Shown here: one piece after another, positions 1 through 38,540 of the stretch | Layout: each line of letters begins with the position of its first letter | Numbering within the stretch: the stretch's first letter is position 1 | Source: Clostridia bacterium | GTDB taxonomy: Bacteria; Bacillota; Clostridia; TANB77; CAG-508 | Direction of reading: 5' to 3' | Assembly: GCA_017409455.1 (NCBI GenBank) | Contig: JAFQSS010000032.1 | Location: forward strand, 1 to 38,540 | Length of the DNA stretch: 38,540 bases | The notes under the pieces: model-generated | Databases searched by the model: none | What the model was told of the DNA's origin: nothing | Seen by the model: only the letters and a program-made list of their open reading frames with translations | Program-made: the position numbers and the translations under genes

Positions 1-172
1 CCCCTTCATCCGGTTTTCCATGTCCTGCATCTATTACTATTGTTTTTCCTGATACAGGCAGTGATACTGTGGGCACAGATTCCTTTTGGTCACTTATTAG
101 CGCAAAACTAAAAACCAATACAAATATACTTAATACAGCTATCCTAATTGTCTTTTTATTCAAAACTATCAT
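1..172 (-). CDS. cwlD: N-acetylmuramoyl-L-alanine amidase CwlD, N-terminal part (cut by window edge)
   Basis: This is the first 57 codons of a minus-strand gene that runs off the left edge. The start is ATG at 172, eight bases after a GGGGG Shine-Dalgarno run. The product begins with a basic stretch and one hydrophobic helix (about residues 8-25), then reaches the motif IVIDAGHGKPDEG. That motif is the first zinc-ligand segment of Amidase_3 enzymes and is typical of CwlD, which makes muramic-delta-lactam in the spore cortex. CwlD acts outside the membrane in the forespore compartment. A sigma-E-like promoter lies directly upstream (197-224), fitting the known mother-cell expression of cwlD. 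The rest of the catalytic domain is outside the window, so another Amidase_3 protein cannot be fully excluded. Confidence 0.8.
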   Translation of the reverse strand, partial: MIVLNKKTIRIAVLSIFVLVFSFALISDQKESVPTVSLPVSGKTIVIDAGHGKPDEG

Positions 173-223
173 CTAAAAACCCCCATACTTGTTATAATTG
201 TATGAGAGTTTTTTATTTTTATG
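156..223. repeat. Direct repeat copy A (cwlD promoter, leader and first codons)
   Basis: This segment matches 3953-4017 in the same orientation, with about 60 identical positions in 67 aligned columns, four substitutions and three gap positions. It covers the -35-like region, a hairpin, the Shine-Dalgarno run and the first codons of cwlD. The two copies bracket the three-gene block at 243-3519, which suggests the block was inserted at the cwlD 5' end. Confidence 0.8.
175..214 (-). terminator. Hairpin with U-run, also holding the cwlD Shine-Dalgarno
   Basis: On the minus strand an AAAAACUCUCAUAC arm pairs with GUAUGGGGGUUUUU around an 11-nt loop, using two G-U pairs, and ends in five U. It can terminate transcripts from the gene ending at 243. 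The G-run of the 3' arm is also the likely ribosome binding site of cwlD, so readthrough RNA would hide that site. Confidence 0.6.
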
Positions 224-224
224 A
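197..224 (-). promoter_or_regulatory. Sigma-E-like promoter of cwlD
   Basis: On the minus strand CATACAAT (197-204) equals the sigma-E -10 consensus (CATACAnT), and TCATAAA (218-224) lies 13 bases upstream in the -35 position. Transcription would start in the hairpin loop, leaving the Shine-Dalgarno run free. The element can also be read as a sigma-A promoter, TTCATA-17-TACAAT. Confidence 0.55.
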
Positions 225-242
225 AGCATTTTCTATTTTTGA

Positions 243-1067
243 TTAAATACTTTCCCAATAATAATATAACATATTATTATCTATATCATAAATTCCAATT
301 TCCCATCCAGTTGCTTCTTCATCTGTGAAATTATATTTTTTTCTTTCATCACTTGTTCTACAAATTCTTTTATAGTAATAATATCCATTTTCAATAGAAT
401 TGACTTCTTCATTATATTCAAATACCCCTATTGAATTTTCATCTAGTTTTTCTTTACTCCAAGATTGATTTTCTTTTAATATATCATTTACTTCTTTTCC
501 TTTTTCTTCAGTAAATTGATATGTAAAATAGTCTCTGCCATCTCCTTGCCAGCCACCTTTTACACTATATACCTCTTTTGCTATATAATTGTCTATTTTT
601 ATTCCTAAAATTTCGTTATGATCGCTTGCTGTTCCTGGAATCCAGTAATCAAAATAATATAGTTTTGCATTTTTGATATCAAAAATTGCACGTACATCTT
701 TTCCGTGGTAATAATATAAATCTTCTCTATCTATTTCAGTTGTCTCATTATCTATTTTATCATAAAATCTCATCATAACGTATTCATAATATTTATTTTT
801 ATTCCATAGCTCACTATTTTCTAATAGTATTTTAATTTTGTCTATTTCTCTCATATAATAATTACTTATTTTATATACTTTATATATTCCAAAAATATCT
901 TCAAGATATACTGTATAATAATCTATGTCATAGCTATTTAATTCTAATCCTAGCATTTGATAATCTGTATCTGTTTTTGTTGAAGTTATTTTTATAGATA
1001 AAAAATTTGTAACTATAATAATTGTTAATATCAATATAATATATATAATTATTTTTTTGTTTTTCAT
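243..1067 (-). CDS. Membrane-anchored hypothetical protein
   Basis: This 274-aa product is not recognised. It starts with a basic MKNKK segment and a single hydrophobic helix (about residues 6-24) with no lipobox cysteine. The remainder is an extracytoplasmic domain very rich in Tyr, Asp, Glu and Ile. That layout suggests a signal-anchored surface protein with a soluble beta-rich domain, which is inference. The start ATG is preceded by AAAAGGA. It is the last gene of the three-gene accessory block and is followed by the hairpin at 175-214. Its composition is more AT-rich than the PTS genes beyond the block, in line with an accessory origin. Confidence 0.65.
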   Translation of the reverse strand: MKNKKIIIYIILILTIIIVTNFLSIKITSTKTDTDYQMLGLELNSYDIDYYTVYLEDIFGIYKVYKISNYYMREIDKIKILLENSELWNKNKYYEYVMMRFYDKIDNETTEIDREDLYYYHGKDVRAIFDIKNAKLYYFDYWIPGTASDHNEILGIKIDNYIAKEVYSVKGGWQGDGRDYFTYQFTEEKGKEVNDILKENQSWSKEKLDENSIGVFEYNEEVNSIENGYYYYKRICRTSDERKKYNFTDEEATGWEIGIYDIDNNMLYYYWESI

Positions 1068-1093
1068 AATATAAACATCCTTTTATAATTATT

Positions 1094-2185
1094 TTAGTTT
1101 TTATACATATTCTTTTTTTCAGTTGTATAATCAAATTTTATTTTTACTTCAAATATTTTTAAAACTCCATATTCACTCGAAACAACTCCCAAATTGTTTA
1201 ATACTGTTGAAAATATATCTTTTAGTATGTCTTTACCAGTTTCATTTGAGTCCACATATTCTTTTAAATTTTTAAAATCAGTAAAGTCATATGTATCGTT
1301 TATCTCTATTTCTAAATTCCAAGTATTATCTTCATTTTTTACAGCATTAACAAACATCGTAGCATCATGCAATGCATAAAGCAAATCACTATTAGCAAAT
1401 CTAATTAAAAGGTCTCGGTTTTTGTAATCATTTAGAACAAATCTTCCATCTTGACCATATTTTTCAATTAATTCATTTATTTTCTTATTAAATGCTTCAC
1501 TCTCTATTATACTAGTGATTGTTTCATTATCATCTATAATCAAATCACTTGGTTCTTTTCCAAATGGTGATAATGAATTATTTAACAACTTAGCAGACAG
1601 TTTCATATTTGCTAATAAGCCTCCAACAATAACCACTTGCCAAAATGTATATTGCATTGAATAAAATACAGCATAGGAAATTGGATTTGATATTTTGCTT
1701 TTATCAAATATAAAACTTAAACTTTCTATAAAATTCTTTGCCATTTTTTCATCTAATTCTTCAAATTTTATATTTTGAAATTCCTCTATAATTTCGTCAA
1801 ATCTTTGTGAGTAATTATATAATTTATATACATCATTTAAAGCAAATGAAATATTTTCTTTTATATTTTTTGAAAATATAGATATATTTTTTATATCTTT
1901 TAAAATTTTTTCTTTCACATCATCTAAAAAGTCTAAATTCATTTTATTTAAATAATTTAGTCCTATATACTTTTGGGCTAAAGCATACTTTTTCTTTTTA
2001 TTTAAGAAAAATTTATGATTTTTCCAAGCAATTCTAGTACATAAATACATTTCTTTATTCCATATTATTCTAGATGGCTTTGAAAAGTTTAATAGTTCAT
2101 ATATATTTTCTAAACATCCTCTACCAAATAAGGCATAATGATGTTCATAAGGTTTATTACATAATTTACATCTTTTTTCACTCAT
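1094..2185 (-). CDS. Cysteine-cluster hypothetical protein
   Basis: This 363-aa product is not recognised. The N-terminus has C6-x2-C9, then H15-H16 and C24, which could form a small zinc site. The middle (about 60-160) is predicted to be charged and helical. Residues about 170-200 form a hydrophobic stretch that could be a membrane segment or a buried helix. The C-terminal third contains DLLYALHDATMFVNAV and then a segment ending NDTYDF. That pattern loosely recalls C-terminal domains of some bacteriocin-like and polymorphic-toxin proteins, but the likeness is too weak to assign function. The start follows TAGGAGA. The gene lies 26 bp upstream of the membrane-anchored gene and 56 bp downstream of the ATPase gene, so the three are probably co-transcribed. 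Confidence 0.65.
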   Translation of the reverse strand: MSEKRCKLCNKPYEHHYALFGRGCLENIYELLNFSKPSRIIWNKEMYLCTRIAWKNHKFFLNKKKKYALAQKYIGLNYLNKMNLDFLDDVKEKILKDIKNISIFSKNIKENISFALNDVYKLYNYSQRFDEIIEEFQNIKFEELDEKMAKNFIESLSFIFDKSKISNPISYAVFYSMQYTFWQVVIVGGLLANMKLSAKLLNNSLSPFGKEPSDLIIDDNETITSIIESEAFNKKINELIEKYGQDGRFVLNDYKNRDLLIRFANSDLLYALHDATMFVNAVKNEDNTWNLEIEINDTYDFTDFKNLKEYVDSNETGKDILKDIFSTVLNNLGVVSSEYGVLKIFEVKIKFDYTTEKKNMYKN

Positions 2186-2241
2186 ATATAATTTCTCCTA
2201 TTATCATTTAATAATTTTATTGCATTTTTTGCCTTTTATTT

Positions 2242-3519
2242 CTACGGTTTTAGTGCTGTAATTGGTACTATATAAATTCCTGTTTCTGGGTCTTTAGCAA
2301 TTATATCTGTATATCCAACTACTACACACATAAATTTGGGTTTTTTAATCATATTATTATAAAAATTCATTAAACTCTTTTTAGCATCTTCTACTTCGTG
2401 AAATCCTAATTTTATTTCAATAGCTGCATATTCTCCATCACTAAATTCAACAATAGAATCCACTTCTAACCCTGTAACATTATCCCTAAAATGGAAAAGC
2501 TTTCCACCTAAATATTCTATGTATATCCTTAAATCTCTTTCACACATTGCTTCAAACATAAAACCAAATGTTTTTAAATCATTTATTAATTTATCTTTTG
2601 TTAAATCCAAACTTGCACATGCAAGTGATACATCTGTAAAATGTCTTTTTGGAGCTTTTCCTATTCTATTAGGCGACCTATAATTTTCACTATATGCATT
2701 CTGATTTTCAATAATGTGAAGTCTATTTAATACATTTAAATAATCATCTACTGTTATTCTACTTTCTATTCTATCTTCATTGTTTTCTATCTCATTAATA
2801 TCTTTCATTAAAGTGCTATTACTTACAACTGTTGATTCATTTCTTGCAAGACTTCTTAATAGCATTATCATTTTCCCTTTGTCCCTAGTCTTGTCATCAT
2901 TCATATCTTTATCAAGAATTGTTTCAATATAGCTTTTAGGTATAATACCTATTTTATCTTCATCTACTTTTAAATTAGAAGGCCAACCCCCTCGAATTAT
3001 TAAGTTTGCCAGCTTTTCTATTGTAACTTTATCATTACTCTGATTTTTCAGTGTTCCTTTTAACATATCTTGTAATGATGCCTTTCCCGTCGAATCTCCT
3101 GATTCATATAAGCTCATTGTATACATATTAATTTTTCCAATTCTTCCTGCTCCAGAATGATGTATCTTTTCCTTTTGTTCATCATCAGTTAATTTGGTCG
3201 AACATGTTAAAATATAATTTCCTTTATTTGTTGTTTCATCACATTTTCTTCTAATAGCATCCCAAATTTTTGGAACTAAATTCCATTCATCTATTAATTC
3301 AGGCCTTTCTTCATTTAAAATCAAGTCTAAGCTCAACTTTGCTTTTTCTCTTGTCTCATCATCATCTAAGTAACATGCACTATTAGCATGATTTAAAGAT
3401 GCCCATGTTTTTCCACACCATTTGGGTCCTTCTATACTTACGGCTCCAAATACAGTTAAATAATCTTGAATTTTTTTATCAACCAATCTATTTATATATT
3501 CTTCTTTTCTTAATGACAT
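2242..3519 (-). CDS. AAA_14/DUF4143 ATPase
   Basis: This 425-aa protein has the two-part architecture of the AAA_14/DUF4143 family. The N-terminal P-loop domain has Walker A GPKWCGKT (31-38) and a Walker-B-like PELIDEW (74-80). A middle winged-helix-like region follows. The C-terminal domain has E352-V-D354 and E368-I-K370, arranged like a PD-(D/E)XK nuclease fold. Members are common, variable accessory genes in gut Firmicutes, and their cellular role is not settled. The start is supported by AAGGAGGGAG. A sigma-A-like promoter lies at 3548-3576, and a 23-bp repeat array sits immediately upstream of its -35. It is the first gene of the inserted block. The length is near the family norm with no break. 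Confidence 0.9.
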   Translation of the reverse strand: MSLRKEEYINRLVDKKIQDYLTVFGAVSIEGPKWCGKTWASLNHANSACYLDDDETREKAKLSLDLILNEERPELIDEWNLVPKIWDAIRRKCDETTNKGNYILTCSTKLTDDEQKEKIHHSGAGRIGKINMYTMSLYESGDSTGKASLQDMLKGTLKNQSNDKVTIEKLANLIIRGGWPSNLKVDEDKIGIIPKSYIETILDKDMNDDKTRDKGKMIMLLRSLARNESTVVSNSTLMKDINEIENNEDRIESRITVDDYLNVLNRLHIIENQNAYSENYRSPNRIGKAPKRHFTDVSLACASLDLTKDKLINDLKTFGFMFEAMCERDLRIYIEYLGGKLFHFRDNVTGLEVDSIVEFSDGEYAAIEIKLGFHEVEDAKKSLMNFYNNMIKKPKFMCVVVGYTDIIAKDPETGIYIVPITALKP

Positions 3520-3547
3520 ATTTTAAAACTCCCTCCTTATAGTTTAT

Positions 3548-3576
3548 ATTATATACCAAATTTAATATAATATCAA
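3548..3576 (-). promoter_or_regulatory. Sigma-A-like promoter of the accessory block
   Basis: On the minus strand TTGATA (3571-3576) and TATAAT (3548-3553) are separated by 17 bp. The predicted start is about 3541, giving a short leader with AAGGAGGGAG before the ATG at 3519. The -35 lies five bases from the repeat array. Confidence 0.75.
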
Positions 3577-3580
3577 TAGT

Positions 3581-3695
3581 AAATATACATTTTTTAATCA
3601 ATTTAATATACTTTTTTTAACAAGAACAATATGCATTTTTTAAGTACTTTAATATACATTTTTAACAATTTAATGTGTACTTTGTTAATGACTTC
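3581..3695. repeat. Five tandem imperfect 23-bp repeats
   Basis: The units start at 3581, 3604, 3627, 3650 and 3673, and the core TAC/TGC recurs at exactly 23-bp steps. The consensus is about TAATATACATTTTTTAA plus a variable tail; the fifth unit is the most diverged. The array abuts the -35 of the ATPase promoter, so it is probably a multi-site operator. Confidence 0.75.
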
Positions 3696-3729
3696 AGCTT
3701 TCACTTTTTATACGTTTTTTGTTTTTCAA

Positions 3730-3805
3730 TTCACGTTTTTGAAGATATTTTTCATTCTTAATTTCACGTTTTCCCCACTCTTCTGACTTGTTCGTTTCAC
3801 GTTTT
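3730..3805. repeat. Three TTCACGTTTT motifs at 33-bp spacing
   Basis: The ten-base motif occurs at 3730, 3763-3764 and 3796, with CACG at 3732, 3765 and 3798, exactly 33 bp apart. The intervening bases are unrelated. They lie upstream of the 23-bp array and could be protein binding sites about three helical turns apart. Confidence 0.55.
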
Positions 3806-3843
3806 TATAACTTTCCTTTAATACAATGCAACTTTTTCAAACG

Positions 3844-3884
3844 AATATTCTTGGTTAGTTGCTTTTTTTCAAACCAATAATATT
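3844..3884. other. Intergenic hairpin
   Basis: AATATTCTTGGTT pairs with AACCAATAATATT with one bulge, around a 15-nt T-rich loop. It has no clear gene partner and lies in the non-coding stretch 3520-4012 between the accessory block and ptsI. Confidence 0.4.
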
Positions 3885-3893
3885 ATAAACAAA

Positions 3894-3921
3894 AAAAGAT
3901 GAATAACTTAATTCATCTTTT
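3894..3921 (-). terminator. Intrinsic terminator between ptsI and the accessory block
   Basis: An 11-bp stem (AAAAGATGAAT with ATTCATCTTTT) around a six-base loop is followed on the minus strand by a T-run. It would stop transcription that passes the ptsI hairpin before it enters the accessory block. Confidence 0.65.
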
Positions 3922-3952
3922 ACATATCGGTTATAATTTACACTCTAGAAAC

Positions 3953-4017
3953 TTATTTAAAACCATCATAAAAACCCCATACTTGTTATATTTGTATGAG
4001 AGTTTTTTACTTTTATG
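3953..4017. repeat. Direct repeat copy B (relic cwlD start)
   Basis: This copy follows ptsI directly. Its minus strand still reads a start codon followed by VLNK, like the start of CwlD, but then meets unrelated sequence and a stop. The -35-like part overlaps the ptsI stop codon. It is probably the original ptsI-cwlD junction, separated from cwlD by the inserted block. Confidence 0.75.
3970..4008 (-). terminator. Hairpin after ptsI
   Basis: This is the counterpart of the 175-214 hairpin, with one G fewer in the 3' arm. The minus-strand stem ends in GUAUGGGGUUUUU and lies five bases after the ptsI stop. It probably ends the fructose PTS transcript. Confidence 0.6.
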
Positions 4018-5710
4018 CTTTTATAAATTCTTTTAATCTTTTTTCAACTTCTTTATCTGAAGAAAATTGTAAAACTTCTTCAACTAATTTTTCACATTCT
4101 TTTTTGTTTAATTCTGTAATTGTTTTTTTAGCCTGTAATATAGCTGATGAATTCATTGAAAATTCATCTAACCCCATTCCTATTAAAAGAGGAATATATT
4201 GAAAATTACTTGCCGCTTCTCCACACATTCCACAAAATATCCCATTTTTATGAGCAGCATCAATTGTTTGTTTTATCAATTTTATAACAGCTGGATGGTT
4301 TTTAGTATATAAATTTGCAATCTTAGTATTTCCCCTTTCTGCAGCAATTGTATATTGTATCAAATCATTAGTACCTATACTAAAAAAGTCACATTCTTTT
4401 GCAAAAGTTTCAGCCATGATAGCTGCTGCTGGAATTTCTATCATCATACCGACTTTTATTTGTTTATTGTATTTTATGTTTTTCTCATCTAATTCTTTTT
4501 TACATTCTTCTAATACTTGTTTTGCTTGTCGCAATTCATCAATTACTGATATCATTGGAAACATTATTGCTAAATTGCCATATATACTAGCTCTTAATAT
4601 TGCTCTTAATTGAATTTTAAACAGTTCTAAATTGCCTAAACATAAACGAATCGCTCTATATCCTAAAAATGGGTTATCTTCCTTTTCTAAATTTAAATAC
4701 GGTATATCTTTATCTCCTCCTGCATCTAAAGTTCTTATTATTGACAATTTATCTTTCATGTTTTCAGCAATTTTTTTATAGCTTTCAAATTGTTCTTCCT
4801 CTGTTGGCATTTGCGGAGAATCCATAAATAAAAATTCTGTCCTAAATAGCCCAATTCCATCTGCACCAAATTTTAAAACATCTTCTAAATCACTTGTTTT
4901 TCCTATATTACTACTAACTTCAACTTGAAATCCATCTTTTGTTTTAGCAATGGCATTTTTGAATTTTCCTAATTCTTGTTTCTCCTCTTCATCTTGTTTT
5001 TGTAATTTTTGATAATGTGCCATTTCTTCTATACTTGGATTTATATGAATATCACCTGTTTCTCCATTTATTACTACAATATCTCCATCCTTTATTTGTT
5101 CTACAATATTTTCAACTCTTATTATCATCGGAATTTGCTTATTTCTTGCTATTATTGAAACATGAGAATTTGTTCCTCCAATTTCACTAATGATTCCAGA
5201 AATATTTTTCATATTTATTTTTGCTGTATCTGAAGTTGTAAGTTCTTTTGTAACAATTATTGTAGCTGGTTCAATTTCACTTAAATCATTTTCTTCTATT
5301 TGTAATAACTTTGAAATTATTCTATTTTTAATATCTTCTATATCATTTGCTCTTTCTGATATATACTCATCAGGTATATTTCTGAAATTTGTTATTATTT
5401 CATTCATTCCTTGCTCTACTGCATAAACACAATTTAACTTTTCGTTTTGAATTAATTCTTTTGTCTTTTGAATAAGTGTTTCATCTTGTAAAATCATTAG
5501 ATATGCTTCTAAAATTTGTTTTTGTTCATTGTTAGATTTATCTTTTAATTCTTGTGTTTCTTTTATTACAGAATTAAGAGAAACCTTAAGTTTCTCTAAT
5601 TCTATATCTATATCTTCTATTTTACTTTTTTCTATTTTAATATATTCTTTTTTTAGTACTAAGGCTTTACCTATTCCAATTCCTTCTGATATACCTTTTC
5701 CTTTTAGCAT
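4013..5710 (-). CDS. ptsI: PTS enzyme I (phosphoenolpyruvate-protein phosphotransferase)
   Basis: This 565-aa enzyme takes phosphate from phosphoenolpyruvate and passes it to HPr in the cytoplasm. The N-terminal HPr-binding region is followed by the phosphohistidine segment GGTNSHVSIIAR, with active H183. The C-terminal PEP-binding barrel has DGIGLFRTEFLF, the SIGTNDLIQYT segment and the conserved CGMCGEAAS. Length and order match full-size enzyme I (about 570 aa). The ATG at 5710 follows GAGGATG at good spacing. It is the last gene of the fru-pts operon, and a REPIN-like palindrome separates it from ptsH. Keeping the general PTS genes in a fructose operon suggests co-induction. A hairpin follows the stop. 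Confidence 0.97.
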   Translation of the reverse strand: MLKGKGISEGIGIGKALVLKKEYIKIEKSKIEDIDIELEKLKVSLNSVIKETQELKDKSNNEQKQILEAYLMILQDETLIQKTKELIQNEKLNCVYAVEQGMNEIITNFRNIPDEYISERANDIEDIKNRIISKLLQIEENDLSEIEPATIIVTKELTTSDTAKINMKNISGIISEIGGTNSHVSIIARNKQIPMIIRVENIVEQIKDGDIVVINGETGDIHINPSIEEMAHYQKLQKQDEEEKQELGKFKNAIAKTKDGFQVEVSSNIGKTSDLEDVLKFGADGIGLFRTEFLFMDSPQMPTEEEQFESYKKIAENMKDKLSIIRTLDAGGDKDIPYLNLEKEDNPFLGYRAIRLCLGNLELFKIQLRAILRASIYGNLAIMFPMISVIDELRQAKQVLEECKKELDEKNIKYNKQIKVGMMIEIPAAAIMAETFAKECDFFSIGTNDLIQYTIAAERGNTKIANLYTKNHPAVIKLIKQTIDAAHKNGIFCGMCGEAASNFQYIPLLIGMGLDEFSMNSSAILQAKKTITELNKKECEKLVEEVLQFSSDKEVEKRLKEFIKA

Positions 5711-5730
5711 ATTTTCATCCTCTTTCTTTT

Positions 5731-5800
5731 TTTACCATGGGGACGGGTTTATTGGTAAAAGATGTGATTTTTTTACCATTATCTCCGTCCCCGTGGTAAC
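5731..5800. repeat. REPIN-like palindrome 1
   Basis: Two inverted arms (5731-5760 and 5770-5799) each carry the GGGGACGG core between TTACCA and TGGTAA ends. The left arm is diverged in its inner half. Bases 5770-5800 are identical over 31 nt to 28140-28170. It sits in the ptsH-ptsI gap of a transcribed operon, so it will form an RNA hairpin there and could set relative mRNA levels. Confidence 0.8.
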
Positions 5801-5809
5801 GGTTAACGG

Positions 5810-6067
5810 TTACGGTAAATTTTCAAATAATTCAACCATCTCTGCTAAAGCTTTTTCTTCATCCACCCCATCACAAACTATTTTTATTTGTGTATTATTT
5901 TTAATTCCCGCAGACATAATATTTAATACTGATTTTGCATTATATTCTTTCCTATTAACATTAAATTTAATGTCACAGCTATATTTTGATGCATTTTTCG
6001 CTATTTCTGTAGCTGGCCTTGCATGTAGACCTTCTTCATTTTTTAAAGTTATTTCTTGAATTATCAT
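5810..6067 (-). CDS. ptsH: Phosphocarrier protein HPr
   Basis: This 85-aa protein has the standard HPr fold length. H15 in GLHARPA accepts phosphate from enzyme I. S46 in AKSVLNIMSAGI is the regulatory serine phosphorylated by HPr kinase in Firmicutes, so it can join carbon catabolite control as well as sugar transport. Its start overlaps the end of fruA by four bases, indicating translational coupling. The sequence after its stop is a REPIN-like palindrome, then ptsI. Short GGTTAACGGTTACGG-type repeats just past the stop probably derive from the REPIN edge. Confidence 0.97.
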   Translation of the reverse strand: MIIQEITLKNEEGLHARPATEIAKNASKYSCDIKFNVNRKEYNAKSVLNIMSAGIKNNTQIKIVCDGVDEEKALAEMVELFENLP

Positions 6068-8019
6068 TCTTTCACCTTTCTGTTTCTTTTTAATGCTGCT
6101 AATATTAATGCTCCCACAATTGAACCAACAGCAATTGAAACTATATACATTAAGGCATTTCCCACAATTCCTATTACAAATATTCCTCCATGCGGTGCCA
6201 TTAGCGTACAGTTAAATAACATAGATAAGCCTCCAGCTATTGCTGAACCTATTATGCATGCTGGCAATACACGTAATGGATCACTAGATGCAAATGGAAT
6301 TGCTCCTTCAGATATAAACGAAAGCCCTAATACATAATTTAGAAGTGCTGAACTTCTGTCTTTTTGATCTAGCTTTTTAGGGAATATTGTCGCAAGTATA
6401 GCTATAACAAGAGGTGCTACCATTCCTCCAGCCATTACTGCTGCCATTATGTGATAATGACCTTCTGCAAGCATTCCTGTTCCAAAAGTATATGCAGCTT
6501 TATTTACAGGTCCACCTAAGTCTACTGACATCATTCCACCTAATATTACCCCTAATATTACTTTATTTATATTTCCCATGTTATTTAAGAAGTTATTAAG
6601 TCCTGTATTTATCATTCCTATAAACGGATTTATTAGCATTACAGCTAATCCTGTTAATAGTACGCCAAACACCGGATATAATAAAATTGTTTTTATTCCT
6701 TCTAAGCTTTTTGGTAATATCTCAAATATTCTCTTTAATAAAATTATTATATATCCTGCTATAAAACCTGCTAAAAGAGCACCTAAAAATCCTGAACTTA
6801 CTGTTGTAACATTTGGATCTTGTATACTTTGTATAGTTACACCAGATAAAGCTACTGCTCCTCCTACGAATCCTGCTGCTAAGCCTGGTCTATCTGCAAT
6901 ACTTAAAGCAATGTATCCTGCCAAAATTGTAAGCATAAAACTAAAAGCTGAATTTCCTATTGTATTGAAAAAAGCTGCTAATGGAGTATTACTACCAAAT
7001 CCTGATGGATTTATTTCATAATTATCCAGCAAAAATGATATAGCAATTAATATTCCTCCACCTACTACAAATGGTAACATGTGTGTTACACCACTCATTA
7101 AATGTCTATAAATATTACGCCCTACACCAACTTTTTCTTCTTGAAAAAAATCTGCATTTTTGTCTGAATGATAAATCGGTGCATCATCTGATAATGCTTT
7201 TTCTATTAATTCTTTTGGTTTATGGATTCCATCTGCTACTCTTGTTTTTATTAATTTCTTTCCATTAAATCTTGATAGATCTACATTTGTATCTGCTGTT
7301 ACAATTATAGCTTTTGCATTCTCTATTTCTTCATTAGTTAAACGATTTTTCACACCTGATTGTCCTTGTGTTTCTACTTTTATTTTATGATTTGTCTCTT
7401 CTCCCGCTTTCTCTAATGCTTCTGCAGCCATATAAGTATGTGCAATTCCAGTTGGACAAGCAGTTATACAAAGTATCTCATATTCTCCTGTTTTTGTATT
7501 TTTAAGCTCATTTTGTGCTGTATCTGCCATTATACCATCTACTTTTTTCTCTTCTCCATATTTTGCGTTTTCAGCTTCATCTATATAATTTAAAAATTCT
7601 TTCGGACTTTTCGCTCTTCTTAACTTTTCTCTAAAATTGTCATCCATTAATAATGCTGATAATCTACTTAAAACTTCTAAATGTATATTATCTTTAGTTT
7701 CAGGTGCCGCAATTAAAAACATTAAATTTACTTTTTTATTATCTAGAGATTCAAAATCAACACCATTTGGAATTACCATTGCTGCTAAAGTTGCTTTTTT
7801 TACTTTACTCGATTTTCCGTGTGGTATTGCTATTCCTTCTCCAATTCCAGTTGTTCCTTGTTCTTCTCTTTTAAAAACAATTTCCTTATACTCGTCTTTA
7901 TTTGTTATATTTCCTGTTTGATTTATCAAATTAATAATTTGATTTAACGCCTCTTTTTTACTACTAGCGGCTGCATTTAACCTTATAGATTTTTCTTCTA
8001 ACAAATCGGTTATTTTCAT
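6064..8019 (-). CDS. fruA: PTS fructose-specific enzyme IIABC
   Basis: This 651-aa fusion carries the three sugar-specific modules in one chain. The N-terminal IIA domain (about 1-150) has active H67 in GIAIPHGKS. The IIB domain (about 180-285) has phosphocysteine C188 in ACPTGIAHTYMAAEA, the fructose-family signature. The IIC domain (about 300-645) has about nine hydrophobic segments and a GGPVNKAAY motif. It imports fructose and releases fructose-1-phosphate, the substrate of FruK encoded just upstream. fruA begins two bases after the fruK stop and overlaps ptsH by four bases. The module order A-B-C matches the usual Firmicute FruA, and no domain is missing. Confidence 0.96.
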   Translation of the reverse strand: MKITDLLEEKSIRLNAAASSKKEALNQIINLINQTGNITNKDEYKEIVFKREEQGTTGIGEGIAIPHGKSSKVKKATLAAMVIPNGVDFESLDNKKVNLMFLIAAPETKDNIHLEVLSRLSALLMDDNFREKLRRAKSPKEFLNYIDEAENAKYGEEKKVDGIMADTAQNELKNTKTGEYEILCITACPTGIAHTYMAAEALEKAGEETNHKIKVETQGQSGVKNRLTNEEIENAKAIIVTADTNVDLSRFNGKKLIKTRVADGIHKPKELIEKALSDDAPIYHSDKNADFFQEEKVGVGRNIYRHLMSGVTHMLPFVVGGGILIAISFLLDNYEINPSGFGSNTPLAAFFNTIGNSAFSFMLTILAGYIALSIADRPGLAAGFVGGAVALSGVTIQSIQDPNVTTVSSGFLGALLAGFIAGYIIILLKRIFEILPKSLEGIKTILLYPVFGVLLTGLAVMLINPFIGMINTGLNNFLNNMGNINKVILGVILGGMMSVDLGGPVNKAAYTFGTGMLAEGHYHIMAAVMAGGMVAPLVIAILATIFPKKLDQKDRSSALLNYVLGLSFISEGAIPFASSDPLRVLPACIIGSAIAGGLSMLFNCTLMAPHGGIFVIGIVGNALMYIVSIAVGSIVGALILAALKRNRKVKE

Positions 8020-8021
8020 TG

Positions 8022-8954
8022 TTAAACTCCTTTCTCTATTTTAGATAATTGAAATAATATTTCTTCCTTAGTAGCTAAGTTTTTTGAAAAAGCACTTGCA
8101 CTCCCTGCTGCAATTCCCATTTTTAATGCTTTTTCATAATCTTTATATGTTATAAATCCTGCCAAAAAACCTGCAACCATTGAATCACCCGATCCAACCG
8201 AATTTTCTACTTTTCCCTTCGGAGCTTCCGAATACAATATCTTTTTATCTTGTGTGATTAATATAGCTCCATCTTTGTCCATTGAAATTAATACATTTTC
8301 AGCACCCATTTCTTGCAATTTTTTAGCATATATTACAATTTCTTCATTTGTTTTAATTTCTTTTCCAAAAATTTCTTCTAATTCTTCCTTATTTGGTTTT
8401 ATTAAAAATGGATTATGTTTCAAAACATTTACCAAAAGCTTTCCAGTTGCATCAGCAACAATTTTGGCACCTTTTTCTTTTACTTTAATACATATTTTTT
8501 CATATATATCCTCTTTCATATTTCTAGATACACTTCCTGCCAAAACAATAAAATCTTCTTTTTTTATATTTTCTATTTTATTCATAAATTGATTAACTTC
8601 ATCTTCTGATATTTTAGGGCCATCTCCATTTATAGCCGTTTCTTCCGAAATAACTCCATCTATATTTAATAGTAATTTTACATTTATTCTCGAAAATTTA
8701 TCTGGTATATAAACAAAATCTGACTTTATGCCAAACTCTTCTACTTTGCCTTGTATCTCTTTTCCTGTAAATCCTGCTATAAAACCAAGTGCAATACTTT
8801 CAAATCCCAGATTTTTTAATACAACTGATACATTTATCCCTTTTCCTCCAGCTAATATTTTTTCTGATATTGCTCTATTTATTTCATTCATTTTTAAATC
8901 TTTTACTCCTGCAATATAATCTATTGCCGGATTAAAGGTTACTGTATAAATCAT
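8022..8954 (-). CDS. fruK: 1-phosphofructokinase
   Basis: This 310-aa PfkB-family kinase phosphorylates fructose-1-phosphate to fructose-1,6-bisphosphate. Visible signatures are TFNPAIDY near the N-terminus, the GGKGINVS sugar-binding loop, and the C-terminal catalytic segment GSGDSMVAGFLAG with its conserved Asp. Length is normal. The ATG follows TTAGGAGGAAAA. It is the first gene of the operon fruK-fruA-ptsH-ptsI. No DeoR-type fruR is present next to it, unlike many fru operons. The only sequence upstream is the strong hairpin at 8971-9020, and I see no clear sigma-A promoter between that hairpin and the start. Readthrough or attenuation at the hairpin is therefore possible. Confidence 0.95.
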   Translation of the reverse strand: MIYTVTFNPAIDYIAGVKDLKMNEINRAISEKILAGGKGINVSVVLKNLGFESIALGFIAGFTGKEIQGKVEEFGIKSDFVYIPDKFSRINVKLLLNIDGVISEETAINGDGPKISEDEVNQFMNKIENIKKEDFIVLAGSVSRNMKEDIYEKICIKVKEKGAKIVADATGKLLVNVLKHNPFLIKPNKEELEEIFGKEIKTNEEIVIYAKKLQEMGAENVLISMDKDGAILITQDKKILYSEAPKGKVENSVGSGDSMVAGFLAGFITYKDYEKALKMGIAAGSASAFSKNLATKEEILFQLSKIEKGV

Positions 8955-8970
8955 TTTTCCTCCTAAACTA

Positions 8971-9020
8971 AAAAAACGTAATAGAAATAATTTACTTTCA
9001 TTATTTCCATTACGTTTTTT
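8971..9020 (-). terminator. Strong hairpin terminator upstream of fruK
   Basis: Two 20-base arms (8971-8990 and 9001-9020) pair with one mismatch around a ten-base loop and end in a T-run on either strand. It lies three bases after the stop of the CNNM/CBS gene. Since fruK follows closely, it could also act as an attenuator. Confidence 0.8.
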
Positions 9021-9022
9021 TA

Positions 9023-10324
9023 TTATTCATTATTATTTTCATTTTTGCAAACTTTTACTTTTATAATTCTTTTATCTTCATATTCTTCTATTTTAAAAGT
9101 TAATTCAGGTGTTTCTATTATTGGATTTTCTTCTTCTGATGGAATTCTTCCTAGTTCCTCTTGTAAATATCCTGATAAAGTATCATAATATCCCTCAGGT
9201 ATATTCGATTCTAATAATTTGTTTACATCATAAATCGGCATACTTCCTGATATTATATATGTTTTATCATCTATTTTCTCATATTCTTGTTCAATTTCAT
9301 CATATTCATCGAAAATATCTCCAACTATTTCTTCTACTATATCCTCCATTGTAACAAGTCCAGCTGTGCCACCATATTCGTCAACGATAACTGCAATATG
9401 TTTTTTATTTCTTTGTAATTCTTTAAATAGTTCATTTATGAGTTTATTTTGTGATACAAAATATGCTTCTTTCATTATATTTTTAATTTTAAATGTTTTC
9501 TTATTTATATGTTTTAATATATCTTTAACATATAAAACACCTTTTATTTCATCTATTGTTTCATCATATACCGGTATTCTACTATGTTTACAGTCATCTT
9601 TGATTATTTCTTCTAGTAATTCACCTGCACTCATATTAATGTCTACAGCAAAGATGTCTGTTCTATGTGTCATTATTTCTGATACTGTTATATCATTAAA
9701 ATCAAACACATTATTTATTAATTCTTTTTCTTCTTCATCTATTGTACCATTTTCTTCGCCTTGGTCTACCATCATTTTAATTTCTTCTTCTGTTACGACT
9801 TCTTCTTCATTTTCTCCAACTCCAAATAATTTTGAAATGGCATTTGTTGTAGCTGTAAGTAATTTTACGAATGGTGATGTAATTGTTGCAATTCCTTTTA
9901 TTATCCCTACTGATGCAAATGCTATTTTTTCATAATGTTTCATTGCTAATCTTTTTGGTACTAGTTCTCCAAATATTATTGTTATAAATGATAATATAAT
10001 TGTTATTAATATTATTGATATACTTTTCCATACTCCTATTCCTATTGGTGCTAATTCATTTAGTACTGGTGCTAACATATCTGCAAATGTGTCTGATGCA
10101 AAGGCACTTGATAAAAATCCAGCTAGTGTTATTCCTATTTGAATTGTTGATAAAAATTTACTTGGTGTTTCTAACATCTTTGCTATTTGTTTAGCTTTTT
10201 TGTTACCTTCTCTAGCCTGTTTTTCTATTTTATTATCATTTAAAGATATAAATGCAATTTCACTTGCTGCGAAAAAAGCATTTATCCCTGTTAGTATTAA
10301 TAATACTAATATTGGTATTAACAT
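9023..10324 (-). CDS. CNNM/CBS/CorC_HlyC membrane protein
   Basis: This 433-aa protein has the layout of the hemolysin-C/CorC-like family. The N-terminal DUF21 (CNNM) transmembrane region, about residues 1-140, has four hydrophobic segments and the conserved AASEIAFISLN and FGELVPKRLA motifs. A pair of CBS domains follows (about 205-330), including VIVDEYGGTAGLVTMEDIVEEIVGD (positions about 314-338). The C-terminal CorC_HlyC domain begins near 345. Relatives are proposed Mg2+ or Co2+ transporters or homeostasis factors, and the true substrate is often unknown. It is the last gene of a three-gene operon, 14 bp after the GGDEF gene. Confidence 0.9.
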   Translation of the reverse strand: MLIPILVLLILTGINAFFAASEIAFISLNDNKIEKQAREGNKKAKQIAKMLETPSKFLSTIQIGITLAGFLSSAFASDTFADMLAPVLNELAPIGIGVWKSISIILITIILSFITIIFGELVPKRLAMKHYEKIAFASVGIIKGIATITSPFVKLLTATTNAISKLFGVGENEEEVVTEEEIKMMVDQGEENGTIDEEEKELINNVFDFNDITVSEIMTHRTDIFAVDINMSAGELLEEIIKDDCKHSRIPVYDETIDEIKGVLYVKDILKHINKKTFKIKNIMKEAYFVSQNKLINELFKELQRNKKHIAVIVDEYGGTAGLVTMEDIVEEIVGDIFDEYDEIEQEYEKIDDKTYIISGSMPIYDVNKLLESNIPEGYYDTLSGYLQEELGRIPSEEENPIIETPELTFKIEEYEDKRIIKVKVCKNENNNE

Positions 10325-10338
10325 TTACATTCTCCTTT

Positions 10339-11265
10339 TTATAATTGTCTTCTATCTATTGCATAACTACTTCCTTGTATACTTTTTGCAAGATGTTTAA
10401 CTTGTGCTCCTATTTCACCTATTTCTAATATATTTGAAAATCTTCCTTTTTCTGCTATTACTACTCCTATTGATATAGAAGTCAAAGCAAATTGTTCAAT
10501 TATTCCTTTTCTATTTGCAACTTCTATATATCCTCTTTCTATATCATCATCTGTGAAAAATTTTTTCACATCTTTGTCGAATGTTGCTATAATTGATTGG
10601 CATACTTTATCAACTTCTATTGATGGCACTATTGCAATAAAATCATCTCCACCTATATGCCCAACAAATGAATTTTCCAAAAACTCTTCATGTATACATT
10701 TTAATGTTGTTTTAGCTGTAAACTCAATTATTTCATCACCTTTTAAAAATCCATATACATCATTATATGCTTTAAAATTATCTAAATCTAGATATAATAC
10801 AGAAAACTCTCCTTTGTTTGCTATTCTCTTTTTTAATTCTGCATGTATCTGAACATTTCCTGGCAATCCAGTTAATGCACTTATTCTTCTGTTTATGTTT
10901 AGTAATCTATTCAGATTTTTTATTGTGTAATATAAATAATCTGTATCTACTGGTTTTTTAATGTAGTATTCTACTGATTCTTCTAATACATCTAATCTAT
11001 GTTTTCTATCTGAATTTGAAGATACGACTATTATTGGTGTTATTTTATTATCTTCATCAGTTCTAATTTTTTTACATACTTCAACTACATCCCTATCTAT
11101 AGCATCTTCATTTATTATAATTAAAAATGGTATATTTTTTAATGCTACATCTATTTCTTCTGTTTTTACACCTATAAATTTAAATTCTTTATCATCCTTA
11201 AATAATTCTTTAAATATTGGTAATGATGATTCATCATCATCTATTATATATATCTCTTGTGTCAT
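10339..11265 (-). CDS. Receiver-GGDEF protein with degenerate receiver
   Basis: This 308-aa cytoplasmic protein has an N-terminal receiver-like domain (1-110) and a C-terminal GGDEF domain (about 130-305). The acidic cluster D9-D10-D11 and K104-P105 of the receiver are present. However, the position at the end of strand 3 that normally holds the phosphorylated Asp is N52, in LIIINED. Phosphorylation at the usual site is therefore unlikely, though D54 is near. The catalytic motif is GGDDF (205-209), which keeps acidic residues and may still make c-di-GMP. The usual RxxD inhibitory site upstream of it is absent. It sits between the Ig-like membrane protein and the CNNM/CBS protein, with gaps of 10 and 14 bp. 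Confidence 0.88.
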   Translation of the reverse strand: MTQEIYIIDDDESSLPIFKELFKDDKEFKFIGVKTEEIDVALKNIPFLIIINEDAIDRDVVEVCKKIRTDEDNKITPIIVVSSNSDRKHRLDVLEESVEYYIKKPVDTDYLYYTIKNLNRLLNINRRISALTGLPGNVQIHAELKKRIANKGEFSVLYLDLDNFKAYNDVYGFLKGDEIIEFTAKTTLKCIHEEFLENSFVGHIGGDDFIAIVPSIEVDKVCQSIIATFDKDVKKFFTDDDIERGYIEVANRKGIIEQFALTSISIGVVIAEKGRFSNILEIGEIGAQVKHLAKSIQGSSYAIDRRQL

Positions 11266-11275
11266 ATTTTTTCTC

Positions 11276-12217
11276 CTATTTATTTGTAAATCTTACACCT
11301 TTTATTTTTTGTAATCCATTTATATTTGTTACTGTTACAAGTATAGTATTTTGTTCTCCTTCTGTCATTATAACTTCATAGTGATATGTTGCTTCATTTA
11401 CCTCTATGACTTGACTTTCTCCCCCGTTGTGTACTATTGTCAATGTTTCAATTTTTTCATCATCTTCTGCATCTATAACAAATGTTGCTTTTCCATTTAC
11501 TAATTTTGATTGTATGTTTAATGTTGGTTCTGTATCTCCTACTACTTTTTGCTCTTTTATCGCTTTTACTCCCATTACAGATACTACTTCAATTTTTAGA
11601 AGATGCTCTCCTCTTGGGGCATTGATTATTCCTTCATATTGTTTTTCTCCAACCTCTACTTTTTGTGGTTCTTCCTCATCCCACCTATATTGAATATACT
11701 CTATTTCATCTTCATTTGTTGCTATTACTTTAACTCCATTTGCAACTGCTTCTAATGTTATTTCTGGAATATTTCCAGCTACAAATGTTTTTTCTAAACT
11801 TTTTGTCTTTCCATTCTCTTCTGTTATAGAAACCTTTAAAGTATTTTCTCCTCCAATTAAATCGATAACTGTACTTACTCTTTTTTCATTGTTTCCTTTT
11901 ATTACCATTTCTTCTTCATCATTCCATTGATAAGTAAGTGTAGTTATGCCTCTAATATGTGTAGCGGTTATTTCTATTGTGTTGTTTTCGTCATCTCTTT
12001 CTATTTGCACTTCTGGTTGTATACTTGCTTCTACTGTTTCATTTATTTTTTGTTTTGAATATATACTTCCTGCTATTATGCATATTCCTAATATTATTAT
12101 ACTTATTGCGAAAAATAGTATTATTCCATTTATTGGTAAAACTTTTTTTTGTTTTTGGACTTTTTCAGTTACTTTTACAGTTACTTGTTCATCGCCTGTA
12201 ACTAATATCTGATTCAC
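11276..12217 (-). CDS. Membrane-anchored Ig-like repeat protein
   Basis: This 313-aa product has a short basic cytoplasmic segment, one transmembrane helix (about 28-52), then three beta-rich Ig-like repeats on the outer side. Each repeat has a YxW or IVHN strand, an acidic turn, and a segment such as GGENTLKVSITEENGK, GEHLLKIEVVSVMG or GEQNTILVTVTNINGL. No specific family is recognised. The start is GTG at 12217, placed after GAGGTGATTTT. A sigma-A-like promoter lies at 12251-12279. It heads an operon with the GGDEF and CNNM/CBS genes. A role in sensing or in holding an envelope complex is only a guess. Confidence 0.75.
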   Translation of the reverse strand: MNQILVTGDEQVTVKVTEKVQKQKKVLPINGIILFFAISIIILGICIIAGSIYSKQKINETVEASIQPEVQIERDDENNTIEITATHIRGITTLTYQWNDEEEMVIKGNNEKRVSTVIDLIGGENTLKVSITEENGKTKSLEKTFVAGNIPEITLEAVANGVKVIATNEDEIEYIQYRWDEEEPQKVEVGEKQYEGIINAPRGEHLLKIEVVSVMGVKAIKEQKVVGDTEPTLNIQSKLVNGKATFVIDAEDDEKIETLTIVHNGGESQVIEVNEATYHYEVIMTEGEQNTILVTVTNINGLQKIKGVRFTNK

Positions 12218-12250
12218 AAAATCACCTCATCGTTATTATTATTCTTTTCG

Positions 12251-12279
12251 ATTATATCATAAGCAATTTTAGTTGTAAA
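12251..12279 (-). promoter_or_regulatory. Promoter of the Ig-like/GGDEF/CNNM operon
   Basis: On the minus strand TTTACA (12274-12279) and TATAAT (12251-12256) are separated by 17 bp, with TG two bases upstream of the -10. It lies 34 bp before the GTG start and next to the foldback element. Confidence 0.75.
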
Positions 12280-12317
12280 TATTTTTAAAAAGGTTTTCTC
12301 ATTTATTTAATCTGCTC

Positions 12318-12534
12318 ATTTACGGCATCAGTACCGCCCCGGGCATTTATATATTTTTCATAAATTCCTCGGCTACCCTACATAACGTTAACAAACTCTA
12401 AAACAAAAGTCACAACTATACCCGAAGACAGGACCCTTTATGACTTTTGTTTCAGACTTTGTAACACTATTACGGTCGCATTCGTCACTTATTCAAAATA
12501 TATAAATGCCCGGGGCGGTACTGATGCCGTAAAT
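12318..12534. mobile_element. 217-bp foldback (MITE-like) element
   Basis: Perfect 40-bp terminal inverted repeats lie at 12318-12357 and 12495-12534, with a GCCCCGGGC-containing core that is unusually GC-rich here. A second concentric inverted repeat lies inside (12391-12412 and 12441-12462, 20 of 22 matching) around a 28-base loop. No reading frame for a transposase is present. The whole element can fold into one long hairpin. Its size, terminal repeats and lack of coding match a non-autonomous element, but I see no certain target-site duplication. Confidence 0.7.
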
Positions 12535-12552
12535 AGGCAAAATAACATAAGA

Positions 12553-12576
12553 AAACCGGTTCTAAAGAACCGGTTT
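12553..12576 (-). terminator. Terminator of the surface-protein gene
   Basis: AAACCGGTTC pairs with GAACCGGTTT around a four-base loop, nine bases after the stop of the surface-protein gene. Confidence 0.75.
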
Positions 12577-12584
12577 AAACTTTA

Positions 12585-15500
12585 TTATAATACAAATTTC
12601 TTAATTAGTATAACTCCAACTAAAATAACTGTTAATAATCCTAGTGTTAACATGAAATATGTTTTTATAGCACCTGTTGAAATAGCTAATATTACTTTTG
12701 CTATATCAATATCATCTTCTCCATCTTGTTTATTATCAGGTGTAGAATCCCTATCTGGTACATCATATTCATTTTTATCTTCAGATATTTCAGCTGTATT
12801 TGTTTTTAGTGCTAAATTATCGCTACTATTTATCCATGTAAATATTACTTCTACTGTTGCACTTTCTCCTGGTTGTAATAATGTTCCTTCTAATTGTCTT
12901 GTAGATATTACATTATTTCCTTCATCTTCCCATTCTGGATTATCTGTTGGGTCAAATTTTAATCCTTCTGGTACATAATCTGTAATTTCTGTTGCATAAC
13001 CCGCAATATCGCCTTCGTTTGTTATAGTAATTCCATATCCGAATTTTACAATAACATTATTAAGTTTCTTTTTGTGTAATTCTACTTTTACAACTGGTTC
13101 TGGATCTTCATGTCCATTATATCCTGTTTCTGTTATTGTCTCTTTTCCGTCTTCTATCATAATTACTTTAGATACAAATTTTAGTAATGATAAATCAAAA
13201 TATTGTACTCTTATATTTTCTATATCTTGATCATCTTCTCCTTCATTCCATGCTTCTGTATCTGAATCATTGTCATTTACTGCATTTCCATTTTCATCTG
13301 TATCTTCTGAAATTTGTGCATAATTTGTTATAATGTATTGATTTGAATTTGGATCTTTTACCTTAAAAGCTATTTTTATATCTTTATAATCTAATGTTGT
13401 TCCATCAAATGCATTTATCAAATTATTTTCCCCATTTTCTTTTGATAAATATGTTGTTTTTACTTTTACTGCATCTGAAATATTCTCGGCTTCATTTCCA
13501 TTTTCATCATACATTTTCCACATATATTCTACATTTGTTGAATCTTGTGGTAAAAATTCTAAATATTCTGGAATATCATCTGTAATTTCACTTGCATATC
13601 CAGCCAATTCACCTTCGTTGAAAATTCTTAATGTATATATTACAACATCTCCCACATGTACTATTAAAGGTTCTTTTGTATGTTCATAAGATATTTCCCT
13701 ATTTTCGATTTTCACTTGTGGTACTCTTGTTGTTACATCAGATTCTTGTACTTTTGTTATGAATTTTCTTAATGCTAAGTCAAATTCTTTTACATATATT
13801 TTTTCAAAATCATCATCATCTTCGTTTCCTGGTACATAAGTTTTATCTAACTCGTTATCCTTGTATGATGGTAAGTTTTCATCACTTGGCAAGTAATTTT
13901 TGCTTACTATATTGTCTGATGTTGAATCAACATCTTTTTCTACTGTACCACCATTATATGTGTATTCTGATATTTCAGCTATATTAGTTTGATTTTGTTG
14001 TAATGGTACATCACCTGAAACTATACATTCTATTTTTAACTCTGCATAATCTAATTTTGTTCCATTAAATGCTTTTAATTTTGAATCTGCTAAATATCTT
14101 GTTGTAGCAACTCTTCTATTTTCTGAAATTTGCCATCCATATTGTTTATTGATTTCGCTATTTTCCACATATTTTAAATAAGGTGGTAAATAGTCTTTTA
14201 CTTCACTTGCAAATCCGTCAATGTCTCCTTCGTTATATACTCTTATTGTATATATCACTTTATTTCCAACTTGCACTGCTACTGGTTGTTTTGGATGTAT
14301 ATATGTTGCAGTTGAACTAATTCCATTAATCAGATTTGATACGTCTACATTTGGTTCTCTTGTATAGCTTCCAGCATTATCTTTTAATTCTTTTCCCTCT
14401 ACTGCTGTAATAAATTTTCTTAAGCTCAAGTCAAAACATTGTACTTTTACTCTTTCAATATCTTGATCATCTTCTTTATCAATCCATTGGTCTGTTGTAG
14501 AATCTATATCATCTATAGGTTTTCCGTTCTCATCAGTATCATCTGATATTTGTGCATAATTTACTAATACTCTATCTGATGTAGCATTTTCCACAACTTG
14601 GCATAAAACTTGAGCATCTATGTAATCTGGATTTTCATTACTTATTACATTTTCTTTACTTAAAGCTTTTAATAAGTTTGCTTGATAATTTGCATCGCCT
14701 TCTTCAGCATCTGTTTCAGCACCATTTCCTTTTGCATACCATGTTGTTGTTAATACTTGCCTTCCGTCTGAATCTAATCCTTCTAATTTCCATATACCAT
14801 TATATTTTACATTTTCTTCTACAAAATCTAATCCTACTGGTAATGTATCTTTAATTTTGCTTGCATAACCACTGATTTCTCCTTCATTATATACTCTTAT
14901 TGTATATAATACATAATCTCCTGGTTCTACAAGTAATGCAACTTTATCATCTTGCTCATAAGTTATTTTTCCTGTTTGTAGATCTATTGCTGTTACTACT
15001 GGTGCTCTTGAATATGTTCCATCTATACTTCCTGTATCTGTTACATATTCTCCATCTTCTATTGTTTGATCTTTACTTACTGCTGCTATGTGTTTAAATA
15101 GTGCCAAATCAAAGTTCTTAGGTACTGCTTTTATTACTAATTTTTCAAAGTCATCATCATCTTGTTCACCTTTATAATGATAAGAACTATCTTCTAAAAC
15201 TTCTTTATTTTCACTATTGCCTTTATAATTTTCCATATTATCTTTATTTACATTTGGTGATAATTGTGGTTGTGAATCTCTATCTAATGTTCCTTCAGAT
15301 GATACCTCTTTTTGTGCTTCTGAATCATATGCTTCTTCTATCCAAGCCACATTTGTTAATATTATATCGTTTTTAGTATGTGGTTCTTGTTTAACTATAC
15401 ATTGTATTTCTATTGTTTCATAATCTAATCCATTTTCTGTTGTGTACGAATTTAAACTTACTGCATTTTCTTTATCTACGATTGTTAGTGTTATTTGATT

Positions 15501-17126
15501 TAGATAGTTCATAGGATTTTTTATATAATCCCATTCTATTGTATATGTATTTACTGGATTTCCTTGGCTGTCTTTTGATGTTACTGTACCACCATTAGTA
15601 TGAGTGTTGCTCATAAATAATCCTGTTGGTAATTGGTCTATTATTTTACTTGCATATCCTGCTTTACTACCTTCATTATATATCGCAATTGTATATGTTA
15701 CTATATCTCCATCTTTTACTTCTACTGGATCTTTTCTATGTTTGTATTCTGCTGTTGTTCCTGTTTGTAATGCTGATAAATCTCCATAATTTGGTATTCT
15801 TGTATTTATAGCTGTTGTTGTTTCTCCACTTTTTACTGCTGTTATATATTTTCTTAATGCTAAGTCAAATGGTTTTACTACAAAATTTGTAACTTCTGGT
15901 TCTGATTCTTTAACTTCTACTATTGGTTGTTCTCCAGTTAATGTTATTGTTGTCTTACCTTTCTCTTCATCTTTTGTTTCATCTCCAGCCAACCATAATG
16001 TTTTTGTTCTTTTTTGTTCTGTTACAGATATTGATATATTCAATTCATCTATTGTGTTTTTATCTGTACTTATATAAAATTCCGTTCCAACTAAATTCTT
16101 GATAGTTGCATCTTCTATTACAGTTCCCTCTGCATTTACAAAGTTAAATGCTACATCTCCAGAACTATTTGTAACTTTTATGTCGATATCATAAGGTTTG
16201 TTGTTTTCTGCACTTATCTTTATTGGTCCTGTTACATATTTACCATTTATTATTCTTGTTTGTAATATATAATTATCATTTTCATCTTGATTTAATTTTG
16301 TTGTATCTACTGTCACTTTATTCCCTTGAAGAGAATAATCTTCATATAATCCTTTATTAGCCTCTGCTGAAGTTATTAAGTAGTTATATAAAAGAATTGC
16401 TTGCTCATTTCTATCTGCATCTATACCTTTTAATGAATCATAAGTATAGTTTCCATCATCATCTTGACCTGTTATAACATTTAACCATAATGTTTGTTCA
16501 GGTGTTAAGCTATAAGTTCCTCCGTTAGTAAACTTCCAAATAGCTACTTTTTGAATTGCTAATATATCTTTATCTGTCAATATAGAATTATAAGGAACTT
16601 GATTTTCTCCAACTTGTTTGTAATATCCTAATTCATCTTTTAATACGCCAATTTTTTCTAAAAACTCATCTTTGTCACTTTCTCCTGGTATGTACATATT
16701 GTCAAATAGCCATAACAATTGTTCATATTGCCCACCTTGTAATTCTATTAATGATGCTACAACTCCCTCCGGATCAGTTCCTAAATTTTGTTCTAATGTA
16801 TCTCTATCTGAATGTAAATCATATTGTAAGTTATAAGTTACTTCTTGTTCTGGTGTAGTTTCCCAAGTAGTTCCATATTCCGCTTTTACACAATATAGAT
16901 TTCTTTGTTCAAGTACATTATTATTACCATATGACAATATATTCCATATGTATTTTCCACTACTATTAGGATCAAAAACTGCATATCCTATTCCTTGTGA
17001 ATCTGCTTTTGATAACTTTGCAGTTAATGGTTTATCTGCATATTTTGCATAACTTATCATACTTCCTAATAAAATAGCTACAATTATTGATATTATAATT
17101 AAAACGCTTATTATTTTCTTTTTCAT
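12585..17126 (-). CDS. Large thioester-domain surface adhesin with five repeat domains
   Basis: This 1513-aa surface protein starts at the ATG at 17126, preceded by GGGAGAG; an upstream in-frame TTG at 17156 lacks a binding site. A signal peptide (1-27) leads to a domain with C79 in NLYCVKAEYG and Q192 in IQKVAIWKFTNG. That pairing resembles thioester adhesion domains, in which Cys and Gln crosslink. Five related domains begin near 420, 672, 898, 1115 and 1310. Each opens with FDLxLxKxI, contains YNEGxxxGYAS, and most end in NxAxISxD, compatible with Lys-Asn isopeptide bonds. The C-terminus is a hydrophobic helix (about 1484-1510) ending in KKFVL, with no LPxTG motif, so it is probably membrane-anchored rather than sortase-anchored. 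Likely role is adhesion to host or surface. Confidence 0.85.
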   Translation of the reverse strand: MKKKIISVLIIISIIVAILLGSMISYAKYADKPLTAKLSKADSQGIGYAVFDPNSSGKYIWNILSYGNNNVLEQRNLYCVKAEYGTTWETTPEQEVTYNLQYDLHSDRDTLEQNLGTDPEGVVASLIELQGGQYEQLLWLFDNMYIPGESDKDEFLEKIGVLKDELGYYKQVGENQVPYNSILTDKDILAIQKVAIWKFTNGGTYSLTPEQTLWLNVITGQDDDGNYTYDSLKGIDADRNEQAILLYNYLITSAEANKGLYEDYSLQGNKVTVDTTKLNQDENDNYILQTRIINGKYVTGPIKISAENNKPYDIDIKVTNSSGDVAFNFVNAEGTVIEDATIKNLVGTEFYISTDKNTIDELNISISVTEQKRTKTLWLAGDETKDEEKGKTTITLTGEQPIVEVKESEPEVTNFVVKPFDLALRKYITAVKSGETTTAINTRIPNYGDLSALQTGTTAEYKHRKDPVEVKDGDIVTYTIAIYNEGSKAGYASKIIDQLPTGLFMSNTHTNGGTVTSKDSQGNPVNTYTIEWDYIKNPMNYLNQITLTIVDKENAVSLNSYTTENGLDYETIEIQCIVKQEPHTKNDIILTNVAWIEEAYDSEAQKEVSSEGTLDRDSQPQLSPNVNKDNMENYKGNSENKEVLEDSSYHYKGEQDDDDFEKLVIKAVPKNFDLALFKHIAAVSKDQTIEDGEYVTDTGSIDGTYSRAPVVTAIDLQTGKITYEQDDKVALLVEPGDYVLYTIRVYNEGEISGYASKIKDTLPVGLDFVEENVKYNGIWKLEGLDSDGRQVLTTTWYAKGNGAETDAEEGDANYQANLLKALSKENVISNENPDYIDAQVLCQVVENATSDRVLVNYAQISDDTDENGKPIDDIDSTTDQWIDKEDDQDIERVKVQCFDLSLRKFITAVEGKELKDNAGSYTREPNVDVSNLINGISSTATYIHPKQPVAVQVGNKVIYTIRVYNEGDIDGFASEVKDYLPPYLKYVENSEINKQYGWQISENRRVATTRYLADSKLKAFNGTKLDYAELKIECIVSGDVPLQQNQTNIAEISEYTYNGGTVEKDVDSTSDNIVSKNYLPSDENLPSYKDNELDKTYVPGNEDDDDFEKIYVKEFDLALRKFITKVQESDVTTRVPQVKIENREISYEHTKEPLIVHVGDVVIYTLRIFNEGELAGYASEITDDIPEYLEFLPQDSTNVEYMWKMYDENGNEAENISDAVKVKTTYLSKENGENNLINAFDGTTLDYKDIKIAFKVKDPNSNQYIITNYAQISEDTDENGNAVNDNDSDTEAWNEGEDDQDIENIRVQYFDLSLLKFVSKVIMIEDGKETITETGYNGHEDPEPVVKVELHKKKLNNVIVKFGYGITITNEGDIAGYATEITDYVPEGLKFDPTDNPEWEDEGNNVISTRQLEGTLLQPGESATVEVIFTWINSSDNLALKTNTAEISEDKNEYDVPDRDSTPDNKQDGEDDIDIAKVILAISTGAIKTYFMLTLGLLTVILVGVILIKKFVL

Positions 17127-17161
17127 ATTTCTCTCTCCCAAAAAAGTTTTATACAACTTAT

Positions 17162-17190
17162 ATTATACTTCTTTTAGGTTTTAAAAGCAA
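17162..17190 (-). promoter_or_regulatory. Promoter of the surface-protein gene
   Basis: On the minus strand TTGCTT (17185-17190) and TATAAT (17162-17167) are separated by 17 bp, 36 bp before the ATG at 17126. The short gap is shared with the divergent dacF gene. Confidence 0.7.
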
Positions 17191-17257
17191 CATTTTTATC
17201 ATATTTTTTTTGTGATTTTCATATATTTTATTAGTTCGTTTTTTGAGGTGATTTGTT

Positions 17258-18508
17258 GTGAAATTTTATAAGATTTTTCTTGCTTTTACAATTTCCATAT
17301 TATCTTTTAATTATATAGTTTTAGCTGATGATGAAAATGAAGAACTATCAGATAATCTTTCATCATTAATTGAAGTTTCTTCTAGTATTTCAGATGAACC
17401 AACTATAAATTCCAGAGCTGCAATTGTTTATGACCGAACTTCAGGTTCTATTTTATTTGGAAAAAATGAAAAAGAACAGCGAAAAATGGCTTCTACCACC
17501 AAAATTATGACAGCTATAATTGTTCTTGAAAATGCTAATCTTAATGATGTTGTTACAGTTTCGTCAAGAGCTGCAGGAACTGGAGGATCTCGTTTAGGTC
17601 TTCACACAAATGATAAAATCTCTATTAGGGACTTACTTTATGGCTTAATGCTATGTTCTGGAAATGATGCTGCTGTCGCCCTTGCCGAACATGTTGGTGG
17701 TGACCTTTCTGGTTTTGCTTCTTTAATGAATGCAAAATGTGATTCTTTGAAACTAAACTCAACACATTTTGTTACACCACATGGACTTGATAATGATGAA
17801 CATTTTACGACTGCTTATGAACTTGCAATTATAACTAATTATGCTTTACAAAATGAAACTTTTTGCAACTACGTCGGGACAAAGCATTATACTGTTTCAA
17901 TTAATGGTCGTCCTAAAAATTTATCAAATACAAATGAACTTCTTGGAAATTTAAATGGTGTTTATGGCGTAAAAACAGGATTTACTAATGGAGCTAATCG
18001 TTGCCTTGTAACCTCTGTTAAACGTGATAATATAGATTTAATTTGTATTGTTCTTGGTGCTGATACCAAAAAAGATAGAACAAGAGATAGTATTCAATTA
18101 ATTGAATATGCTTTTAAAAATTTTGAAATGATTAATATTAAAGAAAAAATTTTAACAGAATTTGATAACTGGAAATTATGCAATTCTTCAAGTATTGTTG
18201 TAAATAAAGGATTATCTAATAATCTTGATTTGTATCTTGAAGATATACCTTTTGATTTTTTTCCAGTAAATTGTAATCAAACAAATAATATTAGCATATA
18301 CATATATTGTAGCACCTCTTTTGAAGCTCCGCTAGCCACCAATTCTTCTCTCGGATATCTTACTGTTAGTATAAATGAAAAAACTGTTATTACTTTAAAT
18401 ATATATAATTCTAATTTCATCCCCAAAAAAGATTATAATGATTTTTGGCAAGAAATGATTAGAAATTATACATCTTATTTAGAAACTTTGTTATACAAAA
18501 AAATCTGA
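17258..18508 (+). CDS. dacF: D-alanyl-D-alanine carboxypeptidase, DacF-like
   Basis: This 416-aa serine-type carboxypeptidase (peptidase S11) trims the terminal D-Ala of peptidoglycan stem peptides outside the membrane. A signal peptide covers about residues 1-23. The three catalytic motifs are present: S79-T-T-K82, S134-G-N136 and K239-T-G241. The start is GTG, set by GAGGTG seven bases upstream. A C-terminal domain of about 120 residues follows the catalytic core, as in PBP5-type enzymes. In spore formers the DacF and DacB paralogs control cortex crosslinking, and the symbol here is by similarity only. It is divergent from the surface-protein gene, and the tRNA promoter overlaps the sequence just past its stop. 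Confidence 0.88.
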   Translation: MKFYKIFLAFTISILSFNYIVLADDENEELSDNLSSLIEVSSSISDEPTINSRAAIVYDRTSGSILFGKNEKEQRKMASTTKIMTAIIVLENANLNDVVTVSSRAAGTGGSRLGLHTNDKISIRDLLYGLMLCSGNDAAVALAEHVGGDLSGFASLMNAKCDSLKLNSTHFVTPHGLDNDEHFTTAYELAIITNYALQNETFCNYVGTKHYTVSINGRPKNLSNTNELLGNLNGVYGVKTGFTNGANRCLVTSVKRDNIDLICIVLGADTKKDRTRDSIQLIEYAFKNFEMINIKEKILTEFDNWKLCNSSSIVVNKGLSNNLDLYLEDIPFDFFPVNCNQTNNISIYIYCSTSFEAPLATNSSLGYLTVSINEKTVITLNIYNSNFIPKKDYNDFWQEMIRNYTSYLETLLYKKI

Positions 18509-18515
18509 TACAGTA

Positions 18516-18544
18516 TTGACAAATCTCAAATATTTTGTTATTAT
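18516..18544 (+). promoter_or_regulatory. Promoter of the tRNA-Gly/tRNA-Cys operon
   Basis: TTGACA (18516-18521) and TATTAT (18539-18544) are separated by 17 bp. The first tRNA begins 16 bases after the -10. Confidence 0.85.
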
Positions 18545-18559
18545 TATTAAGTCACAGAT

Positions 18560-18633
18560 GCAGGTATAGTTTAGTGGTAAAATAAATCCTTGCCAAGGAT
18601 TAGTTACGGGTCCGATTCCCGTTACCTGCTCCA
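18560..18633 (+). tRNA. tRNA-Gly (GCC)
   Basis: The 74-nt cloverleaf has acceptor arms GCAGGTA and TACCTGC, the T-loop GGTCCGATTCC, anticodon GCC within CTTGCCAAG, and an encoded CCA end. It is the first gene of a two-tRNA operon. Confidence 0.96.
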
Positions 18634-18653
18634 GACTTTTTTTATTATAAAAC

Positions 18654-18728
18654 GGCGCCTTAGCCAAGCGGTAAGGCACGAGTCTGCAAAACTCTGATTC
18701 ATCGGTTCGATTCCGATAGGCGCCTCCA
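18654..18728 (+). tRNA. tRNA-Cys (GCA)
   Basis: The 75-nt cloverleaf has acceptor arms GGCGCCT and AGGCGCC, the T-loop GGTTCGATTCC, anticodon GCA within TCTGCAAA, and an encoded CCA end. Its last 21 bases are duplicated 174 bp downstream, as expected for a tRNA used as an integration site. Confidence 0.96.
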
Positions 18729-18729
18729 A
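18708..18729 (+). repeat. tRNA-Cys 3'-end repeat, copy 1
   Basis: These 22 bases (T-arm to CCA plus one A) recur exactly at 18882-18903 in the same orientation. Such duplications mark attL/attR pairs of tRNA-targeted integrative elements. Confidence 0.75.
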
Positions 18730-18731
18730 TG

Positions 18732-18764
18732 AAAAACAACCCTTTGAAGAAGGGTTGTTTTTTT
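18732..18764 (+). terminator. Terminator of the tRNA operon
   Basis: A 13-bp stem with CAACCCTT/AAGGGTTG at its core around a TGAAG loop ends in a run of seven T, immediately after tRNA-Cys. Confidence 0.9.
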
Positions 18765-18783
18765 GTTGGACACAAAAATTAGA

Positions 18784-18888
18784 GGAATCGAAAAGGAGTA
18801 GTCAAGTTTCAGACTGGTCTGGAGCCAGGCTGAAACGCAGACAAAAAATGTCTAGTAGACATTTTTTACGACGCGGCTCGCCGATTCC
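18784..18888. other. Structured scar between tRNA-end repeats
   Basis: This 105-bp stretch holds GGAATCG/CGATTCC at its ends. Inside are a 12-bp hairpin (18806-18836, GTTTCAG...CTGAAAC) and a near-perfect palindrome (18843-18867, AAAAAATGTCTA with its complement). It is more GC-rich than its surroundings and has no coding potential. It may be the degraded remnant of an element that entered at tRNA-Cys. Confidence 0.5.
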
Positions 18889-18903
18889 GATAGGCGCCTC
18901 CAA
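18882..18903 (+). repeat. tRNA-Cys 3'-end repeat, copy 2
   Basis: This is an exact 22-base copy of 18708-18729 with no tRNA body upstream, so it cannot encode a tRNA. It is probably the distal att half-site. Confidence 0.75.
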
Positions 18904-18932
18904 CAAAAATGGTCAATCATAAAAAAATTTAT

Positions 18933-18961
18933 TTGACATATAATAAATAATGTAGTATACT
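18933..18961 (+). promoter_or_regulatory. Promoter of the putative antitoxin RNA
   Basis: Consensus TTGACA (18933-18938) and TATACT (18956-18961) are separated by 17 bp. The only thing downstream is a non-coding stretch of about 86 bases ending at the hairpin at 19018-19053, so a small stable RNA is predicted. Confidence 0.8.
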
Positions 18962-18979
18962 ATATTTAGCTTATAAGCA

Positions 18980-19017
18980 AAGTAATTTAATGTAAATCAT
19001 TTGTAAAAATGTAGCAC
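18980..19017 (+). repeat. Direct repeats in the antitoxin RNA
   Basis: Three blocks (18980-18994, 18998-19005, 19012-19017) match 19104-19118, 19125-19132 and 19137-19142 exactly, in the same order, with different spacing. They play the role of the DRa/DRb pairing repeats of par loci. Confidence 0.8.
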
Positions 19018-19053
19018 AAAAAAAGACTAGGAGTGCAAGTCCTAGTCTTTTTT
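19018..19053. terminator. Shared bidirectional terminator
   Basis: GACTAGGA pairs with TCCTAGTC around a seven-base loop, flanked by an A-run and a T-run, so it works on both strands. It ends the plus-strand RNA and the convergent toxin mRNA. Confidence 0.9.
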
Positions 19054-19058
19054 CTGTC

Positions 19059-19127
19059 TTAATCATCAAATTCTTTCACAATCAAAAGAATGACAATTAA
19101 TGTAAGTAATTTAATGTATTTCTTCAT
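19059..19127 (-). CDS. Putative Fst-like membrane toxin peptide, 22 aa
   Basis: The peptide begins MKKYIK, continues with an aliphatic stretch LLTLIVILLIV and ends KEFDD. A basic start, one short transmembrane helix and a charged tail are typical of Fst/Ldr-type type I toxins, though this one is shorter than Fst (about 33 aa). A strong AAGGAGG lies 15-21 bases upstream of the ATG at 19127. Between them is a tiny upstream frame (19124-19135, MYK and stop) whose TGA overlaps the toxin ATG, so translation may be coupled. A small hairpin (AGCCT/AGGCT, 19152-19171) sits just upstream of the binding site. The gene converges on the antitoxin RNA and shares its terminator. Confidence 0.65.
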   Translation of the reverse strand: MKKYIKLLTLIVILLIVKEFDD

Positions 19128-19142
19128 TTGTACATATAGCAC
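19104..19142 (+). repeat. Direct repeats over the toxin start
   Basis: This is the second set of the three repeat blocks. They cover toxin codons 4-8, the overlapping uORF stop/toxin start, and the edge of the Shine-Dalgarno, which are the places where antisense pairing would block translation. Confidence 0.8.
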
Positions 19143-19176
19143 CTCCTTCCTAGCCTATTTGCCGAAAGGCTTTATT

Positions 19177-19205
19177 AGTGTACAACATTTTTGCATAAAT
19201 TTCAC
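19177..19205 (-). promoter_or_regulatory. Candidate promoter of the toxin mRNA
   Basis: On the minus strand GTGAAA (19200-19205) and TACACT (19177-19182) are separated by 17 bp, each matching four of six consensus bases. The leader would be about 43 nt. It is weaker than the antitoxin promoter, as expected for such pairs. Confidence 0.45.
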
Positions 19206-19247
19206 CCTAAAATATAATTTGTAATTTGTAAGTTTCTATATAATATA

Positions 19248-19277
19248 TTTAAAAGAGCCATAAATAGCTCTTTTAAA
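19248..19277 (-). terminator. Terminator of the ABC transporter operon
   Basis: TTTAAAAGAGC pairs with GCTCTTTTAAA around an eight-base loop. It lies 37 bases past the stop of the ATP-binding gene and separates it from the toxin leader. Confidence 0.6.
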
Positions 19278-19314
19278 TAAAAGGGGATGTTTATGCTAAT
19301 TGCTTGTTCTACAA

Positions 19315-19974
19315 TTAGCACGATTTTTTTACTAACTCATATACTTTATCAACTTTATCACAAACATTTTGTGAATGAGTTACAATTATAATACATTTAT
19401 TATGCTCTTTAGCTAAACTTCTAAATATTTTTAAAATTTCACTTTCAGTATCCTTATCTAAATTTCCTGTTGGTTCATCTGCAATAATAACATTTGGATT
19501 ATATGATAAACTTCTTGCAATAGCAATTCTTTGTTGCTCTCCTCCAGATAATTTTAATATTTTTCTTTTAGCGTGTTCTTGTCCTAATCCAACATCTTTC
19601 ATAAGTTCTAATGCTTTTTCTTTTTTATTTTTAACTTTTACTTTGCTAATTTCCATAGAAATCATTATATTTTCAATAGCAGTTAATCGTGGTAACAAAT
19701 TATAACTTTGAAATATTATTCCTATATCTGTATTTCTATATTTATCTAAATTCATTTTCTTTAAATCTTTTTCATTATATAAGATTTTTCCTTCTGTGCA
19801 TTTTTCAAGTCCTGTTATAAGAGATAAGAGTGTTGTCTTTCCACTACCACTTTTACCTTTTATTGCATACATTTTACCTTCTTCAAATTCATAATTTATA
19901 TCTTTAAATACATAAACATCTTTTGGCGCATCTTTATATCTATAACTTACATTCTCTAATTTTAAAATTCCCAT
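19315..19974 (-). CDS. ABC transporter ATP-binding protein (MacB/LolD type)
   Basis: This 219-aa cytoplasmic ATPase has Walker A GKSGSGKTT near residue 40, a Q-loop in IIFQSYNLLPRLTAIEN, the signature LSGGEQQRIAIARS, Walker B VIIADEPTG, and a late switch histidine in IIVTHSQ. The sequence closely fits the subgroup that pairs with FtsX-like permeases for export or for envelope stress responses. It is encoded 16 bp downstream of such a permease. The substrate cannot be read from the sequence. The ATG follows AAGGAGGGATACC. The adjacent two-component system suggests induction by an envelope signal such as an antimicrobial peptide. Confidence 0.93.
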   Translation of the reverse strand: MGILKLENVSYRYKDAPKDVYVFKDINYEFEEGKMYAIKGKSGSGKTTLLSLITGLEKCTEGKILYNEKDLKKMNLDKYRNTDIGIIFQSYNLLPRLTAIENIMISMEISKVKVKNKKEKALELMKDVGLGQEHAKRKILKLSGGEQQRIAIARSLSYNPNVIIADEPTGNLDKDTESEILKIFRSLAKEHNKCIIIVTHSQNVCDKVDKVYELVKKSC

Positions 19975-19990
19975 ACTGGTATCCCTCCTT

Positions 19991-21556
19991 TTAAGACCTT
20001 TCCTTTAAAATAGTTAGTGGAGAAAATCTTTGAATACTAATCATTGAAGCCAAACTACTTATTAAAGTTAATAACATTCCTATTCCTAATAATTGCATTA
20101 CTACAGTAAAATCCACAATAGCTTCTATACTATCAATAGTTTCCACTTGTTCTCTTTTATTGAATTGCATATTCATACTATTAGGCATTTTACCTTTTCC
20201 AAAATTATTTGATATTTTTTCTTGTTCACCTTGAGTTGTTTGTATTTCATTTTCAAGAAGCATATTTCCAACTGGTTTAGCTAAATAGCTACCTATGATT
20301 GCTCCTACAATCAAAGCAATTAATGCCACTAACAATAATTCTAAAATAAATTGTATTGTTAATTTGAATTTGCTCATACCAATAGTTCTGAATACACCTA
20401 TTTCATATTTTCTTTCCCTAATGTTTATCATATTAATTACAAATAAAACTAGAGATGAAATTATTAATGTTATTAATAAAAATGTAGTTGCAAATGTTTT
20501 TACATTTTCTATTGACTTGGTTGCATTTTCTAATTCTTCTAAATTAGTGTTAATTGTATAATATTCACTTAATCCTTTTTCTTTAACTTCTGCTGTAAAT
20601 GCATCAATATTATCTTTATCATTTAATATAAATGATGGTGTTATTGAAGTTACAAGAGTATTATCATCTGATACTAATAAATCAATTACACCACTTCCAG
20701 TAATAATTGTGTTAGCTGATTTAGAATACATACTTGAAGTTTCATTATTATCGTTATTATCTGTATAAATTCCTGTTACTGTAAAATCATAAGTTTTCTC
20801 AGTTGTTGGATTTTTTAATGTAATTGTACTTCCAACTGTTATTTCATTTAAAGTCGCAAGTTCTGAACTTATAACACATTCAAAAGCATTAAAATTAGAT
20901 ATTATTTCTCCATCTATTACTTGGTATATACCTTCAACAAAATCTGTCATTGCATCATATGAAGAATATCCATCTAATTGAAAATCACCTGTTAAATTTC
21001 TTAAACTTTGAAATTTTTCTTTGGTTTTGGTTATTATTGTTGTTGTATGTTTTTCTGTCATAGTATGTTTTTCCCCCATACCAGCAGGCATATTTGGTCT
21101 TCCACTATTTCCAGGTGTTGTACTTGTTGTTGTATTAGTACTTGTACTTGTTTGTGTATCTTCTACTTCATATTCAAAAGAATCTGTTGCTTTACTTAAT
21201 GTATCACTATTTAATGATGTTGAATAAGTATAGTAATATCCTTTTAGATAATCACTTTCTCCATAGGATTTTACATTTTCAAGAGTTAAAGATTCAATGT
21301 TATTAAAAGCTTCTATATTTTCCTTTTGTGCATCTTGCCCTCCTTTGAATTGTCCCATTACTTGTTCCCTATTGAAAGATATTGTCGCTATTAAGTCATT
21401 TGCTTCTTCATAACTTTTTACTATATTATTTGCAGTATTTCTTATTGCTAGTGTTACTGTTGTGCTACAGGCTATTGTTAATATTATTAAACCAATCAGT
21501 ATGTTTCTTCCTTTATTCCTAAAAATTGAAATTAAACTATTTTTTAAAATATACAT
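19991..21556 (-). CDS. FtsX-like ABC transporter permease
   Basis: This 521-aa membrane protein starts at ATG 21556 (MYILKNSLISIFRNKGRN), set by GGAGGT; an earlier in-frame start at 21580 lacks a binding site. One N-terminal transmembrane helix (about 18-38) leads to a long extracytoplasmic domain with a Ser/Thr-rich linker near residues 130-160. Three C-terminal helices follow (about 355-380, 405-430 and 490-510), with MNIRERKYEIGVFRTIGMS in the FtsX domain. That topology is the MacB type. It pairs with the ATPase encoded just downstream. The upstream region carries a TATAAT and a repeat box shared with the response-regulator promoter. Confidence 0.9.
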   Translation of the reverse strand: MYILKNSLISIFRNKGRNILIGLIILTIACSTTVTLAIRNTANNIVKSYEEANDLIATISFNREQVMGQFKGGQDAQKENIEAFNNIESLTLENVKSYGESDYLKGYYYTYSTSLNSDTLSKATDSFEYEVEDTQTSTSTNTTTSTTPGNSGRPNMPAGMGEKHTMTEKHTTTIITKTKEKFQSLRNLTGDFQLDGYSSYDAMTDFVEGIYQVIDGEIISNFNAFECVISSELATLNEITVGSTITLKNPTTEKTYDFTVTGIYTDNNDNNETSSMYSKSANTIITGSGVIDLLVSDDNTLVTSITPSFILNDKDNIDAFTAEVKEKGLSEYYTINTNLEELENATKSIENVKTFATTFLLITLIISSLVLFVINMINIRERKYEIGVFRTIGMSKFKLTIQFILELLLVALIALIVGAIIGSYLAKPVGNMLLENEIQTTQGEQEKISNNFGKGKMPNSMNMQFNKREQVETIDSIEAIVDFTVVMQLLGIGMLLTLISSLASMISIQRFSPLTILKERS

Positions 21557-21596
21557 TCTATTACCTCCTAATCTATTCATAATATATTATAAAAAG

Positions 21597-21614
21597 ATTA
21601 AAGAATTATTGAAA
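21597..21614 (-). promoter_or_regulatory. Putative response-regulator box of the ABC operon
   Basis: ATTAAAG and ATTGAAA lie 11 bp apart, and the segment aligns with 23560-23577 at 15 of 18 positions. It ends five bases upstream of a minus-strand TATAAT. Eleven-base tandem boxes are typical of OmpR-family regulators. Confidence 0.5.
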
Positions 21615-21617
21615 ATC

Positions 21618-21660
21618 AAAAAAGTATCAACAAATTTTAAAAATTAGTTAATACTTTTTT
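21618..21660 (-). terminator. Terminator of the two-component operon
   Basis: AAAAAAGTATCAAC pairs with GTTAATACTTTTTT with one G-U pair on the minus strand, directly after the histidine kinase stop. The ABC genes therefore probably have their own promoter. Confidence 0.75.
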
Positions 21661-21663
21661 ATT

Positions 21664-22854
21664 TTAATTCGGAATTTTTACTTTAAAAATTGTAAAATCA
21701 TTTTTATAATCAACTTCTATTTTTCCATTGTATTTTTCTATTGTAGATTTTGCAATAGCTAAACCTAATCCATACCTTTTTTCTTCTCTATTTCTTGATT
21801 TATCAATACGATAAAACCTTTCAAATATTTTTTCTCTTTCTTCTTCTGGAATTGGATCTCCCATATTTTTTACTTCTAATACAATTTCATTCTTCTCTTT
21901 TTTCAAATTTACTATTACTTCTTTATGAGGTTTTGTATGTTTAATTGCATTATCTGTTAAAGTAGATACAATGTGTTCTATATCTTCCTTATTTCCATTT
22001 ATAATAATATTTTCTTCAATATTACTTTTTATTATTACTTGTTTTTCATAAGCAACACTTTCAAACATTGAAAGTATTAGTTCTATTTCGTTTGATAAAT
22101 TTAATTGTCCATATTCCTTTATATTATCTACATTTTCTATTTTTGCTAGTAATAATAATTCGTTGATTAGTTTGTTCATACTTTCAATTTCGTTTTGTAT
22201 ATACTTTATCCATTTATTTTCTCCCAGTTTATCTTGTAAAACATCAGAATTTGCTTCTATTACTGCTAGTGGTGTTTTTAATTCGTGAGATGCATCTGAA
22301 ATAAATTGTTTTTGTTTTTCAAAAGTTTCTTCTACTGGTTTTACAATAGTTTTAGAAAGTTTCTTTGCTATAATATAAATTGCAGCAATAGAAATAATTG
22401 CTATAATTCCTGAAAATATAAACATTCTTTTTATATGAATAATTGTATTTTCATCTTCTATCATTGAAATAATAGTTGTGTTTTTATCTATTTTTTTTAC
22501 ATTATATATATACTTACCTATAATTCCTTTTTCATTGTTTCTTTTATATATTTGAAGTGCATGTTCGTTTACTGTATTATTGTCTGAATTGTCAGAGCTT
22601 TGAACAATAACTGAATTCTGTATAAAAACTCTATGCAAACCATCAATTTTAAATTCTGGTCTTATTTTGTAATCTTCTAATCTATTATATATTTTTTTAG
22701 GTGTTCCATCTACAAATCTATTCATCATAGAAACTGTTGTGTTTATTGTATTATTGTAATTTAAAGAAGTAAATAAAATAATTATTCCTAACATTATAAT
22801 TGATAATGACAGCATAATTAATAGGAATATTCTTTGTTTTAATTTTTTAATCAT
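21664..22854 (-). CDS. Sensor histidine kinase
   Basis: This 396-aa inner-membrane kinase has a first transmembrane helix (about 9-32), a ~110-residue extracytoplasmic sensor and a second helix (about 143-163). A short linker leads to the catalytic core. The phosphoacceptor is H190 in SDASHELKTPLAVIEA. An N box DNAIKHTKP and G boxes ending GLGLAIAKS mark the ATP-binding domain. It overlaps the response-regulator gene by eight bases, so the two are co-translated. The ABC transporter downstream suggests a BceS-like or MacB-linked envelope sensing role. The full-length sensor loop differs from classic BceS kinases, which have almost none, so the signal is unknown. Confidence 0.93.
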   Translation of the reverse strand: MIKKLKQRIFLLIMLSLSIIMLGIIILFTSLNYNNTINTTVSMMNRFVDGTPKKIYNRLEDYKIRPEFKIDGLHRVFIQNSVIVQSSDNSDNNTVNEHALQIYKRNNEKGIIGKYIYNVKKIDKNTTIISMIEDENTIIHIKRMFIFSGIIAIISIAAIYIIAKKLSKTIVKPVEETFEKQKQFISDASHELKTPLAVIEANSDVLQDKLGENKWIKYIQNEIESMNKLINELLLLAKIENVDNIKEYGQLNLSNEIELILSMFESVAYEKQVIIKSNIEENIIINGNKEDIEHIVSTLTDNAIKHTKPHKEVIVNLKKEKNEIVLEVKNMGDPIPEEEREKIFERFYRIDKSRNREEKRYGLGLAIAKSTIEKYNGKIEVDYKNDFTIFKVKIPN

Positions 22855-23527
22855 CTTCTTCCTCCATTTTATAGCCTGTTCCTCTTACTGCTTTTATTTT
22901 TACTTTTGATTTAAGAAGTTTTAATTTTTTTCTTAAAAAAGAAGCATATACTTCTACATAGTTATATTCTGCATTAATATCATATCCCCATATTTTATTT
23001 ATTAACATTTCTTTACTTACGATTTGATTCTTATTTAATAATAAAATTTCTAATAGTTCAAGTTCTTTTCCGTTAATACTTATTTCATTACCATTAGAAC
23101 TCATTTTTCCTGTACTTAAATCTAATGTTAAATCACTATATTCTAATACATTAGCATTATCTATATTAGCACTTCTCTTTAATACTATTTTTATTCTTGC
23201 TATCAATTCTCTCATATGAAATGGTTTTGTTATATAATCATCTACACCATTTTCTAAACCTTTTAGTTTATCAGGCAATTCTGATTTTGCTGTTATCATT
23301 ATAATTGGAGTATTTACTTTTTCATTCTTTAAATTCCTTAATATTTCAAAACCATCTTTTTTAGGCAACATTACATCTAATAAAATCAAATCATATATAT
23401 TAGTTAATGCTTCATCTTCTCCATCTTCTCCATTTGTTATTATTTTAGTTGTATAGTTTTCTTTTTGCAATGTTTCAGCTATTGCATCTGCCAAACTATA
23501 TTCATCTTCAATTATCAATATTTTCAT
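22847..23527 (-). CDS. OmpR-family response regulator
   Basis: This 226-aa DNA-binding regulator has a receiver domain (1-118) with acidic E7-D8, phosphoacceptor D51 in LILLDVMLPKKDGF, a Thr/Ala switch in MITA and K-P in YITKPF. A winged-helix output domain (about 130-222) follows, with the usual GYDINAEYNYVEVYASFLRK-like recognition segment. It precedes and overlaps the kinase gene. The start follows AAAGGTGATTTAA. Two ATTGAAA boxes 11 bp apart lie 33-50 bp upstream, suggesting autoregulation. The ABC operon promoter carries a related box. Confidence 0.95.
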   Translation of the reverse strand: MKILIIEDEYSLADAIAETLQKENYTTKIITNGEDGEDEALTNIYDLILLDVMLPKKDGFEILRNLKNEKVNTPIIMITAKSELPDKLKGLENGVDDYITKPFHMRELIARIKIVLKRSANIDNANVLEYSDLTLDLSTGKMSSNGNEISINGKELELLEILLLNKNQIVSKEMLINKIWGYDINAEYNYVEVYASFLRKKLKLLKSKVKIKAVRGTGYKMEEEDD

Positions 23528-23559
23528 TTAAATCACCTTTTATATTGTATAAGTTAAAC

Positions 23560-23577
23560 ATTGAAATATTATTGAAA
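23560..23577 (-). promoter_or_regulatory. Putative autoregulatory box of the two-component operon
   Basis: Two ATTGAAA copies (23560-23566 and 23571-23577) are spaced 11 bp apart, upstream of a minus-strand TACAAT. The 18-bp pattern recurs before the ABC permease gene. Confidence 0.5.
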
Positions 23578-23760
23578 CAATAATTATTCTCACAGATAAA
23601 TTACTATTTTCTATAAAAAATAATATCACAAAGTCAGCATATATATCAATAAATTTTATTTACTTTATTTGAAGATTTAAGACATTAAATCTTGTTATAT
23701 TGTTTAATTTTCATTTTTTAATCAATTTTTTTATTCATTAAAATAGAGAAAAAATACCAG

Positions 23761-23789
23761 TTGAAATTATTTATAAAATATTATATAGT
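23761..23789 (+). promoter_or_regulatory. Promoter of the YgjV-like gene
   Basis: TTGAAA (23761-23766) and TATAGT (23784-23789) are separated by 17 bp, 35 bp before the ATG at 23825. The rest of the 23528-23824 gap is AT-rich with no other feature seen except the boxes at 23560-23577. Confidence 0.6.
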
Positions 23790-23824
23790 AATATTATATA
23801 TGGAAAACGAAAGAAGGATAAAAA

Positions 23825-24340
23825 ATGATTCAAATAATAATAGGAAATATAATCGCACTACTAGCTTCATTATTAATGGTATATACAGGATTATTAAGAA
23901 AAAAAGAAAAGTTTATATATATACAAACATTTCAAATGCTACTGCTTGCAATAAGTAACTTGATACTAGGCGGAATTACAGGGGTCATAACCAATATTTT
24001 TGGTTGTATTAGAAATATATTATGTTACAAAAATAAATTAAAAAATACGGAAAAAATAATATTAGTAGTTATTACTTCAGTATTTTCATTATGTTTTAAT
24101 AATTTAGGATTTATTGGAATACTTCCATTAATAAGTACAGTTACATACACTTTACTTATAGATTTAAAAGACGTTGTTAAATTTAAAATATTAGTTATTT
24201 TAACAGTGATTTTATGGTTTATATATGACATATATATACAATCATATACATCTGCAATATTTGACTTTATGACTATTATAACAAATACTATTGCTATATA
24301 TAAGTTGCATTATTCTAAACCCGAAGCGAAAATATCATAA
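23825..24340 (+). CDS. YgjV-like integral membrane protein
   Basis: This 171-aa protein has about five to six hydrophobic segments covering most of its length. The pattern GNIIALLASLLMVYTGLLRKKEKFIYIQT near the start (positions 7-35), a central GCIRNILCY, and a C-terminal DIYIQSYTSAIFDFMTIITN segment fit the small YgjV family of inner-membrane proteins. Function of the family is unknown. The ATG follows GAAGGAT. It is one of few plus-strand genes here and has its own promoter, so it is probably monocistronic. No partner gene is evident. Confidence 0.75.
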   Translation: MIQIIIGNIIALLASLLMVYTGLLRKKEKFIYIQTFQMLLLAISNLILGGITGVITNIFGCIRNILCYKNKLKNTEKIILVVITSVFSLCFNNLGFIGILPLISTVTYTLLIDLKDVVKFKILVILTVILWFIYDIYIQSYTSAIFDFMTIITNTIAIYKLHYSKPEAKIS

Positions 24341-24395
24341 ATTTACAATTATGTCGATTCATTATATAATTCATCATGTATAAAGCTTAGTATAA

Positions 24396-24737
24396 CTAAT
24401 TTCCGAAATACTGAACGGAGAAAATTATGTTACAACTTTTAAGAATGGTCACCGAAGAAAATTTCCGCAAAACAGAGGAATAACATCGGAAACTAGGTCG
24501 TCCGGTATCTATATTGGGTACGGGTATAACAACTATGATCATGATGTTTCTCAGATTAATTCCATTGTTCGGGCAATCAAAAAGGATTTTCCTCAAACGC
24601 CCTATAGCAAAATGGATGTTTGTTTTATCGAGAAAAATGAATCCGTACGGCATGCACATCATACATTTGAGAGAATTCGTGTAAATATCGATGACTTTCT
24701 CGAGCTTAAGCGAAAAAATCTGTTAGACATTTTGTAA
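24396..24737 (+). pseudogene. Open frame without a start codon, atypical composition
   Basis: A plus-strand frame of 113 codons stays open from just after a TAA at 24393 to a TAA at 24735. It lacks a usable ATG, GTG or TTG near its beginning; the first ATG is far inside. Its peptide includes GIYIGYGYNNYDHDVSQIN and a C-terminal DDFLELKRKNLLDIL, which read like real protein, but I do not recognise a family. It uses codons rare in the neighbours (CGG, TCG, CCG, CTC) and is richer in GC. The best reading is the 3' remnant of a transferred gene. A terminator follows. The antisense frame looks less protein-like. Confidence 0.5.
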
Positions 24738-24743
24738 CAAAAA

Positions 24744-24772
24744 ACACTGCCCTCATTGGGCAGTGTCTTTTT
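24744..24772. terminator. Bidirectional terminator
   Basis: ACACTGCCC pairs with GGGCAGTGT around TCATT, flanked by A- and T-runs. It separates the plus-strand fragment from the convergent Spo0E-like gene. Confidence 0.85.
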
Positions 24773-24773
24773 A

Positions 24774-24923
24774 TTAACTAACTACTTTTTTATTTCTTCT
24801 ATAATATTCTGCAATTAATTCATCAAGTTCAATACTCAATTGATAAATTATGCTATAATCTTTACCTGTAACAATACTTTCATTAAGTTTATTTCTTAAT
24901 TTACAAATTTCTTCATTTAACAT
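24774..24923 (-). CDS. Spo0E-like aspartyl-phosphatase
   Basis: This 49-aa protein starts at ATG 24923 (MLNEEICKLRNKLNE), nine bases after AAGGAG; an earlier in-frame ATG at 24962 lacks a binding site. It is a two-helix hairpin ending in SIELDELIAEYY, which matches the SQELD motif region of the Spo0E family. These small phosphatases remove phosphate from Spo0A-P and delay sporulation. The gene stands alone, with a promoter at 24967-24995 and a Spo0A-box-like site further upstream. It converges on the foreign-looking fragment. Confidence 0.85.
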   Translation of the reverse strand: MLNEEICKLRNKLNESIVTGKDYSIIYQLSIELDELIAEYYRRNKKVVS

Positions 24924-24966
24924 ACAGCATCTCTCCTTTTTTACAATAATTTGTCTGTACATTTAT

Positions 24967-24995
24967 AATTTACCATATTTTTACATTTAGGTCAA
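24967..24995 (-). promoter_or_regulatory. Promoter of the Spo0E-like gene
   Basis: On the minus strand TTGACC (24990-24995) and TAAATT (24967-24972) are separated by 17 bp, 43 bp before the start codon. Confidence 0.6.
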
Positions 24996-25052
24996 TAAAA
25001 TATTTCATTTTTTTCGTTTTTCGTATGACCTTTTTCCTTTGATTTTACTGTA

Positions 25053-25061
25053 TTTCGACAA
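25053..25061 (-). promoter_or_regulatory. Spo0A-box-like site
   Basis: TTGTCGAAA on the minus strand matches the core of the 0A box (TGTCGAA). It lies about 58 bp upstream of the -35 of the Spo0E-like gene. A single nine-base match may be chance. The rest of the 24996-25156 gap shows no other feature. Confidence 0.35.
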
Positions 25062-25156
25062 CTTTCTACATTTAATTTCATTATAGTATCTTATTCTACA
25101 TTAGTAATATTACAATCTTGTGTATTTTTTATTACAATCATAGAATTAAATTACAA

Positions 25157-26431
25157 TTATGCCTTTTTTATTACAGAAATAATCATTTTTTTGTCATCAA
25201 ACACTTCTTTTAAAACTTGTTCGACATATTGTTCATTAATTGTTGTCATTTCTTCTAAATAATCAAAGCTATTTATCTCTTTGAAGAAATCTGCTAAAAA
25301 CATTCTTGCTATATCAGCTGTATCATTATATTCTTTTACATATCCACCATAAATTCTTTTTTTGATTCTATTAAATTCTTTTGAATCTATTGAAGAGTTT
25401 TTCATTTCTGCTACTCTTTGTTTAAATTTTTCATATACTTTTTCTGGTTCTGGAGATTGACCTGTAATTAGAATATGAGCATATCCTCTTGCAAATTCAT
25501 AATCTAAACTTGGTGTTACAAATAATAGTGCATCTTCATATAATTCTTTATATAATTTTGAACTTTTTCCGATAATCATATTTAGCAATATTTCTACTGC
25601 TATATGTTTACGAACTCTTTCTTTTGTATCTGCAACTTTATCTTTAATTCCTATTGTAAATAATGGTTGACTAACATCCATAGCTTGTTCTACTTTGTCT
25701 TTTACAATATCTGCTTTTTCTTCAGGATAAATTCTTTTAATTTCTCCATTGGCTTCTTTAGGAATTAATCTTTTCTTTATTTCCTCAAGTAATTGTTCTG
25801 GTTCAAAATCCCCACAAACAACCATTGCCATATTTGATGGATTATAAAATGTATTATAACATTTATACAAAACATCTTTATCAATTTTACTTATTGTTTC
25901 AATTGTTCCTGTAATATCTAATTTTACAGGATGTTCATGATACATAGCCTCTAATGTATTTAGATATACTCTCCAATCAGGATAATCATCATACATCATT
26001 ATTTCTTGTCCTATAATTCCTTTTTCTTTTTCTACATTTTCATCCGTAAAATATGGATTTTGAACATAATCCATTAATTCATCTAATGCCGGATAAAAAT
26101 TTTCTGTACATTCAAACAAATATGCTGTATGGTCATTTGTTGTATATGCATTTGCTTCTACTCCCAATGCTGTAAGCGCATCTAAACTATTTACCCCATT
26201 TTCCTGTTCAAACATTTTGTGTTCTAAAAAATGTGCAACTCCCTTCGGAACTTCAGTTTCTTGTTCTTCTCCTGGTACTATAAATTTACTATCATTTGAC
26301 CCATAATTTGTTCCCCAAATCACATATTTCTTTTGAACTCCTTTTTTAGGAATTATCATTACTGTTAAACCATTTTCAAGTTTTTCTACATACACTTTTT
26401 CTTTTACTTTTGAATTTTCAATAATCTGCAT
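25157..26431 (-). CDS. M16-family zinc metalloprotease (YmfH-like)
   Basis: This 424-aa peptidase has the inverted zinc motif H67-F-L-E70-H71 and a downstream acidic ligand in the GIIGQEIMMYDD region near 138-149. The C-terminal inactive half-domain completes the pitrilysin fold. It is encoded directly after the YmfF-like partner, with no gap between stop and start. In Bacillus the YmfF/YmfH pair is near genes for competence and cell shape; the substrate is not firmly known. Both subunits are probably cytoplasmic, since no signal peptide is seen. Length is normal for the family. Confidence 0.9.
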   Translation of the reverse strand: MQIIENSKVKEKVYVEKLENGLTVMIIPKKGVQKKYVIWGTNYGSNDSKFIVPGEEQETEVPKGVAHFLEHKMFEQENGVNSLDALTALGVEANAYTTNDHTAYLFECTENFYPALDELMDYVQNPYFTDENVEKEKGIIGQEIMMYDDYPDWRVYLNTLEAMYHEHPVKLDITGTIETISKIDKDVLYKCYNTFYNPSNMAMVVCGDFEPEQLLEEIKKRLIPKEANGEIKRIYPEEKADIVKDKVEQAMDVSQPLFTIGIKDKVADTKERVRKHIAVEILLNMIIGKSSKLYKELYEDALLFVTPSLDYEFARGYAHILITGQSPEPEKVYEKFKQRVAEMKNSSIDSKEFNRIKKRIYGGYVKEYNDTADIARMFLADFFKEINSFDYLEEMTTINEQYVEQVLKEVFDDKKMIISVIKKA

Positions 26432-27721
26432 CTAGTTTTCCTCCTTTGCTGAAGAATTGTCTTTTAAGAAGTATACTGTGTTTACAGTAACAGAATTTGC
26501 AACTTTAATAATATTTTCTTTTGTTACATTTTGAATTTTTTCCATATATTCATCTAACGAAGTTTTTGTATCTGTTAATTCTTGTCCAAAGAAATAAGTA
26601 ATTTCTGTATCTTGTTCATCATCAATTGCTTTTATTCCTGAAATTATTCCTTTTTTAGCATTTTCTATATCTTCATCTGTAAATACTCCATTTTTCATGT
26701 CTTCTAATTGCTTACGAATAATTTCCATTGCTTTTTCATAATTTTTGATTTCTATTCCACATTTAATAAATATATTACTTTTATATCTCACATAACTTGA
26801 ACTCGCTGTATATGCCAAACTTGCTTTTTCTCTTACTTCTTGGAACATTTTTGAATTTGCCGTTCCCCCTAATATTGCATTATATAAAATAGTATCATAT
26901 TTTTGTTCTTCATTTTCTAAATGTAAATCTAATCCTATTGTTAATTTACCTTGTGTTACATCCATTTCTTCTATGACTTCATTTTCTTGAACCACTTCTT
27001 TAGATTCAACTCTATTTACTTTATAATTTGGTTCTCTTTCCTGTAATTTTTGAATATCTTCATTTTGTTCTACAATTGATGTTGATTGATTTATATCTCC
27101 TGAAACAAATATATCTATTTTACATTTTGAAATCATATCTTTATAGTAATTATATAATTCTTGTGCTGTAATTTGTTCTAAATCTTCAATATATCCATAT
27201 TTATATAATCCATATGGTTTATCTTTGTACATTTCTTCTATACATCTATCAAATGCATATCTTGCTTTATTATCAGGTTTCCCTTCAATTATTCTTTTTA
27301 CATTTTCTTTTTCTTGTTTCACATATTCTTCTTTGAACGAATCATTTTCAACTAGCGGATTAAATATTATTTCAAGTAGTTTATCAATACTAGTTTTCAA
27401 CATATTTTCATCTGGTTGTGGAATAAAACTATCATTTATAGATTCTAAATAGAATTTTAATATATGGTTATCCCCTGTTTTATCTAATCCACAATCAAAA
27501 CTTGCCCCATACATTTCTTCCATCTCTTGACTCATTTGTTCCTGTGTAGGCATGTTTTTACTTCCTCTCCTTAAAACAGCTAAAAGTAATGAGTTTTTTG
27601 TCACATTTTCTTTTGTTATTGGCATACTTAGAAATACTGCTATTAAGTTTGTTTTAAATTTATTAGTTTGTATTTCATGTATTTTTATTCCTTTTTTTAT
27701 TTCTTTTTCTTTATATCTCAT
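26432..27721 (-). CDS. M16-family peptidase-like protein (YmfF-like)
   Basis: This 429-aa protein starts at ATG 27721, right after GGAGGTCAAA; an upstream in-frame ATG at 27733 would place the binding site inside the gene. It has the M16 fold (LLAVLRRGSKNMPTQEQMSQ and the AYTASSSYVRYKSNIFIKCG region), but at the place of the HxxEH motif no zinc ligands are visible. It is therefore the non-catalytic partner of the YmfH-like protein, as in other two-subunit M16 pairs. Its stop is followed immediately by the partner start, suggesting tight coupling and an equimolar heterodimer. A promoter lies at 27747-27776. Confidence 0.88.
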   Translation of the reverse strand: MRYKEKEIKKGIKIHEIQTNKFKTNLIAVFLSMPITKENVTKNSLLLAVLRRGSKNMPTQEQMSQEMEEMYGASFDCGLDKTGDNHILKFYLESINDSFIPQPDENMLKTSIDKLLEIIFNPLVENDSFKEEYVKQEKENVKRIIEGKPDNKARYAFDRCIEEMYKDKPYGLYKYGYIEDLEQITAQELYNYYKDMISKCKIDIFVSGDINQSTSIVEQNEDIQKLQEREPNYKVNRVESKEVVQENEVIEEMDVTQGKLTIGLDLHLENEEQKYDTILYNAILGGTANSKMFQEVREKASLAYTASSSYVRYKSNIFIKCGIEIKNYEKAMEIIRKQLEDMKNGVFTDEDIENAKKGIISGIKAIDDEQDTEITYFFGQELTDTKTSLDEYMEKIQNVTKENIIKVANSVTVNTVYFLKDNSSAKEEN

Positions 27722-27746
27722 TTTGACCTCCATTTCATCATTATCT

Positions 27747-27776
27747 AGTATAATATAATTTCCAATAATTATTCAA
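27747..27776 (-). promoter_or_regulatory. Promoter of the M16 pair
   Basis: On the minus strand TTGAAT (27771-27776) and TATACT (27747-27752) are separated by 18 bp. Confidence 0.65.
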
Positions 27777-27792
27777 GACTTTTAATGAAAAA

Positions 27793-27846
27793 ACGCAAAA
27801 AGGAACCAGGTCCCTTTTTGCGTAATTTGGGACCTGGTCCTTTTTT
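27793..27846. repeat. Second palindromic element, rpsU terminator
   Basis: An arm GGAACCAGGTCCC (27802-27814) faces GGGACCTGGTCC (27829-27840). A competing hairpin pairs ACGCAAAAAGG with CCTTTTTGCGT (27793-27823). The two folds exclude each other. The element lies two bases after the rpsU stop and ends in a T-run on the plus strand, with a T-run also available for the minus transcript. It differs in sequence from the GGGGACGG palindromes. Confidence 0.65.
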
Positions 27847-27847
27847 A

Positions 27848-28018
27848 TTAAAATTTTCTTTTTCTAGCTGCCTCTGATTTTTTCTTTCTTTTTACACTTG
27901 GTTTTTCATAATGTTCTCTTTTACGAACTTCTTGAAGAACCCCATTTCTTGCACATTGTCTTTTAAATCTTTTTAGTGCATCTTCTATATTTCCATTATT
28001 AACTTTAATTTCTGACAT
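27848..28018 (-). CDS. rpsU: 30S ribosomal protein S21
   Basis: This 56-aa basic protein reads [20 protein letters not shown] at the start, contains the [20 protein letters not shown] segment, and ends in a Lys/Arg-rich tail. This is the full length and pattern of bS21, a small-subunit protein near the 3' end of 16S rRNA. The ATG at 28018 follows GGAGGGGAATATTTA. It has its own promoter (28088-28117) and a leader of about 60 nt. The palindromic element after the stop probably terminates it. Confidence 0.96.
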
Positions 28019-28087
28019 TAAATATTCCCCTCCTTCCGGCGTTTAGAACACTGTATGTGGGATTTTCATCTCCTATATACGCTAATT

Positions 28088-28117
28088 ATTATACATTATT
28101 TGGTTATAGGTTGTCAA
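28088..28117 (-). promoter_or_regulatory. Promoter of rpsU
   Basis: On the minus strand consensus TTGACA (28112-28117) and TATAAT (28088-28093) are separated by 18 bp. The leader carries a small frame (ATG AAA ATC CCA, ending at TAA) before the rpsU binding site. Confidence 0.85.
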
Positions 28118-28139
28118 GCATTTTCACAAATTAAGTTGC

Positions 28140-28170
28140 TTTTTACCATTATCTCCGTCCCCGTGGTAAC
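28140..28170. repeat. Single REP unit
   Basis: These 31 bases are identical to 5770-5800, with the GGGGACGG core (plus strand CCGTCCCC) between TTACCA and TGGTAA ends. It abuts the nrdG stop codon at 28171 and has no second arm, so it is a solitary unit that can form a short hairpin after nrdG. Confidence 0.8.
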
Positions 28171-28692
28171 TCAAACGTTATACGGAATAACTTTATGTAC
28201 TTTTAAAGATTCTTGTACATCTATTATTCTTTGATTTGAAGAACCTCTAAATTTTAAATTTAAATCTTTTTTGTCTTCCTCAAATTTTCCATCAACAAGT
28301 ACATCTATATATGACATTACTTCTTTTGTTTCTGGCCAATTATTAAACATATTTCCTACTATGTCGTTATCGAATGTATATCCAGAGTAACACCAAATAT
28401 CTTTTTCAGGAAACTTTTCTTTCACTCTCTTTAATAATGGTAATAACCCTTTTTGATTAGTATATTCCAATGGTTCTCCACCTAAAAGCGAAAGTCCTGC
28501 CACATATGGGTGGTCTAATTCATTTATAATTCTATCTATGTCTTCTTCTGTAAATTCTTTTCCATAGTTAAAGTCCCATGCTTGTCTATTAAAACATCCT
28601 TTGCATTGGTGGTTACATCCACTTACAAATAATGATACTCTAACTCCTTTTCCGTTTGCTACATCTGCTATTTTTATGTCTGCATAGTTCAT
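28171..28692 (-). CDS. nrdG: Anaerobic ribonucleotide reductase activating protein
   Basis: This radical-SAM enzyme makes the glycyl radical on NrdD. The cluster motif is C-x3-C-x2-C in VSGCNHQCKGCFN, followed by the SAM-binding GLSLLGGEPL segment. I place the start at ATG 28692 (173 aa, MNYADIKIADVANGKG), nine bases after AAAGGAAG; an in-frame TTG at 28701 lies directly on the binding site. Length is normal (about 160-180 aa). The partner nrdD is not next to it; the gene instead follows a large membrane-anchored protein by 20 bp. nrdD should be elsewhere in the genome. Confidence 0.93.
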   Translation of the reverse strand: MNYADIKIADVANGKGVRVSLFVSGCNHQCKGCFNRQAWDFNYGKEFTEEDIDRIINELDHPYVAGLSLLGGEPLEYTNQKGLLPLLKRVKEKFPEKDIWCYSGYTFDNDIVGNMFNNWPETKEVMSYIDVLVDGKFEEDKKDLNLKFRGSSNQRIIDVQESLKVHKVIPYNV

Positions 28693-28712
28693 TTTTTTCA
28701 ACTTCCTTTCTT

Positions 28713-30998
28713 TTATTTATAATTTACAGCATATTTTATTATTGCTTTTAGAATATCCATATGAGTCTCTCTTTGAATATTAAAATCTAACTGTGAGTGT
28801 ATCCATTTATAATTTTTATTTTGCAAACATCCTATAAGATCATATTCTCCTATTAAAGAATTATTGTTTCTATTTCTATGTATCCCCTTATATAGTACAT
28901 CAACACTTGTTTTAAACTTAATTCCAAATAGGCCGCTATCAGTTGCTGGTTCTATTTCTGCCATATTTTTTACGTCGTTCAATTTCTTTTGTCCTAATTC
29001 AGTTATTATAGGTGTAACATTCACTTCACCTATATTGTCACTATCTTGTATAATTTCAGAAATCCCAACCTCATTAGAATCATTTCCTATTGTAATAACA
29101 TTTGTACTATCTTTTATCACATTTCCAAATGAATCTGTTAATCCCCAGTAAAACGAATCAAAAATTATGACATGATAATTATATTTCTGACTATTTATAT
29201 ATTCTTTAACATATTCATAATCATCGTAACAATATATTCGGTGTGTTGCCTGTATACTTTCATCCTCATTCAATTTGTTAGTAATATTACAAGTTGTATC
29301 CCCTTGCGAACCATCAGGAGTATATCCAATTAATAATACACTATAATAATTAACTTTATTATTAGCTCTATACTTACACTCTCTTTCCCTACCTAATGCT
29401 GTATAAAATGCTTCTCTCAGTTCTTCACCTTGTCCATTTACATATTCATAAATATCATCATATGTTGTAACATTATTTTGCATTACAATACTATCATATG
29501 ACGCATTATAATCCTTTAAAGGATAATAATATGAAGTATCTTCAGCTGTTAATTTACATTTTATAAAATCTAGATTCAATCTACCCGCACTACGATATTT
29601 ATCTTGTAATGTTCCATATTCACTTAATCCATGATATATGTTAGCATCAATATCTACTGTTCCAGTTGCCTCAAATCCCTTATCTCCAATTTTATGATAT
29701 GCTAATTTATTATTTACGCTGTCTCTTCCCAATATATATATATTCTCTTCAGTAACAACTTCTTTACTTTCTGTATTTGTAACAAGTGAATATCCATTAT
29801 AAACTTTTCCACCTATATGCAATCCTTGTAAAAAGCTTATTAAAGATATATTACGCGTTATATTATCCCACTCGTTTTCTTTTAGTTCAGGCATTTGAAA
29901 TACATTAGTAGATGATGCTCCTGAATAAATATTATAATTTGCTATGGCTACCGCTAAACTAGTTTCTATTTTATGTCTTATTACTGCTAATCTGTGTTGA
30001 TTAAAATTAGATAATTCATTTTCGATATTTCTTGTATCATCTTTTTTAAATATTGGCGTATTATCTCCGCTCCATACATTATCAATTCTAGTTCCATCAT
30101 CAGCTATTATTTCATCAACCGCATCAGCATATGTTAAATCAACCAAATCAGTCCCTCTAAGCCATTCTGTAAATTGATATGCTTTTCTATAATATGTTTT
30201 TGCATTATCATTGTTCTCTATAAATATTTTCCATGCAGTAACATCTTTAGGATCTGAAGCCTGTACTTGTAATGTACCATTAAGTATATATACAATTTGA
30301 TTATTATACAAATAATACTTCGTTCCATTTACTTTAACATAACTACACAGTTCTCCAAATAGTTCTTCTCTTAAATGCTCTGTTTTAATTTCTACATCGT
30401 TATATTCCACTTTGCCTATTGTTGGATCATATTCAATACCATCAATCAAATATCCACTTTTATTAACATATTCATCACCTATTTGGCCTTGTACTGTTAT
30501 ATAATTATCTAATGCATATGTTATTACTACATCAATATTTCCTTTAACATATCTACAACTATAATTAATATATGGTTTTAGACCATATATAGCATCAGCA
30601 TCTCCTGATATACGGTTTCCAGATTCATCATGTGTATTTTCATATGGTGAATATATGTAAAACCCATCATAAAGTGTATATACCAATGCAGGAATATAAT
30701 TATTTAAATCATCTTCTGTATATCCATTTAATTCAAATCCAGTCATTATGGAATTTCTAAATGTTGCTATAGATGCTTCTAAATCTCTGATTTTTGAGTT
30801 GGCTAAATCAGATGTTGAACTATTACTTGCATTTAATTGAAAGGCTCTTATTGCATCATATGTTGCTGATGTTAATCTAGCATCATATTCTGTTTGAAGC
30901 TTTATTGTCTGTATTTGAAATTGTGTATATTCAGAAAGTAGTAATGAAATAGGTAATATTATTATTATAAATATTATTGCCAATTCTTGTATCTTCAT
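28713..30998 (-). CDS. Large membrane-anchored protein of unknown function
   Basis: This 761-aa product is not recognised. It starts MKIQELAIIFIIIILPISLL, a short leader and single helix like those of TadE/TadG or pilin-like proteins, followed by a heptad-like region (about 25-90). The body is beta- and Tyr-rich and includes IPALVYTLYDGFYIYSPYEN near 105-125 and a C-terminal segment SLIGEYDLIGCLQNKNYKW. No catalytic motif is evident. A promoter-like pair lies at 31033-31061. The gene is upstream of nrdG with a small gap, but I see no functional link. Its role could be as a surface or pilus-associated protein, which is inference from the N-terminus only. Confidence 0.7.
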   Translation of the reverse strand: MKIQELAIIFIIIILPISLLLSEYTQFQIQTIKLQTEYDARLTSATYDAIRAFQLNASNSSTSDLANSKIRDLEASIATFRNSIMTGFELNGYTEDDLNNYIPALVYTLYDGFYIYSPYENTHDESGNRISGDADAIYGLKPYINYSCRYVKGNIDVVITYALDNYITVQGQIGDEYVNKSGYLIDGIEYDPTIGKVEYNDVEIKTEHLREELFGELCSYVKVNGTKYYLYNNQIVYILNGTLQVQASDPKDVTAWKIFIENNDNAKTYYRKAYQFTEWLRGTDLVDLTYADAVDEIIADDGTRIDNVWSGDNTPIFKKDDTRNIENELSNFNQHRLAVIRHKIETSLAVAIANYNIYSGASSTNVFQMPELKENEWDNITRNISLISFLQGLHIGGKVYNGYSLVTNTESKEVVTEENIYILGRDSVNNKLAYHKIGDKGFEATGTVDIDANIYHGLSEYGTLQDKYRSAGRLNLDFIKCKLTAEDTSYYYPLKDYNASYDSIVMQNNVTTYDDIYEYVNGQGEELREAFYTALGRERECKYRANNKVNYYSVLLIGYTPDGSQGDTTCNITNKLNEDESIQATHRIYCYDDYEYVKEYINSQKYNYHVIIFDSFYWGLTDSFGNVIKDSTNVITIGNDSNEVGISEIIQDSDNIGEVNVTPIITELGQKKLNDVKNMAEIEPATDSGLFGIKFKTSVDVLYKGIHRNRNNNSLIGEYDLIGCLQNKNYKWIHSQLDFNIQRETHMDILKAIIKYAVNYK

Positions 30999-31032
30999 AT
31001 TTACTCATCTCTCTTTTTTATTTCATATATTA

Positions 31033-31061
31033 TAATTACTACATTTATCACTTTTTGTCAA
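31033..31061 (-). promoter_or_regulatory. Candidate promoter of the 761-aa protein gene
   Basis: On the minus strand TTGACA (31056-31061) and TAATTA (31033-31038) are 17 bp apart; a better TATAAT lies four bases further at 21-bp spacing. The assignment is uncertain. Confidence 0.45.
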
Positions 31062-31097
31062 TAGATTAATTTGGTAATAAATGCATAGACAAGTTGA

Positions 31098-31121
31098 AAA
31101 GAGTGCATTTCTGCACTCTTT
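31098..31121 (-). terminator. Terminator of ftsH
   Basis: AAAGAGTGCA pairs with TGCACTCTTT around a TTTC loop, 25 bases past the ftsH stop. Confidence 0.8.
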
Positions 31122-31146
31122 GTTATTTTTGTAAATTTCTGCTGAA

Positions 31147-32949
31147 TTATGAGAAAATTTGATTAAATTCTTCTCCTTCAATTTTTTCTTTTTCTAATAA
31201 TACACTTGCTACTGCATGAAGTTTATCAACATGTTCTGTTAAAATATCTCTTGCTCTATTATAAGCTTTATCAACTATTCTTTTAACTTCCTCATCTATT
31301 AATGCTGCAGTTTCTTCTGAATAATCTTTTGTTTGTGCAAAGTCTCTACCTAGGAATACTTCTCCTTGACCTCCACCAAACATTATTGTTCCAACTTTAT
31401 CACTCATACCATATTTTGTAACCATGTTTCTTGCTATTTGTGATGCTCTTTCTATATCATTACTTGCTCCTGTTGAAATATCATTTAATATTATTGCTTC
31501 AGCAACTCTTCCTCCTAGTAATGATACTATGTTTTCTTCCATTTCTGTTTTTGACATAAATGATTTATCTTCTGATGGTCTATACATTGTATATCCACCA
31601 GCCATACCTCTTGGTATAATTGATATTTGATGTACTGGGTCTTGAGTTTCTAAGTATCTACTTACTACTGCATGACCAGCTTCATGATATGCAACTAATC
31701 TATTTTCTTTTTCACTTCTTACTCTTGTTTTCTTTTCAGGTCCCATAGTTACTTTTACCATGGCATCTTCAATTTCTTTCATTCCTATTTCTTTGAAATT
31801 TCTTCTTGCAGCTAATAATGCCGCTTCATTTAATACATTTTCTAAATCTGCTCCAGCAAATCCTGATGTATTTTTTGCTATTACTTTTAAGTCAACATCT
31901 TCTGATAATTTCTTCTTACGTGCATGAACTTCTAATATTTGTTCTCTTGCTTTAACATCTGGGCTTGATACTACTATTTGTCTATCAAATCTTCCTGCTC
32001 TTAATAAGGCTTTGTCTAATACATCTGGTCTATTTGTTGCAGCTAAGATTATTACACCTTCATTGTCTGAGAATCCATCCATTTCAACTAATAATTGGTT
32101 TAATGTTTGTTCTCTTTCATCATGTCCTCCACCTAGTCCAGCACCTCTTTGTCTACCAACTGCATCAATTTCATCTATAAAGATTATACATGGTGCAGAT
32201 TTTTTTGCTTGTTCAAATAAGTCTCTTACTCTTGATGCACCAACACCAACAAACATTTCCACAAAGTCTGAACCACTTATTATATAGAATGGAACTCCAG
32301 CTTCACCTGCAACAGCTTTTGCAAGTAAAGTTTTTCCTGTTCCTGGTTGACCTACAAGTAAAACCCCTTTTGGAATTCTAGCTCCCATATCTGTAAATTT
32401 CTTTGGATTTTTTAAGAATTCTACAATTTCTTGTAATTCTTCTTTTTCTTCATCTACTCCAGCAACATCATCAAATGTTACTCTATTTTTTTCTCCTGCA
32501 TTTACAAGTCTTGCTTTACTTTTTCCAAATGACATGCTTCCTCTTGAACTGTTTTGATTTCCACCACTCATCATTAAGAACCAGAATATAAAGAATATTA
32601 TTAATAATCCAAATGGTGTTATTAAACTTAGAACTGTAATCCAAATTGATTCTCTTTCTTCCTCTAATGTTATTTCACCCGTTTTTAAATAATCTTCTGT
32701 ATAAGTTATAAAACTATCTAAGCTTGGAATATTAACTTCTTTTTCTAATTTAGAATTTTTTAATTTTACTGAAGCCATACTTCCATCTGCAGAAATTTTT
32801 ATATTTTCAACTTCTCCGTTTTCAATACCTGTAATTAATTCAGAATAAGTCATTTTTGAACTGCTATTTTCCATTATTGATGATAGTAATACTATTACTA
32901 TTACTCCTATTATTAGCCACATTGCTAATGTCTTTATACCTTTTTTCAA
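31147..32949 (-). CDS. ftsH: ATP-dependent zinc metalloprotease FtsH
   Basis: This 600-aa membrane protease has two transmembrane helices (about 7-25 and 104-126), then the AAA+ domain and the M41 protease domain. Walker A is GQPGTGKT (200-207), Walker [16 protein letters not shown], and the zinc motif H422-E-A-G-H426. It degrades misfolded membrane and regulatory proteins at the inner membrane. The start is TTG at 32949, supported by GGAGG eight to nine bases upstream. Its own promoter lies at 32987-33015. The C-terminus is short compared with many FtsH proteins. It follows the tilS gene, the usual order in Firmicutes. Confidence 0.97.
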
Positions 32950-32986
32950 TTTTCAGTCCTCCTATTTATCTTATTATACATTTGAA

Positions 32987-33015
32987 AATATAACATACCT
33001 TTTTTATTTTTTCAA
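32987..33015 (-). promoter_or_regulatory. Promoter of ftsH
   Basis: On the minus strand TTGAAA (33010-33015) and TATATT (32987-32992) are separated by 17 bp, in the tilS-ftsH gap. Confidence 0.65.
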
Positions 33016-33057
33016 TATTCTTTTCGTAACTTTTTTGTGTCCTTTTTGTTACATTTT

Positions 33058-34050
33058 TCAAACATTTCTACGGATATAAAGCTTTTTATCTTTTACTAAA
33101 AACTTAATATTTTTATTAGGTGTTAAAAATTTGTTTCCAACATTGTTATCACATAACTTAATTATATCCTCTATATGTATTTTCTCTATCCTTTGTGTTG
33201 ACCCCATTAGTTGTTTTACAGCCAATAAAATGATTCTATTTTTAATTACTTTGTCTTGCTCATTAAAATCTCTCAATTTTAATATAATTTCATTTTCGTT
33301 CTCTTGAATTAGCAATTTTTGATATATTATATTAGTTTGCTTATCCATGTAATTGCTTTCATCCGTAGCAACTTGAGATAATCTATCTATTGTTTCAATT
33401 ATATTAGGATTGAATCCTTCTTTTATATACGGAATAACGATGTTACGAATTTTATTTCTTGTATAATCATTTTCAAAATTAGTTTTATCTATTCTTGGTT
33501 CTAATTGATGTTGTTCACAATAAATTTCTATTTCTTGTCTGTCACATTCAATTAATGGTCTTATATATTTATTATCTCTAATAGGTTCTATTCCCTTAAG
33601 ACCTGAAAGGCCACTTCCCCTAAGTAAATTCATTATTATTGTTTCTATTTTGTCATTTTTATTATGTGCTATACCAATTTTATTTGCTCCAACTTTTTGC
33701 AGTACTTCTTCAAAAAAATCATAACGAACTTTTCTTCCAGCTTCCTCTGTTCCTATTTTATAAGTGTTGGCAAATTGTTGTACATCTATTCTTTTCACAT
33801 AACATTGTATGCCATTTTTTTGACAATATGATTGTACATATTTTTCATCATCAATAGCCTCTTCTCTTATCATGTGATTTATATGTGCCACATATATTTC
33901 AAATTGAAATTCTTCTTTTATTTCATTTAAAATATTTAACATAGAAATAGAATCTGGTCCTCCTGACACACCAAGAACGACTTTATCCCCAGATTCTATC
34001 ATATTATATTTTTTTATTGTTTGTAATACTTTATCTTTCATTTTAATCAT
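33058..34050 (-). CDS. tilS: tRNA(Ile)-lysidine synthase
   Basis: This 330-aa enzyme adds lysine to C34 of tRNA-Ile so that it reads AUA codons. The P-loop SGGPDS (29-34) follows GDKVVLGV, and the N-type ATP pyrophosphatase core is complete to about residue 220. The C-terminal TilS domain is short, so the enzyme is of the compact kind. I set the start at ATG 34050, which overlaps the dnaB stop and follows GGAAAGAAG. In-frame starts further upstream would run deep into dnaB. It is the last gene of the gdpP-rplI-dnaB-tilS operon, and ftsH follows with its own promoter. Confidence 0.93.
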   Translation of the reverse strand: MIKMKDKVLQTIKKYNMIESGDKVVLGVSGGPDSISMLNILNEIKEEFQFEIYVAHINHMIREEAIDDEKYVQSYCQKNGIQCYVKRIDVQQFANTYKIGTEEAGRKVRYDFFEEVLQKVGANKIGIAHNKNDKIETIIMNLLRGSGLSGLKGIEPIRDNKYIRPLIECDRQEIEIYCEQHQLEPRIDKTNFENDYTRNKIRNIVIPYIKEGFNPNIIETIDRLSQVATDESNYMDKQTNIIYQKLLIQENENEIILKLRDFNEQDKVIKNRIILLAVKQLMGSTQRIEKIHIEDIIKLCDNNVGNKFLTPNKNIKFLVKDKKLYIRRNV

Positions 34051-35377
34051 CAAATCTTCTTTCCAAATTAACAAACTTAGTATAATTACCCATCCACAAT
34101 AATTCAACAGTACCAGTTGAACCACCTCTTTGTTTAGCAATTATAACTTCTGCAATATCTTTTTTCTCGCTTTCTTTATTATAATAATCATCTCTATATA
34201 AGAACATTACAATATCGGCATCTTGCTCGATTGCTCCAGATTCACGCAAATCTGAAAGCATAGGTCTATGGTCAGGCCTTTGTTCAACAGCTCTTGATAG
34301 CTGTGACAATGCAATTACAGGAACATTTATCTCTTTTGCTAATATTTTTAAAGATCTACTTATTTCTGATATTTCTTGTTCTCTACTTGCACCTCTTTTA
34401 TTACTTCCTTGAACTAATTGTAAGTAGTCTATAACAACTAATCCAATATCTTTTTCCATTTTAAGTTTTCTACATTTAGTTCTGATTTCCATTACAGTAA
34501 TACCTGGTGTATCATCTATATATATTTCAGATTCTGATAATGGACCAATTGCTCCTGCTAATTTTACCCAATCATCTTCTTCTAATTTTCCTGTTCTAAC
34601 TTTGTTACTATCAACCATTGCTTCACTACATAAAATTCTGTTTACTAATTGGTCTTTTGACATCTCTAGACTAAATATAGCTACTGGTGCATTTCCTCTT
34701 AAAGCTGCATTTGTTGCTATATTTAACGCAAATGCTGTTTTTCCCATTGCAGGTCTTGCTGCAACAAGTATTAATTCAGACCCATGTAATCCTGCTGTTT
34801 TATAATCTAATTCTACAAATCCAGTTGGTACACCAGTTATATGTTGTTTTCTGTTATATAATTCTTCAAGTTTTGTAAAACTTTCTACTAATACATCCTT
34901 TATTGGTGTATAACCTTTTTGATTCTTACTTTGCATGATGTCAAAAATTCTTTTTTCTGCACCATCCATTATATCTTCAACATCTTCTGTTGGGCTATAA
35001 CCCAATTCAATTATTTCATTCGCTGTTTTTATTAAATTTCTTAATATAGATTTTTCTTCTACTATTTTGATGTATCTTTGGACATTAGCTGTTGTGGGAA
35101 CTTTATCTGGCAAGCTTGCCAAATACTCATATCCACCAACTTGCTCGAACTTGTCCATAGATTCTAATTCATCTTTTAATGTAATAATATCTATTGGTTC
35201 AGATTTACTATATAAATTAATTATTGCTTGATATATTGCTTTATTATCTTCTCTATAAAACGCATCTTCTTTTAATGTTTCTATTGCTGCATTTACTGCA
35301 TCTTTATCTGTTAGCATACTACCTAATACAGCTTGTTCAGCATCTATGTCATGTGGTGGTATTTTCCCTAGTTCCAT
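34043..35377 (-). CDS. dnaB: Replicative DNA helicase
   Basis: This 444-aa hexameric helicase unwinds DNA at the replication fork. The N-terminal DnaB domain (about 1-110) begins IPPHDIDAEQAVLGSMLTD, the standard pattern. The RecA-like domain has Walker A AARPAMGKTAFAL, Walker B VVIDYLQLV and the ALSQLSRAVE motif. It is encoded four bases after rplI and overlaps tilS by eight bases, so the genes are co-translated. In Bacillus nomenclature it is dnaC. Length is normal and there is no intein. Confidence 0.97.
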   Translation of the reverse strand: MELGKIPPHDIDAEQAVLGSMLTDKDAVNAAIETLKEDAFYREDNKAIYQAIINLYSKSEPIDIITLKDELESMDKFEQVGGYEYLASLPDKVPTTANVQRYIKIVEEKSILRNLIKTANEIIELGYSPTEDVEDIMDGAEKRIFDIMQSKNQKGYTPIKDVLVESFTKLEELYNRKQHITGVPTGFVELDYKTAGLHGSELILVAARPAMGKTAFALNIATNAALRGNAPVAIFSLEMSKDQLVNRILCSEAMVDSNKVRTGKLEEDDWVKLAGAIGPLSESEIYIDDTPGITVMEIRTKCRKLKMEKDIGLVVIDYLQLVQGSNKRGASREQEISEISRSLKILAKEINVPVIALSQLSRAVEQRPDHRPMLSDLRESGAIEQDADIVMFLYRDDYYNKESEKKDIAEVIIAKQRGGSTGTVELLWMGNYTKFVNLERRFDD

Positions 35378-35381
35378 ATTA

Positions 35382-35825
35382 TTATCCTCTCACATCTACT
35401 TTTATTTTTCCAGTTACTCCTTCGTATAATTTAACATCTACATGATGTATTCCTAATGTTTTTATAGTTTCTTTTAAATCAATTTTCTTTTTATCAATTT
35501 TTATTCCATGTTGTTTTTCTAAATTTTCTGATATATCTTTTGCTGAAACCCCACCAAATATTTTTCCATTTTCGCCTGCTTTAACTTCTACTTTCACCAT
35601 TATTTTAGTTAATTTTTCAGCAACTTTTTTAGCCTCTTCTTTTTCTGTATCTTTTTTAAATTGCGTAGAATCTTTTTGCGCTTGCAATTTACTCATGTTT
35701 TCAGCATTTGCTTCAACAGCTAAATTTTTCGGAAATAAGAAATTACGTGCATATCCATCTGACGCATTAATTACTTCATTCTTTTTTCCAACACCTTTAA
35801 TGTCTGCTTTTAAAATTACTTTCAT
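35382..35825 (-). CDS. rplI: 50S ribosomal protein L9
   Basis: This 147-aa protein begins at ATG 35825 (MKVILKADIKGVGKKNEV), set by AAAAGGAGAAACAAC; an earlier in-frame ATG at 35852 lies inside gdpP. The N-terminal domain has the conserved GYARNFLFPKNLAVEA and the long connecting helix, and the C-terminal RNA-binding domain includes IFGGVSAKDISENL. It sits between gdpP and dnaB, an order kept in most Firmicutes. Confidence 0.97.
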   Translation of the reverse strand: MKVILKADIKGVGKKNEVINASDGYARNFLFPKNLAVEANAENMSKLQAQKDSTQFKKDTEKEEAKKVAEKLTKIMVKVEVKAGENGKIFGGVSAKDISENLEKQHGIKIDKKKIDLKETIKTLGIHHVDVKLYEGVTGKIKVDVRG

Positions 35826-35838
35826 GTTGTTTCTCCTT

Positions 35839-37851
35839 TTATTCTTTTTCATTAAAATATTCTTCTATTTTTTCTATTAATTCTTGTTTTGCTTCTTCAA
35901 TAGTTTTATTTTCTAATTGTGCACCAGCTAAAGTGATGTGTCCTCCACCACCTAATTTTTCAAGTATTACTTGAACATTGATGTCTCCAATTGAACGTCC
36001 ACTAATACATATTTTTTCTCCCATAGTTCCTAATACAAATGATGCTGTTATATTACCTATTGTTAATAATTCATCTGCCGCTTTTGCACATATTAGATTT
36101 GCATCTTTTTCTTGTGATTCATAAGATGAAATTGCTATTGTATCATGTGTTATTTCTGATTTTCTTACAATTTCTGATATTTTATTATAACTTTCTAAAT
36201 CACTTTGAAACCATTTTTTTACTTTTATTATATCTACACCACATCTACGTAAATATGCTGCTGCTTCAAATGTTCTTACACCTGTTTTAAAAGTAAAGTT
36301 TTTTGTATCCATCATTATTCCAGCATATAAAGCTTCTGCTTCTGAAGTTGATAATTCAATTTCATTTTGTGTATATTGAATTAATTCTGTAACCAGTTCA
36401 GATGCTGATGAGGCATATACTTCTTGGAAAGTTAATATACTTTGGTCTATAAAATCTGTTCCTCTTCTATGATGGTCTATAACAACCACTTTGTTAGTTT
36501 TTTCTAATAATTCAGGTTCTTCTACATATGATTTTTTATGTGTGTCTACAACTACTAACAATGTTTCATTATTTATTTTTGATAAAGCTTCATCTTTATC
36601 AATTAATACATCTTTATATTCTTCTTGAATATTTTCTATAAATGACTTTATTGATGCAGATTGGCTATTTGTTAATATATATGCATCTTTTCTTAAACTT
36701 GTTGCAAGTCTGTAAATTCCTAATGCCGCTCCCATAGCATCTATATCTGGATTTACGTGTCCCATTATAATTACATTTTCACATTCTGCCATTAATTCTT
36801 CTAATGCATGTGCAACTATTCTTGCTTTTACTTTTGTTCTTTTTTCTACTTCTTCTACTTTTCCACCAAAGAATTGATATTTTCCCTCTTCTCTTATTAC
36901 AGCTTGGTCTCCACCACGTCCTAAAATGACATCCATTGCTGCTGCTGCAGATTTATATACTTCTTTGTCATTTTGACCTTCATTTGATATTGCTATACTT
37001 AGTGTTAATTGAATTTTGTCTTTTCTTACAATATCTTTTATTGAATCTAATATAGCAAATTTGCTTTCTTTTATTTGTTCTAAGTTTCTTTGTTCAAATA
37101 TATATACATAAGTATCTCTATCTTCTTTAACTAAAATTCCATTTGTTTCATTTACCCAGTCATATATTGTACTTTCAACTTTTGCCATTAATTGTGTTTT
37201 TTGTTCAGTATCAACTCTTTGCATTACTTCTTCATAGTTGTCTACCATTATTATACCAACACAAGTTTTTTTGTTTTCATTTTCTTTTTGCAATTCATAT
37301 TTTTCTGTTTCATCTATGAAATACAATATAAGCATATATTCAGCTACTTTTTTTCTTTCGCTTTTTTTAGTTTTAGCGAATTCAGCTTGTACTTTATATT
37401 GTTTTTTTCCTATTTCTATATTTCTTATTATAGATTTTCTTTTCTGTTCTTTATCTTTTTCAATTTCATTTTTAATGTCTATAACTAAGTCACTTATATA
37501 GTTGTTAATATCTATATTAGCAAATTCTGTTATAAATTTTGAACTTCTCCATACTATATTTCCATCTGTTTCTAATATTAATAATGGAAATGGCGCATTT
37601 ATCAAACTGCTTTTTGCAGCTGAATCTACTGTTAATGTTAAATCTTGTAGTTGTTCAGATATTTCACTTCTTCTTTTGTTATTTGCAAAATATGTGTATC
37701 CTAAAATCGCCAAATAAAATATGATTGATGGTATTATCATATTTATTTTTAGGTATGACAATATTGCTAGTAATATAAATATTATTACTAGGTATATTTT
37801 TGTTCTAGATACTAAATTATCAAATATTTTTCTATTATTTTTTTTCGACAT
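35839..37851 (-). CDS. gdpP: Cyclic-di-AMP phosphodiesterase GdpP
   Basis: This 670-aa membrane enzyme breaks down c-di-AMP. Two N-terminal transmembrane helices (about 15-33 and 36-54) lead to a PAS-like domain (about 65-150) and a degenerate GGDEF domain (about 190-310). A DHH/DHHA1 phosphodiesterase module follows, with GHVNPDIDAMGAALG and VIDHHRRG and a C-terminal GGGGHITLAGAQ. Architecture and length match GdpP (about 655-670 aa). It heads the operon, with the promoter at 37876-37904, and is 14 bp upstream of rplI. Such placement links second-messenger control with translation and replication genes. The GGDEF domain lacks the active motif, as usual in this family. Confidence 0.96.
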   Translation of the reverse strand: MSKKNNRKIFDNLVSRTKIYLVIIFILLAILSYLKINMIIPSIIFYLAILGYTYFANNKRRSEISEQLQDLTLTVDSAAKSSLINAPFPLLILETDGNIVWRSSKFITEFANIDINNYISDLVIDIKNEIEKDKEQKRKSIIRNIEIGKKQYKVQAEFAKTKKSERKKVAEYMLILYFIDETEKYELQKENENKKTCVGIIMVDNYEEVMQRVDTEQKTQLMAKVESTIYDWVNETNGILVKEDRDTYVYIFEQRNLEQIKESKFAILDSIKDIVRKDKIQLTLSIAISNEGQNDKEVYKSAAAAMDVILGRGGDQAVIREEGKYQFFGGKVEEVEKRTKVKARIVAHALEELMAECENVIIMGHVNPDIDAMGAALGIYRLATSLRKDAYILTNSQSASIKSFIENIQEEYKDVLIDKDEALSKINNETLLVVVDTHKKSYVEEPELLEKTNKVVVIDHHRRGTDFIDQSILTFQEVYASSASELVTELIQYTQNEIELSTSEAEALYAGIMMDTKNFTFKTGVRTFEAAAYLRRCGVDIIKVKKWFQSDLESYNKISEIVRKSEITHDTIAISSYESQEKDANLICAKAADELLTIGNITASFVLGTMGEKICISGRSIGDINVQVILEKLGGGGHITLAGAQLENKTIEEAKQELIEKIEEYFNEKE

Positions 37852-37875
37852 AATTATCTCCTTTTATCCTATTCT

Positions 37876-37904
37876 AGTATACTTCTAAATCCTCATTTTG
37901 TCAA
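37876..37904 (-). promoter_or_regulatory. Promoter of the gdpP-rplI-dnaB-tilS operon
   Basis: On the minus strand consensus TTGACA (37899-37904) and TATACT (37876-37881) are separated by 17 bp, with AAAGGAGATAATT before the ATG at 37851. Confidence 0.85.
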
Positions 37905-37969
37905 GCTTGGAAAAACTTTCTAGTGAATTATTGGTAATCCTCATGTTATAATATTTTTGAGGGATGCTT

Positions 37970-38452
37970 ATGAAATATATGAATACTGAGTTTGGAAATA
38001 TTATTAAAGATATATTAGCAAATGAAACTGTTCAAAATTTACGCTGTTTTAAACATCATTATGGTTCAAATCGTTATGAACACTGTCTTTCAGTTGCATA
38101 CAATTCATATAAAATATGTAAGTTTTTAGGCCTTGACCATGTTTCTGCAGCTCGTGCAGGTGTTCTTCATGATTTATTTTTATATGATTGTGAAAATCCA
38201 CAAACTAGACCACAAAATCATATTACAAATCATCCAAAAATCGCTTTGGAAAATGCCGAAAAGTTATTTATTTTAAATGATATAGAAAAAGATATAATTT
38301 TAAGGCATATGTGGCCAGTTACTTTTTCTTCACCACGCTACTTAGAAACTCTTGTTGTTACTTTTGTTGATAAATATTGTGCTATAAAGGAATGGAGCAA
38401 TTATTGCAAATATAGCATGTGGAGCTGGTATTTGAATTGGTTTTACATATAG
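37970..38452 (+). CDS. HD-domain hydrolase
   Basis: This 160-aa protein starts at ATG 37970, set by GAGGG six bases upstream; another ATG at 37964 touches the binding site. The metal-binding HD residues are H38 in YEHCLSV, H67-D68 in AGVLHDLF, H88, H113 and D134, the normal order of an HD phosphohydrolase. The substrate is not known; relatives act on nucleotides or phosphoproteins. It is divergent from gdpP, and a TATAAT lies 18 bases upstream of the start. The last 20 residues (CKYSMWSWYLNWFYI end) are Trp/Tyr-rich and probably specific to this group. A REPIN follows the stop. Confidence 0.85.
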   Translation: MKYMNTEFGNIIKDILANETVQNLRCFKHHYGSNRYEHCLSVAYNSYKICKFLGLDHVSAARAGVLHDLFLYDCENPQTRPQNHITNHPKIALENAEKLFILNDIEKDIILRHMWPVTFSSPRYLETLVVTFVDKYCAIKEWSNYCKYSMWSWYLNWFYI

Positions 38453-38467
38453 CGAAAAAGACGAGGG

Positions 38468-38540
38468 TCTTACCACGGGGACGGAGATAATGGTAAAAAT
38501 TTAAATGAATTTTACCATTATCTCCGTCCCCGTGGTAAGA
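38468..38540. repeat. REPIN-like palindrome, perfect arms
   Basis: Two 31-base arms (38468-38498 and 38510-38540) are exact inverted complements around an 11-base AT-rich spacer. Each carries the GGGGACGG core between TTACCA and TGGTAA ends, as at 5731-5800 and 28140-28170. It lies 15 bp after the HD-gene stop and reaches the window edge. Confidence 0.9.

What the first reader, a model, noticed from the sequence alone, without database searches (positions are those of the whole stretch)
18933..19205. Putative Fst/par-like type I toxin-antitoxin locus next to tRNA-Cys
Seen directly: a minus-strand 22-codon frame with a basic start, one aliphatic helix and an acidic tail, behind a strong AAGGAGG. 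A convergent plus-strand promoter (TTGACA-17-TATACT) drives a ~86-nt non-coding RNA. Both stop at one bidirectional hairpin, and three ordered repeats (15, 8 and 6 bases) put antisense complementarity over the toxin start. Established: Fst/par loci have convergent RNAs, a shared terminator and direct repeats. Inference: this is a chromosomal member with a shorter peptide. A tiny upstream frame (MYK) whose stop overlaps the toxin start adds a possible translational-coupling layer I do not know from Fst.
Basis: partly seen in the sequence, partly recalled or inferred. Interest (0 to 1): 0.88.

Follow-up and report, generated by a model that had tools for sequence, protein, structure and literature searches.

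The report
New par-like type I toxin-antitoxin family
A tiny gene for a 22-residue hydrophobic peptide is paired with a convergent antisense RNA that should block its translation; it belongs to a large, apparently unnamed toxin-antitoxin family of uncultured gut Clostridia, and close relatives of it sit in small mobile DNA units behind a cysteine tRNA gene.

Summary
The locus is real and conserved. The 22-codon frame (19127-19059, minus), the plus-strand promoter, the 14-bp two-way hairpin and three ordered repeats (15, 9, 6 nt) are there. Predicted antitoxin:mRNA pairing is -35.6 kcal/mol; 0 of 1000 shuffles reach it. Of 132 profile hits, 123 have a close downstream hairpin and enough sequence. 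In these, own antitoxins pair at -28.3, non-cognate ones at -15.2 kcal/mol; among copies of one genome the cognate wins 93 of 100 comparisons. Starting from terminator and antitoxin -35 box alone, 88 of 122 sites carry the peptide. It works like par/Fst, but the toxin is not an Fst by sequence: P/D/S/TxxxG/C motif 0 of 123, C-terminal Trp 1 of 123, no PF13955 hit over cut-off. The MYK coupling frame is not conserved. Within the samples searched, the family is confined to one order. A sister version of the window's locus has moved between genera: 96-99% identical DNA where a chromosomal gene is 69-74%, partly in units bounded by the tRNA-Cys 3' end; the window's own copy shows no recent transfer. 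Toxicity and transcription are untested.

The parts
19059..19127 (-). toxin ORF, 22 codons + TAA, MKKYIKLLTLIVILLIVKEFDD
   Evidence: homologs; pN/pS 0.22-0.41 against three relatives
19142..19148 (-). Shine-Dalgarno AAGGAGG (14 nt from toxin ATG, 6 nt from the MYK ATG)
19124..19135 (-). MYK upstream frame ATG TAC AAA TGA; start not conserved
19018..19170 (-). predicted toxin mRNA (start inferred 7 nt after the -10 box)
   Evidence: inference; no RNA data
19177..19205 (-). toxin promoter candidate GTGAAA-17-TACACT (weak, 8 of 12)
   Evidence: 95 of 122 relatives have a site of 10/12 or better, shuffles 21 of 610
18933..18961 (+). antitoxin promoter TTGACA-17-TATACT (11 of 12)
   Evidence: 109 of 123 relatives 10/12 or better, shuffles 42 of 615
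18968..19053 (+). predicted antitoxin RNA, about 86 nt, non-coding
   Evidence: inference; no RNA data
19019..19053 (.). shared bidirectional terminator hairpin, 14 bp, 7-nt loop (CUUGCAC on the mRNA strand)
   Evidence: (I2); GACTAG..CTAGTC type in 72 of 123 relatives
18980..19017 (+). antitoxin arm: repeats of 15, 9 and 6 nt that pair with the mRNA
19104..19142 (-). target arm in the mRNA, from the end of the SD over both start codons to codon 8
   Evidence: the best repeat spans the start codon in 107 of 123 relatives
18654..18728 (+). tRNA-Cys; anchor of small units in relatives
18882..18903 (+). second copy of the tRNA-Cys 3' end (CGATTCCGATAGGCGCCTCCAA), 174 bp after the first, just before the antitoxin promoter

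Best explanation
A type I toxin-antitoxin locus with par-like regulation and an unrelated, unnamed toxin family of about 20-24 residues. The plus-strand antitoxin RNA (about 86 nt) is made from a strong promoter and ends at the hairpin it shares with the toxin mRNA. It would meet the mRNA at the complementary terminator loops and zip along the ordered repeats, covering the mRNA from the end of the Shine-Dalgarno sequence through the start codon to codon 8, so that the peptide is not translated. If the antitoxin runs out, for example after loss of the locus, the peptide (basic start, hydrophobic core, acidic end) is made and would act on the cell's own membrane. Shown by computation: anatomy, conservation, cognate pairing, selection on the peptide. 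Inferred: transcription, first contact at the loops, translation block, toxicity, membrane target.
For: 132 distinct profile hits in the fetched loci, 123 kept with a close hairpin. Own antitoxin/toxin repeat score 17.9 against 10.7 non-cognate and 10.3 shuffled; own toxin in the top 5% for 93 of 123. Pairing energy -28.3 against -15.2 kcal/mol; no other toxin binds better for 69 of 123 antitoxins; 93 of 100 same-genome comparisons favour the cognate, mean gap 12.1 kcal/mol, in 25 genomes where I had mapped two or more loci by hand. Both promoters conserved. U-turn-like YUNR in the mRNA terminator loop in 63 of 123, 30% in shuffled loops; antitoxin loop 26 of 123 against 23%. A terminator + antitoxin -35 pattern, which uses no toxin sequence, leads to the peptide at 88 of 122 sites. 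Purifying selection: pooled pN/pS 0.39 over 1794 non-independent pairs.
Against: No RNA or growth data. The window's toxin promoter is weak. SD-to-ATG spacing of 14 nt is long; relatives mostly have 6-12. SD hiding by the 5' leader is no better than with shuffled leaders (0.72 against 0.72). Cognate preference is not seen everywhere: for 23 of 123 antitoxins more than 3 other toxins bind better, 30 of 123 miss the top 5% by repeat score and 25 of 123 have more than 5 of 100 shuffles as high. The repeats overlap the coding region, so pN/pS also reflects antisense constraint. Some copies have a stop inside the toxin frame (L008/L009, L055).
Confidence: 0.86

Rival explanations
1. A true member of the Fst/par family, only shortened and diverged beyond sequence recognition.
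For: Same layout: convergent RNAs, shared terminator, repeats over the start, YUNR in the mRNA loop.
Against: P/D/S/TxxxG/C motif 0 of 123; C-terminal Trp 1 of 123; PF13955 over cut-off in 0 of 55 genomes, and none of its 9 weak places is one of my toxin loci; Pfam, NCBIfam, PHROGs and PADLOC give nothing significant. Such a layout could arise more than once.
Confidence: 0.1
2. A small membrane peptide held under antisense control that is not toxic: a regulator or stress peptide.
For: Toxicity is untested; the family occupies chromosomal places in many copies.
Against: Multi-copy, orthogonal, partly horizontally moving loci with a strong antitoxin promoter are what toxin-antitoxin loci look like; some copies have stops in the toxin frame.
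Confidence: 0.1
3. Translation of the toxin depends on the MYK frame (the ribosome starts at the well-spaced MYK ATG, stops at TGA and re-starts at the overlapping toxin ATG), as mok does for hok (that parallel is recalled).
For: The SD is 6 nt from the MYK start and 14 nt from the toxin start; ACAAATGA is invariant in the 6-sequence alignment; ATG or TTG stands at that codon in 9 of 13 clade loci (1 ATG, 8 TTG).
Against: No ATG/GTG/TTG at that codon in 4 of 13 loci, among them L003, which encodes the same peptide as most of the TTG loci; relatives at large mostly use ordinary spacing. ACAAATGA conservation is also explained by the antisense target.
Confidence: 0.2
4. A leader peptide with attenuator for a downstream gene.
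For: Small frame followed by a terminator hairpin; one member matches ilv leader-peptide models weakly, E 0.036-0.21.
Against: No gene follows on the minus strand for it to control: the next features are two tRNA genes and a 416-residue frame on the plus strand; convergent promoter and repeats would be unexplained.
Confidence: 0.02

Closest known systems
par(pAD1) of Enterococcus faecalis and the Fst/Ldr family (review PMC7472228; its sections 1, 2 and 4 read)
   Same: Convergent mRNA and antisense RNA, shared bidirectional terminator, direct repeats giving antisense pairing over the translation start, YUNR in the mRNA loop, copies that need not cross-react.
   Different: Toxin of 22, not about 33, residues, without the family's Trp and PxxxG-type motifs and without Pfam match; hiding of the SD by the leader not shown; other bacterial order.
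fst-Sm/srSm of Streptococcus mutans (PMC3543317, passages seen)
   Same: Chromosomal, convergent, bidirectional terminator, two repeats, antitoxin about 70 nt.
   Different: 32-residue toxin with the conserved Fst motif.
Type I loci of Clostridioides difficile, CD2517.1-RCd8 and others (review PMC6563280; its sections 2 and 3 read)
   Same: Clostridia; convergent toxin and antitoxin genes; several on mobile elements; mostly cognate specificity.
   Different: Toxins of 34-59 residues, often with lysine-rich ends; no sequence link to this family was tested here.
hok/mok/sok (recalled, no call)
   Same: A possible upstream frame overlapping the toxin start.
   Different: Upstream frame of three codons whose start is not conserved; antitoxin is convergent.

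Membership tests
Type I toxin-antitoxin systems | gene for a small hydrophobic peptide with its own start signals, kept by selection | tested here: met
   117 of 123 have ATG/TTG/GTG at profile position 1; 85 of 123 are exactly 22 residues, pooled pN/pS 0.39
Type I toxin-antitoxin systems | antisense RNA complementary to the toxin mRNA | tested here: met
   (computed pairing only; the RNA itself is predicted)
Type I toxin-antitoxin systems | peptide is toxic and the RNA neutralises it | not testable with these tools
   needs expression tests
Fst/par family | convergent promoters and shared bidirectional terminator | tested here: met
   the window's toxin promoter is weak
Fst/par family | direct repeats placing antisense pairing over the translation start | tested here: met
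   best repeat spans the start codon in 107 of 123
Fst/par family | U-turn (YUNR) in the mRNA terminator loop (not in all homologs, PMC7472228) | tested here: met
   window loop CUUGCAC; 63 of 123 against 30% in shuffled loops
Fst/par family | helix at the mRNA 5' end and stem-loop hiding the SD | tested here: inconclusive
   94 leaders: mean z -1.28, 53 below -1, 23 below -2; SD pairing 0.72 against 0.72 with shuffled leaders
Fst/par family | Trp between membrane helix and charged tail (the pAD1 prototype itself has Val, PMC7472228) | tested here: not met
   1 of 123 has Trp in the last 8 residues; the window has none
Fst/par family | P/D/S/TxxxG(C) motif in the helix | tested here: not met
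   0 of 123
Fst/par family | match to Pfam PF13955 Fst_toxin | tested here: not met
   0 of 55 genomes over cut-off; it was over cut-off in none of the 14 control genomes either, so the control does not vouch for its sensitivity
Integrative unit at a tRNA gene (considered for the sister loci) | flanking copies of the tRNA 3' end | tested here: met
   sister loci L284, L285, L291: TA between two copies with both unit ends found by BLAST; L293: TA between two copies of TCGCCTCCA. Not met in the window: a second copy exists, but the TA lies outside the 174-bp interval
Integrative unit at a tRNA gene (considered for the sister loci) | own or nearby recombinase | tested here: inconclusive
   none recognised by eye among the frames listed for the small units; L290 has a serine recombinase and a Mob_Pre gene between tRNA-Cys and TA

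The most novel reading that the evidence does not exclude
The window's clade is the addiction part of a gene-cassette-like system anchored on tRNA-Cys: units of roughly 0.6-2.2 kb with a conserved left end, one or two genes, an optional 22-residue TA and a 96-bp right end that rebuilds the tRNA-Cys 3' end, stacking behind the tRNA and moving between genera without a recombinase of their own, with the TA punishing loss of the array. The window would hold an older or reduced state of it.
Probability: 0.4. Interest if true: 0.8.

Novelty: new variant of a known kind. Interest (0 to 1): 0.62.

Why it matters
It adds a large toxin-antitoxin family whose peptides lie near the short end of known type I toxins (19-38 residues is the range given in a passage of PMC3543317), in little-studied uncultured gut bacteria. 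Over a hundred natural cognate pairs, often several per genome, let one test how few bases set antisense specificity. The sister loci offer a natural case of a type I TA moving within tiny units at a tRNA gene, so the old question whether chromosomal type I loci stabilise DNA can be tested there directly.

Tried and rejected
Rfam at gathering score: only the two tRNAs; at E <= 10 13 weak hits on 571 bases, all far below their gathering scores (best by bits FasX, 26.5 against 100, E 0.022), none of them an Fst-type RNA. Profiles: Pfam best E 5.3 (A1) and 0.21 (A3), NCBIfam best 0.036, PHROGs best 0.034, PADLOC none, PDB sequences none at E <= 10; 22-residue queries are weak ones. Fst Pfam model.

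Viral contigs: one hit to the terminator/-35 pattern, no toxin frame, rejected as chance. Phage and plasmid records: no match to the window DNA, to the window peptide in plasmids or to the peptide of L053 in phages.

Breadth: profile A1 over 398 genomes of the phylum: the own genome plus three fragments of frames of 341-406 residues, rejected. Profile A3 over 391 genomes of the class: own genome, G247 of the same family, and G949, rejected after reading the DNA. Order sample: 105 of 287 genomes at E <= 0.1, weak ones not checked.

Rows dropped: one search collapsed 159 hits to 132 by identical context, so near-identical sister loci count once. Of the 132, 9 were dropped before the statistics (no close hairpin, or under 70 nt behind it; named), among them window-clade loci L063, L056, L075. 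L011, L012, L014 were read by eye and left out of A1 for lack of anatomy. For the peptide lengths, position 1 of the profile was taken as start; 6 of 123 have no ATG/TTG/GTG there. Of 122 pattern sites 34 had no profile score of 10 or more; some of these are variant or broken toxins, others look like chance.

SD hiding and MYK coupling were tested and not supported. Structure prediction was not tried: the tool wants at least 30 residues.

Papers: searches listed nothing that I recognised as this family from titles and abstract starts (peptide strings, 0 papers; 0). Passages of PMC11264685 were not relevant. The library lacks most subscription journals; a 2010 survey of type I loci looked up by a recalled DOI was not held.

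Full report
What is in the window. Toxin frame 19127-19059 minus, SD AAGGAGG 19148-19142; antitoxin promoter TTGACA-17-TATACT at 18933-18961 plus; a perfect 14-bp hairpin at 19019-19053 can serve both strands; repeats of 15, 9 and 6 nt lie in the same order in the antitoxin and in the mRNA. The predicted duplex runs in the mRNA from the last base of the SD over the MYK and toxin starts to codon 8: -35.6 kcal/mol, shuffles -16.1 with sd 2.9, none of 1000 as low. A simple repeat score is less striking for this one locus (4 of 100 shuffles as high). The toxin promoter is weak here (8 of 12).

Relatives. In the genus, 22 of 97 sampled genomes had a peptide match at E <= 10 and 133 of 210 a profile match at E <= 1; by my count of the genome rows, 62 of 210 reach E <= 1e-3. 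Not all weak ones are real. Reading the DNA showed the same anatomy with different sequence. In 158 loci, 132 distinct profile hits were taken; 123 have a strong hairpin within 30 nt of the stop and at least 70 nt behind it. Of these 123 peptides 85 have 22 residues and all but one have 18-24. Consensus of 42 members: MKxxxKLLxLxLIYLIxKxFxx.

Tests on the 123. Own repeat score 17.9, non-cognate 10.7, shuffled 10.3; own toxin in the top 5% for 93 of 123; 98 of 123 with at most 5 of 100 shuffles as high. Pairing energy own -28.3, non-cognate -15.2; for 69 of 123 antitoxins no other toxin of the set binds better, for 100 of 123 at most three do. Within 25 genomes in which I mapped two or more of these loci, the cognate beats the paralogue in 93 of 100 ordered comparisons, by 12.1 kcal/mol on average; the three tandem copies of L139 are clearly orthogonal. 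Antitoxin promoter of 10/12 or better: 109 of 123, shuffles 42 of 615; toxin promoter 95 of 122, shuffles 21 of 610. The best repeat spans the start codon in 107 of 123; the terminator is of the GACTAG..CTAGTC type in 72 of 123. Pooled pN/pS 0.39 (1794 non-independent pairs; 96% of those with synonymous differences below 1), window against three relatives 0.22-0.41. Against: 23 to 30 of 123 loci show no clear cognate preference, depending on the measure, and SD hiding is not above shuffles.

Independent entry. Of 122 sites in the 117 stretches, 94 have an SD-preceded frame of 15-40 residues ending at most 30 nt before the hairpin and 88 of these sites match the toxin profile. These genomes overlap those in part. 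One viral hit was chance; phage and plasmid records gave nothing.

Spread. The loci that I examined lie in the window's family (f1), apart from two tandem loci with terminator and antitoxin promoter in a second family of the same order (L157, G098). Samples of the phylum (398 genomes) and class (391) gave no real member outside the order.

Is it Fst? In layout yes, in the toxin no (membership table). So: works like par; not filed as an Fst member.

The MYK frame. Spacing favours it (6 nt from the SD against 14 nt for the toxin). But across the 13 clade loci that codon is ATG once, TTG eight times, and none of ATG, GTG or TTG four times, one of these in a locus (L003) encoding the same peptide as most of the TTG loci. 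It may be used in some; it is not a fixed part.

The tRNA-Cys neighbourhood. In the window the last 22 nt of the tRNA-Cys stretch recur 174 bp on, at 18882-18903, right before the antitoxin promoter. In relatives of this clade the TA sits behind the same tRNA-Gly/tRNA-Cys pair (L284, L285, L286, L290, L293, L294) or beside a 96-bp element ending in the tRNA-Cys 3' end (L284, L285, L287, L288, L291, L292); with the window that is 11 of 13, the exceptions being L289 and L295. The distance is about 5.5 kb in L290 and about 4 kb in L294. Where the element is present the aligned TA block ends 43-59 bp before it. Units with other cargo and no detected TA occupy the same place in other genomes: a methyltransferase (Methyltransf_25), and two gene families without Pfam match; a cupin gene accompanies the TA of L285. 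In 7 units the first gene starts 182-204 nt after the tRNA end. The unit-end query matches 29 of 204 genus genomes, not the window's own. Mobility of the sister version: TA plus right end 96-99% identical between G298 and G146, G374, G015, G144 and, for the TA part, G242 (three genera), while a chromosomal gene is 69-74% identical; other genomes are lower, G190 95%, G069 92%, G037 89%, G055 86%. On the same contigs: L285 against L293, carboxypeptidase 68% over part of its length but TA 94%; L285 against L290, NUDIX gene 70% but TA 99%. The window's TA is only 75% identical to these and its chromosomal gene 72%, so recent transfer is not shown for it.

Mechanism and function. Likely a translation block by antisense pairing, a membrane-acting peptide, and, for the clade at tRNA-Cys, help in keeping the inserted units. 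The first is strongly supported by computation, the second is inferred from sequence, the third is a guess supported by position and transfer.

Noticed in passing
L284:341-1044, L285:7391-8443, L291:10092-8079, L307-L315 (unit ends): Small units behind tRNA-Cys: in most a conserved left end, then cargo, then a 96-bp right end rebuilding the tRNA-Cys 3' end; no recombinase recognised inside.
   Followed up: partly
window 18808-18903: The 96 nt up to the second tRNA-Cys 3' end fold strongly as single-stranded DNA (z -4.7 plus strand, -3.2 minus strand); the relatives' 96-bp right end does not (z -0.2 and -0.4).
   Followed up: no
L290:3147-6617: Serine recombinase and Mob_Pre gene between tRNA-Cys and the TA: perhaps a larger mobilisable element at the same site.
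   Followed up: no
L002, L003, L004, L005, L061, L063: Sister loci carry two hairpins in a row between toxin and antitoxin instead of one (read by eye).
   Followed up: no
L139 (G247:C99:2300-3002): Three complete TA loci in tandem, about 320 nt apart, with orthogonal predicted pairing.
   Followed up: partly
L008/L009 (TAG) and L055 (TAA): Loci with a stop codon inside the toxin frame, apparently decayed.
   Followed up: no
window 18919-18973: The antitoxin promoter region has many short matches (about 40-60 nt, 79-98% identical) in genus genomes without a full match to the locus; what lies behind them was not read.
   Followed up: no
window 19246-19279: 15-16 bp A+T-rich hairpin between the toxin promoter and the ABC transporter gene 19974-19315, likely that gene's terminator.
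   Followed up: no
L194, L199, L255, L180, L209: Same terminator/promoter layout with more divergent small peptides, so the family may be wider than the profile.
   Followed up: no
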